Notes under the pieces: model-generated
Told to the model about the DNA's origin: nothing
Seen by the model: the letters and a program-made list of their open reading frames with translations, nothing else
The model's database searches: none
Translations under genes and position numbers: made by a program
Assembly (NCBI RefSeq): GCF_008704935.1
Contig: NZ_CP023692.1
Location: forward strand, 7,603,501-7,667,500
Direction of reading: 5' to 3'
Source of the DNA: Streptomyces vinaceus
GTDB lineage: Bacteria > Actinomycetota > Actinomycetes > Streptomycetales > Streptomycetaceae
DNA length: 64,000 nucleotides
Shown here: one piece after another, positions 1 to 64,000 of the stretch
How positions within the stretch are numbered: position 1 is the first letter of the stretch
Layout: every line of letters starts with the position of its first letter

Positions 1-21
1 GCATCGCCGACACACCGAGTC

Positions 22-1256
22 CTACGGCTTGGGCGACGCGGGAGGGGCGGTCGGCGAGGACGGCTCCGGGAGCGCATTGGGCTGCGCCTCCTCGGGAAGG
101 GACCAGACGTGCTTGGGTGACACGATCTTGGTGATCCTGTTGGCGATGAGGGAACTCAGATTGCCGAATTTCCCGTCGACGTCGGAGTTGACGATGATCA
201 CCAAGGTGGCTCGGTCCTGCGGGAGGCGGACGGCGATGGTCTCGTAGCCGGGCAGCTCGCCGTTGTGGCCGATCCAGCCGGCGAAGTCGGCGATGCCCAG
301 CCCGTAGCCGAGCCCGGCGTTCCCGGTGGGCAACATGTGCAGCCGCTCGGCCTGGGTGGCGGGTTCCAGCAATCGGTCGCCGTCCGGCAGCCGCCCGCCG
401 ACCATGGTGGGAACCCAGGTGCGCAGGTCGTCGATGCTGGAGATCATCGCCCCGGCCGCCCACCCCAGGACGGGTTCCAGGTGGAGGCGTCGACGGTCGC
501 GCCGTCCGGGGTGAAGTTCGTATAGCCGTGCACGTACGGGCTGGTGATCTCGGCGCCGGTCGGCAGCGAGGTCTCGTTCATGCCGGCAGGCGCGAAGACG
601 TGTTGTTGCAGGTAGGTGTGCAGGGGCTGTCCGCTCATCTTCTCGACGAGCAGGCCCAGCAGGACGGTGTTGGTGTTGGAATACTCCCAGCGCGTCCCGG
701 GCGCAAAGTTCGCCGGGTGCCGGAAGGCGATGCTCAGCAGCTCCTTCGGGTTCCAGGCGCGGTACGGGTCGGCCTTGAAGACGTCCAGCCAGTGCGGGTC
801 CTCGGTGTAGTTGTAGAGGCCGCTGCGCATGTCGGCGAGCTGCCGGACGGTGATGCGGTCGCCGCCCGGCACCCCGTCGAGGTACGTCGAGATCGGCGCG
901 TCGAGCCGTACCTTCCCGTCGTCGACGAGTTGCAGGACGCCCGTGATGGTGAAGGTCTTGGTGACGCTGCCGATGCGGGTGTGCATCCCGGTCTTGATGG
1001 GGGTTCCCGTGGTCTTGTCGGAGGCGCCGAAGGCGCGTACGTAGGAGCCGTCACCATCGACCCACAGGCCGACGCCCACGCCCGGGATGCCGGCCTCGCG
1101 CATGGCCGTGATGATCGCGTCGTCGAGCTTTTCGGCGGTCACGTCGTCGATGCCGATCCGGCCCGGCGGGGCGGCGGCCGGGGCCTGGCCCGCGCACAGC
1201 GCGGTCAGCAGGAGGGAGGCAGCGGCCACGACGGTGGGCGTACGGTACCGGCCCAT
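22..1256 (-). pseudogene. Secreted serine hydrolase (DD-peptidase/beta-lactamase family), frameshifted
   Basis: Reads as a secreted beta-lactamase-fold serine hydrolase of the D-Ala-D-Ala carboxypeptidase/class C type. The upstream part (444-1256) begins with a Sec-type signal peptide, then shows the SxxK nucleophile motif SVTK at residues 97-100 and the YxN motif YSN at 192-194. The third motif (HNG in place of KTG) lies in a second frame (22-447). Adding one base in the C run at 463-466 would join WNPSWG to WAAGAMISS and give one protein of about 410 residues. It is either a recent pseudogene or a homopolymer sequencing error. The family acts outside the membrane on cell-wall peptides, beta-lactams or esters; the substrate here is unknown. 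Confidence 0.8.
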
Positions 1257-1355
1257 GCGGGATCACCTCTGAGGCACGTCCCCGAGCCGACCTCCCCATG
1301 GTAGGAAGCCGGGTCCGGCACGGCGACCGGGGCCGCGGGGTGGCCGGGCCACGAG

Positions 1356-1570
1356 CTACTTGCCCCTGGGCTGCGCGGTGTCGTGGACCAGCTCGGCGAG
1401 CTGGAGCAGGAGGCCGTACGTGGCCATTCGGCCGTGGATACGGAGGAAGTAGGACCGGCTGGAGCACTTGAAGATCTCTCGTCGGTTCACCCTCCAGAGC
1501 TTGTGCTCGTACGTGCTCGCCGTCTCCAGAAGAATCGATTCGGCTTCCTCCGTGCTGCCGTCGAAGTCCG
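1356..1570 (-). pseudogene. Remnant of an unrecognised protein, C-terminal part
   Basis: An open frame ending in TAG at 1356-1358 encodes roughly 70 residues (starting around VADFDGSTEEAE, ending AELVHDTAQPRGK) with good GC3 bias. An in-frame stop lies just upstream and no ATG or GTG follows it at a sensible position, so the N-terminus is missing or frameshifted. I do not recognise the family. It lies behind the serine hydrolase start and in front of the SDR gene, with no shared operon signal. Confidence 0.3.
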
Positions 1571-1762
1571 CGACTGTTCACGCGTTTCGATCCGCCTCGC
1601 TGACACCGTCGACGGACGGGTATGGCAAGCACAGTCCATCTGGGCACGCTGAGATCCGTTCTCCACCGTGAAGTGACAGGCAGCCCCTTGCCATCAGAGT
1701 TGCGCTCGGTCGGGGAGGGGGGCCTCGGCCGTGAGTGCCGAGACCCCCTGCGGAACGTGCGA

Positions 1763-2611
1763 TCACCTGTCGACGGCGTCGGTCACGCGAATCCAGTTGT
1801 GCAGGTCTGCGGTACGGGCCGCCAAGGCGGTGCGCATGCCGGTGGCGCTGGAGGTGCCGAGTGCCAGGCGCAGCGGGGGGTTCGGGCTGTCGACCGCGGT
1901 TCGGATGCCTTCGGCGATCCGGGCTGCGGAGGAGAACGCGGATGCGGGCAGTTCTCCGATGCCCTTCTGAACCGCGCGCACGGTCGGGTCGTAGTCGCCG
2001 ATGCCGGCCGCGACGTCGAGGTTGGAGAGGAAGGGGGTGGCGGTCATTCCGGGCTGGACGATCGTGACCTTGACGCCCAGCGGCGCGACCTCGGCAGCCA
2101 GTGCGTCCGACAGCCCTTCGACCGCGTACTTCGTCGCGGCCAGAAGCCCCACGCCGGGGTGGGCGGACTGCCCGTAGATCGAGGAGCCCTGGAGGATGTG
2201 TCCGGATCGCTGGCCGCGGAGTACCGGGAGCGTCGCGCGGAGCACATTGAGCACGCCGAAGACGTTGGTGTCGAACACAGCGCGGGCTTGCGCGTCAGAG
2301 GCTTCCTCGACAGCTCCGAAGAGTCCGTAGCCGGCGTTGTTGGCCACCACGTCGATGCGGCCGAACCGCGATAGCGTGCGCGCCACCGCTTCCCGGACGA
2401 CCTCCTCGTCACGCACGTCCGCCCGGATGAGCAGCAGACGCTCCCCGTGCGCTTCGGCCAGTTCGTCCAGGGAAGCGGTGTCGCGGGCGATCGCCGAGAC
2501 GGCATCGCCGTTCTCCAATGCCTGGAGGGTCAGTTCACGGCCGATGCCGGATGTGGCACCGGTGACGAGCCACGTGCGGGGACTGATCTGCTGGTGTTCG
2601 GTCGCATTCAT
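1763..2611 (-). CDS. SDR-family oxidoreductase, active-site Tyr apparently replaced
   Basis: A 282-residue short-chain dehydrogenase/reductase. The Rossmann motif TGATSGIG is at residues 17-24 and the NNAGYG motif near residue 94. At the usual YxxxK site the sequence reads LAATK, so the Lys is present but the Tyr appears replaced by Leu. Activity may therefore be altered. I start at the ATG at 2611 because the upstream extension of the frame has no SDR content. It is divergent from the CGNR regulator at 2716, and a palindrome lies between the two starts, so it is probably that regulator's target. Substrate unknown. Confidence 0.85.
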   Translation of the reverse strand: MNATEHQQISPRTWLVTGATSGIGRELTLQALENGDAVSAIARDTASLDELAEAHGERLLLIRADVRDEEVVREAVARTLSRFGRIDVVANNAGYGLFGAVEEASDAQARAVFDTNVFGVLNVLRATLPVLRGQRSGHILQGSSIYGQSAHPGVGLLAATKYAVEGLSDALAAEVAPLGVKVTIVQPGMTATPFLSNLDVAAGIGDYDPTVRAVQKGIGELPASAFSSAARIAEGIRTAVDSPNPPLRLALGTSSATGMRTALAARTADLHNWIRVTDAVDR

Positions 2612-2625
2612 GTTGCGACCGTAAG

Positions 2626-2642
2626 TTGTTAGCTCATAACGA
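2626..2642. promoter_or_regulatory. Putative operator between SDR and CGNR regulator genes
   Basis: The site reads GTTA-GCTCA-TAAC (2628-2640), an inverted repeat in the 104-bp gap between the two divergent starts, 15 bp upstream of the SDR start. Its AT content stands out from the surroundings. It is inferred, not proven, to bind the CGNR protein. Confidence 0.45.
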
Positions 2643-2715
2643 GTCAAGGGATTGGGTGCTGTGCGTTGCGCGTTACTTCGCTTAGTGCATCGTCCCGCTG
2701 ATGTAGGGTGGAGGG

Positions 2716-3327
2716 ATGAGCAGTGCTGTAGCCGGATCTGCGAAAACCGACCCCCGCGCCGCGATGCCCGCGGTGGAGACCGTGCTCGCCTTCGTGAACA
2801 CGCGTGCGAACGGAGGCGGAGAGCAAGAGCTGTTCGTGGACGGGCACTCGTTCGCCGCGTGGCTCGCGGGGCGCGACGATTTCGGAGGCGAGATCGTGGC
2901 GACCGACGCCGACGCCGCTGCCGCGCGGGAGCTGCGTGACGCCCTGGTGACTCTGTTGCTCGCACACTCGGGCGACGAGGAGAGCGTGGGCGAGCCGCTC
3001 CACCACGCCGAGGAACACCTGCGGCGGGCGGGTGCGCTCTACCCGATGGCGACGGTGGTCACAGCGCGCGGCGTCGAGCTGACGTCGCCGCAGGCAGGGG
3101 TGCCGCGTGTGTTCGGGACCGTACTGGCCGCGGTGACGACCGTCGCCCAGACCGGCGACTGGGGCCGCGTCAAGGCGTGCCGCAACCCCCCGTGCCATTT
3201 CGGCTTCTTCGACCGCACCCGCAACGGGGGAGGGCTGTACTGTAGTACCGGCTGCGGCTCTCAGGTATCCATGCGCAATTACCGCCAGCGGCGGCGTCGG
3301 GGGAGCGAGGCACCGCCCGAGTCGTGA
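2716..3327 (+). CDS. ABATE/CGNR zinc-finger transcriptional regulator
   Basis: A 203-residue protein with the layout of actinobacterial ABATE-domain regulators: an N-terminal helical domain (about residues 15-140) and a C-terminal CGNR-type zinc finger. The metal ligands are visible as KACRNPPC near residue 155 and CSTGC near 175. The eponymous CGNR is replaced by CGSQ and is followed by an Arg-rich tail. It is divergent from the SDR gene. Family members are thought to be DNA-binding regulators of adjacent enzyme genes, so autoregulation plus control of the SDR through the intervening palindrome is likely. Confidence 0.85.
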   Translation: MSSAVAGSAKTDPRAAMPAVETVLAFVNTRANGGGEQELFVDGHSFAAWLAGRDDFGGEIVATDADAAAARELRDALVTLLLAHSGDEESVGEPLHHAEEHLRRAGALYPMATVVTARGVELTSPQAGVPRVFGTVLAAVTTVAQTGDWGRVKACRNPPCHFGFFDRTRNGGGLYCSTGCGSQVSMRNYRQRRRRGSEAPPES

Positions 3328-3421
3328 GGACCGCACAGGTCGCGCCCGCGTTCATGGCATCTGCACGAACGCCGTAGGCGCTGGTGAGAATCACTGACAG
3401 CGGGCCGACGTTGTCGCACTC

Positions 3422-3824
3422 GTGAGCGATTCGCCCCGGCGTGACCGGAAGGAGCGCAGCGGGTCGACGTCCGCCGACGTTCGTGAGCGGCTCGCAGCCG
3501 ACCGTGCCGACAAGCTCGCGCGGATGGCGGCGCTCGGCCGCGACTACGACGGGATCGTCGCGGCGAACGCCTTGGTGGCGGTGGACGACGAGCACGACCC
3601 CGAAGGACGCACCACCGCTTGCGAGCGGGCGCATAGCACCTCATTGCTGATGCAGGCACGCCGGCACCTGGAAGAACTGGACCGCGCCTTGGAACGGCTG
3701 GCACGGCGAGTACGGGACGTGCGAAAGCTGCGGCGCGGCGATCCCGCCCGAGCGCCTGGAGATCCGTCCGGCGGCGACCACCTGCGTTGCCTGCGCCCGG
3801 CGGGGAACCGCCGAAAGGACCTAA
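3422..3824 (+). pseudogene. DksA/TraR-family zinc-finger protein, frameshifted
   Basis: The first frame, from GTG 3422, encodes a charged helical hairpin typical of DksA/TraR proteins. It breaks at about 3704-3707, where CACGGCGAG appears to lack one base. The next frame continues with GEYGTCESCG and ends with a second CxxC pair (CVAC) before TAA at 3822, rebuilding a complete C4 zinc finger and a protein of about 133 residues. DksA-like proteins bind the RNA polymerase secondary channel. The stop is one base before the next start, so the two genes form an operon. It may be a sequencing artefact rather than a true pseudogene. Confidence 0.75.
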
Positions 3825-3825
3825 A

Positions 3826-4080
3826 GTGGACCGTCCTCGTAGCCGTCGGGCCGAGCGGCCCTATCAGCGCGGGGATCGGTTCGGCCACGACCTGAACCGC
3901 GCCTGGCACCCGCCAGCCGAGGAGGCGCTGTGGCGCCCCGACCTCCAACAGGCCAAACGTTCCCAGAACGGCAGCGTCAACGTGCGGTACCGCAATCTCG
4001 ACAAGGCGGCGGCCGTCGACTCGGTCCGCCGCCTGGTGGCGTCGAACGCTCCCTGGTTGCGTATCCGGTTCGCCTTCTGA
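3826..4080 (+). CDS. Small conserved-looking basic protein of unknown function
   Basis: An 84-residue protein starting at GTG 3826, one base after the stop of the DksA-like gene, with a purine-rich GAAAGGAC ribosome-binding site overlapping the end of that gene. It is rich in Arg, Trp and aromatic residues (RPYQRGDRFGHDLNRAWHPP) and ends with a hydrophobic WLRIRFAF. There is no signal peptide or membrane segment. Tight coupling to the DksA-like gene suggests co-expression. Function not recognised. Confidence 0.55.
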   Translation: MDRPRSRRAERPYQRGDRFGHDLNRAWHPPAEEALWRPDLQQAKRSQNGSVNVRYRNLDKAAAVDSVRRLVASNAPWLRIRFAF

Positions 4081-4144
4081 AGCCGGGGGCCCGTACGCCG
4101 TCGTTCTTTCGTTGTACGCACCGCTCGGATGCCCGCTGGGCCGA

Positions 4145-4624
4145 TCACGGCGCGGAGTCCGCCTCCCGATCGGACCGTGGCCATACGTAGGGCAGGTCGT
4201 CCGGGACACCTGGGAAGCGCTCCTCGTAGAAAACCGGGTCCTTGCGCACCAGCGCGGACTGGTGACTTCGATGGAAGTCCGGTGCCCCCAGCCACGGCGG
4301 GAGGTCGCCGTCGGCGGCCAACTGCTCCTGCGTCCGCGGGGTCGCCGCCGCGTGCAGCTCCCCGAACTCCCGGACCAGGGTGTCGGCGCAGGTGTCGGCC
4401 CGCCCCGCGGCGCTCCACGCTGCGCAGATCTCCAATCCGTAGCGGACGAGGGCCTCCTCGTACCCGGTCCACATCCGCACCGCCGGATGTCGGCGCCATC
4501 CGTAGCCCGGAACGACCAGGCCGCGCCGCACCTGCACCGCCTCGACCCGCTGTTTGCCGAGCCGTCGCACGTCCAGCACGGCCGCCGAGGCGTCGAACGA
4601 CGGGAACGGAAGGAACGTCTGCAC
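4145..4624 (-). CDS. MSMEG_6728-type (T4 endonuclease V-like fold) protein
   Basis: A 159-residue protein from GTG 4624, preceded by the ribosome-binding site GGAGGGA at good spacing. The N-terminus QTFLPFPSFDASAAVLD followed by RRLGKQRVEA and a W/G-rich HPAVRMW segment is characteristic of the MSMEG_6728 family, which is related to the pyrimidine-dimer DNA glycosylase/endonuclease V fold. A role in DNA repair is inferred from that fold only. It is monocistronic by position. Confidence 0.75.
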   Translation of the reverse strand: MQTFLPFPSFDASAAVLDVRRLGKQRVEAVQVRRGLVVPGYGWRRHPAVRMWTGYEEALVRYGLEICAAWSAAGRADTCADTLVREFGELHAAATPRTQEQLAADGDLPPWLGAPDFHRSHQSALVRKDPVFYEERFPGVPDDLPYVWPRSDREADSAP

Positions 4625-4908
4625 GGGGGTCTCCCTCCGGGGCGGTGGCATGGGGCGAGCTTGCCAGATGTCGTGGAGACAGCCGGCTGTCCGCCGGCTT
4701 CCGGGCCCCACCGGGCGGCTCTGGAGGTCTAGGCCGCGACGTAGTGTGCGTCCGAGGTGCGGGTACGCGAACCCACATGCGATCGGCTGATCGGCGTAGG
4801 CGCCTGCCGGGGGTGCGGCCTGGGCCATCAGGGCCCGCGACGGTGGCCGCACACCCGTACCGCCTTCGCTGCTCTGGGCTGTCATCGGCGTCCTCTGTGG
4901 TGCGTGAC

Positions 4909-6003
4909 TCAGTCGGACGGGGCGGCGCCCGTCAAGAGATCGATCAACCGCGGCAGCCCGCCCTCGGCGAGAGCACGGCGCTGGCTGTCGGCGGCCGTGC
5001 CGTTCTGCAGGAGACGGTGCACGAGCGCACTCACCACCCGGAGGTCGCCGGCCTCCTCCAGGGCCGGTGTGATGTGGTCCAGCAGGGCGTACAGGACGTC
5101 GCCACTGCTGTGCGGGCGCCCGAGAGGGTCCAGAAGGGTGCCGTTCAAGCCGTGCCGCGCCGCATGCCAGTTGGCGAGCTGCAACAGCTCCGGCGCCGTG
5201 CTGGACAGACGCGCTCCCGCCTTCTCCTCGGCGATCGCGGTGGCGACCAGCGCCCGGACGATGCCGGCGAACATGACGGCGTCGTCGGCCCTGATCTGGA
5301 CGTCCGGGCAGCGCACCTCGATGGTGGGGTAGCGGTCGGACAGACGCGCCTGCCAGTAGACCTGGCCCCGGTCGGCGACCACGCCCGAGGCCACGAGCGC
5401 CTCCAGCCGCTGTTCGTAATCCGCGAGCCCTTCGAAGTGCGGCGGCGGTCCGCTGACGGGCCACCGTCCGAAGACGAGGGTGCGCCAGCTCGCGAATCCG
5501 GTGTCCCGGCCGTCCCAGAAGGGTGAGTTGGCGGACATGGCCAGCAGCGTCGGCAGCCAGGGCCGGATCCGGTTGAGCACCGCCACGCCCGTCTCCCGAT
5601 CCGGAACTCCTGCGTGGATGTGTATGCCGCAGATCAGATGTTCGTCGACGAGTTGCCGCGCGTCGCCCTCAATCCTCAGGTAGCGGGGAGTCCGGGTGAC
5701 GGGTACGGGACGGACTCCCCGCAGCGGCGCCGCTCCCGTGGCGGCGATGCGGCAGCCGTGCGCCTCGGCCGCCGACCCCACGGCGTGACGCAGGCGCAGC
5801 AGGTGGCCGCCCACTTCCTCCAGGTTCCAGCACACGGGAGTGGCGACCTCGATCTGGGCCTGGAGGAGCTCGTCCTGGACCTCGTCGCCTTCCGCGAAAG
5901 GCCCTAGACCGGCCGTACGCAGGACCTCCTCCGCGACGGGAGCCGGCTCCGCCGTGACCGGATCCACCAGCAAGTACTCTTCTTCCACTCCTACGGTGAT
6001 CAC
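4909..6003 (-). CDS. YbdK-type carboxylate-amine ligase (glutamate-cysteine ligase family 2)
   Basis: A 364-residue enzyme of the glutamate-cysteine ligase 2 family. Visible signatures are the N-terminal [10 protein letters not shown], a central HIHAGVPD metal/substrate segment and a [10 protein letters not shown] block. The family forms gamma-glutamyl amide bonds with ATP; E. coli YbdK makes gamma-glutamylcysteine weakly. In actinobacteria several paralogues occur beside stress genes. Start is GTG 6003. It is divergent from topoisomerase IB, with about 300 bp between them. Confidence 0.9.
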
Positions 6004-6299
6004 GTCGTGCGACTACCCCCCTTCGGCATGATCACCCACACGGTTGATCGCCGGCATCTGACGGCGCGGACATCGTCGGGCCGCAGCCGGGTAGGGGTGC
6101 GGCATGAGCAAGACGGATCGATGCAAACCATGCGATACCGGACCTCGGGGCGGCCTCCGCGCGCGTGACTGCGCCACGGACCGCCCACGGAGCAGGAACA
6201 CCGCCGTCCGCGGGCCCCGGTTCCCCGCCTCGGCTCACGAGCGTCCGGAACGGCACCGTCCGCCACGGCCCGCGCGCACCCCGGATTGAGGGGCTCCTC

Positions 6300-7397
6300 G
6301 TGCGACTGCGTACCAGCGACGTGGCGGGGCCGGGATGGCGCAGGCTGCGCCACGGCCGCGGCTTCCGCTACCTGGACACGGACGGACGGCCGCTGGCCCC
6401 GGCGGACCGGGACCGGGCGCGAGCCCTCGCGGTCCCGCCGGCGTGGAAGGACGTCTGGATCTGTCCTTGGCCCAACGGCCACATCCAGGCGGTCGGCACC
6501 GATGAAGCCGGCCGACGCCAATACATCTACCACCCGGCATTCCGTGCGCAGCAGGACGCCGCCAAGCACGCGCACGTCCAGAACGTGGCGCGTGTGCTGC
6601 CCGCACTGCGGGAACAGGTGGAACGCGACCTTTCCGGCCGGGGTCTCACCCGTGTGCGCGTCCTCGCCTGCCTGACCCGGCTGCTCGATCTGGGATTCCT
6701 GCGGATCGGCGGTGAACGCTACACCCGGGACAACGGCAGCTTCGGACTGACCACCCTGCTGCGGAAGCACGCGCGGTGCCGCAACGGCGAGGTCCACCTG
6801 CACTTCCCCGCCAAGTCGGGGAAGACCGTGACCCGTGCGCTGGTGGACGAGCAGGCGTACGCCGTCGTGCGGGCGCTGCTCAGGCGCAAGGATCCGGGGC
6901 CGCGGCTGTTCGCGTACTGGGAGAGGGGGGCCTGGCATGAGGTCCGGGCCGAAGAGCTGAACGCCTACCTGCGGGAACGGGCGGGGCAGGACGTGACGGC
7001 GAAGGACTTCAGGACGTGGTACGCGACGGTCCTGGCTGCGGTGGCCCTGGGGGTGTCGGACGGCACGTCGCACGCTTCCCGCGGCCGGCGCGGCACCGTC
7101 GTGGCGCGCGCCGTGCGCGAGGTGAGCGGTTACCTGGGGAACACCCCCGCGGTGTGCCGAGCCTCCTACATCGACCCGCGCGTCATCGAGCTCTACGAAG
7201 ACGGCAAGACCGTCGCGCCCGCCCTGGACTCACTGGGCGAGAACGGCCTGTTCGGCCGTCCGGCGACGCACGGCCCGGTTGAGGAAGCCGTCCTGGAGCT
7301 CCTGCGGGACGGCCGGGTGGGAACGGTCGGTTCCTCGGGGGCAGCCGGTGCAGCGTCACGTCGTGCACCGTCCCGTCCGCGGCCGTCAGGGTCATGA
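6300..7397 (+). CDS. DNA topoisomerase IB (poxvirus/eukaryote-like)
   Basis: A type IB topoisomerase of about 365 residues that relaxes supercoils through a 3'-phosphotyrosine intermediate. The conserved PPAWKDVWICPWPNGHIQA block lies near residue 50, and the C-terminal catalytic core ends in ASYIDPRVIELY, with the active Tyr at residue 290. I prefer the GTG at 6300, which has GAGGGG six bases upstream and gives the usual N-terminus VRLRTSD. An upstream GTG at 6165 would add 45 low-complexity residues. Widespread in actinobacteria as an accessory enzyme. Confidence 0.9.
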   Translation: MRLRTSDVAGPGWRRLRHGRGFRYLDTDGRPLAPADRDRARALAVPPAWKDVWICPWPNGHIQAVGTDEAGRRQYIYHPAFRAQQDAAKHAHVQNVARVLPALREQVERDLSGRGLTRVRVLACLTRLLDLGFLRIGGERYTRDNGSFGLTTLLRKHARCRNGEVHLHFPAKSGKTVTRALVDEQAYAVVRALLRRKDPGPRLFAYWERGAWHEVRAEELNAYLRERAGQDVTAKDFRTWYATVLAAVALGVSDGTSHASRGRRGTVVARAVREVSGYLGNTPAVCRASYIDPRVIELYEDGKTVAPALDSLGENGLFGRPATHGPVEEAVLELLRDGRVGTVGSSGAAGAASRRAPSRPRPSGS

Positions 7398-7454
7398 ACG
7401 TGCAGAGGGCTGCCGTCTGCGGTCCGTCGGGGAACCCGGATTGAGCGGGCGCAG

Positions 7455-7765
7455 GCCCGCCGTCGTGGAATGCAAGGGGATGTGGCTGTGGCCGAACACC
7501 CAGGACATCGACATCGGGGAACCGTTCAAGCGGTTCGCGAAGGACACCGTGCTGATCGTGGACAGCACCCTGGTGCCCACACGCGATCACACCGCCGCCG
7601 AGCAGTCGAAGAACTACCGGTACTCCACCAACCACCAAGTCGTCATTGACGCCGACACCCGCCTCGTCGTGGCGGTCGGCAGGCCCTTGCCCGGCAACCG
7701 CAACGACTGCAAGGAGTGGAGGAGTCCGGCGTAAAGGCCGCCGTCGGCACGACCATACTTTTGGG
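7455..7765 (+). pseudogene. IS5-family transposase fragment
   Basis: Internal piece of an IS5-type DDE transposase. The frame to 7734 contains VLIVDSTLVPTRDHTAAEQS and NYRYSTNHQVVIDADTRLVV, which hold the first catalytic Asp and the characteristic linker. After PGNRNDCKEW it is frameshifted near 7718-7722, continues as EESGVKAAVGTT in the next frame, and then homology stops. Both ends of the element are missing and no terminal repeats were found. Confidence 0.75.
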
Positions 7766-8081
7766 GCCAGCCTCTGCTCTGTGAGGAAGACCTGGGCTGC
7801 GGTCACGAGGGTGACGTGGTGGTGCCGGCCCGGCCAGGATCTAGTTCGCGCAACGGGAGACCGACACGTTGCCCTCCCGGGTTCCGCTCGCTCGGGGCGT
7901 CTCCCATCGAACTCGCTCCGCGAGGCGCGGGGCACGACCGGATTGCCTCACGCGGCGGGCCCGGCAGGGTTCGCTACCGACAACTCGTCGCCCCTACAGG
8001 GGAATTACCGGACCACATGCCGATTGTGGGACAGGTCACACGAGGAGAGAGTGAGCGCCCTCACGACAGGAACGAGGAGCC
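7766..8081. other. Intergenic region upstream of the APC permease
   Basis: No gene seen. It ends with the ribosome-binding site ACGAGGAG just before ATG 8082 and must contain the promoter of the permease/amine oxidase pair. I could not single out convincing -35/-10 boxes. Confidence 0.4.
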
Positions 8082-9602
8082 ATGAGCACGGATACCGGCA
8101 CCGGTGGCGGCGCACTACAGGTCCAGCGGCTGAAGGCCAATTCGGTGGGCCTGGTGGGCGTCGTCTTCATGGCCGTCGCCACCGCCGCCCCGATCACCGC
8201 CATGACCGGCAACCTCCCCATCGCCGTCGGCTTCGGCAATGGGATCGGCGCTCCCGCCGGGTACCTCTTCGCGACTGCCGTCCTCACCGTCTTCGCCGTC
8301 GGCTACGTGGCCATGGCCAAGCGGATCACCGCGGCCGGTGCCTTCTACGGGTACATCTCGCACGGCCTCGGCCGGATCGCCGGCATGGCTTCCGGCATGC
8401 TCGCGGTCCTCGCGTACATCGTGTTCGAGGCCTCGATCGTGGGCGTGTTCTCCTACTTCGCCCAAACCACCGTCCACGACCAACTCGGCATCGACCTGCC
8501 CTGGATCGTGTACGCGACCGCCATGCTCGCCATCACCGCCGCTCTCGCGCACTTCGACATCAACCTCACCGCCAAAGCGCTCGGCGCGATGCTCGTCGCC
8601 GAGATCGCCGTCCTCTTCGCCGTCGCGACCGCCGTGCTGATCGCGGGCGGCGGTCCGGACGGGATCCCGCTCGAACCCGTCAACCCGAAGAACGCCTTCA
8701 CCGGAACCTCCGCCGGCCTGGGCCTGTTCTTCGCCTTCTGGTCCTGGGTCGGATTCGAATCCACCGCCATGTACGGGGAGGAGTCCCGCGACCCCAAGCG
8801 GGTCATCCCCAAGGCGACCTTGGTGTCCGTAGTCGGCGTCGGCCTGTTCTACATCTACGTCTCCTGGATGACCATCGCCGGCAACGGGCTTGTGAAGTCC
8901 GTAGAACTCTCCGCCTCCGCGAGCCCGCTCGACCTCTTCTTCGCGCCCACCCGGACCTTCATCGGCTCCTGGGCCGTGGACGCCTTCCAGTGGCTGCTCC
9001 TCACCGGCTCCTTCGCCTGCGGCATGGCCTTCCACCAGTGCGCCGCCCGCTACCTCTACGCCATCGGTCGCGAGGGCTTCCTCCACCCCGGCCTCGGCCG
9101 TACGCACGCCAGGCACGGATCCCCGTATATCTCCTCCCTGGTGCAGACGGCCATCGCCACCGGCCTGGTCGCGCTGTTCTGGCTGACCGGGCAAGACCCG
9201 TACATCCACCTGTACACCCTGCTCGCGATCCTCGGCACGATGGCGATCCTCATCGTGCAGACCCTGTGCTCCTTCGCCGTGATCGGCTACTTCCGGAGGA
9301 ACCACCCCGAGGACCGGCACTGGTTCCGCACCTTCACCGCCCCGCTGGTCGGCGGCCTCGCCATGGCCGCCGTGGTTGTCCTGCTGCTGCTGAACATGAA
9401 GACGGCGGCCGGGCTGGCCGCCGACTCCATCTTCTTCACGTTGATCCCCTGGATCGTCGGCGTGGTGTTCTTCGGTGGCCTGGGGCTGGGCCTGTGGCTC
9501 AAGTTCAAGGCTCCCGAGCGCTACGAGATCATCGGCCGGGTCGTCCTGGAGGACGCCGCCGAACGCACCGACGAGCCCGCCCCCTCCGCCGCGAACATCT
9601 GA
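8082..9602 (+). CDS. APC-superfamily amino acid/polyamine permease
   Basis: A 506-residue integral membrane protein with about 12 hydrophobic segments and the APC signature at the first helix (MAVATAAPITAMTGNLP), followed by the conserved GYVAMAKRI segment. A FWSWVGFESTAMYGEESRDP block in the middle matches the sixth helix/loop of this superfamily. It is followed 15 bp later by a secreted-type FAD amine oxidase, so the pair probably imports and oxidises an amine or amino acid. The exact substrate cannot be read from the sequence. Confidence 0.9.
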   Translation: MSTDTGTGGGALQVQRLKANSVGLVGVVFMAVATAAPITAMTGNLPIAVGFGNGIGAPAGYLFATAVLTVFAVGYVAMAKRITAAGAFYGYISHGLGRIAGMASGMLAVLAYIVFEASIVGVFSYFAQTTVHDQLGIDLPWIVYATAMLAITAALAHFDINLTAKALGAMLVAEIAVLFAVATAVLIAGGGPDGIPLEPVNPKNAFTGTSAGLGLFFAFWSWVGFESTAMYGEESRDPKRVIPKATLVSVVGVGLFYIYVSWMTIAGNGLVKSVELSASASPLDLFFAPTRTFIGSWAVDAFQWLLLTGSFACGMAFHQCAARYLYAIGREGFLHPGLGRTHARHGSPYISSLVQTAIATGLVALFWLTGQDPYIHLYTLLAILGTMAILIVQTLCSFAVIGYFRRNHPEDRHWFRTFTAPLVGGLAMAAVVVLLLLNMKTAAGLAADSIFFTLIPWIVGVVFFGGLGLGLWLKFKAPERYEIIGRVVLEDAAERTDEPAPSAANI

Positions 9603-9617
9603 CGAGGAGCCACCGCC

Positions 9618-11255
9618 ATGGCACGTACCCCCCTGATGCACGCGCTCCGTCGGCTCGCCGCCGATCACGCCGCAGCCCGCCGGCTCGGCCTGCCCGTCGC
9701 CGACGTCCGCGGTTCCACCAGGCGCCAGCTCCTGGGACGCGCCGCCGCCCTGGGGCTCGGCACCGCTCTCGCCTCGGGAGGGGGTGCCTCCGCAAGAACC
9801 CAGGCCGCGGAAACCCTCCCCGAGAAGAAGCCCGTCACCCCCGCGCGGGTGGCCGTCGTCGGCGCGGGCATCTCGGGGCTGACCGCCGCCCTCACGCTCA
9901 AGGACGCGGGCGTCGACTGCACGCTGTACGAGGCCAACCCGAGCCGGGTCGGCGGCCGGATGTGGAGCCAGCGCTCCCTGTGGGCCTACGGCCAGACGTC
10001 CGAGATCGGCGGTGAGCTGATCGACACCAGCCACAAGAAGATCCTGGAGCTGTGCCGCCGCTTCAACCTGCCGACCGAGGACTTCCTCGGCGGGGGACCG
10101 AACGGCGCCGAGGAAGTCCTCTGGTTGGGCGGCACCTACTATTCGCGCACTCAGGCCGACGCGGACTTCAACGCCGTCTACCAAGCGCTGCACCGCGACC
10201 TCCAGAACGCCGGCGAAGTCTCCTGGAACGCGACCACCCCTGCGGGCACCGCCCTCGACAACATGACCCTGTACGAGTGGATCGAGACGCGGATCCCCGG
10301 CGGCCACGGCTCGCAGCTCGGCCGCTTCATCGACGTGGCGTACAACGTCGAGTACGGCGCCGACACCGATCAGCAGTCCGCCCTCGCCCTCGTCCTGCTG
10401 ATGGGCTACCAGCCGAACCCCGGCAACTTCAACGTCTGGGGTCTGTCCAACGAGCGCTACCACATCGTCGGCGGGAACGACCGGCTGCCGAACACCATCG
10501 CCCAGGCACTGCCCGCCGGTTCGCTCGTGATGGGCCGTGAACTCGTAGCCGTCCGTGTCGCGGCCGACGGCACCCAGACGCTGACCTTCAACGACGCCGG
10601 CGCCACCCGCACGGTCGTGGCGGACCACACGATCCTGTGCCTTCCGCTGCCGATCCTCCAACGGATCGACATCACCGGTGCCGGCTTCGACCCGCTGATG
10701 ACGAACTTGCTGCGTGATGCCCGCATGGGTTACTGCACCAAACTCAACATGCAGTTCACCAGCCGCCCCTGGCGCGGTACCGGCCCCTGGCCCGGAGTCT
10801 CCTCCGGCGACTGCTTCACCGACCTCGACGTCCAGCAGACCTGGGACACCACCAAGGTCCAGCCCGGCACCGGGGGCATCCTGCTCCAGTACGGAGGGGG
10901 CACGCTGGCAGGGTCGCTCACGCCGGGGAGCCCGTTCGCCACCGACTCCGACCCCTACGTTCGCGCCCTCGCGGGCCGGATGCTCACCGGGATCGACCGC
11001 TTCTTCCCGGGCACCAAGGCGGCCTGGACCGGGCGGGCGCAGCTTTCGGCCTGGCACCGCAATCCGTACGCCCTCGGCGCGTACTCGTACTGGCCGACCG
11101 GCTACTTGCACAAGTACGCGAAGTACGAAGGCACCGCTCAGGGTCGCATCCACATCGGCGGCGAGCACTGCAGCTACGACTTCCAGGGGTTCATGGAAGG
11201 CGGGGCCACCGAGGGGGAGCGGGCGGCGAGGGAGGTGATCACCGCCCTGAGCTGA
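9618..11255 (+). CDS. FAD-dependent amine oxidase, Tat-exported
   Basis: A 545-residue flavin amine oxidase. It has a twin-arginine signal (STRRQLLG, residues 33-40, then a hydrophobic stretch), the dinucleotide fold VVGAGISGL at 80-88, the RVGGRM flavin motif near 115, and a C-terminal HIGGEHCSYDFQGFMEGG block that closes the FAD site. Such enzymes oxidise primary or secondary amines to aldehyde, ammonia and hydrogen peroxide. Export suggests action at the cell surface. It is transcribed with the permease 15 bp upstream and followed by a strong terminator. Confidence 0.9.
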   Translation: MARTPLMHALRRLAADHAAARRLGLPVADVRGSTRRQLLGRAAALGLGTALASGGGASARTQAAETLPEKKPVTPARVAVVGAGISGLTAALTLKDAGVDCTLYEANPSRVGGRMWSQRSLWAYGQTSEIGGELIDTSHKKILELCRRFNLPTEDFLGGGPNGAEEVLWLGGTYYSRTQADADFNAVYQALHRDLQNAGEVSWNATTPAGTALDNMTLYEWIETRIPGGHGSQLGRFIDVAYNVEYGADTDQQSALALVLLMGYQPNPGNFNVWGLSNERYHIVGGNDRLPNTIAQALPAGSLVMGRELVAVRVAADGTQTLTFNDAGATRTVVADHTILCLPLPILQRIDITGAGFDPLMTNLLRDARMGYCTKLNMQFTSRPWRGTGPWPGVSSGDCFTDLDVQQTWDTTKVQPGTGGILLQYGGGTLAGSLTPGSPFATDSDPYVRALAGRMLTGIDRFFPGTKAAWTGRAQLSAWHRNPYALGAYSYWPTGYLHKYAKYEGTAQGRIHIGGEHCSYDFQGFMEGGATEGERAAREVITALS

Positions 11256-11302
11256 GCTGAGCCGAGCTCGGCCGAGGACTGCTCGCGGGCCGGTGAGCAC
11301 GA

Positions 11303-11336
11303 GCCGGCGCTCGCGCCCGTGGGGGCGAGCGCCGGC
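11303..11336. terminator. Strong hairpin terminator after amine oxidase
   Basis: A perfect 12-bp GC stem (GCCGGCGCTCGC / GCGAGCGCCGGC) with a 10-base loop, 48 bp past the amine oxidase stop. There is no clear U tract, as is usual in Streptomyces. Confidence 0.75.
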
Positions 11337-11731
11337 CCGGTAGCGAGCGCCTGGACCAAGGCGCCCTCGACCGCCCGGCAGCCGCCTTGGCCCAGGTCCA
11401 GCCGAGGCAGGCGGTCGGGGCACGTTCCGAGACGGGCAAGGACGTCTGCCACCTGCACGAACACGTCATCATCCCCGCGTGGACCGACCGTGTGCCCATC
11501 AGACCTGCCGGACGGGACGCAGCGGGTCCCGAGCGCATCGACCACGATCAGCCGACGGCCGGCCAGGGCCGATCCGACGGGAGACGGGCTCTCCGGGCCG
11601 GGCCGGGCCGCGCCCCGCAAACGCCGGGGGACGAGGATCCGTACGGCACGCCAGGTTCGGGCGTCCCAGGGTAAGACCTGGTCACATGTTAAGGATATGA
11701 GCGGAAAGTTCCACTAAACAGGAGGTATGTG
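11337..11731. other. Intergenic region, no convincing gene
   Basis: Open frames exist on the minus strand (11174-11620), but they overlap the terminator and lack recognisable motifs. The last 40 bases are AT-richer (GTCACATGTTAAGGATATG) and probably hold the promoter of the pentapeptide-repeat gene, ending in AGGAGGT at 11720-11726. Confidence 0.35.
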
Positions 11732-12001
11732 ATGATGCGTACGACTCTTCACCGCGTGGCGACCGTGGTGGGCGGCGTGGCGATGCTGGCCGCCGTCGGC
11801 GCCGGCGCGGCCACCGCCGACGGCGTGGGCAACTCGGGCATCGGCAACCACGGCGTCGGAAACGCCGGCGTCTTGAACGACGGCGTCGGAAACGCGGGCA
11901 TCGCCAACTGGGGGTTGGGCAACGCGGGCATCGCGAACACGGGCATCGGCAGCCACGGCATCGGCAACTCCGGCGTCGGAACCTCCGGCATCGGCAACTG
12001 A
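11732..12001 (+). CDS. Small secreted Gly/Asn pentapeptide-repeat protein
   Basis: An 89-residue protein with a Sec signal peptide (cleavage after about AGAATA) followed by 12 consecutive pentapeptides of the form G-[IVL]-[GAL]-[NST]-x, such as GVGNS GIGNH GVGNA, running to the last residue. The pattern resembles the mycobacterial PPE-type Pentapeptide_2 repeats (x-G-x-x-N). A regular beta-solenoid or surface fibre is plausible. The start is chosen at ATG 11732, six bases from AGGAGGT; ATG 11735 is an alternative. A two-codon ATG TGA sits between the ribosome-binding site and the start. It is followed by its own terminator. Confidence 0.8.
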   Translation: MMRTTLHRVATVVGGVAMLAAVGAGAATADGVGNSGIGNHGVGNAGVLNDGVGNAGIANWGLGNAGIANTGIGSHGIGNSGVGTSGIGN

Positions 12002-12036
12002 CCCGACACCGGGCCCCGCATGACCGAGTGACACGG

Positions 12037-12061
12037 CGCGCCCGGATGACAGCCGGGCGCG
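12037..12061. terminator. Hairpin terminator after the pentapeptide-repeat gene
   Basis: A 9-bp perfect stem (CGCGCCCGG / CCGGGCGCG) with a 7-base loop, 36 bp after the stop codon. Confidence 0.65.
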
Positions 12062-12159
12062 TCCACCTGCCCCACCTCGCCGAGAGGGGTACCTCCCTGC
12101 TGACGTTGATGGCGAAGAAGCGATGAGCGGCACGTGGGTGCCGGCAGGGGGCCCGGCCG

Positions 12160-12285
12160 TCAGTTCACCCTCGGCCCGAAGCGGCGCTTGTACGCCGATG
12201 GTGTGATGCCGGTCTCGCGGCGCATGAGCATGCGCAGATTGGCGGCGGTACCAAGCCCGCTGCCTCGAGACACCACCTCGAAGCG
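12160..12285 (-). pseudogene. C-terminal remnant of an AraC-family (GlxA/FtrA-type) regulator
   Basis: The minus strand, ending with TGA at 12160-12162, encodes the second HTH and tail of an AraC regulator: SGLGTAANLRMLMRRETGIT then PSAYKRRF. Only about 40 residues remain. Homology stops near 12285, where an NRPS fragment begins on the other strand, so this is a rearrangement junction. Confidence 0.7.
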
Positions 12286-12620
12286 TCGCGCGGCGGCTGC
12301 CCGGCTGCATGATCCGCGGCGCGTTCGTCACCCTGCCCGCCTTCCCGCTGACCGCCAACGGCAAGACCGACCGGCGCCGGCTGCCCGCCCCCGGCTCGGC
12401 CGGCCGCACCCCCACCGCCGGCTACGAGGCACCCCGCGGGCCGGTCGAGACCGCGCTCACCGAGGTCTTCGCCCAGGTCCTCGGGCACGAACGGGTCGGC
12501 GCCCCGGACAACTGGTTCGCCCTCGGCGGGGACTCCATCCGCTCCCTCCAGGTGCTCGCCCGGATCCGCGAACGAGGCCTCGACCTCACCGTCGCCGACC
12601 TCATGAGCTCCTCGACGGCC
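12280..12620 (+). pseudogene. NRPS remnant: end of adenylation domain plus carrier domain
   Basis: The plus frame carries the A-domain tail (RLPGCMIRGAF, then core A10 PLTANGKTDRR) followed by a carrier-protein domain with the phosphopantetheine site GGDSIRSLQ near 12530. Homology fades after LTVADLMSSST at about 12615. There is no start, no upstream adenylation core and no following module. It is a leftover of a much larger nonribosomal peptide synthetase gene. Confidence 0.8.
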
Positions 12621-12639
12621 CGCGCCTCGCCCCGCACGT

Positions 12640-13290
12640 CACCTCCCGGGACCGGACCGGGCCAGCAGGTCCGGATCGCCCGGCCCGGCAGCCGTGCCGG
12701 ACCGGTTGCCGGGAGCCGCGCCCGGCGCGGCCGCGTCGATTAGACCGAGGAAAGGCCACCTCCTCGCCGGCGGCCTCCAGCCGGGCGGCCATCTCGTAGG
12801 CCATCGTCCCGCCCAACGACCAGCGGGCCAACAGGTACGGGCCGTGCGGCTGCTCCTCGCGTAGGGCGGCCAGGTAGCGCTCGGCCATCTCGGGCACCGT
12901 TTCCAGAGGCCGCTGGCCGGTGTCGTAGCCCACCGACTCCAGACCGAGGATCCGCCGGTCGCCCCCGGGACTGGCGGACAGGTCCCGCACCAGGTCCCGG
13001 TAGCAGACGACATCGCCGCCCCGCGGGTGGACGAGGACCAGCGGTGGCCTGGACGGGTCACCGTCGGCCAACGGCACCAGCAGCCTGGCCGCGGCCGCCC
13101 CCGCCTCCGGCAGCGCCTCGCACAACAGCTCCACGGTGCGTCGGCGGAACACCGGGTTCAGCGGCAGCTCCACCCCGAACTCCCGGCGCACGGCCGCCAT
13201 CAGGGCGAACGCCTTGAGCGAGTGGCCGCCGAGCGCGAAGAAGTCGTCACGCACCCCGATGGCGAGGTCAGTGAGGCGGTCGCAGGGGAA
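12640..13290 (-). pseudogene. NRPS remnant: carrier domain plus truncated thioesterase
   Basis: Minus-strand carrier domain with GVRDDFFALGGHSLKAFALM (Ser of GGHS is the phosphopantetheine site), followed by a type I thioesterase with the lid region, LVLVHPRGGDV and the nucleophile elbow ARWSLGG. At about 12755-12760 the frame shifts from EEVAF to LGLIDAAAPG and the domain then ends, lacking the catalytic Asp/His half. It faces the A-T fragment at 12280-12620 tail to tail. Confidence 0.8.
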
Positions 13291-13414
13291 GCCGCAGTGG
13301 CGTACTCGCTGTCCCGCCTCGGACTGTCGCGCCTCGGATCCGGGGGCCCGGCCTCGTCCTGACACCTCTGCATCCTCCTCGCCCCGGAGATCCTGTGGGA
13401 ATGCGTCCGCGGTG

Positions 13415-14061
13415 TCAGCCGGACCTCAGGAGGTCGTCGACAGCGTTCTTCGACAGTCCCACCCTGACCAGGGCCGCCGCCAGCTTCGGCAGGGACGCGG
13501 CGTCCACCAGGTGCTCAAGGCCCCGGGCGTGGTCGGGAGGCCGAGTTCGGACGCGGCCTCCCGCGCACGGTCGTCGAACGACGGGCAGAGCTCCGGCCAG
13601 AGGGCTTGCGCCTCACGGCAGAAGATGTCCGCGCCCACCGGACCGATCCGAGGAACCTCCTGGAGCAGTTCGCGGATCCGGGCGGGATCGCCGTCAGCCC
13701 GGTCGCGGAGCCGGCGAAGGTCCCCGCGGTAGCGCTCGACGACGAGTTCCGCTCCGGAGCCCAGAGCGGTGGCCGTGCTCTCGTCGTAGCGGCGGTAATG
13801 GGCGCGGCCGAGCGCGTCCACCCGGTCCTGCCAGGAGGACTCCGCCATTGCACGGGGTGTGCGCCAACCGGCTCCGAACAGCTCGCGCGCGGCGGCCACG
13901 GCGATGTCGGCCTTGATGCGCACGGAGAAGAGCACGCAGAGAACGAGCAGCTGGTAGAGGGGCGCGGGTGTGTTCCGCAATGTGATGCCGGCTTCCTCGG
14001 CATGGGTGCGCCCGTACCGGTCCATCAGCTTTCCCACCGTCGTACGTTGTCGCGACGTCAT
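13415..14061 (-). pseudogene. Endonuclease III-like HhH base-excision protein, frameshifted near the end
   Basis: From ATG 14061 (GGGAG ribosome-binding site) the frame encodes an endonuclease III-family protein with helical N-terminus and a helix-hairpin-helix of the form [12 protein letters not shown]. Around 13519-13520 a missing base shifts the frame; the other frame restores [20 protein letters not shown] and ends at TGA 13415-13417, giving about 215 residues. No Fe-S cysteine cluster is seen, as in several short actinobacterial homologues. A DNA-repair role is inferred. The break may be a homopolymer error. Confidence 0.7.
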
Positions 14062-14380
14062 GGTGTCTGGCTCCCTTCGTTCCGGCCCGATGCGGTGGGA
14101 GGTCGCGGACTCTCCGCAGTCCGCGGGGCCGCGGCGAGTCCCGCACTTCGGGCGGCGGGCCCTCCTCGTGAGGCGGCTACCCGGCTGCGCCGCCGTCACC
14201 CGCACCGCCGTCCGCCTCACGGGCTGGGGGAGCGGAACGGGACGGCGCGGGGTGGTTGGGGGCATCCCGGGAGGGGGCGGGCGCACAGACGGAGTCCGCC
14301 ACCTGCCCGTGATCGACGGATCCGGCCGAGAGGCCGGCACGCGAACGCGAGCGTCCCGAGCACGTCATCGAGGAGGCGTG

Positions 14381-14825
14381 ATGAAAGCTGTGACCTGGCA
14401 GGGCCGCCGCGGATAGAGGTGGCAACCTCCGCACCCGCGGATCGTCACCCCACCGACGCCGTCATCGAGGTGAGGACAACGGGTTTGTGCGGATCGGACC
14501 TGCATCTCTACGAGGTCCTGGGACCCTGCCTGGACGCCGGGGACATCCTCGGGCACGAGCCGATGGGAGTCGTCTCCGAGGTCGGCCCCGAGGTCCGTAA
14601 CCTGAAGGAGGGCGACCGAGGTCGTCGTCCCGTTCAACGTGTCCTGCGGAACCTGCTTCGTTATGTGAGCGGGGCCTGCACTCGCAGTGCGAGACGACCC
14701 AGGTCCACGAGCACGGCAGCGGCGCGAGCCTCTTCGGCTACACCAAGCTCTACGGGCAGGTACCCGGTGGACAGGCCCAGTACCTCCGCGTCCCCTTCGC
14801 CGACACCCTCCCGATCAATCGGCGG
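14381..14825 (+). pseudogene. Zinc-dependent alcohol dehydrogenase, degenerate and truncated
   Basis: Starts with AGGAGG and ATG 14381 ([11 protein letters not shown], stop by frameshift), resumes in another frame with [20 protein letters not shown] and [14 protein letters not shown] (catalytic zinc ligands C, H, E), shifts again after KEGD to a [13 protein letters not shown] segment, hits a stop, and ends with [20 protein letters not shown] near 14800. It has at least three disruptions and lacks the whole NAD-binding half, so this one is a genuine pseudogene rather than a single read error. Confidence 0.85.
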
Positions 14826-15051
14826 CTGCGGTCGCTTGATCGGCCTGCTAGACCCCCTGCAGCACGGTCGACAGCAGGGCGGTACGCGGTGGCGAGCAGC
14901 TCGGTCGCAGCCTCATCGCGGCTGCCGGTACGTCGCGTAGGCCGGCGGCCCACCGGGCCGTGCAGGGGTCGACCTGATTGCTCAGCGCGTCGACCCCGAC
15001 CGCGGGCCGGGCGATGTACGCGGGGTCGGTCCAGCCGTGCCGGATGATCCC

Positions 15052-15278
15052 GGTACCGCTGCCTACAACGACCAGCTGCTCCGCCAGCTCGAGGACCCCA
15101 TCGGCTGGGCCGGCTACGTGGTCACCCCGACTTCTGGAACCGGACCCTGCAGAACTGGCAGTCCGACCTCCTCGCCGTCGCCGCGATGGCCGTCCTGTGC
15201 ATCTACCTCCGCCAACGCGGCTCCCCTCAATCCAAGCCGGTCGGAGCCGCCCACACCACCACGGGCATCGAGGGCTGA
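15052..15278 (+). pseudogene. DUF6766-family membrane protein, C-terminal remnant
   Basis: The frame from about 15052 reads TAAYNDQLLRQLEDPIGWAG. After a one-base loss near 15130-15136 the next frame reads FWNRTLQNWQSDLLAVAAMA then YLRQRGSPQSKPVG and ends at TGA 15276-15278. This matches the last third of DUF6766 proteins, four-helix membrane proteins common in Streptomyces. The N-terminal two thirds are absent. Confidence 0.75.
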
Positions 15279-15330
15279 TGCCGAGCCGTCCGGCTGTCGG
15301 AGCGGCTCTTCCAGATCGCTCTCGGCAGCA

Positions 15331-15525
15331 TCAGTCCTTGGACGGCTTCTGCCCGGCCACACGCTTCTGGGTCGCGGTGTTCGGCGACAGTGCGTCGCCG
15401 GCCTCTCCATCACCTTCACCCGGCTCCAGAGCCTCCTCGGCTTCCCGTCGCGCCTCCGGGTCCCCGCTTTCACCGGGAGCCTTCGAAGGCGGGGTCGTCG
15501 CCCCGTTTCGCCGCTGCTCGCTCAT
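15331..15525 (-). CDS. Small hydrophilic protein, unknown function
   Basis: A 64-residue acidic, Gly/Glu/Pro-rich protein (MSEQRRNGATTPPSKAPG at the N-terminus, ending QKRVAGQKPSKD). I start at ATG 15525, which has GAGGAG six bases upstream; an upstream frame extension lacks a ribosome-binding site. It is probably disordered. Similar small proteins are seen in Streptomyces, but no function is known to me. Confidence 0.6.
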   Translation of the reverse strand: MSEQRRNGATTPPSKAPGESGDPEARREAEEALEPGEGDGEAGDALSPNTATQKRVAGQKPSKD

Positions 15526-15890
15526 GTCGCGCTCCTCACCCTCCGTATCCCTGTGCCGCGAGACCAGCAAGTGGCGGCACCTTCTGTGTGCCCGGCCGTC
15601 TGCCCCCCGACGGGACTCCTACGCCTGGCCACCTCGCTCCGGGCCGCTGCACCCGCCCGGCCGCCGGACAAACGCGCCGCCGAAGCCCGGGGGCGGCCGG
15701 GCCCGGCGGCGGGGTTTGTGCCCGATGAGCGGGGGCACGCGCTCATCGGGCGGGTCCGCGGACTTTGCAGCCCGGTGAGGGACCTGTCGACGTGAGCGGC
15801 GCCATGTGTGCGGCGCGAGGCCGGGCGAGGCCCCCGCGCGGCGCGCGGGTCCGTGCAGGCAGCCGAAGCACCCGAGTGATCGGAGTGGCC

Positions 15891-16292
15891 ATGAACACCC
15901 GACTCCCCAGCACGGAACCCCGTACGCAGCCCTCAACCGAGCAGCAGCGCCTTTCGGCGATCTATCTCAACGACCATCTGGCAGGCGCCGGCAGTGGTGT
16001 CTCCCTCATCCCCCGCATGGCCAGGGCCCATCGGAACAGGCCCGCGGCGCGAACGCCGGCCGTACTCGCTGCGGAGATCGCCGAGGACCGTGAGAGCCCG
16101 CGCGAACTCATGACCGCTCTGGGCGTGACCGAGCAGTGGCCCAGGGTGGCGGTGGGGCGGCTGGCGCAGAAGGCGGGCTTGCGGGTGCGGGCTGCGCGGC
16201 GGACGTTCACGACCACCACGACCGTGGGCGCCCTCGGCAGTTCGGCGCGGTCACGCCGCAGCTTGCAGGAAAGGGCCGGGTGGGCGTCATGA
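15891..16292 (+). CDS. Small helical protein, first gene of the epimerase operon
   Basis: A 133-residue protein from ATG 15891 (GGAG six bases upstream). The first 90 residues are strongly helical (QQRLSAIYLNDHLAGAGSGV). The C-terminus is Arg/Thr-rich and could reflect a frameshift, since its composition changes after VTEQWPRVAVGRL. It ends in ATGA, overlapping the epimerase start by four bases, so the two are translationally coupled. Function unknown. Confidence 0.6.
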   Translation: MNTRLPSTEPRTQPSTEQQRLSAIYLNDHLAGAGSGVSLIPRMARAHRNRPAARTPAVLAAEIAEDRESPRELMTALGVTEQWPRVAVGRLAQKAGLRVRAARRTFTTTTTVGALGSSARSRRSLQERAGWAS

Positions 16293-17335
16293 GGGTCGTC
16301 GTGACCGGTGCCACGGGTAGTGCCGGCACCAGCGTGGTGAGGGCTCTGGCCGCCGACCGGATGGTCACGGACGTGCTCGGGGTCGCCCGCCGGCTGCCCG
16401 ACGTGCGCATCCCGGGCGTGCGCTGGGCGGAGGCGGACATCGACCCCGGCCGGGCCGGGCTGGTGGACCTGTTCGCGGGCGCGGACGCCGTCGTCCACCT
16501 CGCCTGGAAGTTCCAGCCCACCCACGACCCGGTTGCCACCTGGCGGACCAACGTGCTCGGAAGCATCCGCGTGTTCGAAGCCTGCGCCGAGGCCGGGGTG
16601 AGCGTACTGGTCCACGCCTCGTCGGTCGGCGCGTACTCGCCGGGCCCCGCGGACGGGCGCCCGGTTGACGAGTCCTGGCCCACCCACGGCTGGCCGGGAG
16701 CCGCGTACACACGCGAGAAGGCCTACCTGGAGCGCTATCTCGACGGGTTCCAGCTCGCCCATCCCGACATACGTGTGGTGCGGATGCGACCGGCGTTCCT
16801 CTTCAAGGAGGAGTCGGCGAGCGAGCAGCGGCGGATCTTCGCCGGCCCGCTCCTGCCGTGGCGCCTCATCCGGCCTGGCCTGCTGCCCGCGCTGCCCGCC
16901 GTCTCCGGCCTGCGCTTCCAGGCCCTGCACACCGACGACGCCGCCGAAGCCTACCGGGCAGCCGTCGTACAGCCGGTCCGCGGACCGTTCAACCTGGTGG
17001 CCGACCCCGTCCTGGACACCGCAGCCATCGCCGCGATCCTGAACACCCGCACGGTGCCGCTCCCCGCGGCCGCCGCCCGCGCGGCGCTCGCGGCAGCCTG
17101 GCGCATGCACCTCGTCCCCGCTGCCCCCGGCCTGCTGGACGCCGTCCTGCGACTGCCCCTGCTCGATGCGGGCCGGGCCCGCGACGAACTGGACTGGGTG
17201 CCGTCGTCCACCGCCACCCAGGCCGTCGCGGCGTTCTTCGAAGGCCTTCACCAGGGACTCGGCGCCGACACCCCGCCGTTGGCCGGAGCCGGGGCGGGCG
17301 CCGGCCGGGACTCTTCTGCCGGCGGTGCGCCGTGA
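16289..17335 (+). CDS. NAD-dependent epimerase/dehydratase family protein
   Basis: A 348-residue extended SDR. The Rossmann motif VTGATGSAG is at residues 5-13, the FQPTHDP/N segment follows the fourth strand, and the active-site region shows HASSVGAYSPG followed by YTREKAY (YxxxK at about residues 137-141). The ATG at 16289 is inside the stop of the preceding gene, and its own stop overlaps the next start (GTGA). It is the central enzyme of a six-gene overlapping operon with nucleotidyltransferase, BON and phosphoesterase genes. Nucleotide-sugar or related substrates are typical for the fold, but nothing specific can be claimed. Confidence 0.88.
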   Translation: MRVVVTGATGSAGTSVVRALAADRMVTDVLGVARRLPDVRIPGVRWAEADIDPGRAGLVDLFAGADAVVHLAWKFQPTHDPVATWRTNVLGSIRVFEACAEAGVSVLVHASSVGAYSPGPADGRPVDESWPTHGWPGAAYTREKAYLERYLDGFQLAHPDIRVVRMRPAFLFKEESASEQRRIFAGPLLPWRLIRPGLLPALPAVSGLRFQALHTDDAAEAYRAAVVQPVRGPFNLVADPVLDTAAIAAILNTRTVPLPAAAARAALAAAWRMHLVPAAPGLLDAVLRLPLLDAGRARDELDWVPSSTATQAVAAFFEGLHQGLGADTPPLAGAGAGAGRDSSAGGAP

Positions 17336-17973
17336 GCGCAACCGACGCCCTCCCTCGGGACCATACGCAGGCCATCCTGGAGTCCACCAAACGCGTGGGC
17401 GCACTCCTGAAGGAAGCGGGAGTTCAGTTCGCGCTCGCAGGAAGCGTCGCTGCCTTCGCGCACGGCCTGCCCGCACGATTCCGGCACGACACGGACTTCT
17501 GCCTCTGCCGGGAGGATGCGCCGGCCGCCGTGGCGGCGCTGCGTGCCGGCGGCATCACCATCATCGACGCCCCGGAAGACTGGCTGATCAAGGGTCGGGA
17601 CGGTGACGAGGACATCGACCTCATCCTGGACCTCGCCGGCCGACCGGTGGACCGGGAACTCCTCCAGCGCGCGGACGTGCGGGCCGTCGACTCCGTACGC
17701 ATGCCGGTACTGGCCCCGACCGATCTCATGGACAGCCGCCTGACCGCACTGTGCGAGCACTACTGCGACTTCGCCGACCTGCTCCCCATGGCCCGCATGC
17801 TCCGAGAGCGCATCGACTGGGCGCTCCTCGACCGGCACCACCGTGACCAGCCCCTGCCCGACGCCTTTCTCTACCTCCTCGAACGCCTGGAGGTGATCGA
17901 GCCCCGGAAGGAGGCCGGACATGGCCACGCTCGACCCCACGCCGTCCGAGTACCGGGCCCAGCACCTGCGTGA
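17332..17973 (+). CDS. Nucleotidyltransferase-fold protein
   Basis: A 213-residue protein of the nucleotidyltransferase superfamily. LAGSVAAFAHGLP near residue 36 and the RHDTDFCL motif at about 48-55 match the G-S and DxD elements, and a third acidic site is EDIDLILD near 100. It resembles small AbiEii-like or MNT-type domains rather than polymerase-size enzymes. Start GTG 17332 overlaps the epimerase stop by four bases. The last 17 residues overlap the start of the BON gene by 53 bp, so the C-terminus could be shorter if an indel is present. Confidence 0.75.
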   Translation: MSATDALPRDHTQAILESTKRVGALLKEAGVQFALAGSVAAFAHGLPARFRHDTDFCLCREDAPAAVAALRAGGITIIDAPEDWLIKGRDGDEDIDLILDLAGRPVDRELLQRADVRAVDSVRMPVLAPTDLMDSRLTALCEHYCDFADLLPMARMLRERIDWALLDRHHRDQPLPDAFLYLLERLEVIEPRKEAGHGHARPHAVRVPGPAPA

Positions 17974-18181
17974 CCTGCTCGCCCAGGAGGACATCGCCGA
18001 ACTCGGGGTCCGCGTCGAACTGCGCGGCCAGGCGGTCATGGTCTGGGGAGCGGTCTCCAGCCCGGGTTGCCGCGAGACGGTCCTGCGCATGGCCGCGGAA
18101 GCCCTCGACCCGCTGGTGTGGCACCACGACCTGACCGTCGTCAGCGCCCGCCCGCCCGACCGCGGGGAGGACCTGAGGTGA
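17921..18181 (+). CDS. BON-domain-like small protein
   Basis: An 86-residue protein from ATG 17921 with ribosome-binding site GGAGG. The pattern DIAELGVRVELRGQAVMVWG followed by a short helix and HDLTVVSARP is that of a single BON (OsmY-like) alpha/beta domain, without signal peptide. BON domains bind phospholipid or act as small interaction modules. Overlaps the gene on each side, consistent with tight co-translation. Confidence 0.7.
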   Translation: MATLDPTPSEYRAQHLRDLLAQEDIAELGVRVELRGQAVMVWGAVSSPGCRETVLRMAAEALDPLVWHHDLTVVSARPPDRGEDLR

Positions 18182-18957
18182 TCCGCGTGGCAGCGGTGGG
18201 GGACATCCACCTGGGTCCGGGCAGTGAGGGTTCGCTGCGGCCGGCCCTCGCAGGTCTCGGTGACCACGCCGACCTGCTGCTCCTTGCCGGTGACCTCACC
18301 CGTCACGGCACTCCCGAGGAGGCCGCCGTGGTTGCCGGCGAGGTCGCGGGCCTGCCCGTGCCGGTCGTCGCCGTACTCGGAAACCACGACCACCACGCGG
18401 GTCGGCCGCAGGAGGTCACCGGCGTCCTCACGGAGGCCGGGGTCACCGTCCTGGAAGGCGGAACCGTCGTCTTCGACATCCACGGCACCGTGGTGGGAGT
18501 GGCAGGGGCCAAAGGGTTCGGCGGCGGATACGCCGGCCGGTGCGGCAGCGAGTTCGGGGAACCCGAGATGAAGGCCTTCATGCGCCACTCGCGAACGTGT
18601 GCGGACGGACTGCGCCGCGCGCTCACTGACCTCGCGGAGGCCGACATCGCTGTGAGGATCGCGCTGACCCACTACTCGCCGGTCACGGACACCTTGGCCG
18701 GTGAGCCCCCCGAAATCCACCCGTTCCTCGGCAGTTACCTCCTTGCCGAGGCCATCGACGAGATCGGTGCGGACCTCGCCGTCCACGGGCACGCCCATCT
18801 GGGCACCGAACACGGCATCACGGCCGGCGGTGTCCTGGTCCGCAATGTGGCGATGCCCGTCATCGACCGTGCCTACGCCGTCTACCAGCTCTCTCCCCGC
18901 CCCGACGAGGCTGCGGGGAGCCTTGTAGCACCCGAAGTGCGAGGAGGCGCTCAATGA
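18178..18957 (+). CDS. Calcineurin-like metallophosphoesterase
   Basis: A 259-residue metallophosphoesterase with the ordered metal-binding motifs GDIHLG (residues 8-13), GDLTRHG near 40, GNHDH near 67, a HYSP motif near 163 and GHAHLG near 201. Start GTG 18178 overlaps the BON stop (GTGA). The soluble cytoplasmic layout and small size suggest a phosphodiester or nucleotide substrate. Context with an epimerase and a nucleotidyltransferase suggests a nucleotide-linked pathway, but this is inference. Confidence 0.9.
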   Translation: MIRVAAVGDIHLGPGSEGSLRPALAGLGDHADLLLLAGDLTRHGTPEEAAVVAGEVAGLPVPVVAVLGNHDHHAGRPQEVTGVLTEAGVTVLEGGTVVFDIHGTVVGVAGAKGFGGGYAGRCGSEFGEPEMKAFMRHSRTCADGLRRALTDLAEADIAVRIALTHYSPVTDTLAGEPPEIHPFLGSYLLAEAIDEIGADLAVHGHAHLGTEHGITAGGVLVRNVAMPVIDRAYAVYQLSPRPDEAAGSLVAPEVRGGAQ

Positions 18958-19133
18958 GGGGTATGGAGCACAAGCGTCAGAAGCCCGGCATAGGACGGGA
19001 GGAACAGGTCCGGGAGTATCCGGACCCCGACCGGGAACCCCCTGAGTCCGGCAGGCCTTCCCCGGGCAGGGCTGCCGAGGAGGCACGGCGGCTGAAGGAG
19101 GCCGAGGCCCACGAGCACGACGACGGGCAGTGA
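18954..19133 (+). CDS. Small highly charged protein closing the operon
   Basis: A 59-residue hydrophilic protein (MRGMEHKRQKPGIGREEQVR at the start, ending EAEAHEHDDGQ). ATG 18954 overlaps the phosphoesterase stop by four bases, with GAGGAGG just upstream. Probably disordered; no recognisable domain. The four-base overlap argues that it is real. Confidence 0.6.
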   Translation: MRGMEHKRQKPGIGREEQVREYPDPDREPPESGRPSPGRAAEEARRLKEAEAHEHDDGQ

Positions 19134-19175
19134 CTGCCTCAGCCGTACGACCACGGCCGTCATTCCGTTCAGCCG

Positions 19176-19210
19176 CCGTACGCCCGTACGCCCGTACGCC
19201 CGTACGCCCG
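19176..19210. repeat. Tandem repeat CCGTACGC x4
   Basis: Four perfect copies of the 8-base unit CCGTACGC followed by a degenerate copy, in the 180-bp gap between the epimerase operon and the DUF6247-like gene. Each unit contains the palindrome CGTACG. Confidence 0.85.
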
Positions 19211-19314
19211 CACGACGCTCGCCGCGCCCTCAACCTGCTGGACGGCGCTGCGGCGTACCGCTGCTCCATCGCGGGGCGAGCCGGTACGGTGGTACCGACG
19301 GAAGGAGTTCGACC

Positions 19315-19602
19315 TTGAGCGCCATAACGGAGCACGGCCACGAGCCCGGCGTCCCGCGCACCGCGAACGCGATCGCAGCCGCCCTCGCCCCCGGGCGCAA
19401 GGGCGTGTTCCTGGAAGAACTGCTCGCCGCCCAGGCCGGCGACGACCAGCTCGCGGTGATGGAGCGCTGGCACCTGCGCGCGACCGCCGACTCCACCCGA
19501 ACCGACGCGGACCGCATCGAGGTTGCCGCCCTGCGCGCGGGCAGCCGCTCCGGCGTCCGCGACCTCGATCACGCTCTGGCGGCTCTGGCGCACAACCGGT
19601 GA
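19315..19602 (+). CDS. DUF6247-like protein, putative antitoxin
   Basis: A 95-residue protein starting at TTG 19315 after GAAGGAG. RTANAIAAALAPGRKGVFLE and the following helical MERWHLRATAD segment resemble DUF6247 proteins, which in Streptomyces often precede RelE/ParE-like genes. The stop overlaps the next start (GTGA). A role as the antitoxin of the pair is inferred from order, size and overlap. Confidence 0.6.
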   Translation: MSAITEHGHEPGVPRTANAIAAALAPGRKGVFLEELLAAQAGDDQLAVMERWHLRATADSTRTDADRIEVAALRAGSRSGVRDLDHALAALAHNR

Positions 19603-19862
19603 GGCACGGTCTGACCGATCAGGCCGCCGCCGTCCTCGGGGCCATGGCCGACAAGGCGCCCGAGGTGTTCGCGGCGGTGGTTCGGGCCCTGCCCGTGATC
19701 ACGGCCGCGCACGAGGGCGGACGGCTCCCGGAGGGAGCCAGCCCCGCCGACTCATGGGGCGACCTCTACGACCTGCCAGTGCCTGGCATCCCGGTACTCG
19801 TGGAGTTCTTCACGGGCGATCCCGAATCTCTGACCATCACCCGCATCACGTGGATGGCTTAG
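19599..19862 (+). CDS. Small RelE/ParE-like protein, putative toxin
   Basis: An 87-residue protein from GTG 19599. The N-terminal helix pair (DQAAAVLGAMADKAPEVFAA) and the short C-terminal strands (PVLVEFFTGDPESLTITRI) are compatible with the RelE/ParE barrel, but key catalytic residues cannot be assigned. Co-translated with the DUF6247-like gene. Could equally be an uncharacterised partner without toxicity. Confidence 0.5.
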   Translation: MRHGLTDQAAAVLGAMADKAPEVFAAVVRALPVITAAHEGGRLPEGASPADSWGDLYDLPVPGIPVLVEFFTGDPESLTITRITWMA

Positions 19863-19989
19863 CCGGGAACCGGACGTGGCATGGCTAGGTCAATGGAGAG
19901 GGCATCGGGCCGCTGCGCGCGGACGGTCTCCAGGGCCTCGGCGCTGACCGTGACTTCCGTCGTCGTGTCGGCGAGGCGCCGCAGGGGCA

Positions 19990-20190
19990 CGCCCGGAGTT
20001 GCTGCCGGTCCTGCATACCGCGCGGGACAGGATGGTCGTCACCTGGCTTTCCGATACGAGCCTGCGGGTCGGGGGTCTGACGGGGCTGCACCTGGTCGAC
20101 CTACATCTGCGGGAGAACGCGGCCTGGGGAGAGTGCCGGAGTCCGCATCTGCACGTCTGTCACCGGTGGGCCAAGGTCGGCGAACAGGGG
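19990..20190 (+). pseudogene. Tyrosine recombinase/integrase fragment
   Basis: About 65 residues in frame: HTARDRMVVTWLSDTSLRVG, GLTGLHLVDLHLRENAAWGE, then a Cys/His-rich HLHVCHR. This is the first half of the catalytic domain of an actinobacterial tyrosine recombinase, including the first catalytic Arg in SLRVG. The remaining catalytic residues are absent; a G-rich repeat follows. Confidence 0.7.
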
Positions 20191-20215
20191 CCCGCCCCGG
20201 TGCGTTCGCATCCTG

Positions 20216-20253
20216 GCGGGGGCGGGGGCGGGGGCGGGGGCGGGGGCGGGGGA
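20216..20253. repeat. G-rich hexanucleotide repeat (GCGGGG)n
   Basis: Six copies of GCGGGG in a row on the plus strand, directly after the recombinase fragment. Can form stacked G-quadruplexes. The end of the next gene lies 80 bp away. Confidence 0.85.
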
Positions 20254-20333
20254 GGAGCGGCGAGGCCTCCACCTGTTTTGGTAGGGGGTCTCGTCCCGTA
20301 GCGGCGCGGGCGGGGTCGCTGCCCTTCGCGGGC

Positions 20334-20789
20334 TCAACTGCTCTTGCCCATCGCGACCGTGAAGCTGACCTTGTTACCGTTGTGGTAATCGGTGCTGTCC
20401 CACACCGAGATGTGCGACCTGTCCTGCATCCGCAGTTGCAGCACCTCATCGGCGTCTCTCCAGTTGTATCCGACGAACTGGAAGTTCGGCTCCGGACTGT
20501 CTCCCATTCGCCTGTTTCCCCAGCTGCAGATATGTGACGAGTCGTTCTCGCAGACGGACCAGGCCCTGGCGTACAGGTGGCAGTCCTCTCCCTGCCATAC
20601 GTCGATACGCTTCAGCCTCGCGTCGGACGAGCGCCACGTTCCGTTGAACCGGTTGGCGGAGCACGAGGCGGCTGCTTCTTTCGCCGAGGTGACGGTGAGT
20701 ACCACCGAGAGGGAGAGCGTCAGGGCGGCAGTCAAGAGCACGGCCATGATATGGCGTAGCGGAATGCGGGCAGAAGAGACCTGTGTCAT
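20334..20789 (-). CDS. Small secreted protein, unknown function
   Basis: A 151-residue protein from ATG 20789 (GGAGG, six-base spacer). A long signal peptide (hydrophobic MAVLLTAALTLSLSVVL) is followed by a mature domain of about 105 residues with four cysteines in CSANRFNGTW, EDCHLY, SVCEND and HICSW, suggesting two disulfides, and a Trp-rich beta pattern. GC content is lower than in neighbouring genes. Family not recognised. Confidence 0.75.
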   Translation of the reverse strand: MTQVSSARIPLRHIMAVLLTAALTLSLSVVLTVTSAKEAAASCSANRFNGTWRSSDARLKRIDVWQGEDCHLYARAWSVCENDSSHICSWGNRRMGDSPEPNFQFVGYNWRDADEVLQLRMQDRSHISVWDSTDYHNGNKVSFTVAMGKSS

Positions 20790-21019
20790 CGTGAACCTCC
20801 GATAGTGGGTCGCAGCGCGGGGCATCCCGTCGTCACACGACGCGTCGTCCCCCTACTTCAGCTGAATGTCACCCATTCAGGCCCGGATCATTTGACCCTT
20901 TACCCCTTGCCCATTCCAGGGCAGCACTCCGCAAGCCTGATCGCAAGTCGGCAGGATTTTACATTTGCGCACTGTTCAGCGATGAATGCGATCCAAAGTT
21001 GATCGGTCAATGAACTTCT

Positions 21020-21345
21020 TCAGCCTTGACGCTCCAGGGTGAGGGTGGTTTTGGCGATTGACGTCATGCGTTCGGACTGCTCCGGACCTGCGGAAAATCC
21101 GCCAGAATTTCAAGCGGGCGACGCCGCGTTCGACCGGTGCCCGTGCCGCGGCCAGGGCCCGGTTGACGGCCTTCTCGGTAGGGGTGAGTTCCTGCAGAGG
21201 CCTGCGTTTGATGCCCGTGGTCAGCCATGCGTCACCGCCCTGGTAGGTGAGATCGGCCAGGATGGGAAGGGGTGGACGCCGGCGACCGCATCTTCCGCAA
21301 GGGCGCCTGACCGCAGGTGCCGGGTCGGCGGGCGTGCCTTAAGGC
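21020..21345 (-). pseudogene. DDE transposase C-terminal remnant
   Basis: The minus strand encodes ADLTYQGGDAWLTTGIKRRP, then TEKAVNRALAAARAPVERGV and RLKFWRIFRRS, the tail of an IS5-group DDE transposase with its last catalytic Glu. A frameshift after RRS leads to MTSIAKTTLTLERQG and TGA at 21020-21022. N-terminal half missing. Confidence 0.75.
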
Positions 21346-21853
21346 GGCACTCGATCGGGGTGGAGACAAGGACCGAATCAGGCCTTGTCTTAGTGACGGA
21401 TCGTCAGTCATGTGTGTTCGTAATGGTCGTGTGACCACGAGCCGTTTCCGTTGCCACATGGAAGTGGTGCGCGGAGTGGTTGTCGCTGTCATGGCGCGGT
21501 ACACCACCAGGGTCTCCACTGCCACGGAAACGGTGCTTCTTAGCCACGGGAGCGACATCGATCCCATCACTTGGTCAGTGGCCTGGCTGAAAGAGCTCAC
21601 TCATCGATATAGGCCGGGTAATCGTTTTTGCGGTGAAGCGATGTCCGCCACCTGGGCTAGTTTCGGCCTGGCGCTCGGTTCGTCTGTGACTCGGAGTTGG
21701 TACAACCGTGAGCGTAGCTGAAAACCCTTCCTTACGGGCTGTCCACAGCTGCCCGGTATTGCCGAGACCTGTACCGGAACCTGTCTGCTGCTATCGGCTA
21801 GCAAGTCTGGAGCCTGGTTGCGCGGGCATACACCCAAGAGAGAAGGAAAATTA
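21346..21853. other. Intergenic region upstream of the 21854 gene pair
   Basis: An open frame on the plus strand (21317-21721) has no coding character. The region is AT-richer than average and includes several TTG/TAT-rich patches that could hold the promoter of the small gene pair. No gene can be supported. Confidence 0.35.
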
Positions 21854-22153
21854 ATGGCGTCCGTGCAGATGTTCAACGCATTCATTTTCAATACGATCAC
21901 GATCCCTGCTGGCGGGGCCCAGGGCTATTGGGTGGGGCCGAGCCCGGCACTGGGCTCCGGAACCGTCACAGTCACGGCGCACAGCCAGCCTGGATTCGTA
22001 ACCGGGGACATGATCCTGGGTGTAGAACTCCTCAAGACACGATGGCCGGGGGCGGGGGGAGGACAGAATCCGTTCATCGACATCACGGTGCGGAATCACG
22101 GCACAAATAGCTGCCCCTTCGTTCGCCTGATGGTGAGCACCGTACAACCGTAG
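21854..22153 (+). CDS. Small beta-rich protein, unknown function
   Basis: A 99-residue protein from ATG 21854 (GAAGGA upstream). The sequence is Gly/Thr/Phe-rich with alternating hydrophobics (FNTITIPAGG, GTVTVTAH, PFIDITVRNHG), suggesting a compact beta sandwich, and it has no signal peptide. Codon use is less GC-biased than in neighbours, a hint of recent acquisition. It lies 27 bp before a second small gene. Not recognised. Confidence 0.6.
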   Translation: MASVQMFNAFIFNTITIPAGGAQGYWVGPSPALGSGTVTVTAHSQPGFVTGDMILGVELLKTRWPGAGGGQNPFIDITVRNHGTNSCPFVRLMVSTVQP

Positions 22154-22180
22154 ATCGCTTCAGTGAGGGAGTGAAGACAG

Positions 22181-22450
22181 ATGAAGGCACTCGCCGTTCA
22201 TGACGCGGGGGGCAACATTTTGCACCTCGTGCTGTCGCCGGAAGATGGTCCGGCCTTCGGTGTGGAATCGCGCGCCGGACAATATATGCACACCGTGGAG
22301 ATTTCAGATATCTCCCTCGATATGCCGGATCGCGAGATCTACCAGCGGCTGAACGAGGTCGCCACTAACTTCCGGGTCGAAGTGGCGGAACCGGTTGACG
22401 TGTCACCCGCGGCGCAACTCGTCACGAAAAACAGCTCGACAGAATCGTGA
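22181..22450 (+). CDS. Small protein, partner of the 21854 gene
   Basis: An 89-residue acidic protein from ATG 22181 with GGGAG upstream. An alternating strand pattern (MKALAVHDAGGNILHLVL, then YMHTVEISDISLDMPD) and an acidic C-terminus. No domain recognised. Its stop is followed within 20 bp by IS5 transposase sequence, so the 3' end of the gene or the operon may have been cut by the element. Confidence 0.6.
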   Translation: MKALAVHDAGGNILHLVLSPEDGPAFGVESRAGQYMHTVEISDISLDMPDREIYQRLNEVATNFRVEVAEPVDVSPAAQLVTKNSSTES

Positions 22451-22459
22451 CGTCCAGGC

Positions 22460-23003
22460 CGACTGCGCAGCCTCGTAGGACACCGCAGTTCCTGACGTCT
22501 TCGAAAATCCCTGCCGCAAGCCAGGGCATCGACGCGGGCAAGAAGATCGCGGGCCGTAAACGGAGCATCGTCACCGACACCCTCGGGCTTCTCCTCGCGG
22601 TGCTGGCCACCGCGGCCAGCGTCCAGGACTCCGTCGCCGGCACCCGGCTCATCGACCAGGTCGCCGCCGAATACCCCACCGTTCGGAAGGTGTGGGTCGA
22701 CGGCGGCTACCGCCGGCATCTCGTCGAGCATGCCGCCGCCCTCGGCATCGACATGGCAATCACCGCCCGCAAACCCGGGACCAGGGGTTTCACCCCGACC
22801 CCGAAACGCTGGGCAGTAGAGCGGACTACGGCTGGCTCATGCTCCACCGCCGCCTGGCCCGCGAGTACGAAACCCTGACCACCCGCTCCGAAGCCCTGGT
22901 CAACCTGGCGATGACCGACCTCATGACCCGCCGGATCACCGGCGAGAGCACCATCTCCTGGCGCGACCTAAAAATGACCACCAACCATCACATCCCGGGA
23001 TGA
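22460..23003 (+). mobile_element. IS5-family transposase remnant (second half)
   Basis: Starts at about SQGIDAGKKIAGRKRSIVTD, continues with the second catalytic Asp (VWVDGGYRRHLVEH), then EITARKP-like and PKRWAVERT. The frame breaks near 22826 and resumes as DYGWLMLHRRLAREYETL to a stop at 23003. The N-terminal half with the first Asp is missing, so the element is dead. A likely element edge with AAAACGCCTTCTAAAGGG follows the stop at about 23015-23035. Confidence 0.8.
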
Positions 23004-23118
23004 AACAGCGGGATAAAACGCCTTCTAAAGGGCACAGAGCCGATGGTGGCACCGGCTGCGGCGCAGGAACGCCGCAGCCGGTGGCGGTTGATGAGGCGGC
23101 GACACACTGAAGGGCCGC

Positions 23119-23436
23119 TCACCCAACGGCTCCACGGCGAGCCGGAGAAGACCGTCCAGCGGAGCGCCGACGCGGCGGGGGAGAGAGACCGAACTTCTCG
23201 GAGTCGTCGGCCCGGTAGACCACCGCGTTGTCGACGGGAGTGAACGGTCGGGTTTCCAGGGCCTCGATCACGAGCGCCAGGGTCTCGCCGTCCTGCCGCC
23301 ACGCCACGACCGTCCGCGGCGGCTTGTCGTAGTGCTTCTCCGCGGACGTTCCCGAAGTCTCGCCGCTCCAGCGGACCGTGGTGTCGAAACTGCGGCACCG
23401 GGGGTTGTCAGTTCCCGGTGTTAGCGTCGCCATCAT
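23119..23436 (-). pseudogene. Possible remnant of an unknown protein
   Basis: A frame with plausible coding content in its first 80 residues (RWSGETSGTSAEKHYDKPP, then AWRQDGETLALVIEALETR), after which a C run near 23175-23180 looks frameshifted. Its start overlaps the divergent DUF7822 start by two bases, so the true start is probably further in. Not recognised. Confidence 0.3.
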
Positions 23437-23968
23437 GGCAAACCGTTCTTATCTGTACGCCGCGGACTCGATGCCGAACGAGGCGGGGATCCCCCAGCGG
23501 ATCCGATGCATATCCGAGCACAACTGGGACATCCCGCTCGCGCACAAGCTCCTGGCGGGGCGCGGGACGACCGTCGTCCCGTCCCTGATCTGGAACCCTC
23601 TGGTCGGCATTGCCGCGGACTACGTTGGCGGGGCGGCCTTGTTGCGCGACCTCCTGGCCGCGGTCGGCAAGGGCCTGGAGGACGACGCCGAGTTCGCCGA
23701 ATGCGTCGCCAGGACCACCGCCCACCTGGAGAAGCAGCAGGCGAAGTACTTCGTCCTCGAGACCGGGGAGATCGTCTCGATGTCGGGCGACGATCCGGCT
23801 GCGAGCGTGCGGCAGCTGGCGTCCGCGGACCTCCCCGAGGCCGTCGCCCAGGCCGAGGCGGCGATCGCCGGCCAGAACGACGAGTGGCTGGCCTCGGTCC
23901 GAGCCGACTGGCAGAGCCACTTCGCCTCCTTCTACAGCGATGCGCTCTACTTCTCCTTCCCGGACTGA
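23435..23968 (+). CDS. DUF7822-like protein
   Basis: A 177-residue protein from ATG 23435. The N-terminus MANRSYLYAADSMP and the IRCISEHNWDIPLAHKLL block match a family of Streptomyces proteins I recall as DUF7822. A C-terminal tyrosine/phenylalanine-rich end (FYSDALYFSFPD) is also typical. Soluble; function unknown. Confidence 0.65.
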   Translation: MANRSYLYAADSMPNEAGIPQRIRCISEHNWDIPLAHKLLAGRGTTVVPSLIWNPLVGIAADYVGGAALLRDLLAAVGKGLEDDAEFAECVARTTAHLEKQQAKYFVLETGEIVSMSGDDPAASVRQLASADLPEAVAQAEAAIAGQNDEWLASVRADWQSHFASFYSDALYFSFPD

Positions 23969-24194
23969 CAGCGCCTACGGCGCGGCGGCTGGTCGTCCCC
24001 GCGGGCGGGGCCGGGCCGCCGCGCCGCAGGCGTGGATGCGTACCGCCCGTAACAGGGCACCGGGCGCACGGCGGTTCGGAGCGCCAGGTCCACCGGGCCG
24101 CGAGCGGGTCAGTGCCGGCCGCTGTGCCCCAGCCGCACCCCCTGGACAGTTGCAGATGGGGATGTGCATGACCGCCGGGGTGGCTCGGCAGCGA

Positions 24195-25154
24195 TCATCG
24201 GCCGAGGCGCCCACGTAGGCGCGTCAGCGCATCGACGTCGACATCGGCGCTGCCAGCCCGCGGTGTCCAGCCGCTGGTCCGTTTCACCCCACCTGATCGA
24301 GGATGCGAACGCCGCGGTCGCCGCCCGCCGCGCAGGAAGCGGTCGGGGTGCCGACCGCGAGCGGCCCGGAGCGGGCGGCTCGGCGGCGCCGTGTCACCCG
24401 AGTCCTCCACCAGCTCCGCGACGAACGCCAGCAGCGCCTCCACCCGGTGCCGGTCCTCCCGCTGGCCGCGCAGGGCGCGTTCGAGCTCCCTAAGTACGGT
24501 CAGGGCCTGCGGGTTGCGGTCCCTCACCCCGTCGAACAGCGACGTGGTGACCAGGTCGAGGCAGCGGCTGAACAGGAGCCGGGTGGCCGGAGCGGGCCCA
24601 GTCGGGTCCGGGGCCGCGAAACTGCTGGTCAGGTAGCGCACGGGGTCAGTGAGGCTCCAGCCGACGACGGCGCCGTGCTGGACGAGGAGCGCCACGTCGG
24701 GCGCGATGCCGATGCGGGCCTCCAGCGGCTCGTCCAGTACGTCGAGGTCGCGCAGGCAGGTCAGTACGCCGTCGCCCGGTCCGCGGCACAGGTCCGAGGT
24801 CACCTCCAGGCGGAAGTCGCGCACCTCGTCCGCGCGCAGCCCGCCCGGGTGCACAGGCGGCAGGTCGGGAAGGCGGGCGGTGTCCTCGGCGTCCGCTGCC
24901 TCGGCGGGCACCCGGAACTCCGCGCCGACCAGGTGCCGGCTCACCGGATCGAAGCGGAACTCGTCGGGCGTGTCCCACAGCCAGTCCTGACTGCCGAAGG
25001 TGGTGAGCTGGAACCGCTGGCGTTCCTCCACGTCCGCGTACGCCGCGACGCGCACTCGGAAGTCCCGGAAGACGAAACCCGGTGCGATCTCCAGCGGTTC
25101 ATCCGTAACGGTCGCGGTCCAGTCGCCGTCGATGGTGAGCCTGGTGAGTCTCAT
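24195..25154 (-). CDS. Protein of unknown function, 319 residues
   Basis: From ATG 25154 with GAGGCGGGG seven bases upstream. The first 250 residues look like genuine alpha/beta coding sequence (MRLTRLTIDGDWTATVTDEP at the start), while the last 60 are Arg/Pro-rich and may be out of frame after EDSGDT. No recognised domain, signal peptide or membrane segment. A truncated upstream gene ends 13 bp before it on the same strand, so the two probably formed an operon. Confidence 0.6.
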   Translation of the reverse strand: MRLTRLTIDGDWTATVTDEPLEIAPGFVFRDFRVRVAAYADVEERQRFQLTTFGSQDWLWDTPDEFRFDPVSRHLVGAEFRVPAEAADAEDTARLPDLPPVHPGGLRADEVRDFRLEVTSDLCRGPGDGVLTCLRDLDVLDEPLEARIGIAPDVALLVQHGAVVGWSLTDPVRYLTSSFAAPDPTGPAPATRLLFSRCLDLVTTSLFDGVRDRNPQALTVLRELERALRGQREDRHRVEALLAFVAELVEDSGDTAPPSRPLRAARGRHPDRFLRGGRRPRRSHPRSGGVKRTSGWTPRAGSADVDVDALTRLRGRLGR

Positions 25155-25167
25155 GGGGTACCCCGCC

Positions 25168-25320
25168 TCATCGGATCTGTACGGCCGGAGCCATGGAGCC
25201 GTTCTTGGCCGGAATCCTGCCCTCCACGATGTCGGAGTGGGTCATCGGGCTGCCCGGGTCGGTGGGCAGGCCGCCCGTCGCCCTCGCCCCGGAATCGCCC
25301 AGGACGGCGGACGAGGAGCG
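25168..25320 (-). pseudogene. C-terminal remnant of an unknown gene upstream of 24195-25154
   Basis: A minus frame ending with TGA at 25168-25170 reads LGDSGARATGGLPTDPGS, then PMTHSDIVEGRIPAKNGSMA. It runs back only to about 25320, where an MFS fragment on the opposite strand begins. Probably the tail of a gene cut by the rearrangement at that point. Not recognised. Confidence 0.35.
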
Positions 25321-25445
25321 GCCACCGGCGCGGCATCCAGCGCCGCGGGAGCGGCCCTCCTCGACCTTGACGATCCACTGCGGCCGGGCCGGTCCGCCCT
25401 GACCAACAGCATCACCCTGGCGGGCATGGCAGCCGGCCCTTGGCC
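25296..25445 (+). pseudogene. MFS transporter internal fragment (plus strand)
   Basis: The plus frame reads RGAATGAASSAAGAALLDLD, then RPGRSALTNSITLAGMAAG. This is the helix 4/5 region of the same kind of MFS exporter whose N-terminus lies on the minus strand at 25500-25834. The two pieces would be adjacent in an intact gene but now face each other. Confidence 0.65.
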
Positions 25446-25499
25446 TCCCCCTCGTGTCAGCTTCGCTCCTGCCTGCACGGGCACCGTGTACTTCCTGCT

Positions 25500-25834
25500 G
25501 GCGGTCCTCTTCACCCCCAGCACCATAGAGGCGGCCTGAAGCAGCAGGGCGCTCATCAGGACGGGGCGCCGCCCCAGGTGGTCGGAGAGCGCACCGATGG
25601 TGAGCAGGGCCAACAGCAGCTCAGGGAGTAGGCGCTGAAGACCAGGGTGATGGTGAGCGCGGAGAGAGCCCAGGCGTCCTGGTGGTGGAGGTAGAAGGGC
25701 GACGGCGCGCCGGATGCCGCGAGGAGCGCGCCCAGGATCGAGGTGTCCAGGACGAAGGACGCCGCGCGGTGGGCGGGCTGGGTGCGGGCTCGGGGGTGGC
25801 CGGATGGCGCAGGTGGGCGTGTGAACGGTGGACA
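25500..25834 (-). pseudogene. MFS transporter N-terminal fragment, frameshifted
   Basis: From ATG 25834 (MSTVHTPTCAIRPP), with frame changes near 25780 and 25625, the minus strand encodes SFVLDTSILGALLAASGAPS, SALTITLVFSAYSL and LTIGALSDHLGRRPVLMSAL, which is helices 1-3 with the MFS GxLaDrxGRR motif. Homology stops near 25515. An operator-like site lies 22 bp upstream of the start, matching that of the TetR gene at 27726. Confidence 0.8.
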
Positions 25835-25855
25835 TGGGACCCCTAGGCCCTAAAC

Positions 25856-25868
25856 GCAACGAGTTTGC
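25856..25868. promoter_or_regulatory. TetR-type operator copy 1: GCAA-N5-TTGC
   Basis: GCAACGAGTTTGC upstream of the MFS start, embedded in a longer match (ACGCAACGAGTTTGCTTTAAG) to the site in front of the TetR gene at 27707. About 19 of 21 bases are shared between the two places, far beyond chance in this GC-rich DNA. Confidence 0.8.
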
Positions 25869-25902
25869 TTTAAGTCACCGTGAGGCCCTACAGTCGGCTA
25901 AC

Positions 25903-25915
25903 GCAAACATTTAGC
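25903..25915. promoter_or_regulatory. Degenerate TetR-type operator copy 2
   Basis: ACGCAAACATTTAGC keeps GCAA-N5-T(A)GC with one mismatch, 47 bp from copy 1 and upstream of the AtzG-like/amidase operon. It may serve the plus-strand promoter. Confidence 0.5.
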
Positions 25916-25984
25916 TTTTGGGGCCAAGGGTGGGGTTGCCCCGCCCCTCCAGCCCCAGCCCCAGCCCCGAGCAGAGAGAAGTCC

Positions 25985-26194
25985 GTGTCCTCCGCTGAAC
26001 TCACCCCGCCCGAGGCGGCCCGCTGGGCCGCCCGCGCCGGGCTCCCGCTACCTGCCGACCGGCACGCCGCGGTCGCGGCCACCGCCCACCACATCCACTC
26101 CGTCGTCGAGGTCCTGCGAGAGCTCGATTTCGGGGACACCCCGCCCGCCCCCGCCTACCGCGTGGAACAGGAGATGCACGATGCAGCCGTATGA
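25985..26194 (+). CDS. AtzG-like small amidase partner (DUF4089 type)
   Basis: A 69-residue protein from GTG 25985 (AGAGAGAAG upstream). LTPPEAARWAARAGLPLPAD, RHAAVAATAHHIHSVVEVLR and a C-terminal PAPAYR are the pattern of DUF4089/AtzG proteins, small GatC-like subunits that form complexes with GatA-type amidases. It overlaps the amidase start by 14 bp. Confidence 0.75.
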   Translation: MSSAELTPPEAARWAARAGLPLPADRHAAVAATAHHIHSVVEVLRELDFGDTPPAPAYRVEQEMHDAAV

Positions 26195-27571
26195 AGTGCC
26201 CCTGAGCGCAGCCGCCGACGCGATCCGGGCCCGGCAGCTGTCCCCCGTCGAGCTGGCGGACTCCGTCCTGGAGCGCATCGAACAGGTGGAGCCGCACCTT
26301 CAGGCCTACGTCACCGTGACCGCCGAGCACGCCCGCCGGGCCGCGCGTGAAGCCGAGAACGACATCGCGGCCAGCCGCTACCGCGGCCCCTTGCACGGCA
26401 TCCCGATGGGCCTCAAGGACCTGATCGACGTCGCCGGCATGGCTACGTCGGCCGGCTCCCGCGTCCGCGCCGACCACCGCGCGCAGGCGAGCAGCACTGT
26501 TGCCGCCCGCATGGCGGCGGCCGGAGCCATCCTGCTCGGCAAGACCCACACGCACGAGTTCGCCTACGGGCTGACCACGCCGCAGACGCACAACGCCTGG
26601 GACACGGGCCGGGTCGCCGGCGGCTCCAGCGGCGGATCCGCCGTCGCCGTCGCCGCGGGCGCCGCCACCTTCAGCCTGGGCACCGACACCGGCGGATCGA
26701 TCCGGGTGCCCGCCGCGCTGAACGGGGTCGTCGGTCTCAAGCCGACCTACGGCCTCGTCCCCCGCCACGGTGTCACGTCCCTGTCCTGGTCCCTGGACCA
26801 CGTCGGCCCTATCACCCGCACCGTCGAGGACGCGGCCCTGGCCCTGACCGCCCTGGCCGGACACGACCCGCGCGACCCCGCGTCCCTTGCCACGCCCGCC
26901 GTGGACTACCGGCCGGGCGCGGGAACGGACCTGACGGGGCTGCGCGTGGGCGTGCCGCGCACCTATTACTTCGACCACGTTGATGCGGAGGTGGAGGCTG
27001 CCGTACGGCGCGCCATCGAGCAGCTCCAGTCCCTCGGCGCGCGCCTCGTCGAGGTCGAGATCCCCATGACCCGCTACATTCAGGCTACCCAGTGGGGCCT
27101 GATGGTGCCCGAGGCAACCGCCTACCACGAGAGCACCCTGCACACGGTCGCCGAGCTCTACCAGACAGACGTCCGCATCCTCCTCGAGGCCGGCGCACTG
27201 ATGCCCGCCGGGGACTACCTGCGTGCCCAGCGAGCCCGCACCCTCATGCGGCAGGAGTGGGCGCGCATGTTGCAGGAGGTCGACCTGATCGTCGCGCCCA
27301 CCGTCCCGGCGACCGCGGTCAAGGCCGGCCAGGAGACCATCACCTGGGCCGACGGCACCGTCGAGGGCGTCTCCGACGCATACGTACGCCTCTCGTCCCC
27401 CGCCAACATCACCGGGGTGCCATCCCTGTCCGTCCCCGTCGGCCACGATGCGGCAGGCATGCCGATCGGCATGCAGCTCCTCGGACGACCGCTCGGGAGA
27501 GCCTGCTGCTGCGGGTAGGCCACGCCTACGAGCAGACACAGCCTGCCCGCGAGCTCGCGCGCGCAGCATGA
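26181..27571 (+). CDS. GatA/AtzE-type amidase, one-base frameshift near the C-terminus
   Basis: An amidase-signature hydrolase of about 463 residues. The triad is visible: Lys in GIPMGLKDLID (about 82), Ser in TDTGGSIRVPAA (about 175) and the cis-Ser in the GGSSGGSA loop (about 150). At 27495-27497 a G run is one base short, so the frame stops at 27518. The other frame continues with ESLLLRVGHAYEQTQPAREL to 27571, restoring the usual C-terminus. Coupled with the AtzG-like subunit; the substrate is an amide or biuret-like compound, not identifiable. Likely repressed by the nearby TetR. Confidence 0.88.
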
Positions 27572-27596
27572 ACGATTGCGCGGGCCCCGTCTGGTC

Positions 27597-27624
27597 GGCC
27601 CGGTCTGATCACTCCGGCCGGGCC
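27597..27624. terminator. Hairpin after the amidase gene
   Basis: GGCCCGG (27597-27603) pairs with CCGGGCC (27618-27624) across a 14-base loop, just past the restored amidase stop. Confidence 0.5.
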
Positions 27625-27706
27625 GAAAGCGCCGTTCGGCTGCGATCGGCCAGGTGCCGCAAGGTGAAGACCGTCATACGGAGGTGCGGTAAGTGACTCG
27701 CTAGAC

Positions 27707-27719
27707 GCAATGATTTTGC
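27707..27719. promoter_or_regulatory. TetR-type operator copy 3: GCAA-N5-TTGC
   Basis: GCAATGATTTTGC, seven bases upstream of the TetR ATG at 27726, in the extended context ACGCAATGATTTTGCTTTAAG shared with the MFS promoter. There is no Shine-Dalgarno sequence between the site and the ATG, so the regulator mRNA may be leaderless and the operator may cover its promoter. Confidence 0.8.
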
Positions 27720-27725
27720 TTTAAG

Positions 27726-28297
27726 ATGGGTTCTATGAGCAGGCAGATGGTGCGCCCTGGGGGGCGCAGCGCCCGCGTTCAGGCATCGGTCCACACCGCC
27801 GTACGCGAACTCGCGTCGGAAGTGGGCCGGGACGCACTGACCGTACCGCTGGTCGCCCAGCGTGCGGGCGTGACGCCGTCGACGATCTACCGCCGCTGGG
27901 GGACCTGCAGGAGCTGTTGTCGGACGTAGCGGTCGAGCGTCTGCGGCCCGACACCGCACCCAACGACCACGGTGCCATGTCGTCCGACCTGACGGCCTGG
28001 GCCGAGCAGTTCCTCGACGAGATGGCCTCACCCGCCGGCCGGGCCTATGTTCGCGACGCACTGCTCGGCGACCCGGACGGCAGTAACGCCGGCCAGTGCT
28101 CGGCCTACGCCGCCGACCAGATCAGCCTCATCCTCACCCGAGCAGCTGAACGTGGTGAGAAGACGCCCGAAGTCGAGGCGGTCATCGACCGCGTCGTCGC
28201 GCCGATGATGTACCGCATCCTCTTCCGCCCGGACGGACTCGACGCCGCGTATGCGTGCCGCCTCGTCGCAGAGTTCCTCGGCCAGACCGGCCCATGA
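27726..28297 (+). CDS. TetR/AcrR-family repressor, one-base frameshift after the HTH
   Basis: The first frame from ATG 27726 encodes a TetR HTH (ASVHTAVRELASEV, LTVPLVAQRAGVTPSTIYRRW). The G run at 27898-27902 is one base short; with six Gs the protein continues GDLQELLSDVAVERLRPDTA through a C-terminal ligand domain to 28297, about 190 residues in all. Three GCAA-N5-TTGC sites nearby indicate control of itself, the MFS gene and probably the amidase operon. Broken as read, but possibly a sequencing error. Confidence 0.85.
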
Positions 28298-28407
28298 CCG
28301 TGTGATCGCACAGGCGTGCCCCGCAGGCAGAGCCTGCGTTGCCCAGCCTCGGAGGCCGGCAGGACCTCGCCGGGTCCCGGTCCGCTTCTCGAGCACGCCG
28401 AGGCAAG

Positions 28408-28880
28408 TCACCAGCCGATGACGCGTTTGCCGGAATGCCTCGAACAGGACGCGCCGTCTGTGCCCCGGATGCTGTCGATCACGTGGGAGCCGTGGTGCTG
28501 TGCGGCGGCGGCATGAGACTGGCCGGCATCCGCGTCCAGGAGCCATCGCCCGTGCCGGACACACACACCCGCTGCCGACGCGTCACGTACCGCACGACTC
28601 GCTCCACCCGCCATGTACGCCGGGTCGTGCACAGGCGGCAGCCGAACGCCCTCGTCCCGGTGCCCGCGGCGCCGATCCGCCATACCGCTACCGGAACTCC
28701 GGAAGGTAGCTTGGCGTCGTCCTGCTCCCAGGACGGCAACGCCCGCGCCAGCACGTCTCCTCTGACGCCGCACAGGCCTGCCAGGGGCCGTCGCCCGGCT
28801 GCGTTCAGCAGCACTTCGACGTCGGCCCGCGCGCCTCTGCCATCGTGCACAGGTTGGTAGTTGCTCCATACCACCGGCAC
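28408..28880 (-). pseudogene. TniQ-like / IS-associated protein, frameshifted remnant
   Basis: From 28880 the minus strand reads LLNAAGRRPLAGLCGVRGDV, then ALPSWEQDD and CRLCTTRRTWRVERVVRYVT. The frame shifts near RQRVCV and continues as VRHGRWLLDADAGQSHAAA to 28408. The Cys pair and VRHGRWLLDADA are typical of TniQ-like zinc proteins found with transposons in Streptomyces. Only the middle of the protein remains. Confidence 0.55.
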
Positions 28881-29606
28881 CTCAACGCCTTCGCTCTCAT
28901 CCCTAGCGGCTCGCGATGCGGCAGATCAGTGGCTTCGGGTTCTGGCACGTCGAACATCGCCGAGGACGACCTCCCGGACCCGAAGTTCGAAGACCACAAG
29001 ATCCCCGAACCGCAGCCCCAGGGACTCGTCACCGACCACTCATGCCGGTGGTCCCCGCGCTCGTCGCGGCGCGTCCCGGATGGGCGGGCGTATGGCGCGG
29101 CCGCGCCTTGGCCTTCTGGGGCTTGGGTTTCACGGCGTGCTTCGGCGGGCGGCCCTGTGCCGGGGTGCCGGTCGGGCGTGCCGGGTCTCGTCGGATGCCT
29201 TGCGGGCCGGCCTACGGCGGGCGGGTGCGGGCGAGCGGTCGTCCTCGGGGGGCGGTGGGCGGCTGAGGCAGCCGGGAGAGGGGCAGTCCCGGCCCGGTGT
29301 CCGGCCGTGCGGGGCGAGGATTCGTCGACTGCTTGCGGTCCGCCGGAGCGGTGGCGAGGGAGAGCTTGGCGGGCGGGGTTGGGGCGGGGTGGACGGTGAC
29401 GCATCGGCGGCCGAATGCGCCGGCCCGCTCCGGCCGATGCGCCTGTTCGGCGTCACCGCGCAGACCGCCATGCGCCACGCCAGCACTGCCTGACCGGAGC
29501 GCACCCCGAAACTGCCCAGGTAGCGGGCCCGCTCCGAGCCCAACGCGGTAGCCGAAAGCCCGTGGTGACGAAGCAGCGGGTCCGGCATCATCCCCTCGTG
29601 ATTCTT
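28881..29606. other. 725-bp region without a supported gene
   Basis: Several overlapping open frames exist on both strands, all Arg/Pro/Ser-rich without motifs. G-rich patches (GGCGGGGTTGGGGCGGGGTGG at about 29371-29391) occur. Probably decayed mobile DNA next to the TniQ-like remnant. Confidence 0.35.
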
Positions 29607-30227
29607 ATGCAACCCGTTCTGGAGATCTCCGCTTCCGACGACTGCGAGCTCTGGCCCGTCGGCGAACACGAGTCATATGGCTACCTCGTGCTGAACGGGG
29701 GGCTGACCCCGGCGGAGGTCGGCACGGCCGTTATGCAGATCGCCGACTGCAATGACTTCGAGCCGCAGGAGGAGCACGAATCGTGTCCGACCGACCCGCT
29801 CGGCGCCTTCCTACACGGGCTGCTCACCGTGCCTGACCCGTTCGCCGCCGGCGGCTTCCGGGCGCGTGACAACGCTACCGACACCGTCTTCGTCGAGCCG
29901 GGCTGCTGCAACGGACTGGAGACCTGGCGGGACTGGCTGGAGGTCCTCGACGGTACCGGTTGCGCATACTTCGGCCACGATCCATCCTCGGTGCCCGAAC
30001 GCGTAAACGACGTTGTCCGCTTCACGTTCGATGCTCACGGGGTAGACGGCAGCCCGGTGATCGAGCTGCCGGTAGAACAGGTACGCAGGCTCGTCGCCGA
30101 AACCCAGCAGGATCTGCAGGACTTCCTCAGCCTTGCCGAACCCTGGGCAGAACACCACCTGCCAGCACATGCTGCTGCCGTCACTACCGCCCTCGCACGC
30201 GCACTGGACCTGGCACCCACACCATGA
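29607..30227 (+). CDS. Protein of unknown function, first of a coupled pair
   Basis: A 206-residue acidic cytoplasmic protein from ATG 29607 (an in-frame GTG at 29598 is an alternative). It contains clustered Cys residues (EHESCPTDP, EPGCCNGLETWRDW), a Trp-rich core and a helical C-terminus. Its stop overlaps the next start (ATGA). I do not recognise it; the acid-rich single domain with a GLETWRDW motif is reminiscent of SUKH/immunity-like proteins, but this is weak. Confidence 0.6.
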   Translation: MQPVLEISASDDCELWPVGEHESYGYLVLNGGLTPAEVGTAVMQIADCNDFEPQEEHESCPTDPLGAFLHGLLTVPDPFAAGGFRARDNATDTVFVEPGCCNGLETWRDWLEVLDGTGCAYFGHDPSSVPERVNDVVRFTFDAHGVDGSPVIELPVEQVRRLVAETQQDLQDFLSLAEPWAEHHLPAHAAAVTTALARALDLAPTP

Positions 30228-30877
30228 CCAGCTTCCTGACCCACCGAGCGCACGTGCACGACGCCGGGCTCCCCCTCCACCGGCGGCACAGCGCGCTGCG
30301 CACTTGCCTCACCGTCTTTGCTCCTTATGGTCTGCGGGCGACGTACCACCACCTCACGCTCAGCGCCGCGATCCCCCGCCGGCTGGAGGCGGACCCGGAC
30401 GCGCTGGTGCGGGCGGTGGAGGAACTACACGAAGCGCGAGTGCTGTGGCTCGTGCGGGCAAACGAGTACGCCGCGCAACGCCGGGCGGAGAAGCAGGCTG
30501 GGCGGCGGGCTGCACCGAACCCTCGGCCGTGGTGGCTGTGGAGCTGGTGGGAAAGCCCCGACCGTGCCTGGTACGAAGACCCGTTTCGCCACCCGTCGCT
30601 GCGCTTGTCGGAGTACGTCCGGCGGCAGAACGCGATTCTGGACGGAGCCGAGCCGTCCGGCTGCCCGGCTTGCGGGGATGAGGGACCGCGAGTGCTGAGC
30701 TCGACCGGGCACGGTTGGGTCGAGCTGTGCCGGGGGTGCGCATGGGTGCTGGCGCCATGTCCGTGCGGGCGGCGGCACCGGTTCGTGCCAGAGACTTCGT
30801 TCAAATGGAACGAGATCTGGCGGCGGGCGCACATGAACGATGACGGCACGCCGAACTCACATTGGCCTGCGGGCTAG
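30224..30877 (+). CDS. Protein of unknown function with a C-terminal zinc ribbon
   Basis: A 217-residue protein from ATG 30224, overlapping the preceding stop by four bases. The N-terminal two thirds are helical and basic with a WWLWSWW cluster. The C-terminus carries CPACGDEGP, CRGCAW and CPCGRRHRF, arranged as one or two zinc ribbons. Tight coupling to the 29607 gene suggests a shared role. Not recognised. Confidence 0.65.
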   Translation: MTSFLTHRAHVHDAGLPLHRRHSALRTCLTVFAPYGLRATYHHLTLSAAIPRRLEADPDALVRAVEELHEARVLWLVRANEYAAQRRAEKQAGRRAAPNPRPWWLWSWWESPDRAWYEDPFRHPSLRLSEYVRRQNAILDGAEPSGCPACGDEGPRVLSSTGHGWVELCRGCAWVLAPCPCGRRHRFVPETSFKWNEIWRRAHMNDDGTPNSHWPAG

Positions 30878-30953
30878 CCGGTCTGATCGGCTCGGCGAAC
30901 GCTCGGAAGATCAGATCCCGCCAGCTTCACCAGAACCTGTGCGCGGGATCGCC

Positions 30954-31118
30954 TTAAGAGGTCGTTTTATTGGTGAGGCAGCGGTGGCAGATGAGGGCTG
31001 CGGCTATGCCGACGAAGGCGCGGAAGTGTTCGGCCTTGCGCTCGTATCGGCGGTGGAGGCGACGGCAGCCGGCGAGCCAGGACACGGTCCGCTCGACGAC
31101 CCAGCGGCGGCGTCCCGG
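30954..31118 (-). pseudogene. IS5-type transposase C-terminal tail (minus strand)
   Basis: Reads RRRWVVERTVSWLAGCRRLH, RRYERKAEHFRAF, then a short hydrophobic end and stop at 30954. The catalytic Glu of WVVERT is present, but nothing upstream of it. It meets a second transposase tail on the plus strand at about 31120. Confidence 0.75.
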
Positions 31119-31120
31119 AA

Positions 31121-31345
31121 AGTTCCATGCGGACAAGGGCTACGACTACGTCCACCTGCGACGATGGATACGCGGACGTGGCATCACCCACCCAATAGCG
31201 CCGCGGCATCGAATCCTCACAGCGGCTGGTCCGCCACCGCTGGACCATCGAACGCACCATGGCCTGGCTCGTCGGCCGCTGCCGTCTCCACCGCCGCTAC
31301 GAACGCAAAGCCGACCACTTCCTTGAGATCCACCGCGCCCTTTAC
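31121..31345 (+). pseudogene. IS5-type transposase C-terminal part (plus strand)
   Basis: Reads FHADKGYDYVHLRRWIRGRG, then SSQRLVRHRWTIERTMAWLV (with a frame change near 31205) and RCRLHRRYERKADHFLE. It is homologous to, but not identical with, the tail on the other strand at 30954-31118, so two related elements have been joined head to head. Confidence 0.75.
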
Positions 31346-31530
31346 CGCCCCGTACATCCTGGCCTTGGGCTTCTGGATGCCACGCTCTCTTCTGGTTGCC
31401 CAAACGTGGCACCTGGATTGAGGTGAAGGAGGCTGGCATACCCCAGGTCGCAGTCGTGCACCGCGCCATCCTGATCAGCCGTGGCGATCTGCCGGGGTGA
31501 CCACGACCGCGGCCCCCCCCGGGCCCACGG

Positions 31531-31881
31531 TCACAGCTGAGGCGTGAGGACCGTCAGGCGCAGCAGGGCGGTCAGGGCCAGGCCGGCAGGGATGGCGTAC
31601 CACCAGCGGCGCAGCCATTCGGCCTTCACGAAGACCCATGTGAGCAGGGCCGCCGCGATGGAGAAGGCGAGTCCGAGGCCGGCCGCGAACTTGGTGTTGC
31701 TGACGGCCTGGCTGTCCCAGGGGCCGTCCGGCTCGACCATGTACGCGGTGAGCAGGACATAGCCCGTCACCACATGACCGACGACAAGGACGACGGCGCA
31801 CACGGCCGTACCGACCCGGCTCGCCGTCCGCAGCGGGCGCCCGCGATGCACGTCGGCCGCCGGTCCCGCGCTCCCGCTCAC
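31531..31881 (-). CDS. Small membrane protein, partner of the transglycosylase-like gene
   Basis: A 116-residue protein with three predicted transmembrane segments (VVLVVGHVVTGYVLL, FAAGLGLAFSIAAALLTWVF and a C-terminal AIPAGLALTALL). GTG 31881 overlaps the stop of the upstream gene at 31878 (GTGA), so the two are translationally coupled. Probably anchors or assists the muralytic protein. Not otherwise recognised. Confidence 0.65.
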   Translation of the reverse strand: MSGSAGPAADVHRGRPLRTASRVGTAVCAVVLVVGHVVTGYVLLTAYMVEPDGPWDSQAVSNTKFAAGLGLAFSIAAALLTWVFVKAEWLRRWWYAIPAGLALTALLRLTVLTPQL

Positions 31882-32893
31882 CTCAAGGCCTCCTTTGCCT
31901 GGTCCACTTTCCGGTCGAAGCCACGACCATACGCCTGGGCGGCGTCGCTCTCGTAGTACGGGCCGCCGTTGTAGCGGGCGGCGATCTCCTGCATCTGGGC
32001 ACGCGTCATCTGCTCCGGCGGCACGTCCGCGAAGCCGCTCTCGGCCTTGAGCTGCGCCAGGTACTCAGAGGCGATGAAGATGTTCTTCGCAGGGTCCTTG
32101 ATCGCGGACACCACCTGGTCCCGCTGAAGGTCGGTGAGGTTGTGCGGCTCGTACCCGAGCACCTCGGCAGCGCGCCGGACCTGGATGGCCATGGGTCCCA
32201 TCGAGGTCTGATCGGGGTCCTCGCTGCCCGGCAGGATCTCGCGGCCCTCGTAGGCTGCTTCGTCGAGCCAGCCGGGGTCGCCCTCCACTTCCTGCCAGGC
32301 AATGCCTGCGACCATCTCGGGCGGAAGTCCCGAGTCGCTTGCAGCTGCCTTGATCAGATCCTTGTTCGCCGAGATGTACTCGCGGCGGCCGTCGTCGGAG
32401 TTGGACCACAGCCAGTAGTTGTTGCCCTGCCCCTCCGGGAGTCCGTCGACCCGGCTCGCGATGCCATCAGCGCTTCGGAGACCACGACATCCGAACGCAC
32501 CGTAGGTATCGAGTCAACCTTGGGGCCTGCGCCCGGCAACTGGACGTTCGGGTTGGCCCGTGCCTCCCGCGCTTCGCTCTGGAGCGGTCCGAGACCCCGG
32601 AGGAACTGCTCCGGGTCGGGAATCGTCCCCTTGAACTCCGGGATCTGCCTGTACGCCGCCCTGATGTCGGCGATGCAGGTCTCACGGGCCTCGGACTCGA
32701 CGCGGAGGGCGTCGTCGAAGTGATTTTTGGTCTGGCTGTAGTAGCGCTCCGCCTCCTCCAGGATCGCGTCCACATCGACCGTCAGTTCGGCGAAGAAATC
32801 CAGCACGCCAGTGGTGCCGCGCAGATCTTCCCACTGCCGCAAGGGTTCCGCTGCTCGCGCTGTCGGAGTGATCGCTTGGGCTTCTCGGGACAT
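31878..32893 (-). CDS. Lytic transglycosylase/lysozyme-like protein with coiled-coil N-terminus, frameshifted
   Basis: Reads as one protein of about 338 residues interrupted by a single-base shift near 32455-32462. The N-terminal half (from ATG 32893) is a long helical region (FAELTVDVDAILEEAERYYS). The second half shows a lysozyme-like fold with candidate catalytic Glu in GIAWQEVEG, TSMGPMAIQVRR, IFIASEYLAQLK and ARYNGGPYY. There is no signal peptide, so export would need a secretion system or the coupled membrane protein. The substrate is presumably peptidoglycan. Confidence 0.7.
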
Positions 32894-33093
32894 GACCGAG
32901 GAGAGCCGCCTACCAGCGGGCCTTCGCCGAAATCGCCGCCGCCAGCCGCGGCCGACCCGCCGCCGAGATCATTCCGCTGCTGCGCCGCGCCGCCGACGAA
33001 GCGTTGCTCGGCTTCACGGACGCGGACCTACGCGAGCAGGCCCAGGCCATCAGCTCGGGCGAGCCATACGTCCTGCGCGTCACGGTGGCCTGA
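32892..33093 (+). pseudogene. Small helical protein, frameshifted at the start
   Basis: A plus frame ending at TGA 33091-33093 reads YQRAFAEIAAASRGRPAAEI, LLRRAADEALLGFTDADL and ends PYVLRVTVA, typical of a short Streptomyces helical family. The only candidate start (ATG 32892, MTEES) is one frame off, so a base is missing near 32905-32912. Its start would overlap the divergent gene's start, which suggests a deletion between the two. Confidence 0.5.
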
Positions 33094-33120
33094 CCCCGAA
33101 CAGGTCGGGCCCCCAGCCCC

Positions 33121-33435
33121 TGCGGGGATCAGTTCTTTTACGAGCCCTGCCGCGAATACCCGTTCTCCATCTCGGACATCGCACGCCAAGCGGTGAGGCT
33201 CCTTGGCGACAACTGGCACGCCGAGTCCGGCAACTGAGGCGTGACCGGAGAGATCACGACCCGGGACGGCGCCCGTTTTATCGTGGGCGTCGACCACGAG
33301 GGAGACCTCTACGTCCATGCGGACAAGAACGCCGAGCCGACCTTCCTCCTGGAGTACTTCGACTGCACCAGCGCTTCGGACGGCCTGGAGGAGGTCACCA
33401 AGCGCGTGGTCGCGGTGATCCTCGACATTGCCTGA
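33121..33435 (+). pseudogene. Small conserved protein with an in-frame TGA replacing Trp
   Basis: The frame reads FSISDIARQAVRLLGDNWHA, then ESGN, a TGA at 33235-33237, and continues in the same frame with GVTGEITTRDGARFIVGVDH and EGDLYVHADKNAEPTFLLE to 33435. TGG to TGA explains the break, a true nonsense change rather than an indel. No start codon is visible upstream. GTG 33241 might still express the C-terminal half. Function unknown. Confidence 0.6.
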
Positions 33436-33690
33436 CGCGCGTAACCGAGTCCAGCCCCGGGCGCCAGGGCGCGCCCGGACCCTACCCTTCGAGCCGGACG
33501 CGCTCCAGCGGATGGTCCTCGTCGCCGTCGCCCCCTGCATCGACCGCGTGCGTCCTCGCGCAGCAGATCGCCCGTGAGTAACATCAGCGCCGCATGTCGG
33601 CGTACACATGAACGTGCTCAGCCGGGTACGGATGTACGTGCTCACCTTCCGGTAGGACTGATCAGGAAAATCTGGAGGAAGGTTGCTGCC

Positions 33691-34326
33691 TCAGTGAGGG
33701 AACCTGGTGGCCCGTTGGTGGGTCGCGCGGATGAGGAGGAAGACCAGGGTGGCCAGGTCTGCTGCCCCGGCGTCGTCGTCCGCGTAGCGCGTGGTCTGCA
33801 AGGGGCCGACCTGGTCCAGTCGGACTCCTTCCCACTCCAGGACGTAGGCGAGGGTGAGCATGGCAAGGCGGGCGTTGCCATCCGGGAAGGGGTGAAAGAA
33901 GGCCACGTCGAGGTAGGCCCTGGCCGAACGGGAGGCCAGGGGGACTCGCGGATCGGCGCTATCGCGCAGACATTGCTCAAAGTCGCGTTGGGTGTGTGGT
34001 GTCAGGGCGTATCGTTCCCGGCCGTCCTTGGCGAAGGCGTCGCCTCGTCGGAACCGGACCTCAGGCATGCCAAGGACCAGCTGCTGCCAGCCGCTCAGAA
34101 GGGTGCAGGTGAGAGGGCGCCTGTGGGAAGCGTCTGTGCGCGACTGAGCCAGCGCCGCGAGCAGTCGGCGGCCTCGATCGGGGTCCGAGGAACGACTTCC
34201 TTCCCCGCACCAGGTGGTGAGGCCGTCCACGATGGGCTCGACCGGGGCCGGCACCTCACCGGCCGCGGAAGTCCAGTCGATCTGGTTTCTCACCTGGACC
34301 CAGGCGGCCAGGGCGTCAGCGCTCAC
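33691..34326 (-). CDS. Fic/DOC-family protein
   Basis: A 211-residue Fic-domain protein. The catalytic loop reads HPFPDGNARLAM (plus-strand positions about 33858-33893), close to the HxFx(D/E)GNxR consensus with Ala in place of the second Gly. Fic proteins transfer AMP or other nucleotides/phosphates to hydroxyl side chains. An inhibitory (S/T)xxxE(G/N) helix is not evident. The first 11 bases overlap the end of the 34316-35089 gene, so the two are coupled and may form an effector/regulator pair. Confidence 0.85.
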   Translation of the reverse strand: MSADALAAWVQVRNQIDWTSAAGEVPAPVEPIVDGLTTWCGEGSRSSDPDRGRRLLAALAQSRTDASHRRPLTCTLLSGWQQLVLGMPEVRFRRGDAFAKDGRERYALTPHTQRDFEQCLRDSADPRVPLASRSARAYLDVAFFHPFPDGNARLAMLTLAYVLEWEGVRLDQVGPLQTTRYADDDAGAADLATLVFLLIRATHQRATRFPH

Positions 34327-35089
34327 GGTAGGGCTGCACTCCGGTCAGATCTACGGCGAGATCCTCTCCCACTGCGTCGATCAGGGTCCGCGACGGCACG
34401 GTCCAGCTCTTGAACCGTCCACCGATCGCGGTGTCGACGGCGTTCTTCGCGTCTTCCGCCCCCATGCCCGTGGACGAGAGGAACCACGTCAGCACCGTGT
34501 GGCAGAGGCCGTACCAGCCGCATTCGGCACCAGTGCGATCCATGACCACGGTCACGAGTCGGGTGGCCGCCCGTTCCAGGTGCCAGCTGTGGTCCTCGGC
34601 ATTCGCTCCGGCGAGCGGAGCCAACTGCTCGAACCGCTCCGACAGCTCCTCCAGCCAGTCGCGCCACTCCAGCAGCGACGCGACGACTTTGGCGGCCGTT
34701 GCTGCGGGCCTACCTATGGAGTGGGAGTTGCAGCACCAGTGGGTGACGACACCGCCACCACCGCCCTCGCCGACCGCCCAATGCCATCCGCAGGCCCACC
34801 GGCCGTATCGGGCGGCCAGGAGCGCCGTGACCTCGGTGGTGAAGCGATGTTTGTCTTCCCACCCGGCATCGTCAGAAGGCACCATCGAGGCGATCACCGT
34901 GGTGATCTCGGATGCCTCCGCTTCGTCCCAGGTGAAGGCGATGAGATCGGGATCGGCGGCAGACCACGGCAGCCAGGCCGGAGCAAGCTCGTAGTTGATA
35001 GCCGTGGTGTTCCTCCAGAACCGGGCGTGATAGGACAACTCGGCGATCATGCCAAAAGCTCGTAGCCGCGTCACGCGACTTTCTGACAC
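34316..35089 (-). CDS. Unknown protein coupled upstream of Fic, possible partner or antitoxin
   Basis: A 257-residue cytoplasmic protein. Features: basic N-terminus (MSESRVTRLRAFGMIAELSY), a Trp-rich WAVGEGGGGGVVTHW loop, a CGWYGLCH motif and a helical C-terminus. It overlaps the Fic gene by 11 bp. No known Fic antitoxin motif was found, so a protective role is inferred only from gene order. Confidence 0.6.
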   Translation of the reverse strand: MSESRVTRLRAFGMIAELSYHARFWRNTTAINYELAPAWLPWSAADPDLIAFTWDEAEASEITTVIASMVPSDDAGWEDKHRFTTEVTALLAARYGRWACGWHWAVGEGGGGGVVTHWCCNSHSIGRPAATAAKVVASLLEWRDWLEELSERFEQLAPLAGANAEDHSWHLERAATRLVTVVMDRTGAECGWYGLCHTVLTWFLSSTGMGAEDAKNAVDTAIGGRFKSWTVPSRTLIDAVGEDLAVDLTGVQPYRER

Positions 35090-35273
35090 GCCCGTCTACC
35101 GCCAGGGCACACGGGGCGACACTCCCTGGACGTCTGCTCCGCCGATAAAGCACTCGACGGAGCACGTTCGCTTGTACGTGGCTGAGCACTCTGAGAAGTA
35201 CGCCGACACCGCGGCGCTGTCCGACTACTTCGACGGATGGGCACGGCCAGCGGGCGGACGTTGGGCTGAACCT

Positions 35274-35663
35274 TCAGTACGTCTCGAAGTCGGGTTTGCA
35301 GTCAGGGTCGGGCTCCTCATCGTCGTTGAGGACTTGGGCCTTGATACCCGCGAGATCGAGTTCCCACCTCGTGAGTGTGAGCCCGCACAAGCGGCAGCCG
35401 AAATGCCGGGGGAGGAACCAGACCTGCAGGTAGTCTCCGTCCTGCTTGTCCCGGCCGCTGGCGAAGCCGGTGTGCCCGCACGCTGGGCATTCTGCGGGTA
35501 CGGCCAGCGGCCACGGAGCGGCAGTCGGCAGAGCGGAGAGACTGCTGCCGAGTTCGGTGATCTCCTCTACAAACAGGCGCTGGGTGGTCTTGGCGAACTG
35601 CTCACGGGCCTGTCGGAGTTTCGCCTGGTACCGGACCTCCATCTCGCTGGTGGCCTGGGCCAC
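35274..35663 (-). CDS. Zinc-ribbon protein of unknown function, probably N-terminally truncated
   Basis: A 129-residue frame from GTG 35663: a helical N-terminal part (EMEVRYQAKLRQAREQFAKT) followed by a zinc ribbon (ECPACGHTGF with CRLCGLTL) and an acidic tail. The frame remains coding-like upstream to about 35715 (FWGTHLEACTALVAQ), where transposase sequence starts on the other strand. The gene has probably lost its N-terminus to that insertion. Confidence 0.55.
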   Translation of the reverse strand: MAQATSEMEVRYQAKLRQAREQFAKTTQRLFVEEITELGSSLSALPTAAPWPLAVPAECPACGHTGFASGRDKQDGDYLQVWFLPRHFGCRLCGLTLTRWELDLAGIKAQVLNDDEEPDPDCKPDFETY

Positions 35664-35724
35664 CAGCGCGGTGCAGGCTTCGAGGTGCGTGCCCCAGAAG
35701 CCGGCGGGCTCCGTCGACAGGGGT

Positions 35725-35902
35725 TTCAGCCCACGGTTCCGGACTCGGCAAGGTGCGCTGGGTCATAGAGCGCGCCTTCGCCTGGCTCCACCAGTTCAAG
35801 CGCCTCCGTACCCGCTACGAGCGACGCGCCGATCTCCACCAGGGACTGCTCGGCCTCGCCTGCAGCACCATCTGCCTCCAGTGCCTTCGAAAGTCATTCT
35901 GA
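35725..35902 (+). pseudogene. IS5-type transposase C-terminal tail
   Basis: Reads GLGKVRWVIERAFAWLHQFK, RLRTRYERRADLHQGLLGL and stops at 35900-35902. Contains the last catalytic Glu (VIERAF) only. It marks the insertion that appears to have cut the zinc-ribbon gene. Confidence 0.75.
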
Positions 35903-35947
35903 AACGATCAGTTAAGGAGACATTGATCCCGAGTGCGCGTTGCTGGT

Positions 35948-36505
35948 CTACCTCGGCGTTACCCTCCCTAGCTGGTAGTTCCGAACGTTCCGCCAGTCGA
36001 CCGTCACGTAGGCATGATCGTCACGTTCTCCTTCAGCGCTATTTTCAACGTAGTAGGTCCGGCTGACGGATTCTCCAGGTGGAACGATGATGGGTGCGCC
36101 GGGGAATCCGAAAGTAAGGCCGCCGTCTAGATCTCGGGTATCCTCACTTGTACCTTCAAAGAAAAGTACCCTGCCTCGGTCTATGGTGAGGGAGTTGTCG
36201 GAATTTAGGTCGGCTTGGTAATGTATCTCGACTCTGATTTCCCCACCGCACTTGCCGGAGTGAGAGAAGTCTTGAGGAAGGTAGCGGACTGTATTTCTTG
36301 TCTGTGACCAGCGGGTGCAGTTCGTGTCCTTGCCGACGTCCTCGTGATCCCTGATCTGAAAGTTGACGGTGCTGATGAGGGTGGCACTCGGCGCCCGTTG
36401 GGGGGACGCGTGAGCAGCTGTGCCCACTGAGCCGCCGATTGCCATAACTATGGCGACTGGCGTAACGGAAAGAGCTTGCCTACGCCTGCGGGATGAGAGG
36501 CTCAT
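35948..36505 (-). CDS. Secreted protein of unknown function
   Basis: A 185-residue protein from ATG 36505 (GAGGAGG, seven-base spacer), with a Tat- or Sec-like signal (SSRRRRQALSVTPVAIVMAI, cleavage near AHA). The mature part is beta-rich with paired Cys (KDTNCTRWSQ, SGKCGGEIRV). GC content is clearly lower than in neighbours, suggesting recent acquisition. Not recognised. Confidence 0.75.
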   Translation of the reverse strand: MSLSSRRRRQALSVTPVAIVMAIGGSVGTAAHASPQRAPSATLISTVNFQIRDHEDVGKDTNCTRWSQTRNTVRYLPQDFSHSGKCGGEIRVEIHYQADLNSDNSLTIDRGRVLFFEGTSEDTRDLDGGLTFGFPGAPIIVPPGESVSRTYYVENSAEGERDDHAYVTVDWRNVRNYQLGRVTPR

Positions 36506-36609
36506 GCCAGTACCTCCTCGGATCTGCACTAAAGGCGCTTGCGTATCATCTCCAGTAAAGCACTTATGGAGTAACACGCCGTATGATGGCGAAGATTGAC
36601 GATGCAAAC

Positions 36610-38200
36610 TCCGTGCCGTCCATCGGCGGCCGTGGAGGTCCCCCTTTTCGCCGATCCGGCGGCGTGCTGGTGGGCCCTTTTAGGGCTGTCCCGCAAGTGA
36701 TCTGAGGCCGCGTTTGAGGTCTGCCGTAGCTGCGTGCGTGTGCGACCTCACCGGCCCGTTCGACGTCTTCCAGCCGACGATCTCCCACTCGGGACGCAGC
36801 TGCTGGCCAACTCCCTCGCCACCGTCTTCGGCCCACCCCACCATCTACTCCGTCGCCTTCCTCCAGCTCTACAACCACCTCGGATATCCAAAGAGCGTGC
36901 CGTCGAACGGGTGGGTGTCGTCTCAGCGGGCGTGGTGGTGGACGGTCCGCTGCTGGTGGCGCCGACCGCGGCGCGGCACAGGGCCGTCATGTCGCCTGCC
37001 CCGTGTCGGCGGTGATCCTGAACACGGCGATGAGCCTGGTTGTGGTGGTCACCGCGCTGAATGTGCGGCAGCCGCACGGTGGGTGGCGCGGCTGCGTCGG
37101 CCGGGGACGGGGTTGCGCCGGGCGGGGACGCTGGGGGCCGCGGCCAGTAGGGCGATGAGCGCGGGGCCCGCGACGAGGAAGCGTCCGTCGCCGACCTCGG
37201 CCGCGAGATGCTGCGGACGCCGGGATCTGGGACCACGCCCGCGTACCACGCCCACCACCGGGCCTTGGTCCACTGGCGGCCGGATGCGGGCTGGCCGGGC
37301 TGCTGCTGCGGCGATCAGCGCACGTCCAGTGCCCCGCGCTCCGCGCGGCGGCGACCAGGCCCGCCATCTGGCTGGGGACAACAAGGCATCCAGGGCTGCG
37401 ATGGCAACGGCCGCGCCGCGCACGTTCTTTGGGCGGGACGGTGCCGAGTGGCTGCTGGAGGCGTGCGGTGGGCGGGTGTGGGAGCCTGTTTGGTGGCTGT
37501 GGCTTCGCCACGGGCCTGGTGGCGACCTGCCCACTGCGCCCCGCATAGCGGGCAAGGGGAGCCTGGGCGAGTCACCCCGAGCACCGGGCTGGGTCCAGGT
37601 GGAGCGGGCCGGGCGGCGTCATCGGGCACGGTCAGCCGAGTCTTCTCGCCGGGCCCGGGCCATGGCTGGCCGATGACCGATGGTCGGTCACCTCGCGTCC
37701 CTCTTCTGCCACTCGGCGGAGCGCGACGCCTCGCCGACCTCGTGCGGGCGTCGGCGATATGAGCTCGACGACCGCACGCGCTACCGGAAGATGCGACGGA
37801 CAGGCGACCGATTCCCCACCGGGGAGCTTCGCATTTCCGCTCCTGCCCGTCGGCCGGCAGGCAGGAGCGGCGGTCGGGAGGCGTCACTGTTGTGGAAGGG
37901 TCACTGGTAGAGGTAGAAGCCCTTGCCGGGCGGGCGACCGGTCACGATTGCCGGTCTGCGTATACCGCGGGGGCGGGAGGGCCGACAGGCCATCCCGCCC
38001 CCGCGACGGCGAGTTCAAGCGTCGCCCGTCACAGCTGACGGGTTATCTGGCGGCTGTTCCAGGTGCGGCTCCCAAGGGGCTGCTGGAGCGAGGACACCGT
38101 CCCCCGAATTGGCTCTGCGGCGGTAGGCGTTAGGCATATACGTTTCGGTGGCCTGCGCCGTTCTCAGTGAAGTGTGTGAATTGCTGTACCGTGGCGCCGC
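36610..38200. other. 1.6-kb region without a supported gene
   Basis: Long overlapping frames on both strands (for example 36714-37676 plus and 37315-37887 minus) have no motifs and an amino-acid composition typical of out-of-frame GC-rich DNA. The only clear structure is a perfect hairpin at 37966-38005. A short minus-strand end (TGRPPGKGFYLYQ, stop near 37907) may be the tail of a lost gene. Confidence 0.4.
37966..38005. terminator. Very strong hairpin, possible terminator
   Basis: CGCGGGGGCGGGA pairs perfectly with TCCCGCCCCCGCG, with a further GGCC/GGCC pairing inside, leaving a 4-base loop. No intact gene ends next to it. Confidence 0.6.
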
Positions 38201-38201
38201 T

Positions 38202-38522
38202 TTATCCGGCGAGTGAGGAAAGGCAGCCGGTCACGCCGCCTGCGACGACATTCGTGGCTATCTTCTTGGCGGCGTCCTTGTTGACGCGGCCGACTATCAG
38301 GGCGGCTGCTCCACCGATGCCAGCCTTGACCAGGCAGTTCTTGGCGGTCTCGGACATCGGCCTGGTGGAGAGGAGCTTCTCGCAGGCCTTGGCGTCTTTC
38401 TTCTTGCCCAGGTAGCAGTTCTTCACGTTGTTTTCCTGGATGACGTCGACCGCCTGGGCTGCGGGGGCGGCACCCGCGATGATTGCTGCGGTGAGCGCGA
38501 AAACAGCGAGCTTCTTCTTCAT
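38202..38522 (-). CDS. Small secreted Gly/Ala/Cys-containing peptide, bacteriocin-like
   Basis: A 106-residue precursor with a clear Sec signal (MKKKLAVFALTAAIIAGAAP, cleavage after AQA). The mature peptide of about 82 residues is cationic, has four Cys (KNCYLGKK, KACEKL, KNCLVKAG, TGCLSS) and a C-terminal amphipathic GxxxG-rich region (GIGGAAALIVGRV, NVVAGGVTGCLSSLAG). The ribosome-binding site is AAGAGG. The form resembles class II bacteriocins or hydrophobic pore formers, but no family was recognised. Confidence 0.7.
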   Translation of the reverse strand: MKKKLAVFALTAAIIAGAAPAAQAVDVIQENNVKNCYLGKKKDAKACEKLLSTRPMSETAKNCLVKAGIGGAAALIVGRVNKDAAKKIATNVVAGGVTGCLSSLAG

Positions 38523-39541
38523 GGCCTCTTGCTCTGTTCGTCCGGTCGGATTTCTGGATTCCCTGGGGTTTCCGTCGTAGGTCAGTTTTGAACGGACGTG
38601 ATCTTGTGGGTATCCGCCGTCCGGCGTGGAAATCGGCCCGCAGTGTGGGGAATTCGGTCGAGAGGATGGCCGAAAGGCGGGATGATGGACCGCTCGGCTC
38701 CGCCGGGCGGCGGGGGGCGGGCCCTGGTGTGTCCGGGGACGGGCTGAGGGTGGGGGCTCCGATCGAGGTTCGTACCGGCGGGCTCCGGTACGCCGGTGCC
38801 GCCCGAGGGTGCCGGCAGCCTCGCTGGGACGTTCGGTGAGCGCCGTCGCAGACGGCTGCCGGGCTTGGCGGCCGCGGTTGCCCGGGTGTTGGGCGCTTTC
38901 GTCGTCCGCGCTGCGGTAGTCCTGGGGGAGATTCAGCCCGCCTCGTCTCGCGGGAACGGATGTGGTTGGCCGTGTGTCGGGCGGTCGGCCTCCGGCTGGC
39001 GGGGGAGGGGCGCTGCTCGGCGGGGTGATGCCAGCCGGTCGGGGGATCGTGTGCGGGGCAGGTCATGGCGATGCTCAGGGGGCCGGGGGTTCGGCTGGGC
39101 ACTGCTGTCGGCTGTGCCGCCGGCCGACGGTGGTGCGGGCCGGGTCTGCGTGAGCGGGTGCGCGGCGGGCGGAGCGGGATCCGCCGCGGTCCTGTCGTCT
39201 GGGCTGTGCGCAGAAGCCTGTGGCCGATGCGTGTGGGTGAGTGTGATCCGGCGGGAGGTGTTGCGCCTGCGGCGCTGGCGGCCGGGTTCCGGTGGCGCCG
39301 CTGTGATCACGCGGGTGGCGGTGTCGGCGGGCTGCAGCTGGTGGGCGCCGGGACTGCTGCGGGTCGGTGCTTTGCGGCCTGTTGCGGAGCGTGTGATCGG
39401 GGCTCTCGTTCGTCCCGGGGCTGTACGGGGGGTCCCGGGACGGACGGCAGGCCTTGGACGCTGCCTTGTCGAGAGGGGATGTGGGTGGATCCGCAAGCCA
39501 GTTCGGGCGGTGTGCGGGGAGTGGGCGGGTGCCGGTGTGGT
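38523..39541. other. 1-kb GC-rich region without a supported gene
   Basis: The long frame from 39065 joining the LuxR gene is Cys/Trp/Gly-rich up to about 39540 and looks non-coding; the others likewise. No repeats or IS remnants were recognised. Confidence 0.35.
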
Positions 39542-39826
39542 GTGGCGGATGCTTTCGCGTGGCAGGGGAGGCCGTTGGAGCGGCTGACGGGGCGTGAGCG
39601 GCAGGTGCTCCTGCTGCTGGGCGGCGGTGCTTCGAATCGCGCGATCGGGCGCCGGCTGGGGATCGGGGAGCGCACCGTGAAGAAGCACCTGACGAGCATT
39701 CTCGCCAAGACGGGGGTGTCTTCCCGGCTGGCGGCGGCCTTGTTGGCCCAGCACCGCCATGCGGAACTCTGCCCCTACGCCGGGGGCGTCGCATCCGAGG
39801 GGGTCCCTGAGGGGCACCGGCCCTAA
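39542..39826 (+). CDS. Small LuxR-type HTH regulator
   Basis: A stand-alone GerE/LuxR HTH protein of 94 residues if started at GTG 39542. It shows LERLTGRERQVLLLLGGGAS, NRAIGRRLGIGERTVKKHLT and SILAKTGVSSRLAAALLA, the complete four-helix DNA-binding domain. No receiver domain; such small LuxR proteins are frequent in Streptomyces. The start is uncertain because the frame stays open far upstream and the ribosome-binding site is weak. Confidence 0.75.
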   Translation: MADAFAWQGRPLERLTGRERQVLLLLGGGASNRAIGRRLGIGERTVKKHLTSILAKTGVSSRLAAALLAQHRHAELCPYAGGVASEGVPEGHRP

Positions 39827-40625
39827 GGTCCACTGCCGACCGGGGCCGGCCGCCGGTCATGCTTGTCCGTGTCAGCCTGGTCGGCCCGTTCTCTGCGGAG
39901 GCGACGGTGCCTTGCCGTACCCGCGCGGCAGGGCACCGTCGGGCCGGCCCGGTCTTGGAGCGCGGCCGGAGGTCCGGGCAGCGCTCTGCCCGCGGCTTCG
40001 CCGTCGCCGCGGGGACCGCCTCGATGCGCGTCGGCCGCCTTGACCCGCTCCGGGTAATCGGCCGGCGCAGGGCATGGAGGAGCCATACCGGGTTGCCGCG
40101 ACCGCCTCGCGCGGCAGCCCGTCTAGGCCCGCCGGCAGTCCGAAGCCCCGGTCGTCCAGGCCGGGGGGCGGTTGCCCTCCCCCACGGGTGCCCGCCTGTC
40201 CCTGGGCCTGATCCGCGCCAAGACGCTATCCCGCCCGTGCCGGGAGCGCCGCTGGGTGTGAGGGGCGAACCCAGCCGCCCACAGCCTTGCCGCCCTGCGC
40301 TCGACGGGAGGTCCGGATCCCAGGGATCCCGTTCTCCCGCCGTGCTTGGGCGGCCCCCGCATGCCGCCTGCGTTCCGGCTCTCCTGCGCTTCCCCGCCTT
40401 CGCGGGTTTCGGTAGCCATGGGTGTGACCGCGGCTATGTGGACGCCTGCGGGCCTGCAGCGGGGCTCGTTTGGCAATGCGGCCGCAAGAGGCGCTTGATC
40501 TGTCTCCTGGCATTCGGATAGGAGCCCGCCCCCGCGGGACGGCTGTTCAGTGGCCCTCCTTTCGGCGGGATGCCCTGCCGGGTACCCGCCGCTCGGCGGA
40601 TGGCCCGGCCGCTCTATTTGGCCGA
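39827..40625. other. 800-bp region without a supported gene
   Basis: Open frames on both strands (39859-40521 plus, 40123-40644 minus) lack motifs and ribosome-binding sites. No transposon remnants or tRNA-like folds seen. Confidence 0.35.
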
Positions 40626-40648
40626 TGATCGTTTCATTGTTCAACGAT
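40626..40648. promoter_or_regulatory. Inverted repeat GATCGTT-N9-AACGATC, putative operator
   Basis: A perfect 7-bp inverted repeat in a short AT-rich stretch (40626-40648), 20 bp upstream of ATG 40669. Position and symmetry suggest a repressor site for the two-gene unit that follows. Confidence 0.5.
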
Positions 40649-40668
40649 CGGCAGTGAAGTCGGGATTC

Positions 40669-40959
40669 ATGAAGAACCAGATGTGTGTGACTGCCCTGCG
40701 CGCCCTATGGGTGCGGAGCGGCGCCGAGGCGGCGGGCTGCACCGTGGACGTCGCGCGGGAAAGGGGCGGCAAGGGGTGCTGCTCAGAGGAGAGGGGGCGG
40801 GCGGCGCGTGCGCGGCTCCTTGCGGCCAAGCCGGTGTTCAGCCCCGCCCAGGGCCGGATGGTGGAAGCAGGCGTCGGCGGTGCGGGCTCACGCTTGATCG
40901 AGCGGGCCGGCAAAGACTTGTCGGTGGTACCGGCCGCTGATGTGGCTGTGGAGGTGTGA
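40669..40959 (+). CDS. Small basic protein of unknown function
   Basis: A 96-residue protein from ATG 40669 (GTG 40654 is an alternative): MKNQMCVTALRALWVRSGAE followed by an Arg/Lys/Gly-rich stretch with Cys residues and an acidic-hydrophobic end (DLSVVPAADVAVEV). There are three bases between its stop and the next ATG. Preceded by an inverted repeat. No family recognised. Confidence 0.45.
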   Translation: MKNQMCVTALRALWVRSGAEAAGCTVDVARERGGKGCCSEERGRAARARLLAAKPVFSPAQGRMVEAGVGGAGSRLIERAGKDLSVVPAADVAVEV

Positions 40960-40962
40960 GCG

Positions 40963-41169
40963 ATGTCTGACTCGCGTGTGGGCGCCGGGCGCCGGATTGC
41001 CGCGAAGGTGGCAGCCGCCGTGGTTGCCGTGGCTGTGGTCGTTGGTGTCAACAGGTACCTGGTGACTGCCTACTGGCAGGAATTGGTGGTCACCGCCGTG
41101 GTGGTGGCTGCGATGACCGCCGGCATGAGCCGCTTGGACCGCCGCGCCCGCCTGCGACGGCAGCCGTGA
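40963..41169 (+). CDS. Small two-helix membrane protein
   Basis: A 68-residue protein from ATG 40963. Basic N-terminus, then two hydrophobic segments (VAAAVVAVAVVVGV and ELVVTAVVVAAMTAGM) and a basic C-terminus (RLDRRARLRRQP). It directly follows the 40669 gene and is probably its membrane partner. Confidence 0.55.
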   Translation: MSDSRVGAGRRIAAKVAAAVVAVAVVVGVNRYLVTAYWQELVVTAVVVAAMTAGMSRLDRRARLRRQP

Positions 41170-41425
41170 TCCCACCGCTGCTGGTGGCTGCCCTCAGCCG
41201 CGGCGGGGTGGCGGGCCCAACCGCTGCGGTGAAGGGGCCAGGGCCGCTGGTGCGGAGCGTACGGGGCGAGGCCGCCGTCGCGCTCGCCTCCCCGGCGCCC
41301 TTCACGGGCGCCATTCGCGGCGCGCGGCGGCGGGCCGTGCCGCCGTCCACCGGCCCCGACCGCATGACGTAAAAGGTGGGAAACGTGACGTTGCGGACAT
41401 TCGCGGGGGAGGGCAGGCTGGAGAG

Positions 41426-42391
41426 GTGAGGACCCGGACCGTGTACATCCCGCTGTTCGACGGCGTCGAAGCCCTGGACGTATCCGGGCCGATGGCCGTC
41501 TTCGCCGGAGGCAACACGATCCAGGCCGCCCGCTCGCCGGGCACGACCGCCTACACCCTGCGCACCGCCAGCTGCGCCGCTTTACCGGTGCGTTCGGCCA
41601 GCGGTCTGACCCTGCTCCCCGACGAAGACCTCGACATGCTTTCCGCACCCCACACCATCCTGGTTCCCGGCCTGACCATGGACGACCGACAGGACCGCGC
41701 GCCGGGCGTCGTGGCCTGGCTGCGCGAAAACGCCGCCCGTGCGCAGCGCGTGGTCTCGGTGTGCACCGGCGCGTTCCTGCTGGCCGAAGCGGGAGTGCTC
41801 AACGGCCGTACCGTCACTACCCACTGGAACTGGGCCGACCGACTTGCCGAGGAGTACCCGAAGGTCACCGTGAATGCGGACCCCATCTTCATCCGCGACG
41901 GGAAGGTCTCCTCTTCCGCGGGTGTCACTAGCTGTATCGACCTCGCTCTCGCCCTCGTCGAAGAGGATCTCGGCCGCGACGCCGCACTGGTCATCGCCCG
42001 CTACATGGTCGTCTTCCTGCGCCGGCCCGGAAACCAGAAACAGTTCAGCACCCAGCTCGCCGGTCAGCTCGCACACCGCGACAACCTGCGCGAAGTCCAG
42101 CAGTGGATCGCCGACCACCCCGATGGCGACCTAGGCATCGAAGCCCTTGCCCGGCGGGCGGGCCTGTCGCCCCGTCAGTTCACGCGCGCCTTCACCGCCG
42201 AGACCGGCATCTCGCCAGGCCGCTACGTGGACCAGAGCAGAATGGAGACCGCGCGCCGCCTCCTGGAAGAGACCCGCGACAGCGTCGAACACATCGCCCG
42301 CGCCAGCGGATTCCCGAGCACCGAGGCCATGAGGCGCGCCTTCCACCGCGTACTGGGAGTCTCCCCGGCCCAGTACCGCACCGTGTTCTGA
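41426..42391 (+). CDS. GlxA-family AraC-type regulator with DJ-1/PfpI domain
   Basis: A 321-residue regulator. N-terminal DJ-1/PfpI-like domain (residues 3-165) with the nucleophile-elbow region SVCTGAFLLAEAG, then two AraC HTH motifs (GIEALARRAGLSPRQFTRAF near 245 and VEHIARASGFPSTEAMRRAF near 295). Start GTG 41426 with GGAGAG upstream. Such regulators activate catabolic or stress genes; the gene is alone here, so the target is unknown. Unrelated to the AraC tail at 12160. Confidence 0.9.
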   Translation: MRTRTVYIPLFDGVEALDVSGPMAVFAGGNTIQAARSPGTTAYTLRTASCAALPVRSASGLTLLPDEDLDMLSAPHTILVPGLTMDDRQDRAPGVVAWLRENAARAQRVVSVCTGAFLLAEAGVLNGRTVTTHWNWADRLAEEYPKVTVNADPIFIRDGKVSSSAGVTSCIDLALALVEEDLGRDAALVIARYMVVFLRRPGNQKQFSTQLAGQLAHRDNLREVQQWIADHPDGDLGIEALARRAGLSPRQFTRAFTAETGISPGRYVDQSRMETARRLLEETRDSVEHIARASGFPSTEAMRRAFHRVLGVSPAQYRTVF

Positions 42392-42634
42392 CCCTCGTCC
42401 CGCCTGAGACCCGGTCCTGCCCGCGCAACGGGACCCGCCTGCACTGGCCTTCCGGCACCGAACCTGCCGGTACCCACCTTGCGGAAACCGGACTGCCTGT
42501 CCTGGTCTATCCCCGGAGCCGGATCCGCCGCTACCAGCCTGTCCCGAACGGAACCGCCGCTACCGGCGAGTGGGAGCCGTTCCGTTCCTTCGCCCCCACA
42601 CCACCCCATGCCCCCTGAGCGCCAGGAGCCCTCT

Positions 42635-43321
42635 GTGCCCACTCCCGCCTGCCCGGCCCTCCGGGTCATGGTCGTAGACGACGAAGCCCTCCTGCGGTCA
42701 GGCATCTCAGCCATCCTGGACACCGCATCCGACATCGAGGTCGTGGCGGCCTGCACGGGAGCCCAGGCCCTGGAACACGCCGGCGCGCACCAGCCCGACG
42801 TCGTCCTGCTCGACGTCCGTATGCCCGACGTCGACGGCCTGACTGTCCTGGACTGGCTCCAGGAGCTGCCCCGCCCTCCCCACATCGCAATGCTGACCAC
42901 GTTCGACGCCGACGAATACCTCAGCCAGGCCCTGCAGCGCGGAGCGGCCGGGTTCCTCCTCAAGGACACCGAACCCCGTGACCTGATAGCCGCCGTACGG
43001 GCTCTGGCGACCGGCGGCGGATGCCTTTCCACCCCCCTCGTGCGCCGCCTCACCCACGCCGGCCCCGCCGCCGCCTCACACGCCGATGCTTGCGCCGCCG
43101 CCCCACAGCTGACCGCCCTCTCCAGCCGCGAACGCGAGGTCCTCGCTCACCTGGCGCAGGGCTTGTCGAACCACGAGATCGGTGCGCTCCTCCACCTGAG
43201 CCCCGCCACCGTCAAGGACCATGTCAGCGCCCTTCTGGCCAAACTCGGTGTCGGCAACCGCGTCCAGGCCGCCGTCCTGGCCACCCGCGCCTCACTCACC
43301 GCCCCCGACACCGCATCGTGA
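42635..43321 (+). CDS. NarL/LuxR-family response regulator
   Basis: A 228-residue response regulator. Receiver domain with VVDDEALLRSG (acid pair near residues 16-17), the phospho-acceptor Asp in VVLLDVRMPDVDG (about 59) and the GAAGFLLKD Lys (about 110); C-terminal LuxR HTH (LSSREREVLAHLAQGLSNHE). Start GTG 42635 has CAGGAG seven bases upstream. It overlaps the kinase gene by four bases (GTGA), forming a classical two-component pair. Confidence 0.92.
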   Translation: MPTPACPALRVMVVDDEALLRSGISAILDTASDIEVVAACTGAQALEHAGAHQPDVVLLDVRMPDVDGLTVLDWLQELPRPPHIAMLTTFDADEYLSQALQRGAAGFLLKDTEPRDLIAAVRALATGGGCLSTPLVRRLTHAGPAAASHADACAAAPQLTALSSREREVLAHLAQGLSNHEIGALLHLSPATVKDHVSALLAKLGVGNRVQAAVLATRASLTAPDTAS

Positions 43322-44571
43322 GCGCCCCCCTCTGCCCCGCCGAACGCACCCCGTGGATCATCCGCTTCTTCTTCTCCACCGCTGCGACCCCCGCCCGCCA
43401 CAGCGGCGACCTCTTCCTCGCCGCCCTCGTCCTCCTCGAGTCCTCACCCCTGCTCACCCGCACCCCATCCCCGGCCCACGCCCTGGTGCTCCTGGCCGCC
43501 GCCGCCCTGCCCCTGCGCCGACGCCACCCCCTGACCGCGTACCTGCTCACCCTCCCGGCCCTGTGGACCACCCACGCTCTGACCGGCGCCTGCTTCACCC
43601 TGTGCGCCCTCGTCAGATCCCAAACCCGCCGCACCCTCATCGCCCTGGCGACCTGCCTCCTCATGCTGGGCGCCTTCCTGTGGTGGCGCCCCTGGCACAC
43701 CGGGACCTGGCAGACCGGCCCCTGGCCGGCCCTGCCCGCCAAGAGCTTCCGGCGCAACGCCCACCATGCGGTCGCCGCCTATCTCATCGCCACCGCCCCG
43801 GTCGCCCTCGGACTGCTCTACCGCGCCCGCACCGACCTCGCCGCACGGATGGCCGAACTCCACAACCTGAAAGAAAGAGAGCAACGCCTTCACGAACGCG
43901 CCGCCGTCAGCCGAGAACGCAACCGCATCAGCCGCGAGATGCACGACGTCGTCTCCCACAAAGCCACCCTCATCGCCGTCCAGGCAGGCGCCCTTGAAGT
44001 CACCACCACCGACCCCCACGTCCGCCAGAGCGCCGCCACGCTGCGCACTCTGGCGGTGACCACCCTCCAAGAGCTCCGCTCAGTCCTTTGGGGCCTGCGC
44101 GCCACCGAACCCACCGACCCCCCACCCGGCCCGCCGCCACGCCTAGCCGGCCTCCCCGCCCTGGTGGCCGACTCCCACACCGGCGCCACCTTGACCCTCG
44201 ACCCCGCCCTCGCCACAGCAGCACTGGACGAACACCTGCAGCGCACGGTTTACCGAGCCGTACAGGAAGCTCTGACGAACGTCCGCAAACACGCCCCCGG
44301 GGCCCCCACCACCGTCACCATCGGCGCGAGCGAGGACCATCTCCACCTGCGCGTCCACAACCTCGCCCCCCACCGCCCCGCCCCCACCCTGCCCGGCAGC
44401 GGTCTCGGCCTCCTGGGCCTGCGCGAGCGTGCCCTGATCCACAGCGGCACCCTGGAAGCGGCCCACCTCCCCGACGGCGGCTTCCAGATGACCCTGCGCC
44501 TTCCGCTCACCGCCCAGCACGCCACCCCCGCCCCCAGCCCGGCTAGTGCCCCTGGACCCCGGCCCCGGTGA
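43318..44571 (+). CDS. NarL-type sensor histidine kinase
   Basis: A 417-residue kinase. Four to five membrane segments in the first 160 residues form the sensor, then a HisKA_3 domain with RNRISREMHDVVSHKATLIA (His is the phospho-site) and an HATPase_c domain with VQEALTNVRKHAPG and GSGLGLLGLRERA. The position usually occupied by HH after the phospho-His reads SHKA. There is no extracytoplasmic domain. Co-translated with the regulator upstream; signal unknown. Confidence 0.92.
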   Translation: MSAPLCPAERTPWIIRFFFSTAATPARHSGDLFLAALVLLESSPLLTRTPSPAHALVLLAAAALPLRRRHPLTAYLLTLPALWTTHALTGACFTLCALVRSQTRRTLIALATCLLMLGAFLWWRPWHTGTWQTGPWPALPAKSFRRNAHHAVAAYLIATAPVALGLLYRARTDLAARMAELHNLKEREQRLHERAAVSRERNRISREMHDVVSHKATLIAVQAGALEVTTTDPHVRQSAATLRTLAVTTLQELRSVLWGLRATEPTDPPPGPPPRLAGLPALVADSHTGATLTLDPALATAALDEHLQRTVYRAVQEALTNVRKHAPGAPTTVTIGASEDHLHLRVHNLAPHRPAPTLPGSGLGLLGLRERALIHSGTLEAAHLPDGGFQMTLRLPLTAQHATPAPSPASAPGPRPR

Positions 44572-44671
44572 CGGGACTGGCCGACACGCGCCTGGCTCAG
44601 CGCGACCAGACCGTGGGCCAGCCCCTGAGCGCGAGCCGATGAGCCGTCCACGATTCACCTTGCATGGCGGG

Positions 44672-45499
44672 CTAGGCGGGTTTGATGCTCGCGAGCTGTA
44701 CGAGGAGCAGGACCAGCTGGTAGGCGTCGGCGAAGTCCGCGGCGGAGAAGGTGACCGTCCGGCCGCCCTCGGCGCGTGAGACACCTGGCACGAGTGTCGC
44801 CAGGTCAACCATGTACGGGCTGGAGAGGTCGACCTCGACACCCAGCGGCCCGCCAAGGCGGAGCGGTGGTATCAGCCCACGCCGCTTGACCGCCTCGGCG
44901 GCCGCCGGGCGAAGCCGCTCACGGGCCTCCGCAGGGTGCAGGGCCACGGCGGCGGCATAACCGAGAGCCTGCTTGACCGCGACCGTGACAGCCGAGGGCA
45001 CCAGACCATCCAGTTCGGCGCACGCGGCGTCATCACCGCTGAGCAGCACGACCGGAACGCCCACATGCCCGGCCATGGCGGCGTTGAGGCCGATCTCCCC
45101 CATCGGACAACCGTTTAGCCGCACGTCTAGGACGGCGCCGCTCATGGTGTGTGCCATCACGGCCGGACCGCGGCCGGCTCGGGCGTGGTAGCCGACGAGC
45201 AGCAGCGCGTCAGTGTGCTCGTCGAGCCCGCCCAGCATGCTCAGCGGGCGCGGCTTTCCGCGGACCAGGCGGGCTCGCCGGTCGAGGTCCTCAGGCAGCA
45301 GGTTACTGAAAGGGCCGTGAGCGTCGGCGACCCACACCTCGGCCGCGGGTTCGGCGTCCAGGACGCCCGCTATCACGGCGTTGGCCTCGGCCGTCATCAG
45401 CGCACGGCCTCGTTCGTAGTCGTAACGATCCGGGTTCGTCTCGGCGAGTTGAACGATCCCCGAGATGCCCTCCATGTCAACAGAGATCAGTACCTTCAC
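44672..45499 (-). CDS. M55-family D-aminopeptidase (DppA-like)
   Basis: A 275-residue M55 peptidase. The N-terminal SVDMEGISGI with metal-binding Asp/Glu, ADAHGPFSNLLPEDLD, the GYHARAG and AHTMSGAV His motifs and the C-terminal Tyr-rich end match DppA. These zinc enzymes release N-terminal D-amino acids from short peptides and assemble into decamers. Start ATG 45499. Convergent with the histidine kinase. No peptide transporter is nearby, unlike the Bacillus dpp operon. Confidence 0.9.
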   Translation of the reverse strand: MKVLISVDMEGISGIVQLAETNPDRYDYERGRALMTAEANAVIAGVLDAEPAAEVWVADAHGPFSNLLPEDLDRRARLVRGKPRPLSMLGGLDEHTDALLLVGYHARAGRGPAVMAHTMSGAVLDVRLNGCPMGEIGLNAAMAGHVGVPVVLLSGDDAACAELDGLVPSAVTVAVKQALGYAAAVALHPAEARERLRPAAAEAVKRRGLIPPLRLGGPLGVEVDLSSPYMVDLATLVPGVSRAEGGRTVTFSAADFADAYQLVLLLVQLASIKPA

Positions 45500-46233
45500 A
45501 AGGCAGGGAGCCTATGGGCTGCCCGCGCCGACCGGCAGTGCACCATGGGGACCCCTGGCCTGCTCGGCCAGACAATTTCACTGCGTCCCGGTCAAGGAAT
45601 GCCGCCGGATCCGCTCCGTAGGCGGCGGATGCCCGTCAGGTGCACCGACGTCCAGGACGTGGACGGCCGTTGAGGCGCCTTCGGGTCACGAGCACGACGT
45701 GCCGACACCTGTTGGGGGATGTCCCAGCCCCACAGCGAATGGAAAGATCAAGCGCGCAGGACCCGGATGGACGATCGGCTTCCTCCTGGCCAGCGTCGTG
45801 ATGCCCGTGACTGGGTACCCGACGAGTACCGGGCACGGATCTACGCCCTCGCCTGTCAGCACGCTCTTGTTGGCGACCTCGGACCGGGCATCCGGCCTTT
45901 TCAGGCCGGACGACCCGGGCGCCGCGCCCGGATCGACGGCTGGCGGGTCACTTCACCCGGTCGGCCGATGGCTGCACCCGGTCGCCGACCGGTCAGGCCG
46001 TATCCCTCGTAAGCGTCCTCTCCATGCCGCGCCGAGAAGATGACGAATGCGCGTTCGCTGTAGAGCATTCCGTTCTATTCACAGGCTCACTGCAGAGATA
46101 ACCCACATGGCTTACACGGGTGCGGCGTGTTGACGTAGCTACTGGCGCCACCCCCTGCGTGCCGTGCGACGAGCCGTGATCATCTGCCGGTAGCAGGACC
46201 GCACCCAGGCGGTTCCCGTCCGATGGGATCTCC
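45500..46233. other. 730-bp region without a supported gene
   Basis: Short frames (45465-46043 and 45719-46012 plus) have no motifs. The AT-richer stretch around 46060-46140 (TTCCGTTCTATTCACAGG and nearby) probably holds the promoter of the 46234 gene. Confidence 0.35.
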
Positions 46234-46713
46234 ATGTTTCGTGTACGCCGTTCCTCTGCCGTCCTCCCCGCCCTGGCCATGACGGTGACGGCCTGTCTCG
46301 GCGGGTCACTGGCCGCGGCGCCCGCAGCGCACGCCGACGTCGTCAACAGCTGTGGTGGGGCTGTCTCCGACTACATGGGTCTGCTAGCCCTCGACACTCC
46401 GTTCATCGGTACCGTCACGCTGCCTGGTGGCGGCACCCGGGACATCAAGATCAGTCCGCAGTTCCTGACCAGCACCCTGCTGAAGACGGAGATCACCGCT
46501 TCGCCCACCGACTCCCGCTACGCGATCGGCAACATGGTCATCCGGACGAACTCCCTCGGCCGCGGCCAGATCACCTTCCCCACCTTCGCCGGTCTCAAGG
46601 GGCGCACTACCAGCCAGCTGTGCCCCGTCGGCACTCGCGTCACCAAGATGCTCGGAAAAGTCTCCGTCGCCGGCGTCAAGGGCGAGCTCGATTTCGCCGC
46701 TTCGCGCATCTGA
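46234..46713 (+). CDS. Secreted protein of unknown function
   Basis: A 159-residue protein from ATG 46234 with a Sec signal peptide (VLPALAMTVTACLGGSLAAA, cleavage after AHA). The mature part is beta-rich with one Cys pair (NSCGGAVSD and SQLCPVG). No lipobox in the proper position and no membrane anchor. Followed 62 bp later by a strong terminator. Not recognised; similar small secreted proteins occur in Streptomyces. Confidence 0.75.
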   Translation: MFRVRRSSAVLPALAMTVTACLGGSLAAAPAAHADVVNSCGGAVSDYMGLLALDTPFIGTVTLPGGGTRDIKISPQFLTSTLLKTEITASPTDSRYAIGNMVIRTNSLGRGQITFPTFAGLKGRTTSQLCPVGTRVTKMLGKVSVAGVKGELDFAASRI

Positions 46714-46775
46714 CCCGTGAAGGGCGGGGCACGGCGACGTAACCGGTCGGATTCCGGATCGAGCCCCTGGTAATA

Positions 46776-46816
46776 CCGCGGCCCTCACCCTGCACCTCTG
46801 AGGGTGAGGGCCGCGG
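46776..46816. terminator. Strong 16-bp hairpin terminator
   Basis: CCGCGGCCCTCACCCT pairs perfectly with AGGGTGAGGGCCGCGG around a 9-base loop. It lies between the convergent 46234 gene and the MFS gene and can serve both strands. Confidence 0.8.
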
Positions 46817-46920
46817 CTGTGCCCGGTACCCGATTTCTCCACGCCCCAGGAGCGCTGACAGCCACCTTGCCGTTGCTTTCCTGGCCGTGCCGTCGGAGGT
46901 GGCCGACATCCGTGGCCTGT

Positions 46921-48189
46921 TCAGATGTTGTGTGGCTGAGGGCTGGCGACCGGGTGGGATCCGGTCTTGAGGGGTGTGGGCGGGCGCGCGTGGAGCAGGC
47001 CGATGGTGAGGGCCGCCACCGCGGATACGGCGCCGCCCAGCGCCAGGGCGGTCCGCGGGCCCGCGCTCTGGGCGGTCCATCCGACCAGGGGGGCCAACAG
47101 GGGTGTAGTGCCCAGGGTGGCGAGGAGGTAGAGGCTCATGATCCGTCCGCGTATGCCCTCGCCTACGCCGAGCTGGAGGCGGGCCTTGGCGGCGGTGAGG
47201 AAGACCAGCAGCGCCGCTCCCGTCGGGACGAGCAGGACGAGGAAGGACCCCGGTCCGGGCATCAGGGCGCAAGCGGTCTCCAGCGTCCCGAAGGCGAGGG
47301 CGGCGGCTGCCAGTCGACGGCCGCTCACCCGCGGGCGGCGGGCCGCCAGGAGCGAGCCGATGACGGACCCGGCGGCCAGGGCGGAGTTGCCCAGCCCGAA
47401 CATGGCGGCCGGGGCGTGGTAGACACGGGTGATCATCAGCGCGGTGGTGATCTGGAAGTTCATGCCGAACGCGGCGACGACCGCGACGAGGACCAGCGTG
47501 AGCGCGAGGTCGCGGCGGTCGCGGACGTAGCGCAGGCCGGCCCGCACCTGCCCCTTGGCGCGGGGAACCGGCGGGGCCGGGCGGCCTGCCCGGGGGTCCA
47601 TGCGCAGCAGGCAGACGATCACGGTCAGGTAGGAGAGGGTGTTGGCGAGGAAGGCGGGGCCGGGTCCGAAGAGGACGATGAGGGGTCCGGCGAGTGCGGG
47701 GCCCGCCATGCGCGCGAGGTTGAGGACGGCGCTGTTGAAGGCGAGGGCGCTGACGAGCTGGCTGGGTGCGACGGATTCTCCGATGAAGGCCTGCAGGGCG
47801 GGCTTCTCGACCACCATGGTGAACCCGAGGGCGAGGGCCAGGACGCAGAGGGCGTCCAGGCGGGCCGCGCCGGTGGCGACGAGCAGTGCGGGAATCAGTG
47901 CGAGGACGGCCATCACCGTCTGGGAAGCGAGCAGGATCCCCCGGGTGGAGTGCCGGTCCACCAAGACGCCGCCGTAGGGCCCGAATACCAGGAGGGGCAG
48001 GAACTGCAACGCCGTGGTGATGCCCAGGACCGTACCGTTGCCGTGTGAGAGGTCCAGGGCCAGCCAGTCCTGGGCCACCTTCTGTATCCACGTACCCGTG
48101 TTGGACGCCGTCTGGCCGAGGGCGAAGAGCCGGAAATTCGGGCTTCTCAGCAGCGGCCACCGCTGCGGTGTGCGGGAAAGCGGGTGCAG
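46921..48189 (-). CDS. MFS transporter, apparently starting at CTG
   Basis: An MFS exporter of about 422 residues with 12 predicted helices. ATG- or GTG-based calling would start at 48078 (AQDWLALD), but the frame is clearly coding upstream: RSPNFRLFALGQTASNTGTW precedes it and is the conserved first helix. The only candidate start before the in-frame TAG of the upstream gene is CTG at 48187-48189, six bases after GAGGAGGAG. The MFS motif A (GGVLVDRHSTR) follows helix 2. It lies 18 bp downstream of the ATP-grasp gene in the same operon and is probably the exporter of that pathway's product. Confidence 0.85.
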   Translation of the reverse strand: MHPLSRTPQRWPLLRSPNFRLFALGQTASNTGTWIQKVAQDWLALDLSHGNGTVLGITTALQFLPLLVFGPYGGVLVDRHSTRGILLASQTVMAVLALIPALLVATGAARLDALCVLALALGFTMVVEKPALQAFIGESVAPSQLVSALAFNSAVLNLARMAGPALAGPLIVLFGPGPAFLANTLSYLTVIVCLLRMDPRAGRPAPPVPRAKGQVRAGLRYVRDRRDLALTLVLVAVVAAFGMNFQITTALMITRVYHAPAAMFGLGNSALAAGSVIGSLLAARRPRVSGRRLAAAALAFGTLETACALMPGPGSFLVLLVPTGAALLVFLTAAKARLQLGVGEGIRGRIMSLYLLATLGTTPLLAPLVGWTAQSAGPRTALALGGAVSAVAALTIGLLHARPPTPLKTGSHPVASPQPHNI

Positions 48190-48207
48190 GTCGGACTCCT
48201 CCTCGGC

Positions 48208-49143
48208 CTATCGGCCCGATGGTTCGGGCCCCTCTTCGGCAGCCGTCAGACGGGTCCGGCAGGCGGCCGCGAGCGCGGCGGTGATGCCTTTCATCTCGGG
48301 TTGCCAGCCGGCGTTGGCGTTCACCTCGCAGACCGTGAACCCGCCGTCCTGAGCGAACAGCAGGTCCACCCCGGCCACCCCAAGCCCCATCACGGCGGCA
48401 GCCCGGACCGCGAGGTCCTCACCTTGCGGATAACGGCCCGTGCAGGGCGTGAGAGTCGCGCCCAGAGCCAGATTGGAACGGAACTCCCCTCCACTGGCGG
48501 AACGCACGACCGCACCGGCCGCACGTCCGTCGACGACCACCACGCGCAGGTCACGGCCGTGGGAGTATCCGACGTACTCCTGGAACAGACAGCCTGTATC
48601 CGGTTCGAGCCCGCCATGAACGACCCGGAGTGCTTCAACGTCCGGCGCCAAAAACACCTGTTCGCCGCGGTGCCCCCGGACCGCCTTCACCACACACGGA
48701 TGCGGTAACCCGGCCCCGATCACCGCATCCAGGGAGCCACCCGCACTCATGCACGTTTCGGGCACCGTGAGTCCCGCCGACGCGAGCCGCTGCACTTGCC
48801 AAAACTTGTCCAGACAGGCCAGCACCGCATCCGCCGGGTTCAGCAGGACGCTGCCCATCGCCTCCAGATGCCGCAATAGCGTGATCTCCCGGCTCACGCC
48901 TGTCCCCGGCGTCCACACCCTCCCGTACACCACTTTCGGAGCCTGCACCGCACACCCGTCCAGACCATGCAACGCCAGGCCGCCCCGCCCGGCCCCCATC
49001 AACAGCTCCCCGCTGCCCACGACAGCGAACCGGTCGCCGAACTCGCCTTCCAGAGCCTGCGTGATCAGCCCGGTCACCGGCCGCTGCGACAGACCGGCAC
49101 CCAGCACCAGCCACACATCGGCGCCGCGACTCGCCAGGTTCAT
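48208..49143 (-). CDS. RimK-like ATP-grasp ligase
   Basis: A 311-residue ATP-grasp enzyme. Visible elements are the Lys/Gly loop (CVVKAVRGHRGEQVFL), the QEYV adenine-binding strand, GRDLRVVVVDGRAAGAV, and the metal-binding end GVDLLFAQDG with CEVNANAGW. RimK-type ligases attach amino acids or form peptide/ester crosslinks. The start may be ATG 49143 or the in-frame GTG 49224. Its stop is followed by the GAGGAGGAG site of an MFS gene, so this is a ligase/exporter operon. No precursor peptide was identified upstream. Confidence 0.85.
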   Translation of the reverse strand: MNLASRGADVWLVLGAGLSQRPVTGLITQALEGEFGDRFAVVGSGELLMGAGRGGLALHGLDGCAVQAPKVVYGRVWTPGTGVSREITLLRHLEAMGSVLLNPADAVLACLDKFWQVQRLASAGLTVPETCMSAGGSLDAVIGAGLPHPCVVKAVRGHRGEQVFLAPDVEALRVVHGGLEPDTGCLFQEYVGYSHGRDLRVVVVDGRAAGAVVRSASGGEFRSNLALGATLTPCTGRYPQGEDLAVRAAAVMGLGVAGVDLLFAQDGGFTVCEVNANAGWQPEMKGITAALAAACRTRLTAAEEGPEPSGR

Positions 49144-49727
49144 ACGGCCCCGCCACTGCCAGCCACGGACACCCGGTCCTCTCCTGTTCACCGGGCCGCC
49201 GGACCCGTCCGCCACCCCCACCAACCACTGCCCATATCGGGCAAGGGCAGATATAACGCCATTGGACTCACCCAGATGGCGCAGAACCGGAGCCGAGTGC
49301 AGTTCTCAACGACGCTCGTCGCACTGTGTGGTGAGGTGCGGGAGACACGGCTTGCACATCAACTCACTGGACGGACAGGGCCCGGTCAACGACGCCCAAG
49401 CCCTGCCCCAGCTCATCGACGCCGTCCGCTCGGCGGCTAACGCATCACCGACCTGCGCACCTTTTCACCCCCGCCCCTGCCCCCCCCGCCTCGGCAACGC
49501 GTGACTGGTGCTGTCCGCCGTACGCAGCGCGCTCACGGCGCGGCATAGCAGCGGGTGGCCTTCGCCGTTGCGGTGGGGGAGTGCCTGTGGGCCGCTCGCT
49601 CGGTCGGGCGGCCCACAGGAGTAGGAGCGGGTCGGCCCTCCTGGTGCGGGTGCGGGCTTTGCTGGGCAGGGAATGCTGTCCGCTACCGCCAAAGCGGTCG
49701 GCTGGCGGGGTGCGGACTCCAGGGTGG
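49144..49727. other. Region between ATP-grasp and S8 genes, no supported gene
   Basis: Contains AT-rich GATATAACGCCATTGG near 49250, a likely promoter area for the minus-strand ATP-grasp operon. A plus-strand frame (AQALPQLIDAVRSAANAS, ending 49504) and a 36-residue minus-strand frame with four Cys (about 49310-49420) lack good support. Confidence 0.35.
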
Positions 49728-50974
49728 TTAGAGGCCGGCGGTGTACAGCAGGCAGTTCGTGGTGGCCTTGGTGACGTTGGTGATGGCGTCCTTGGTGCAC
49801 TCGAATGTGAGCCATTCGGCGATGTCGGTGGAGGTGGCGTTGGGGTTGGCGGCCTTGTAGAGGGCGGCGACGCCGGCGGTGTGGGCGGCGGCCATCTGGG
49901 TGCTGCTGCGGACGGCGCTGCCGCCGGCCGCGGCGGCGGCGGTGATGCCTTCGCCGGGGGCGTAGATGCCCTGGCAGGTGCCGGCGTTGGTGAACGAGGC
50001 TTCTTCGTCGAACTTGTTGGTGGCCGAGACGGTCATGACGTTGTCGGCGCTGGCCGGGGAGTAGCCGCAGGCGTCCGCTTCCTGGTTTCCGGCGGCGACG
50101 ATGGGAAGGACGTTGAGGTCGGAGGCGACGGTGGCGGCGGTGTCGACGAGGGCGTTCTTGGCGAGGACGGCGGAGACGTCCATGATGGCGGGCTTGTTCT
50201 GGAGGCGGGCCTGGGCCGCGACGTAGTCCATGCCGGCGATGAGGCCGGCTGCGGTGCCGGTGCCGTTGCAGCCCAGAACGCGGACGGCGACGAGCTTGGC
50301 CTGGCGGGCCACGCCGTAGGTGTTGCCGCCGATGGTGGAGGCCACGGCGGTGCCCTGGCCGTAGCAGTCGGCCTGCTGCTGCCCGTCGACGACGGCGTTG
50401 AAGCCGCGGGTGGCACGCCCGCCGAACTCTGGCAGGCCGATGTTGATGCCGGAGTCGACGACGTAGACGGTCACGTTGGACGTGTTCTGGGTGACGTTGA
50501 ACTGCCCGTCCCGACGCCGAGCACGTTGTCCCAGCCGGTCTTCTGGTCGATGCGGTCCAGGCCCCAGGAGAGGGCCGGCAGCGCGGCCTTGGCACTCGCC
50601 GCGGGCTGCGCCTTGGCAGGTGCCTTGGCGGGGTCGGCGGTGGTGACGCTGTCCTGGGTGACGGCGGTCACGCCGGGGGTGTTGCGGATCTTGGTGACCT
50701 GGGCCGGGGTGAGCTTTGCGGCGAAGCCGTTGAGGACGGTGCTGTACGTGTGCAGGGTGGCGACGCCCGGGAGGGCCTGCTTCGCCACGCTGGCGGGGGT
50801 GACGCCCTTGTCGAGGGTGACGATGTACTGGCCGGCGACCGCATTGGCGCTGGCGTTGAGCGGTGCGGGCTCCGCCCGCATGGTGGTGCGGGCCTCGGCG
50901 GATGCGAGCGGGCCGGCGGTGAGAGCGGCGGCCACGACGAGCGCGGCGGAGCTGTAACGCAAGGTCGAACGCAT
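49728..50974 (-). CDS. S8-family (subtilase) homologue with lost catalytic residues, frameshifted
   Basis: Secreted subtilase-like protein of about 415 residues. From ATG 50974 (AAGGAG, six-base spacer): signal peptide, I9-type prodomain (GQYIVTLDKGVTPASVAKQA), then a one-base break near 50500 and the protease domain to 49728. Asp is kept in VVDSGI. At the His site GHGTHVA is replaced by GQGTAVA (about 50343-50360), and at the Ser site GTSMAxPH is replaced by STQMAAAH (about 49887-49909). The oxyanion Asn in AAGNQEADAC remains. Two of three catalytic residues are missing, so it is a predicted pseudoprotease. Confidence 0.85.
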
Positions 50975-51090
50975 TTCGACTCCTTCAAGGGCGCGTACAT
51001 GAACAGGAGCAGGCCACGGCGGCGCGCCACGTGACGGGCTGCCGGGCACGGCCGCGCGGGCACGCTGGGGTGCCGGGGCGCCGGTCGGGG

Positions 51091-51205
51091 CTAAAGCCCG
51101 CGGGAGTGCAGGGGGTGACGCGGCGGCCTGTGCAGGCCCATCCCGGTCAGCGCGTGCTTGGCGGACTCTTCAGTGAGCCACTCACGGATTGCCGCCGGGG
51201 CAGCG
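51091..51205 (-). pseudogene. Tail remnant of a second S8-like protein
   Basis: The minus frame ending TAG at 51091-51093 reads AIREWLTEESAKHALTGMGL and ends HPLHSRGL. It resembles the last helix of the S8 homologue (IAEWLTFECTKDAI, ending LLYTAGL). Probably a relic of a tandem duplicate upstream of 49728-50974. Confidence 0.4.
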
Positions 51206-51749
51206 AAGGCGCAGTGCCTGACCCTGAGCCTGATGTGAGTGGTCACAGGAGAGACCCAACAGGCTGTCGGTAAGCCATGTAAAGAGGCGAAATGCGGCCA
51301 ATCGGGCGGGGACTCTCACCCCTTGAATGGCGGATCGTTTCCTCCCATACGAAGAAAGGATTCTCCGCCGAACCGTTCCGGCTCGGACGCGCGGGGCCAA
51401 GTTCACCCGCCCAGCCGGTAGTACACGCCCGCACGCCCCGACCTTGGCCGGCGCAGCCGCAGCACACATGCGTACCGCGACGGCGCCTTCATCTCAAGAG
51501 GACCCTGGAGCGGAAAGACCGAGGTGCGGCGGGAACCCGCGACGTCCGCGGCGGGGGCTCTGCGTTGTGCAGTCCCGGCAGGCAGAAGGATGCACGCCCC
51601 GGGAGCGCGACGCCGAGCCGCGCTCCAGTCCGGCCGCTTCCTTTTGCCCCTCAGGTCCCGCCTGCCGCGCCGCGCGCGGGTCAGCCGCGCGCGGCGCGCC
51701 CAGAGGGACCCGGGCCTGAGACGGTGCGGGGAGGGTGGGCCGTAGTTGG
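51206..51749. other. Region without a supported gene; contains a terminator
   Basis: Open frames here are Arg-rich shadows. An AT-rich patch at 51255-51300 could be a promoter for the minus-strand S8 region. A perfect hairpin lies at 51667-51697. Confidence 0.35.
51667..51697. terminator. Perfect 13-bp hairpin terminator
   Basis: GCGCCGCGCGCGG pairs with CCGCGCGCGGCGC around a 5-base loop (GTCAG), 53 bp past the end of the minus-strand gene 51750-52019. Confidence 0.75.
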
Positions 51750-52019
51750 TCAGGTGGGGTCGTCCTCTGGTGTGGTGTGCCAGATGGACCAGCATTCGTC
51801 GAGGTCGGCCGAGGCGGCGCCGGGGCGGTTCTCGAAATGGGCGGTGGAGATCGCCGCGCGCAGCTCGTCGAGGCTGTGGAGGTAGTCCTCGGCGAACAGT
51901 CGGCTCTCCGCGTCGGCGGGGGAGGCTGGCCGCAGTGCCAGGAGCCGGCGCTTCCACCGGCTGAAAACGATCACCAGAGCGATCCAGACGACCCAGGAAC
52001 TGAGAACGGCCAGGATCAT
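51750..52019 (-). CDS. Small membrane-anchored protein
   Basis: An 89-residue protein from ATG 52019: one N-terminal transmembrane helix (MILAVLSSWVVWIALVIVFS) followed by WKRRLLAL and an acidic helical cytoplasmic domain ending in EDDPT. Topology by the positive-inside rule is N-out/C-in. Followed by a terminator. Function unknown. Confidence 0.65.
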   Translation of the reverse strand: MILAVLSSWVVWIALVIVFSRWKRRLLALRPASPADAESRLFAEDYLHSLDELRAAISTAHFENRPGAASADLDECWSIWHTTPEDDPT

Positions 52020-52850
52020 GTCGAGGCCGCCCGGGGCGGCCCGTGCCTGTGCGCGACGCGCATGGCTTGTTCCTTGAGGGGGAGGAGAGCGGAATACCTA
52101 TGGGCGTGCGATACGCAGGCGCGAGGCATGCCCTCATCAGACACTGCAGTCGCGGAATTAATCCTTCCGTTTGATGGTCGGCGGGGCCATCCCCGGAACA
52201 GGTGGTCGCTGGATCGAGCCTCTGACGCCTTTGCCTGACGGCCGGGCCCTTGCCCCCTCAAAGCAGCCCCCAAGTCGCTGACGCTCGCTCCGTCTCCCTT
52301 CATGTCGCAGATACGCACTGCCCTCGAAGTCGAAGCCGCGCCGCGTACCCGCGGCGGAGTCCGTAGCCGTGGACAAGCCGCTTGCGGCTCATGGGGGCCT
52401 CTCGGTGGTGCGGTTGACCGTATCGCCGACGGCAGGCATCAGCCTCGGGATCAGCAGCCGCGCTCACCGCCGCACGCACTGGCGCGCCTTCCACCCCGCC
52501 CGCGGCGACCGCGCCTGCCCCTGTGGCCCTGGCAACCGGTCCGTCTGCAGCCATCACTGAGGCAGCCCGGTTCCCACGCCACGCAGTCCTTGACCGTCAC
52601 ACCGACCCAGCAACTCCGGAAAGCCGGCCGATAGCATGTCCGCCCTCCTCAGCCCGAGCGTGGCAAACCGGGCAGCCCCGCCACTCGGCGGGGCCCAATT
52701 CAGCACAGTGGCCTGTAATCAGGCTCCGCATTCCGCCCTGTGCCAGGCCAATTCCCGCTGGTCGGCGGAGTGCACATCGGGCCGCGCCCCGAAAGGATGG
52801 ACTCGTTCAGCCACACCCGTCCATACGCATACATCACCCGTATCCAAGGA
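52020..52850. other. 830-bp region without a supported gene
   Basis: Frames such as 52369-52560 (ending CPCGPGNRSVC) and 52523-53065 plus lack support. The part just upstream of 52850 (CATACGCATACATCACCCGTATCC) probably contains the promoter of the secreted-protein gene. Confidence 0.35.
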
Positions 52851-52856
52851 ATGCAC

Positions 52857-53201
52857 ATGAAGATCAAGTCCCTGTCCCTGCTCACAGTTGCCGTGTTCGG
52901 CGTGATGGCCCTGGGAGCGGCTCCCTCGCAAGCGGCCGGCGGAACATACTCCTGCAAGGGCTACGCCGACATGGGCAAGACGGGCAGTCCGACGGCGTAC
53001 TCGACCTGCAAGGCCGACGGCAACGGAAAGAGGGTGGCCCAGCACCGTGTGGTCCTCAAGTGTGACCAGGTGCAAGGCGCCCGTGAATCGGTGGTGACCT
53101 ACACTCGCTACGGCAACTGGGCAGGCCCGAATGAGCGGTCAAACGTCGCCTGCGCGAAGACCAAGAACTTCCTTCGCGGCGTGAGCGTCGAGACCAAGTA
53201 G
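52857..53201 (+). CDS. Small secreted protein with two Cys pairs
   Basis: A 114-residue precursor from ATG 52857, seven bases after AAGGA (ATG 52851 is less well placed). The Sec signal peptide (MKIKSLSLLTVAVFGVMALG) is cleaved after SQA. The mature 87-residue basic domain has four Cys (TYSCKGY, STCKAD, LKCDQ, VACAKT), likely two disulfides, with Tyr/Lys-rich strands. Lower GC than the surroundings. Not recognised. Confidence 0.75.
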   Translation: MKIKSLSLLTVAVFGVMALGAAPSQAAGGTYSCKGYADMGKTGSPTAYSTCKADGNGKRVAQHRVVLKCDQVQGARESVVTYTRYGNWAGPNERSNVACAKTKNFLRGVSVETK

Positions 53202-53566
53202 TCTGAACCCCGGCCGTCGTGCCCGTGCCCCCACTCTGCCTGAGCACGTGCAGGGCACCGCGATAGAGCCCGGGTGTCGCCGTACTCGCTATGCCGCTCG
53301 GAACGAGCTCACCCGCTCCGTGCCCGACAGCGTGAACCGCTGGCTTGAGTCCGTCCGGCCGCCGACTGCTGGGCAGCCGGCGCGGCTGTCAGTGCCCCTC
53401 GCTGATACCGCACACCAGGCCCTGGCGAGCACAGATCCGGGGACGCCAAGGGTTACAAGCAGCGGGAAGCAGCCACGCCGGTTCTCTTCGTGTCCGGCAT
53501 ACGCCCTGTCGTGCCGGCTCCGGCGGCTATACCGTTAGCGGGTTCTCGACCCGTGGGAGGTCTGCT
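53202..53566. other. Region upstream of the polyproline peptide gene
   Basis: No gene supported; the frame 53248-53538 has no motifs. It must contain the promoter of the peptide/methyltransferase unit, ending in GGGAGG at 53555-53560. Confidence 0.35.
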
Positions 53567-53704
53567 GTGTCAGGGATCGTGGAGGGCAAGCACCGGTCAC
53601 CGATCGGTGACGATGGGCATCAGCCCAACCGGCCTGTCCCACCTCCTCCGCCCCCGCCTCCACCACCTCCCCCGCCGCCCGGCAACCAGGGTCCGACGGG
53701 GTAG
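53567..53704 (+). CDS. 45-residue polyproline peptide, candidate modified-peptide precursor
   Basis: Starts at GTG 53567 with an ideal GGGAGG site and six-base spacer. The product begins MSGIVEGKHRSPIGDDGHQP, continues NRPV, then an uninterrupted run of 14 Pro and the tail GNQGPTG, ending in TAG at 53702-53704. A PCMT-like methyltransferase frame begins at or before this stop. The central GDDG contains an Asp-Gly step, the site most prone to succinimide/isoaspartate formation and the natural target of PCMT-type enzymes. Interpretation as a ribosomal peptide precursor is inference; it could also be a short leader or linker peptide. Confidence 0.65.
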   Translation: MSGIVEGKHRSPIGDDGHQPNRPVPPPPPPPPPPPPPPGNQGPTG

Positions 53705-54887
53705 CCGTGCCGCCACCCCGGATGCCCCCGCTACCGGCGCGCTCCTCGACGGGCTGCTCGGCCAGGTCGCCGAGCAGCTCGGCCGACCCCTGCCCGCGCG
53801 CCTGCGGAAGGCCTTCCACCGTGTGCCGCGCCACCGGTTCCTGCCCGACCGGATCTGGCTGCGCGACGGATCGGGCGGCTACCGGTCCGTGGACCGGGCG
53901 ACGGAGCCCGACGGCTGGCTGGCTGCGGCCTACACCGACCAACCGCTGGTCACCCGCTTCACCGACGGTCTGCCGTCCTCGTCGGCGTCCATGCCGTCGA
54001 TGGTCGCCCGCATGCTCCTCCTGGCCGGCCTCACCGAACCCACCGGCCAAGGCCAAGCCCCACTCCGGGTGCTGGAGCTGGGCGCCGGGACCGGCTTCAA
54101 CGCGGGACTGCTGTGCATCCTGGCCGGGGATGAGCAGGTCACCACGGTCGATCTCGACCCCACCCTCGCCGCTGGCGCGCAGGAGAACCTGAAGAGGGTC
54201 GGCCGGGCGCCGACGGTCGTGGCCGCGGACGGCGCCGGCGGATGGCCGCCGGGCGCCCCCTACGACGTCGTCCTGGCCACGTTCTCCGTCGACCACATCC
54301 CGCCCGAATGGCTGGCCGGGATCCGGCCGGCAGGCGGCCGCATCGTGACCCCCTGGACCTCGCCCTGGTGCAGCTACGGCACCCTCGAACTCACAGCCAC
54401 GGATACCGGCCCCGCCCACGGACGCTTCCACTCCTTCGCCTCCTTCATGCCGATGGCACGCTCCCACGCCGAGTCCCGCCCGTCGACGACCGCGCCCGCG
54501 GGCGACGACAGCGCAGCCGCCTCGTCGACGGGGCTCTCGCCATGGGCGGTCGCGGGCGGCGACCTCGACGCCGAGTTCCACATCGGCCTCACCGTCCCCG
54601 ACGCCTCGTACGCCTGGGACACCAGCGGCGACCACGCCCACACCCGCCTCCAGATCCAAGACGCGGCCACCGGCTCCTGGGCGACGGTCGACTACGACGG
54701 CCGCACCGCGGCCGACTTCACCGTGGCCCAAGCAGGACCCCGACAGCTGTGGGATGAGGTCACCGCCGCCTACTGGCGTTGGGAGGAGCTGGGCCGGCCG
54801 AGCGTCGACAGGTACGGCCTGACCATGACAACGGGTACGACCGTCGTGTGGGCGGGCTCTCCCGCGAGTCCCGTCGCCGAACGCTGA
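53613..54887 (+). CDS. PCMT-like (protein-L-isoaspartate) methyltransferase family protein
   Basis: About 390-425 residues. It has an N-terminal helical region with FHRVPRHRFLPDRIWLRDGS, the substrate loop DGLPSSSASMPSMVARML and SAM-binding motif I LELGAGTGFNAGLL, then VTTVDLDP and the PYDVVLATFSVDHIPPEWL strand of PCMT-fold enzymes. A C-terminal extension of about 180 residues follows. The start is uncertain: no good start lies after the peptide stop in this frame. ATG 53613 or GTG 53607 are in frame but overlap the peptide gene, while GTG 53707 would need a one-base correction. Family members methylate Asp/isoAsp, and some install aspartimide in ribosomal peptides. Confidence 0.8.
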   Translation: MGISPTGLSHLLRPRLHHLPRRPATRVRRGSRAATPDAPATGALLDGLLGQVAEQLGRPLPARLRKAFHRVPRHRFLPDRIWLRDGSGGYRSVDRATEPDGWLAAAYTDQPLVTRFTDGLPSSSASMPSMVARMLLLAGLTEPTGQGQAPLRVLELGAGTGFNAGLLCILAGDEQVTTVDLDPTLAAGAQENLKRVGRAPTVVAADGAGGWPPGAPYDVVLATFSVDHIPPEWLAGIRPAGGRIVTPWTSPWCSYGTLELTATDTGPAHGRFHSFASFMPMARSHAESRPSTTAPAGDDSAAASSTGLSPWAVAGGDLDAEFHIGLTVPDASYAWDTSGDHAHTRLQIQDAATGSWATVDYDGRTAADFTVAQAGPRQLWDEVTAAYWRWEELGRPSVDRYGLTMTTGTTVVWAGSPASPVAER

Positions 54888-55065
54888 TCTTCGAACTGAC
54901 TTCGACGCCGAAGCACGCAGGCGTTCTCACATTTCGGCGGCATCACTTCCGGCGGGGAGGGCGTTCCTGCCACAGGACAGGCGATGCCGTATCTGCAACT
55001 CACCGTATGCGGATCGCCGTGCCCGTGGAATGATCGCCGCACCAGTCTGGCTTTGGGGGTGTGTG

Positions 55066-56289
55066 ATGGCAGACGGGGGCGAACAGTACGAGGCGTCAGC
55101 GTCGGCTCTCGGTTATCTGTTCCAGTTCGCCAAAGCGCTGCACATGTGTATCGAACAGTGGATGAGCGCTGGCGCGGACTGGAGCGTCGCGGTGGAGGCC
55201 GCTGACGACATCGAGCAGCATGTGGGCTCCGTGACGGATCTTGTGCAACTCAAACAGCGCGCCGAAGGCGTGCGTTTGACGAACTTGTCGAAGGACCTGT
55301 GGAAGACACTTCGGATCTGGGCGGAGGGCGCTGCGGCGGGGCGCCTCGATCTCGACCACACGAATCTGTATCTGCTCACCACGGCCGAGCTCCCCAGGGG
55401 CAGCGTCGGTTTCCTCCTGCAGCATCGCGACAGCGGCCACCGTGACGAAGACACGGCCCTGAAGCTGCTCTGCACTGCCGCCACGACCTCGGACAGCAAG
55501 AGCAAGGCCATGAAGGAGTCGTTCGCCGCCTTCCTGGGGCTGGCCACCCGCGAGGTACCACTCCAGCGGGCGTTGCTCTCGCGGATCGAGGTCATCGGCG
55601 GTGCGGACGACATCGACGTTGTCCGTTCCTCCATGCGGGGCCTTGCTGGGTTGGCTGCCGGCCGCGACGCAGCTGAGTCCTTCCTCCAGAGACTGGAGGG
55701 CTGGTTCTACGACCGGGTGATCGAGCAGATGCGTACGCCCGGCGGCAACCCGGTCACCGGTGTCGAGTTCGACGAAGTTTTCACGGGACTCCAGCGGCAG
55801 TTCAGCTACGACAACCTTCCGATCGACCCCGACATCACTGGCATGACTGGCAACGTCAACGAGGAGACCGACAAGATCTTCGTCAGGCAGCTTGGTTTGA
55901 TCGGAGTCGGATCGGAACGCATCGGCTACGCGGTGAGGGACTACGTCCGGGCCTTCGCGCAGCGGTCTCGGTGGCTGAACGAGAATCTGCTGCGCCCGGG
56001 CGAGATCGGCGAATACGAGCGCCGGCTCGTGGAGGAGTGGCAGTCCCGCTTCGCAGAAATGGCGGAAGAGCTGGGATCCGAGGCGACCGAGGAACAGAAG
56101 AAGAAGGAGGCAAGGACGATCTACCGGTGGGTCGACCGGGAAGCCCGCACCCAGATCCGCAACGGATGCCACGAGGTGTTCGTACCCAAGGGCTCGTACC
56201 ACATGCTGGCCGACGAGTGCAGGGTCGGCTGGCACCCGGACTTCGCGGCCCGCCTCATGCAGCTCCTTGAACCGGTGGAGGCTCGCTGA
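55066..56289 (+). CDS. ABC-3C system effector/CTD protein with Mrr/DUF4297-like N-terminus
   Basis: A 407-residue first gene of a three-component ABC (ABC-3C) system. N-terminal region (residues 5-90): GYLFQFAKAL, then SVAVEAADDIEQHV and LVQLKQRAEG, the E/D-DI-QxK arrangement of restriction-endonuclease-fold DUF4297/Mrr-like nucleases. The helical C-terminal half with IYRWVDREARTQI and WHPDFAARL fits the ABC-3C CTD. Start ATG 55066, one codon after GTG. Stop and next start share TGATG. Predicted DNA-degrading effector of a conflict system; the nuclease assignment is from motif only. Confidence 0.8.
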   Translation: MADGGEQYEASASALGYLFQFAKALHMCIEQWMSAGADWSVAVEAADDIEQHVGSVTDLVQLKQRAEGVRLTNLSKDLWKTLRIWAEGAAAGRLDLDHTNLYLLTTAELPRGSVGFLLQHRDSGHRDEDTALKLLCTAATTSDSKSKAMKESFAAFLGLATREVPLQRALLSRIEVIGGADDIDVVRSSMRGLAGLAAGRDAAESFLQRLEGWFYDRVIEQMRTPGGNPVTGVEFDEVFTGLQRQFSYDNLPIDPDITGMTGNVNEETDKIFVRQLGLIGVGSERIGYAVRDYVRAFAQRSRWLNENLLRPGEIGEYERRLVEEWQSRFAEMAEELGSEATEEQKKKEARTIYRWVDREARTQIRNGCHEVFVPKGSYHMLADECRVGWHPDFAARLMQLLEPVEAR

Positions 56290-56768
56290 TGGACCTGAGC
56301 CGCGAAGAGCGAGTCCTGTACAACCCTGCCTTTACCGGGCTGCTGTGCACCCGCGCCGTGCAGGGCCACGCGATGCAGTACGAAGGCGCTGCATGCCCCC
56401 TGCCCGTGGCCGTCGTGGCCGCGGTGATGGCCCTTCAGCCCTCGATCAGATCTGTGCTTCCCGGCACGATGAAGACCGGTCTCATGAAGTGGCTCGACAC
56501 GAACGAGGCCGTGCGCATCGCCATGAGCCGCAACGCCGCACCGATCGCTGGGGTGGTCCGTCCCGGACTGCTCTTCGCCCTCCAGGTCGGTGCCCTTCGG
56601 GCCCAAGGGAACGGGCTCAGTTTGGCGGCCGGGCCGACGACCAAGACCGTCAAGGGCGCCACCCAGCAGACCATCGCGATCCAGAATGCCGCCCTGCTCC
56701 TCGGGCGTTGGCTGCCCAGCACCGGCAGCCTGAGTACCGTCCTGACGCTTCTCGGAGTCAAACCGTGA
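56289..56768 (+). CDS. ABC-3C system middle component
   Basis: A 159-residue helical protein between the effector and ATPase genes, overlapping both (TGATG at 56287-56291 and GTGA at 56765-56768). It starts MDLSREERVLYNPAFTGLLC and has the small Gly/Ala-rich helices (PLPVAVVAAVMALQPSIR, ATQQTIAIQNAALLLGRWLP) that characterise the three-component ABC system middle component. It presumably bridges ATPase and effector; no enzymatic motif. Confidence 0.82.
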   Translation: MDLSREERVLYNPAFTGLLCTRAVQGHAMQYEGAACPLPVAVVAAVMALQPSIRSVLPGTMKTGLMKWLDTNEAVRIAMSRNAAPIAGVVRPGLLFALQVGALRAQGNGLSLAAGPTTKTVKGATQQTIAIQNAALLLGRWLPSTGSLSTVLTLLGVKP

Positions 56769-58714
56769 CGTTCCAGATCCAAGCGGTCACCATCTACGGC
56801 AAGCAGCCCGGTCAGATGCGTACCGTCCCCTTCCGGACAGGCAGCCTCAACATCGTTACGGGCGACTCCCGGCGCGGGAAAAGCGCACTGCTGACGATCA
56901 TCGACTACTGCCTGGCCAGCACCGACTACCCCGTCAAGGCGGGCAAGGTCCGCGACTACGTCAGCGCCTACGCCGTCACCCTCATCAGAGGCCGCCAGCA
57001 GCTCTTCGTCGCCCGCCGCGCCCCTGAGGGCAAGGCCGCGGTCAGCACCGTGCTGTGTGTCCTTACACAGGCAACCGGTACCCCGGCCCCGCGCCTGGAG
57101 GACCTCCACTTCTCCACCCCGCAGGACACAGCCAAAGACATCCTCAGCAACTTCTGTGGCATCGACAGCACCGTCCGTGTTCCTGCCGTCGGCAAGAACA
57201 CCCTCATAGCGCCGTCCGTCCGCCACGCCCTCTTCTTCTGCTTTCAGGCCCAAAACGAGGTCGCCAACCCCGACGTCCTCTTCCACTCGCAGGGTGAGGA
57301 CTGGAAACCGAACACTATCCGGGGAGTTATTCCCTACTTCCTTGGCGCGGTCGACCGCGAGCAGGCACTGCTCCAGAACCGGCTCCGCAACCTGCGCCGG
57401 GACCTGGCCGACAACGAAGCGATGCTCGCGACTTCCACGGACGTCGCCCCGGCCAGCGGCCAGGCCCAGGCTCTTCTCGTCGAAGCAATCGAAGTTGGCC
57501 TCGTACCTCCTCAGGCCGGCCCCCACACCGCAGACGAGCTCCTCCGGCACCTCCGCAACGCCATGATCCACAACGCCCCAGGCGACAGCCTCGCCGACGA
57601 GGATCCACTCTCCGCCCTCCACACACGCCGGACGGAGCTGCGTCGGCTCTTCTCGCAGACCCGAGCCAGGATCGCCGACTTGAAGACAGACCTGGCGGAG
57701 AACAGCGACTTCAACGACCAGGCCATCGAGCAGCGTGCTCGCCTGGCATCTCTAGGCCTCTTGAACCGGGATGCAAACGCCGCCGCAGACCAAGCCCGCT
57801 GCCCGGTCTGCGATGGCCATGTCCCGTCGGCCAACGAGACCGTCGCCGGCCTCATGCGGGACTTGTCTCACCTTGACGGTGATCTGCAAGTGATCGGAAG
57901 CGACACCCCCGCGATCCGACGCCTGATCGTCGACGGCGAAGGCCGCCTACAGGCACTCCGCTCCGAGCTTGCCCGCAACCAGGAGGAGATCAACGAGCTC
58001 ACTACCGCGCTGCGCACGATTCACCGCGAGCCAGACGATCTGCGACGGGCCGCCATCGTCCAGGGCCGCATCAGTCTCTTCCTCGACACAGCTGCCCAGC
58101 ACGCAGCGGCGCCCCGGGTTCAGGACCGCCGTGAGGCGCTGCGCGAGCAGATCGCTGAACTTGAGGACCAGCTCAGCGGGAGTACGCAGGAAGAGCGACT
58201 CACCAGCTTCCTGTCCTTGATCAATCAGGAGATCAAGAAGAAGGCGAAGGCACTCGACCTGGATTTCTCCGGTTCGCCCATCCGCCTCGACACCAGCCGA
58301 CTCACCGTGGTCGCGGACACCATCGACGGCCCCGTGCAGCTCAAGAGCATGGGCAGTGCCGAGAACCACCTGGGCTATCACATCTCCACCCTCCTCAGCC
58401 TCCACGAGTGGTTCGCCAAGCACCAAGGACCCGTGCCTCGGGTACTGATTCTCGACCAGCCCTCACAGGTCTACTTCCCGGCCGAGGCGACCGGCGACGA
58501 GGAGCTCCAGACCAACGACCGCCTGCACCTGCTGAACGTCTTCGAAGTCCTCCACCACACTCTTCAGCAGCTCGACGGCGAGTTGCAGATCATCGTCATG
58601 GAACATGCCGACCTCGCCGACCCCATGTTCAGCCAGCATGTCGTCGAGCGCTGGCGCTATGGCAACGACACGGCCTTGGTGCCGTCCTCATGGATGGAGC
58701 CCGAGGAAAGCTGA
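56765..58714 (+). CDS. DUF3732 SMC/Rad50-like ABC ATPase (ABC-3C)
   Basis: A 649-residue ATPase from GTG 56765. Walker A is GDSRRGKSAL near residue 35; two coiled-coil arms flank a zinc-hook-like CPVCDGHVPS at about 347. The second half has the signature-loop region SMGSAENHLGYH, Walker B RVLILDQPSQVYFP and a C-terminal switch His (IIVMEHADLAD). This layout is DUF3732, the ATPase of ABC-3C systems predicted by comparative genomics to sense invading nucleic acid and license the effector. All key motifs are intact. Confidence 0.9.
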   Translation: MTFQIQAVTIYGKQPGQMRTVPFRTGSLNIVTGDSRRGKSALLTIIDYCLASTDYPVKAGKVRDYVSAYAVTLIRGRQQLFVARRAPEGKAAVSTVLCVLTQATGTPAPRLEDLHFSTPQDTAKDILSNFCGIDSTVRVPAVGKNTLIAPSVRHALFFCFQAQNEVANPDVLFHSQGEDWKPNTIRGVIPYFLGAVDREQALLQNRLRNLRRDLADNEAMLATSTDVAPASGQAQALLVEAIEVGLVPPQAGPHTADELLRHLRNAMIHNAPGDSLADEDPLSALHTRRTELRRLFSQTRARIADLKTDLAENSDFNDQAIEQRARLASLGLLNRDANAAADQARCPVCDGHVPSANETVAGLMRDLSHLDGDLQVIGSDTPAIRRLIVDGEGRLQALRSELARNQEEINELTTALRTIHREPDDLRRAAIVQGRISLFLDTAAQHAAAPRVQDRREALREQIAELEDQLSGSTQEERLTSFLSLINQEIKKKAKALDLDFSGSPIRLDTSRLTVVADTIDGPVQLKSMGSAENHLGYHISTLLSLHEWFAKHQGPVPRVLILDQPSQVYFPAEATGDEELQTNDRLHLLNVFEVLHHTLQQLDGELQIIVMEHADLADPMFSQHVVERWRYGNDTALVPSSWMEPEES

Positions 58715-58736
58715 GGCAGATCTCGCCGGGCCGGCG

Positions 58737-59603
58737 TCACTCGGGGGCCGTCACAGACGCGGAACGCCGACGGCGGTCCCACACCCGGCGCACACGAGCG
58801 GCTCCGCTCTTGAACCAGGCTGTGACCGCAGCACGCGCGGGATGCCGCAGGTCCACGAACCGAACCCGGTCGTAGTCCGGAGCAATGCCGTACGGCATGA
58901 CGCTGTCGACGTCGATCGTGGAACCTGCGACGAGAAGCGAGTTGATGCGCGCTCGCCGCCGGTATGACTCCAGCCCCGCGGCGCTCCAACCATCTCCGTC
59001 GCACCCAATGGGAGCGAGTGCCGGGGACCCCGAGTCGCTCACGCCTACGACCCAGTCGAGATAGCCGCCGGGGTTTCCGAAGAAGTGTCGCTCGGCGTAG
59101 CCGAACCGCCTCGCGCCCAGCGTGGACCACGGACCGAAACCGTCCGGAGCCGTGTCGGACAGCACGGCCAGACGTGACCTGCCGAGGGTGATCCGTCGGT
59201 CGCCCACGCGCACCCGCGGACGGAAGAAGAAGCTGCGCGTGGTCAACGAGTACATCAGCACTTCGTCATGCTCGCTAGACCACGTGACTAGGTAGCCGAG
59301 CGTTCCCAGCGGCCAAGTCCGAACGGTCAGGTCAACCTCGCGCATGCCGGCTTCCGGTGCTTCCCCGCCGTACATGCTGACGCCCTGTTTGTGCTCCCAT
59401 GCAGGTTCGCCGAAGAGGTCTTTAACGTAGTCGTGGCGCACGTATGGCGCCATCCGGCGGAAGGCCTTGACCAGCCGCCAGCGCTTACCCAGGCTCGCGT
59501 TCCACCATCGGCGGACGATCCCGAGCAGGGTGTACAAGGCGGTCAGAACGGCGGCCAGGGTCCACACGTTCAGCTTGGTATCGATCTGGGGCAGGAAGCT
59601 CAC
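58737..59603 (-). CDS. ETEC_3214-like membrane-anchored protein
   Basis: A 288-residue protein from GTG 59603. One N-terminal membrane helix (VWTLAAVLTALYTLLGIVRR) precedes a cytoplasmic domain with APYVRHDYVKDLFGEPAWEH and TLGYLVTWSSEHDEVLMYSL, the pattern I associate with ETEC_3214-domain proteins. An Arg-rich C-terminus follows. Convergent with the ABC-3C ATPase gene, 22 bp between stops. It may be an accessory of the same island, but the opposite strand argues for independent expression. Confidence 0.65.
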   Translation of the reverse strand: MSFLPQIDTKLNVWTLAAVLTALYTLLGIVRRWWNASLGKRWRLVKAFRRMAPYVRHDYVKDLFGEPAWEHKQGVSMYGGEAPEAGMREVDLTVRTWPLGTLGYLVTWSSEHDEVLMYSLTTRSFFFRPRVRVGDRRITLGRSRLAVLSDTAPDGFGPWSTLGARRFGYAERHFFGNPGGYLDWVVGVSDSGSPALAPIGCDGDGWSAAGLESYRRRARINSLLVAGSTIDVDSVMPYGIAPDYDRVRFVDLRHPARAAVTAWFKSGAARVRRVWDRRRRSASVTAPE

Positions 59604-59703
59604 TCGCGCATCCTGCCGCACCCGGAGGGCTGCGGTACGGAGGTCTCCGCATCCCACAGAAGGAGTGCGCGACCGCACTGGGCCGACCCGGAGGGCGGGG
59701 CTT

Positions 59704-59960
59704 CAACCAGTGGGTGGTCGTCGCTTCGTGTGTCTTGGGTGTGGTGGGTGGGGGGTTGGTGGTGGTGGGGTGGTGGGGTGGTGGGGTGGTGGGTGTGGGC
59801 GCGGCGGGGCGGGGTCGCGCGGCGGGGGCGTGGGTGTGGGCGTGGGTGGGCGGGTGTCTTCGGGTGCTGGCGTGTTCCCGGGGGGTCGCTGGTTGGGGTG
59901 GTTGTGGACGGCCGGGAAGCCGGTTGGTGGACGGTTCGTGGGGTGGGCTGGGAGGATTTT
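59704..59960. repeat. G/GT-rich low-complexity tract upstream of the mobilization genes
   Basis: Dense GGTGG/GGGGT runs on the plus strand (for example GGTGGTGGGGTGGTGGGGTGG around 59769-59789), followed by an abrupt AT-rich stretch at about 59955-60010 (ATTTTTTCAGGCATTAGAAA). Lying directly in front of mobC and the relaxase gene, it is the natural place for an origin of transfer. No nic site could be identified. Confidence 0.6.
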
Positions 59961-60086
59961 TTCAGGCATTAGAAATTGGCAGCCAGTTAGTGCGGAATGG
60001 AACATTACGCGCTGACTGATCTTGTTTGGTTCCGGGCGGGCGGGCTCGTTTTCCGGCGTTCCGGGGGGTCGAGATGGGGTGGCTGG

Positions 60087-60482
60087 GTGACAGCTGATGT
60101 GGGTGGCCGCCGGCGTGAGCGGGAGAGCGGGGAGCGGCGTTCGGAGCGGGTGGGTGTGGCGTTCACCCCGGCCGAGTTGGCGGTCGTCCGCGCGGCCGCG
60201 GGCCGGGAGGGGATGTCGGTGGCGGGGTGGGTGGGGCTGCAGGCGATGGCGGTCGCGCAGCATGTTCTGGTGCCGGTCTCCGCGGACCGCGCCGACGTCC
60301 TGCGCGAGCTGGTGAAGGCGCGGGCCGGGCTGCGGGAGATCGCGGTACGCCTCAACGAGCTCGGCGGCGATGGCACCGCCGTGGGCGCCCTGGAGGAGGT
60401 CCTGGCCGAGGCTCGTGGGGCGGTGGTGCGGGTGGATGCGGCGACGGTGGCGGTGATGCGTGAACGCCGGTCCCGCACGTGA
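60087..60482 (+). CDS. MobC-like relaxosome accessory protein
   Basis: A 131-residue protein from GTG 60087. Basic N-terminus (RRRERESGERRSERVG), a ribbon-helix-helix-like VAFTPAELAVVRAAAGREGM, then the bMobC motif region LREIAVRLNELGGDGTAVGA with conserved Leu/Asn/Gly and a helical tail. It overlaps the relaxase start (TGATG). MobC proteins bind oriT and help the relaxase melt and nick DNA. Confidence 0.85.
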   Translation: MTADVGGRRRERESGERRSERVGVAFTPAELAVVRAAAGREGMSVAGWVGLQAMAVAQHVLVPVSADRADVLRELVKARAGLREIAVRLNELGGDGTAVGALEEVLAEARGAVVRVDAATVAVMRERRSRT

Positions 60483-61906
60483 TGCCGAAGAAGCCCGACA
60501 TGGGCGACGACACCCCTGTTCTGCTGGAGTATCTCTTCGGTCCGGGTAAGCGCGATGAGCACACTGACCCCCATCTCGTCGCTGGCTGGGACCCCGATGT
60601 GCCGTGCCCGGTACGCGACCCGGGCCGGATGTCGCTGGGGGAGTTGGCGGACCTCTTGGATGCCCCCGTGCATGCCTTGCGCGGCGCCCGTCCGGCCAAG
60701 CAAGTGTGGCATGTCTCGGTCCGTAATGCGCCCGGTGACCGGGTCCTGTCGGATGCGGAATGGGCGGAGGTCGCGGCGGCGATGGTGGACGCGGCGGGTA
60801 TCGCTGCGTTCGGCGATGAGCGGGCCTGCCGGTGGGTCGCGGTGCGCCACGCTGAGGATCACATTCACCTGGTGGCGACCCTGGCCCGGGTGGATGGCCG
60901 CCAGCCCCGCCTGCGCGGGGACATCCTCGCCATGCACGGCGCCGCCCGCGTTTTCGAGGCCCGTTGGGGCCTGGTGGCGATGTCGCCGCTGGACCGTACG
61001 GCGGTGCGGCGTCCGTCGACGGGGGAGTTGGCGAAGGCGGACCGGCGCGGCCTGCTGGAGACCGCCCGCCAGACGTTGCAGCGCTCGGTGCGGACCGCGG
61101 CCGCGCTCGCCCGGGACGACGCCGACTTCCTCGACCGGCTGCGCGACGCCGGGCTACGCGTGCGCGAGCGACGCGACGATGCGGGTGTCCTGCTCGGGTA
61201 CGCGGTCGCTCTCCCGGGCGACCGCGCGGAGGGCGGGTCGCGCCCGGTCTGGTTCTCCGGCAGTTCCCTGGCCTACGACTTGTCCCTGCCGCGGGTACGG
61301 GAGCGCTTCACCCCTGTCGTGGGTCCGGCGGAGTGGCAGGTGGCGGAGCGCCTGGTGCGCGAGGCGGCGGCCTCGCTCGCCCGCTCCGGGCGTGCAGAGG
61401 GAGCGGGGGATGTGGCGGCCCTGGGGGACCTGTTGGTGGCCGCGGCCGCGCACGCCCCCGCCCAGGTGCGTGAGCGGTTGACGGCGGCGGCGGAGGCCTT
61501 CGAGCAGGCCGGCCGGGCACCGGGCGAGCGGTCGCTGGAGGGCCGTGCGCGGGCGGGTTGGCGGGCGTCGGCGCGCGCCTTGGAGCGGGCCCCGCGCACC
61601 GCGCGGGGCGGCGGCGCGCTGGTGGTCCTGACGCTTCTGGTGGCGTTGGTGGAGGCGGTGGAGGCTTCCCGCCTGTGGCACGAGGCGCAGGCCTACCGCG
61701 CGCAGGCGAAGGCCGCTTCGGAAGCGGGACGGCTGCTGCGCGAGGCCGCCGCCGCGGCCGGCGCACCGGCCGCGCGTACAGGCCCGGCGCGTACCGTGCG
61801 GACGTCACTGTCGGTGGGCCGTGGCCCGGGGTCGCCGGGGGCCGTTAGCGGTGTGCCGCCCCGTGCACCCGGCCCGTCGAGGCCGGGGACGGGCAAGTCC
61901 CGCTGA
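60482..61906 (+). CDS. MobA/VirD2-type relaxase (mobilization nuclease)
   Basis: A 474-residue relaxase from ATG 60482 (GTG 60479 is in frame). Relaxase domain in the first 220 residues: an N-terminal LLEYLFGPGKRDEHTDPHLV, WHVSVRNAPGDRVLSD and motif III HAEDHIHLVATL (about 60850-60885) with the metal-binding His triad. The catalytic Tyr is likely the one in LLEYLFG. The C-terminal half is Ala/Arg-rich with a hydrophobic segment (GGALVVLTLLVALVEAV) that may contact the membrane. It cleaves oriT for conjugative mobilization, acting with MobC. Confidence 0.88.
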   Translation: MPKKPDMGDDTPVLLEYLFGPGKRDEHTDPHLVAGWDPDVPCPVRDPGRMSLGELADLLDAPVHALRGARPAKQVWHVSVRNAPGDRVLSDAEWAEVAAAMVDAAGIAAFGDERACRWVAVRHAEDHIHLVATLARVDGRQPRLRGDILAMHGAARVFEARWGLVAMSPLDRTAVRRPSTGELAKADRRGLLETARQTLQRSVRTAAALARDDADFLDRLRDAGLRVRERRDDAGVLLGYAVALPGDRAEGGSRPVWFSGSSLAYDLSLPRVRERFTPVVGPAEWQVAERLVREAAASLARSGRAEGAGDVAALGDLLVAAAAHAPAQVRERLTAAAEAFEQAGRAPGERSLEGRARAGWRASARALERAPRTARGGGALVVLTLLVALVEAVEASRLWHEAQAYRAQAKAASEAGRLLREAAAAAGAPAARTGPARTVRTSLSVGRGPGSPGAVSGVPPRAPGPSRPGTGKSR

Positions 61907-61926
61907 CCTGCCGCGAGGAGAAACCC

Positions 61927-63300
61927 GTGTCCACTCCCGACCCCGCTGCCGTGCCCGCCATCGATCCGTTCGCCGAGTCGATGGCCGAGGCCGTGCAGAC
62001 TTCCGCGGCGGCGTTCCGGCTGATGATGACGATCTCGGATGCCGTACGCCGTGCCGCCCAGAGACAGCGCCAGGGCACGGAGGAGGAACTCGCCGAGCCG
62101 GAGGAAAAGCTCGCGCCGGGTTGGGCCGCCGACGCGCTGCGCCCGCTCCTGGACGACCGGGTGCTGGCCGACCTGATGGCGGGGCAGGACTGGCCGGCGA
62201 TGGCGGGGCAGATGGTCGGGCTGCAGAAGGCGGGCGTCGACCTGACCACGTTCCTGCCCCAGCTCGGCCAGGCGGCCAAGACCGTCTTTCAGGCGGTGGA
62301 GGCCAACCAGGCCCGCATCACCGCGGCGGGCACCGACCGGTGGGCGGACCTGCTCCAGAAGACGATGCCCGAGGGCCTGGTCCGCGACGCGATCCTGGCT
62401 TCCCCGGCGTGGCCGGACATGGCCGCCAAGATGGCCCTCCTCGACCGGCAGGGCGTCGACGTCGCAGGCTTCCTGAAAGCCGCGCACGACCAGGGCGTCG
62501 GCGTCGACCGGGCCGTCGCCGCCCTCCTCACTCAACAGGTCGCCGCACCGCAGGTCGCGGCGGCCGCACCGCAGGTCGCGGTCGCAGTGCCCGCCGCACG
62601 ACCCGCCCCCGCCGCAGCCCCTGCCCCGGCCTCTGCTGCTCCCGGTCCGGCTCCGGCCCCGAACCCGTACGCGGCGCCCGCCGCACCGCAGGCCGCCGCC
62701 CCCGCTCCGGCTGCTCCCGGTCCGGCCCCGGCGCAGGCTCCGGTCCTGGAGCCGGTGGCGGTGAGTGCGGATGCCCGTGCGATGTGGGGGCCGCTGACGG
62801 AGGGCCTGTCGGTGCCGAACGATCTGGACCTGTCTGACCGGAGCGCGGCTCTGGAGCAGCTGGGTGTCGGCACGGCGGCGAACAGCCGGCTGGTGAACAT
62901 CGCGCGCGACTACATCGGCTCGGAGCGGGAGACCGCCCTGCTGGTCAGTACCCGGGCCTGGCCGCTGCTCGCGGCCCGTATGGCTGGGATCGCCCGCGGC
63001 CCGGAAGGCGAGCAGGGGCTGCGGGGGCGGTTGAAGGCCGGCCTGATGGACGACGGCGCCTGGGGGCAGGGCCCGCCCGGTGAACTCGCGGGCCGCATGG
63101 TCGGCGCGACTCTGCGCGCCCTGACCACCCCGCCCGGCGCCCCGATCCCCGACAGCCCCCGTGCCTCCGCGACCGCCGCCCGCTCCCGCTCCACCACCAC
63201 CCCCGGCGCGGCCCCCGGCCAGACCACGCCCACGGAGCCGGCTGTGCCCGCGCACCGGCAGGTTGCCGCGCCCGCGAAGGGGTCGGGCCGCCGGCGGTGA
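61927..63300 (+). CDS. Mobilization-associated protein of unknown function
   Basis: A 457-residue protein from GTG 61927 (GAGGAGAAACCC upstream), 20 bp behind the relaxase. Two helical domains (residues 10-200 and 285-390) are separated by a Pro/Ala-rich linker (about 205-280, repeats of APAPA). The first domain contains repeated LLDDRVLADLMAGQDWPAMA and TMPEGLVRDAILASPAWPDM units that look like internal duplication. The Thr/Pro-rich tail is probably disordered. Position suggests a coupling or relaxosome role; no known motif. Confidence 0.7.
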   Translation: MSTPDPAAVPAIDPFAESMAEAVQTSAAAFRLMMTISDAVRRAAQRQRQGTEEELAEPEEKLAPGWAADALRPLLDDRVLADLMAGQDWPAMAGQMVGLQKAGVDLTTFLPQLGQAAKTVFQAVEANQARITAAGTDRWADLLQKTMPEGLVRDAILASPAWPDMAAKMALLDRQGVDVAGFLKAAHDQGVGVDRAVAALLTQQVAAPQVAAAAPQVAVAVPAARPAPAAAPAPASAAPGPAPAPNPYAAPAAPQAAAPAPAAPGPAPAQAPVLEPVAVSADARAMWGPLTEGLSVPNDLDLSDRSAALEQLGVGTAANSRLVNIARDYIGSERETALLVSTRAWPLLAARMAGIARGPEGEQGLRGRLKAGLMDDGAWGQGPPGELAGRMVGATLRALTTPPGAPIPDSPRASATAARSRSTTTPGAAPGQTTPTEPAVPAHRQVAAPAKGSGRRR

Positions 63301-63370
63301 CGGATGGTGCGGTGTGGGGCGACCGGGTGAGCGGGTGGCCGCGTCAGCTGCAGGGGGGTGCGCGGTGGTG

Positions 63371-63596
63371 ATGAGCGGGAGACAGCGTCGTGTCGCCGGC
63401 AGCGTGCTGGCGGGGGCGGTGCTGGCCGCGTGCGGCTGGCTGGGCCGACTGGTACGGGTACGGGCCGGTGGGCCTGGTGCTGAACGGAGCACCAACGCGG
63501 GCCGCCCCAGCAACGGTCGCGGCCGCACCGCTGCGCTCATGCTCCGCCGGCGTCCGGGCTCCCGAGGGCAGGCCCGGCACCGCCGGTGGGGCGTGA
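63371..63596 (+). pseudogene. Possible small lipoprotein, frameshifted
   Basis: From ATG 63371 a short signal peptide with lipobox LAAC (VAGSVLAGAVLAACG) is followed, after a frame change near 63438-63445, by WADWYGYGPVGLVLNGAPTR and a Pro/Ala-rich end stopping at 63596. A one-base correction gives about 75 residues. It sits between the mobilization operon and HU. Low certainty. Confidence 0.4.
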
Positions 63597-63869
63597 CGTG
63601 CCCGGGCCGCGAAGTGGAGCCCTTGCCTTGCTCGTCGTCGAGCTTCCTGTTGGCCAGGTGCCGGGTAGTACCGCCGGGCCGACCACTGCTCGGAGCTCGG
63701 CCGCCGGGACCGGCCCGGCCGCGGTGGGGATACGTCGGGTGGTTGGGCGAGTCGGACGAGCCCGAAAGGCGCGCCCACGTCTTTCGTGTGATCTTTCTGC
63801 GTGCAGGGCGCTGACCGTGCGTCCGGGGACGCCCGCTTGTCCGGGCACGCTCATCAGAGGGAGACAGCT
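63597..63869. other. Intergenic region before HU
   Basis: No gene supported. It ends with AGAGGGAGA just before GTG 63870, the ribosome-binding site of the HU gene. Confidence 0.35.
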
Positions 63870-64000
63870 GTGAACAAACAGGAACTGATCGATCTCGTCT
63901 CGGAGGAGACCGAGGCCTCCAAAGCGTCTGTGAACAAGGTCTTGGACGCCGCGCTGCACACCATCAAAAGCGCGGTTGCGGAGGGTGACTCGGTGCAGTT
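63870..64000 (+). CDS. HU-family DNA-binding protein, cut by the window end
   Basis: Start GTG 63870 with GGGAGA upstream. The 43 visible residues (NKQELIDLVSEETEASKASV, then NKVLDAALHTIKSAVAEGDS) are the two N-terminal helices and start of the beta saddle of HU. HU proteins bend and compact DNA. The rest of the gene, including the DNA-binding arm and any Lys-rich tail that would mark a HupS type, lies outside the window. Confidence 0.92.
   Translation, partial: MNKQELIDLVSEETEASKASVNKVLDAALHTIKSAVAEGDSVQ

What the first reader, a model, noticed from the sequence alone, without database searches (positions are those of the whole stretch)
53567..54887. Polyproline peptide gene with an ideal ribosome-binding site in front of a PCMT-like methyltransferase: candidate modified-peptide system
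A 45-residue ORF (14 consecutive Pro, central GDDG) has GGGAGG at six-base spacing and abuts or overlaps a PCMT-fold methyltransferase with an unusual 180-residue C-terminal extension. Asp-Gly is the preferred site of isoaspartate/aspartimide chemistry, and PCMT-like enzymes are known tailoring enzymes in some ribosomal peptides (imiditides, certain graspetides and lanthipeptides). A polyproline substrate for such an enzyme would be new to my knowledge. Sequence shows the ORF, ribosome-binding site and methyltransferase motifs; the precursor role is inference.
Basis: partly seen in the sequence, partly recalled or inferred. Interest (0 to 1): 0.85.

Follow-up and report, generated by a model that had tools for sequence, protein, structure and literature searches.

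The report
Proline-rich peptide with its own methyltransferase
A soil bacterium carries a tiny two-gene unit, a proline-rich peptide and the enzyme predicted to rebuild one of its aspartates; it belongs to a recently described class of modified peptides, and in this genome the enzyme gene appears to be out of frame.

Summary
The peptide/methyltransferase pair is real. The 45-residue ORF (GTG 53567-53704) lies ahead of a PCMT-fold methyltransferase frame (to 54887). Relatives carry the same pair: 26 peptides picked as this group share x-D-G-x-x-P-x-[RK]-P-[IVL]-P. The core evolves under purifying selection, peptide and enzyme divergence track each other, and the two-gene cassette turns up alone in unrelated surroundings, plasmids included. 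The enzyme matches the full RiPP methyltransferase profile TIGR04188 (below cut-off) and has the WXXXGXP motif of RiPP-associated aspartyl methyltransferases. Best reading: a type I pamtide (imiditide) locus, a class described in 2023, whose enzyme should methylate the Asp of Asp-Gly, giving aspartimide/isoaspartate. The chemistry is inferred, not shown. The proline run is not the conserved part (2-14 residues, 16 on one plasmid). The C-terminal extension is usual for this clade. The window's own copy looks damaged: the stretch after the peptide stop is one base shorter than in relatives, so alone of 16 loci it has no enzyme start by the peptide stop. Its peptide alone of 26 lacks charged residues after the motif. 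New member of a known class; the long-proline subgroup is not named in the text I read.

The parts
53507..53535 (+). candidate promoter: TGTCGT (53507-53512), 17 nt, TACCGT (53530-53535)
   Evidence: TACCGTT invariant in 6 of 6 aligned cassettes (window, L058, L059, L061, L168, L212); its role as a promoter is inferred
53555..53560 (+). Shine-Dalgarno GGGAGG, 6 nt before the GTG start
   Evidence: sequence; a similar site by a loose pattern stands before the peptide in relatives (the scripts favour starts that have one)
53567..53704 (+). pamtide-type precursor peptide, 45 aa, core GKHRSPIGDDGHQPNRPVP + P14 run
   Evidence: omega of the 24-codon core 0-0.2
53612..53617 (+). codons of Asp16-Gly17, the predicted modification site (Asp16 invariant in 26 of 26 peptides, position 15 varies)
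   Evidence: modification inferred from the class
53639..53680 (+). 14-proline run (spacer of variable length in relatives)
53707..53732 (+). start region of the methyltransferase; one nucleotide shorter than in L058 and L062, so GTG 53707 is out of frame with the enzyme body
53736..54887 (+). RiPP-associated aspartyl O-methyltransferase (PAMT) body, 383 aa: PIMT fold plus C-terminal domain (about 54504-54884) with WEELGRP (WXXXGXP)
53462..54906 (+). extent of the transferable cassette (88% identical to S. flavotricini L058; no other match between the window and the 13 kb of L058)

Best explanation
The locus is a type I pamtide (imiditide) cassette. The small gene encodes a linear precursor peptide. 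The second gene, probably translationally coupled in relatives, encodes a PAMT (RiPP-associated PIMT homologue). Most likely the enzyme's C-terminal domain binds the peptide's charged ends and the enzyme methylates the side chain of the Asp in the invariant Asp-Gly (Asp16). The methyl ester then closes spontaneously to an aspartimide and partly opens to isoaspartate. The proline-rich stretch acts as a stiff, length-tolerant spacer between the modified site and the charged tail. The cassette spreads horizontally and decays repeatedly. The window's copy is probably in decay or carries an assembly indel: its enzyme frame has lost its start and its peptide has no charged tail. Shown here: the pair, its conservation, the enzyme family and fold of the catalytic part, the frame lesion. 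Inferred: the chemistry, the site, the spacer role, coupling, non-function of this copy.
For: Peptide profile A2 hit 21 places in 20 of 392 genus genomes; 15 of 21 lie directly ahead of an enzyme hit on the same strand. 26 of 29 enzyme loci have a recognisable short peptide ahead (25; L123/G410). Motif in 26 of 26 peptides picked as this group, Asp16-Gly17 invariant, position 15 D/S/G/H. Core omega 0-0.2 (10 pairs) against 0.25-0.45 for the enzyme (12 pairs). Enzyme and peptide identities correlate (r 0.71, 0 of 5000 permutations as high, 16 loci). In the enzyme tree 16 of the 17 rows with this motif, together with peptide-less L163, form one supported branch (98/96), and the 6 of a second peptide type another (100/98). 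15 of 16 loci start the enzyme -4 to +8 nt from the peptide stop. TIGR04188 matches nearly end to end, C-terminal domain included (profile 14-359 of 363). Model pLDDT 90.8; best Foldseek hit T. maritima PIMT 1dl5, E 1.2e-18, aligned over model 3-378. C-terminal domain alone: pLDDT 93.2, element order beta-alpha-beta4-alpha, the order that PMC10787088 gives for PAMTs. WXXXGXP present. No neighbour family is shared by three or more non-syntenic cassettes except one regulator-like protein; no full ATP-grasp hit beside them in 20 genomes.
Against: No biochemistry was done. TIGR04188 scores below its curated cut-off (267 of 380). The C-terminal domain searched alone gave no Foldseek match at E 0.001 or better, and 1dl5 is not among the 50 rows shown by either program, so its kinship to the T. 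maritima domain is not shown by fold. The window enzyme has no start codon by the peptide stop and its peptide no charged residue after the motif, though published work finds charged termini important (PMC13001092). The window's enzyme body shows no excess of amino-acid changes (9 against 11 in L058 with outgroup L059; 10/8, 6/11, 10/12 with three others), so a long-dead gene is unlikely and an assembly error is possible. Some enzymes lack the peptide (L121, L127, L137, L062).
Confidence: 0.84

Rival explanations
1. The small ORF is a regulatory leader peptide: ribosomes stall on the proline run (EF-P dependent) and so control translation of the methyltransferase, which acts on something else.
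For: Enzyme start lies within -4 to +8 nt of the peptide stop in 15 of 16 loci; long proline runs stall ribosomes (general knowledge, recalled).
Against: The conserved part is the KHRSP-GDDG core ahead of the prolines, under purifying selection; proline runs shrink to 2-3 in many relatives with the core intact; the enzyme family is known to modify such peptides (PMC10787088, PMC13001092).
Confidence: 0.07
2. Peptide and enzyme are one protein made by +1 frameshifting in the proline run (in the window, frame +1 from the peptide is open into the enzyme).
For: In the window the enzyme frame is open from 53490 through 54887, overlapping the whole peptide gene.
Against: In relatives the enzyme lies in frame +2 (11 loci), +1 (2) or 0 (2) relative to the peptide, my arithmetic on the start distances, and each of the 15 has its own start codon by the peptide stop; the open fusion frame is thus particular to the window.
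Confidence: 0.03
3. A graspetide cluster of the TIGR04188 kind: the methyltransferase is secondary and an ATP-grasp enzyme makes the main modification (a RimK-type ATP-grasp lies at 48208-49224, minus strand).
For: NCBIfam names TIGR04188 for ATP-grasp systems; an ATP-grasp gene lies about 4.3 kb away; in G181 a 75-residue TIGR04187 fragment lies about 4.5 kb from the cassette.
Against: The window gene is RimK-type (TIGR00768, 174 bits; TIGR04187 only 32 of 350), is on the other strand beyond a subtilase, and is outside the shared cassette; no full ATP-grasp hit near the cassette in any of 20 genomes.
Confidence: 0.03
4. The window copy is fully functional and the one-nucleotide difference is an assembly error (compatible with the main reading of the family).
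For: The enzyme body is intact for 383 codons with omega 0.25 against L058 and no excess change on the window branch.
Against: A crude frame-break count in ten 20-kb stretches of this genome (3 per 100 kb) is no higher than in two control genomes (3 and 6), though that test found 0 in the window and so missed the subtilase break; that subtilase is also frame-split; the peptide lacks the charged tail.
Confidence: 0.4

Closest known systems
Type I pamtides / imiditides (SpaA-SpaM of Streptomyces sparsogenes; NmaA-NmaM of Nonomuraea maritima)
   Same: Two-gene locus, short linear Gly/Pro/Asp-containing precursor, PAMT with C-terminal domain and WXXXGXP motif, conserved Asp, charged tail in relatives, frequent in Streptomyces (PMC10787088, PMC13001092).
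   Different: The precursor core KHRSPxGDDGxQPxRPxP with runs of up to 14 prolines (16 in the plasmid peptide) is not described in the text I read; the sequences of SpaA and NmaA stand in figures, supplements or papers not held, so a direct comparison was not possible. The window copy looks damaged.
Group 13 graspetides (fuscimiditide, amycolimiditide, SsfABM; methyltransferase model TIGR04188)
   Same: Related methyltransferase; same C-terminal motif (PMC13001092).
   Different: Need an ATP-grasp enzyme and a cyclised substrate; no ATP-grasp is in this cassette or full-length beside its relatives.
Type II pamtides / cysimiditides (FcaA-FcaM)
   Same: Peptide plus PAMT as the only modifying enzyme.
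   Different: Precursor with CxxCxGxG zinc motif; the 26 peptides have no cysteine.
FxLD lanthipeptide-system methyltransferase (TIGR04364)
   Same: Same wider methyltransferase family.
   Different: 109 bits against a cut-off of 320; no Cys in the peptide.
Canonical PIMT repair enzymes (E. coli Pcm, 3LBF)
   Same: Same catalytic fold.
   Different: Lack the C-terminal domain, repair isoAsp in proteins (PMC13001092, PMC10787088), no paired peptide.

Membership tests
Type I pamtide (imiditide) | precursor peptide gene next to a PAMT gene | tested here: met
Type I pamtide (imiditide) | no primary modification enzyme of another RiPP class in the cluster | tested here: inconclusive
   supports it: shared cassette holds only the two genes; no full TIGR04187 hit beside the cassette in 20 genomes (a 75-residue fragment about 4.5 kb away in G181); no neighbour family at three or more of 20 cassettes other than syntenic ones and one regulator-like protein. 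Other RiPP enzyme models were not scanned over the neighbours.
Type I pamtide (imiditide) | PAMT with a C-terminal extension of over 100 aa | tested here: met
   about 127 residues after the catalytic part, TIGR04188 matched to position 359 of 363, element order as reported for PAMTs (against PMC10787088)
Type I pamtide (imiditide) | fold of that extension like the T. maritima PIMT domain | tested here: inconclusive
   whole model: 1dl5 first in Foldseek and aligned over 3-378, rmsd 5.9. Domain alone: no Foldseek match at E 0.001 or better, 1dl5 not among the rows shown
Type I pamtide (imiditide) | WXXXGXP motif near the C terminus | tested here: met
   WEELGRP; P invariant, W and G at 90% or more of 33 sequences
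Type I pamtide (imiditide) | precursor of about 45 aa rich in Gly, Pro, Asp with a conserved Asp near Pro/Gly | tested here: met
   45 aa, 40% Pro; Asp16-Gly17 invariant in 26 of 26; relatives 30-48 aa. Only 2 of 45 residues are Asp
Type I pamtide (imiditide) | charged residues at the precursor's C-terminal end (reported for most members, not a strict definition) | tested here: not met
   window peptide has 0 charged residues after the motif; the other 25 of 26 have 1-11
Type I pamtide (imiditide) | Asp to methyl ester, aspartimide, isoaspartate | not testable with these tools
   needs co-expression and mass spectrometry
Group 13 graspetide (TIGR04186-04188) | ATP-grasp ligase TIGR04187 in the cluster | tested here: not met
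   window hit 32 bits against a cut-off of 350, RimK-type, about 4.3 kb away on the other strand; no full hit beside relatives
Group 13 graspetide (TIGR04186-04188) | methyltransferase above the TIGR04188 cut-off | tested here: not met
   267-268 bits, cut-off 380
Type II pamtide (cysimiditide) | two CxxCxGxG motifs in the precursor | tested here: not met
   no Cys in the 26 peptides
FxLD lanthipeptide system | methyltransferase above the TIGR04364 cut-off | tested here: not met
   109 bits, cut-off 320

The most novel reading that the evidence does not exclude
A distinct, mobile pamtide subgroup in which an enzyme-made aspartimide (an electrophile) sits at the base of a polyproline-II rod that can grow to 14-16 residues. 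The rod would work as a molecular ruler, both for docking the charged tail on the enzyme and for presenting the reactive group to a target.
Probability: 0.15. Interest if true: 0.6.

Novelty: new member of a known kind. Interest (0 to 1): 0.36.

Why it matters
What aspartimide-bearing RiPPs are for is an open question (PMC13001092). This subgroup offers a very small natural substrate with an invariant Asp-Gly, a spacer whose length nature has varied from 2 to 16 prolines, and many intact orthologues. That makes substrate recognition (site, spacer, tail) directly testable. It also shows such a cassette in unrelated surroundings, linear plasmids included, and repeatedly decayed, as one would expect of a dispensable trait under fluctuating selection (inference).

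Tried and rejected
Leader-peptide regulation, programmed frameshifting, graspetide and FxLD membership were considered and disfavoured (see rivals and membership test). Sequencing error as the cause of the frame lesion could not be settled. The frame-break count (6 in 200 kb of this genome, 3 and 6 in 100 kb each of two others, 5 in 134 kb of relatives) does not mark the assembly as error-prone, but it found 0 in the window and so missed the subtilase break that one search shows; it is weak.

Weak peptide hits: of 17 loci read, 8 have the enzyme beside them (L168, L170, L174, L175, L178, L180, L184, L185; L174 is the G413 locus again), 1 (L176) belongs to the class where the peptide's 5' part runs into another gene, and 8 have neither (L171, L172, L173, L177, L179, L181, L182, L183). 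In one search, 4 of 21 places (G303, G221, G282, G190:C138) match the core but have no enzyme (the first three confirmed in 15-19 kb), and 2 (G302, G270, E about 5e-4) look like chance.

Rows left out: one search used 16 of 21 loci in hand with an enzyme of this clade; not used were L061 (enzyme in two frames; same contig as L154), L062, L162 and L163 (no peptide core), L167 (enzyme with internal deletion). The 26 peptides were picked as members of the group; peptides of the second type and those with PDG after the prolines were not included, the plasmid peptides came later, and some start codons were chosen by eye; 10 of 33 rows carry no label; L008, which has the motif, lies apart from the other 16.

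Literature: searches. Read: abstract and outline, section 5 parts 1 and 2 of 3, sections 10 and 11 and found passages of PMC10787088; abstract and outline, sections 10 and 11 and found passages of PMC13001092. 'Polyproline' occurs 0 times in either main text. Supplementary data, where the published precursor lists stand, could not be read, so this subgroup may already be in them. The imiditide paper (doi 10.1021/jacs.3c03991, number recalled) is not held.

Full report
What is there. The 45-residue peptide ORF at 53567-53704 is real, with a GTG start, GGGAGG six bases before it, 14 consecutive prolines (53639-53680) and a central GDDG. The downstream frame to 54887 encodes a PCMT-fold methyltransferase: Pfam PF01135 68.7 bits, NCBIfam TIGR04188 267 bits against a cut-off of 380, TIGR04364 109 against 320. 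The window ends 6 kb short of the end of a 7.67-Mb single contig of the genus Streptomyces, judged from the named relatives.

The pair is conserved. The five closest named enzyme relatives are 64-88% identical in their best segments. Four of them carry the same peptide directly upstream: VEGKHRSPIGDDGHQPNRPVP11SNPSPKK in S. flavotricini (88%), and P12, P6 and P7 forms in L059, L060 and L061. The fifth, L062, has no peptide and an enzyme broken into three frames. In six aligned peptides the blocks KHRSP, GDDG, QP and RPVP are invariant.

Census in the genus. A profile of six peptides hit 21 places in 20 of 392 genomes. At 15 of the 21 an enzyme hit follows on the same strand. Four match the core without an enzyme; in three of them that I could read, and in L176, the peptide's 5' part runs into what reads like the start of a carbamoyltransferase gene in another frame, and the fourth (L101) shows that start too (my reading, no family search). 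Two at E about 5e-4 look like chance. Enzyme relatives at E 1e-45 or better occur in 112 of 392 genomes. Of 29 enzyme loci read (L121-L149), 26 have a recognisable short peptide, counting L123, which the script missed and searches show. Three have none: L121; L127, where the core is missing and a proline-rich end remains; and L137.

Beyond the genus. Searches of 394 genomes of the class and 297 of the family matched 6 and 12 genomes at E 0.001. Of 17 loci read, 8 had the enzyme beside them, one repeating a known locus. Among them are L170 in another family and L178, L180, L184 and L185 in another genus of the same family. Across 26 peptides picked as this group the motif x-D-G-x-x-P-x-[RK]-P-[IVL]-P is present in all. 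The Asp-Gly is invariant, while the residue before it is D, S, G or H. That singles out Asp16 of the window peptide as the likely target (inference).

Selection and co-evolution. Nei-Gojobori omega for the 24-codon peptide core is 0-0.2 over ten pairs; for the enzyme it is 0.25-0.45 over twelve pairs. Peptide and enzyme identities correlate over 16 loci (r 0.71, 0 of 5000 permutations as high). In a tree of 33 enzymes 16 of the 17 with this motif, together with peptide-less L163, form one branch (98/96); L008 lies apart. The 6 with a second peptide type (MGWGTGKGGSGGDG...) form another branch (100/98). In 15 of 16 loci an enzyme start codon lies -4 to +8 nt from the peptide stop, which suggests translational coupling.

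A two-gene cassette in varied surroundings. Between the window and the 13 kb held of S. flavotricini homology covers only 53462-54906. Over 20 cassettes neighbour families recur among syntenic loci (three sets). Otherwise one regulator-like protein is shared by three loci (L151, L152, L159) and two families by two loci each (window and L059; L151 and L155). A copy lies on a linear plasmid of Streptomyces sp. 3211 (97% of the query, 81% identity), with peptide ...GKHRSPIGDDGHQPNRPVP8LPPTNPSTKK, and others on plasmids of S. nigrescens and NBC_00158. The NBC_00158 peptide has a run of 16 prolines before a final Lys. No peptide gene is listed for the 3211 and NBC_00158 copies, but that gene table is incomplete; the S. 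nigrescens record shows no features there.

The enzyme. The model (pLDDT 90.8, 33-sequence alignment) has T. maritima PIMT 1dl5 as best Foldseek match, E 1.2e-18. VIA-align places 1dl5 at Z 27.2, rmsd 5.9, over 292 residues, model 3-378, tied with E. coli PIMT at 27.4, which covers 1-244. PMC10787088 uses 1dl5 as the reference for the C-terminal domain shared by RiPP-associated PAMTs and calls the likeness weak. Searched alone, the C-terminal domain (127 residues, pLDDT 93.2) gave no Foldseek match at E 0.001 or better, and 1dl5 is not among the rows shown. So that kinship is not shown by fold here. [quoted passage not shown] TIGR04188, a RiPP methyltransferase model, matches almost end to end (14-359 of 363). 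The WXXXGXP motif named in PMC13001092 is present as WEELGRP, its P invariant and its W and G at 90% or more in 33 sequences.

What it is. PMC10787088 defines type I pamtides as two-gene loci of a roughly 45-residue precursor rich in Gly, Pro and Asp and a PAMT, and counts 1539 non-redundant PAMTs in pamtide loci of both types. PMC13001092 equates type I with imiditides and reports recognition through charged residues. The window locus fits, so the expected chemistry is Asp methylation, aspartimide, then isoaspartate. No chemistry was tested here.

The proline run. Its longest stretch is 14 in the window, 2-12 in the other 25 peptides, and 16 in the plasmid peptide. The core is kept whatever the run length. 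A stiff spacer between the Asp-Gly site and the tail is my inference. 'Polyproline' does not occur in the main text of the two papers, and the searches listed no paper on such a system. The published precursor lists are in supplements I could not read.

The window copy looks damaged. From the GTG two bases after the peptide stop to the conserved GCC the window has 20 nt where L058 and L062 have 21 and L212 has 24 (counted), so GTG 53707 is out of frame with the enzyme. The window is the only one of 16 loci without an enzyme start by the stop; its in-frame starts are 53490, 53511, 53553, 53607, 53613 and 53823. Its peptide is the only one of 26 with no charged residue after the motif. Of the other 20 loci in hand, 4 are damaged: L061 (enzyme in two frames) and L062 (three frames, no peptide), L167 (internal deletion of the enzyme), L162 (peptide core lost; same locus as L127); L163 has an enzyme in one frame but no peptide. 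Against long-standing death: the window branch has no clear excess of amino-acid changes over L058 (9 and 11 with outgroup L059; 10 and 8, 6 and 11, 10 and 12 with three others). A subtilase 3 kb away is also frame-split, while five of five homologues have both its domains in one frame. A crude frame-break count does not single out this assembly, but it missed that subtilase. Recent mutation and assembly error both remain open.

Verdict. It is a member of a class described in 2023, with a long-proline subgroup that deserves biochemical use, best through intact relatives.

Noticed in passing
window 55030-58714 (+): Lamassu-like defence genes beside the cassette: LmuA (PADLOC 195 bits; Pfam CTD7 of ABC-3C systems) and LmuB (387 bits; Pfam DUF3732).
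   Followed up: partly
window 49728-51049 (-): Subtilase gene whose I9 propeptide and S8 domain lie in different frames; five of five homologues have both in one frame.
   Followed up: yes
window 46921-49224 (-): RimK-type ATP-grasp ligase (TIGR00768, 174 bits) followed by an MFS-like transporter; possibly a separate peptide or amino-acid ligase unit.
   Followed up: partly
L100 (G303), L103 (G282), L119 (G190:C138), L176 (G1000), probably L101 (G221): The 5' part of the peptide gene, core and start of the proline run, runs into what reads like the start of a carbamoyltransferase gene in another frame, with no methyltransferase. In L103 the core reads GDQG. A recombination scar or a new fusion.
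   Followed up: partly
L134-L136, L139, L140, L142-L149: Sister enzymes carry a second peptide type, MGWGTGKGGSGGDGKHSGGKDPGTSKPSPD...KHGK, in which the Asp-Gly is not invariant (NG, SG, GG forms), so its modified residue may be another Asp.
   Followed up: partly
L016 (G033), L036 and L050 (G058), L048 (G028): Peptides with the proline run ahead of a PDG, for example MGKHQGPPAPIQPPPPPPPPSPDGSGPPGDGGHRK, ahead of related methyltransferases: order of prolines and DG reversed.
   Followed up: no
window about 62.0-63.3 kb and L059 7.3-8.5 kb: The only other shared neighbour of the window and a relative: a 457-residue protein next to the L059 cassette has a homologue 7 kb downstream of the window's.
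   Followed up: no
window 52740-53201 (+): Small protein with a signal-peptide-like stretch (my reading) and no Pfam or NCBIfam match at E 1, just upstream of the cassette.
   Followed up: no
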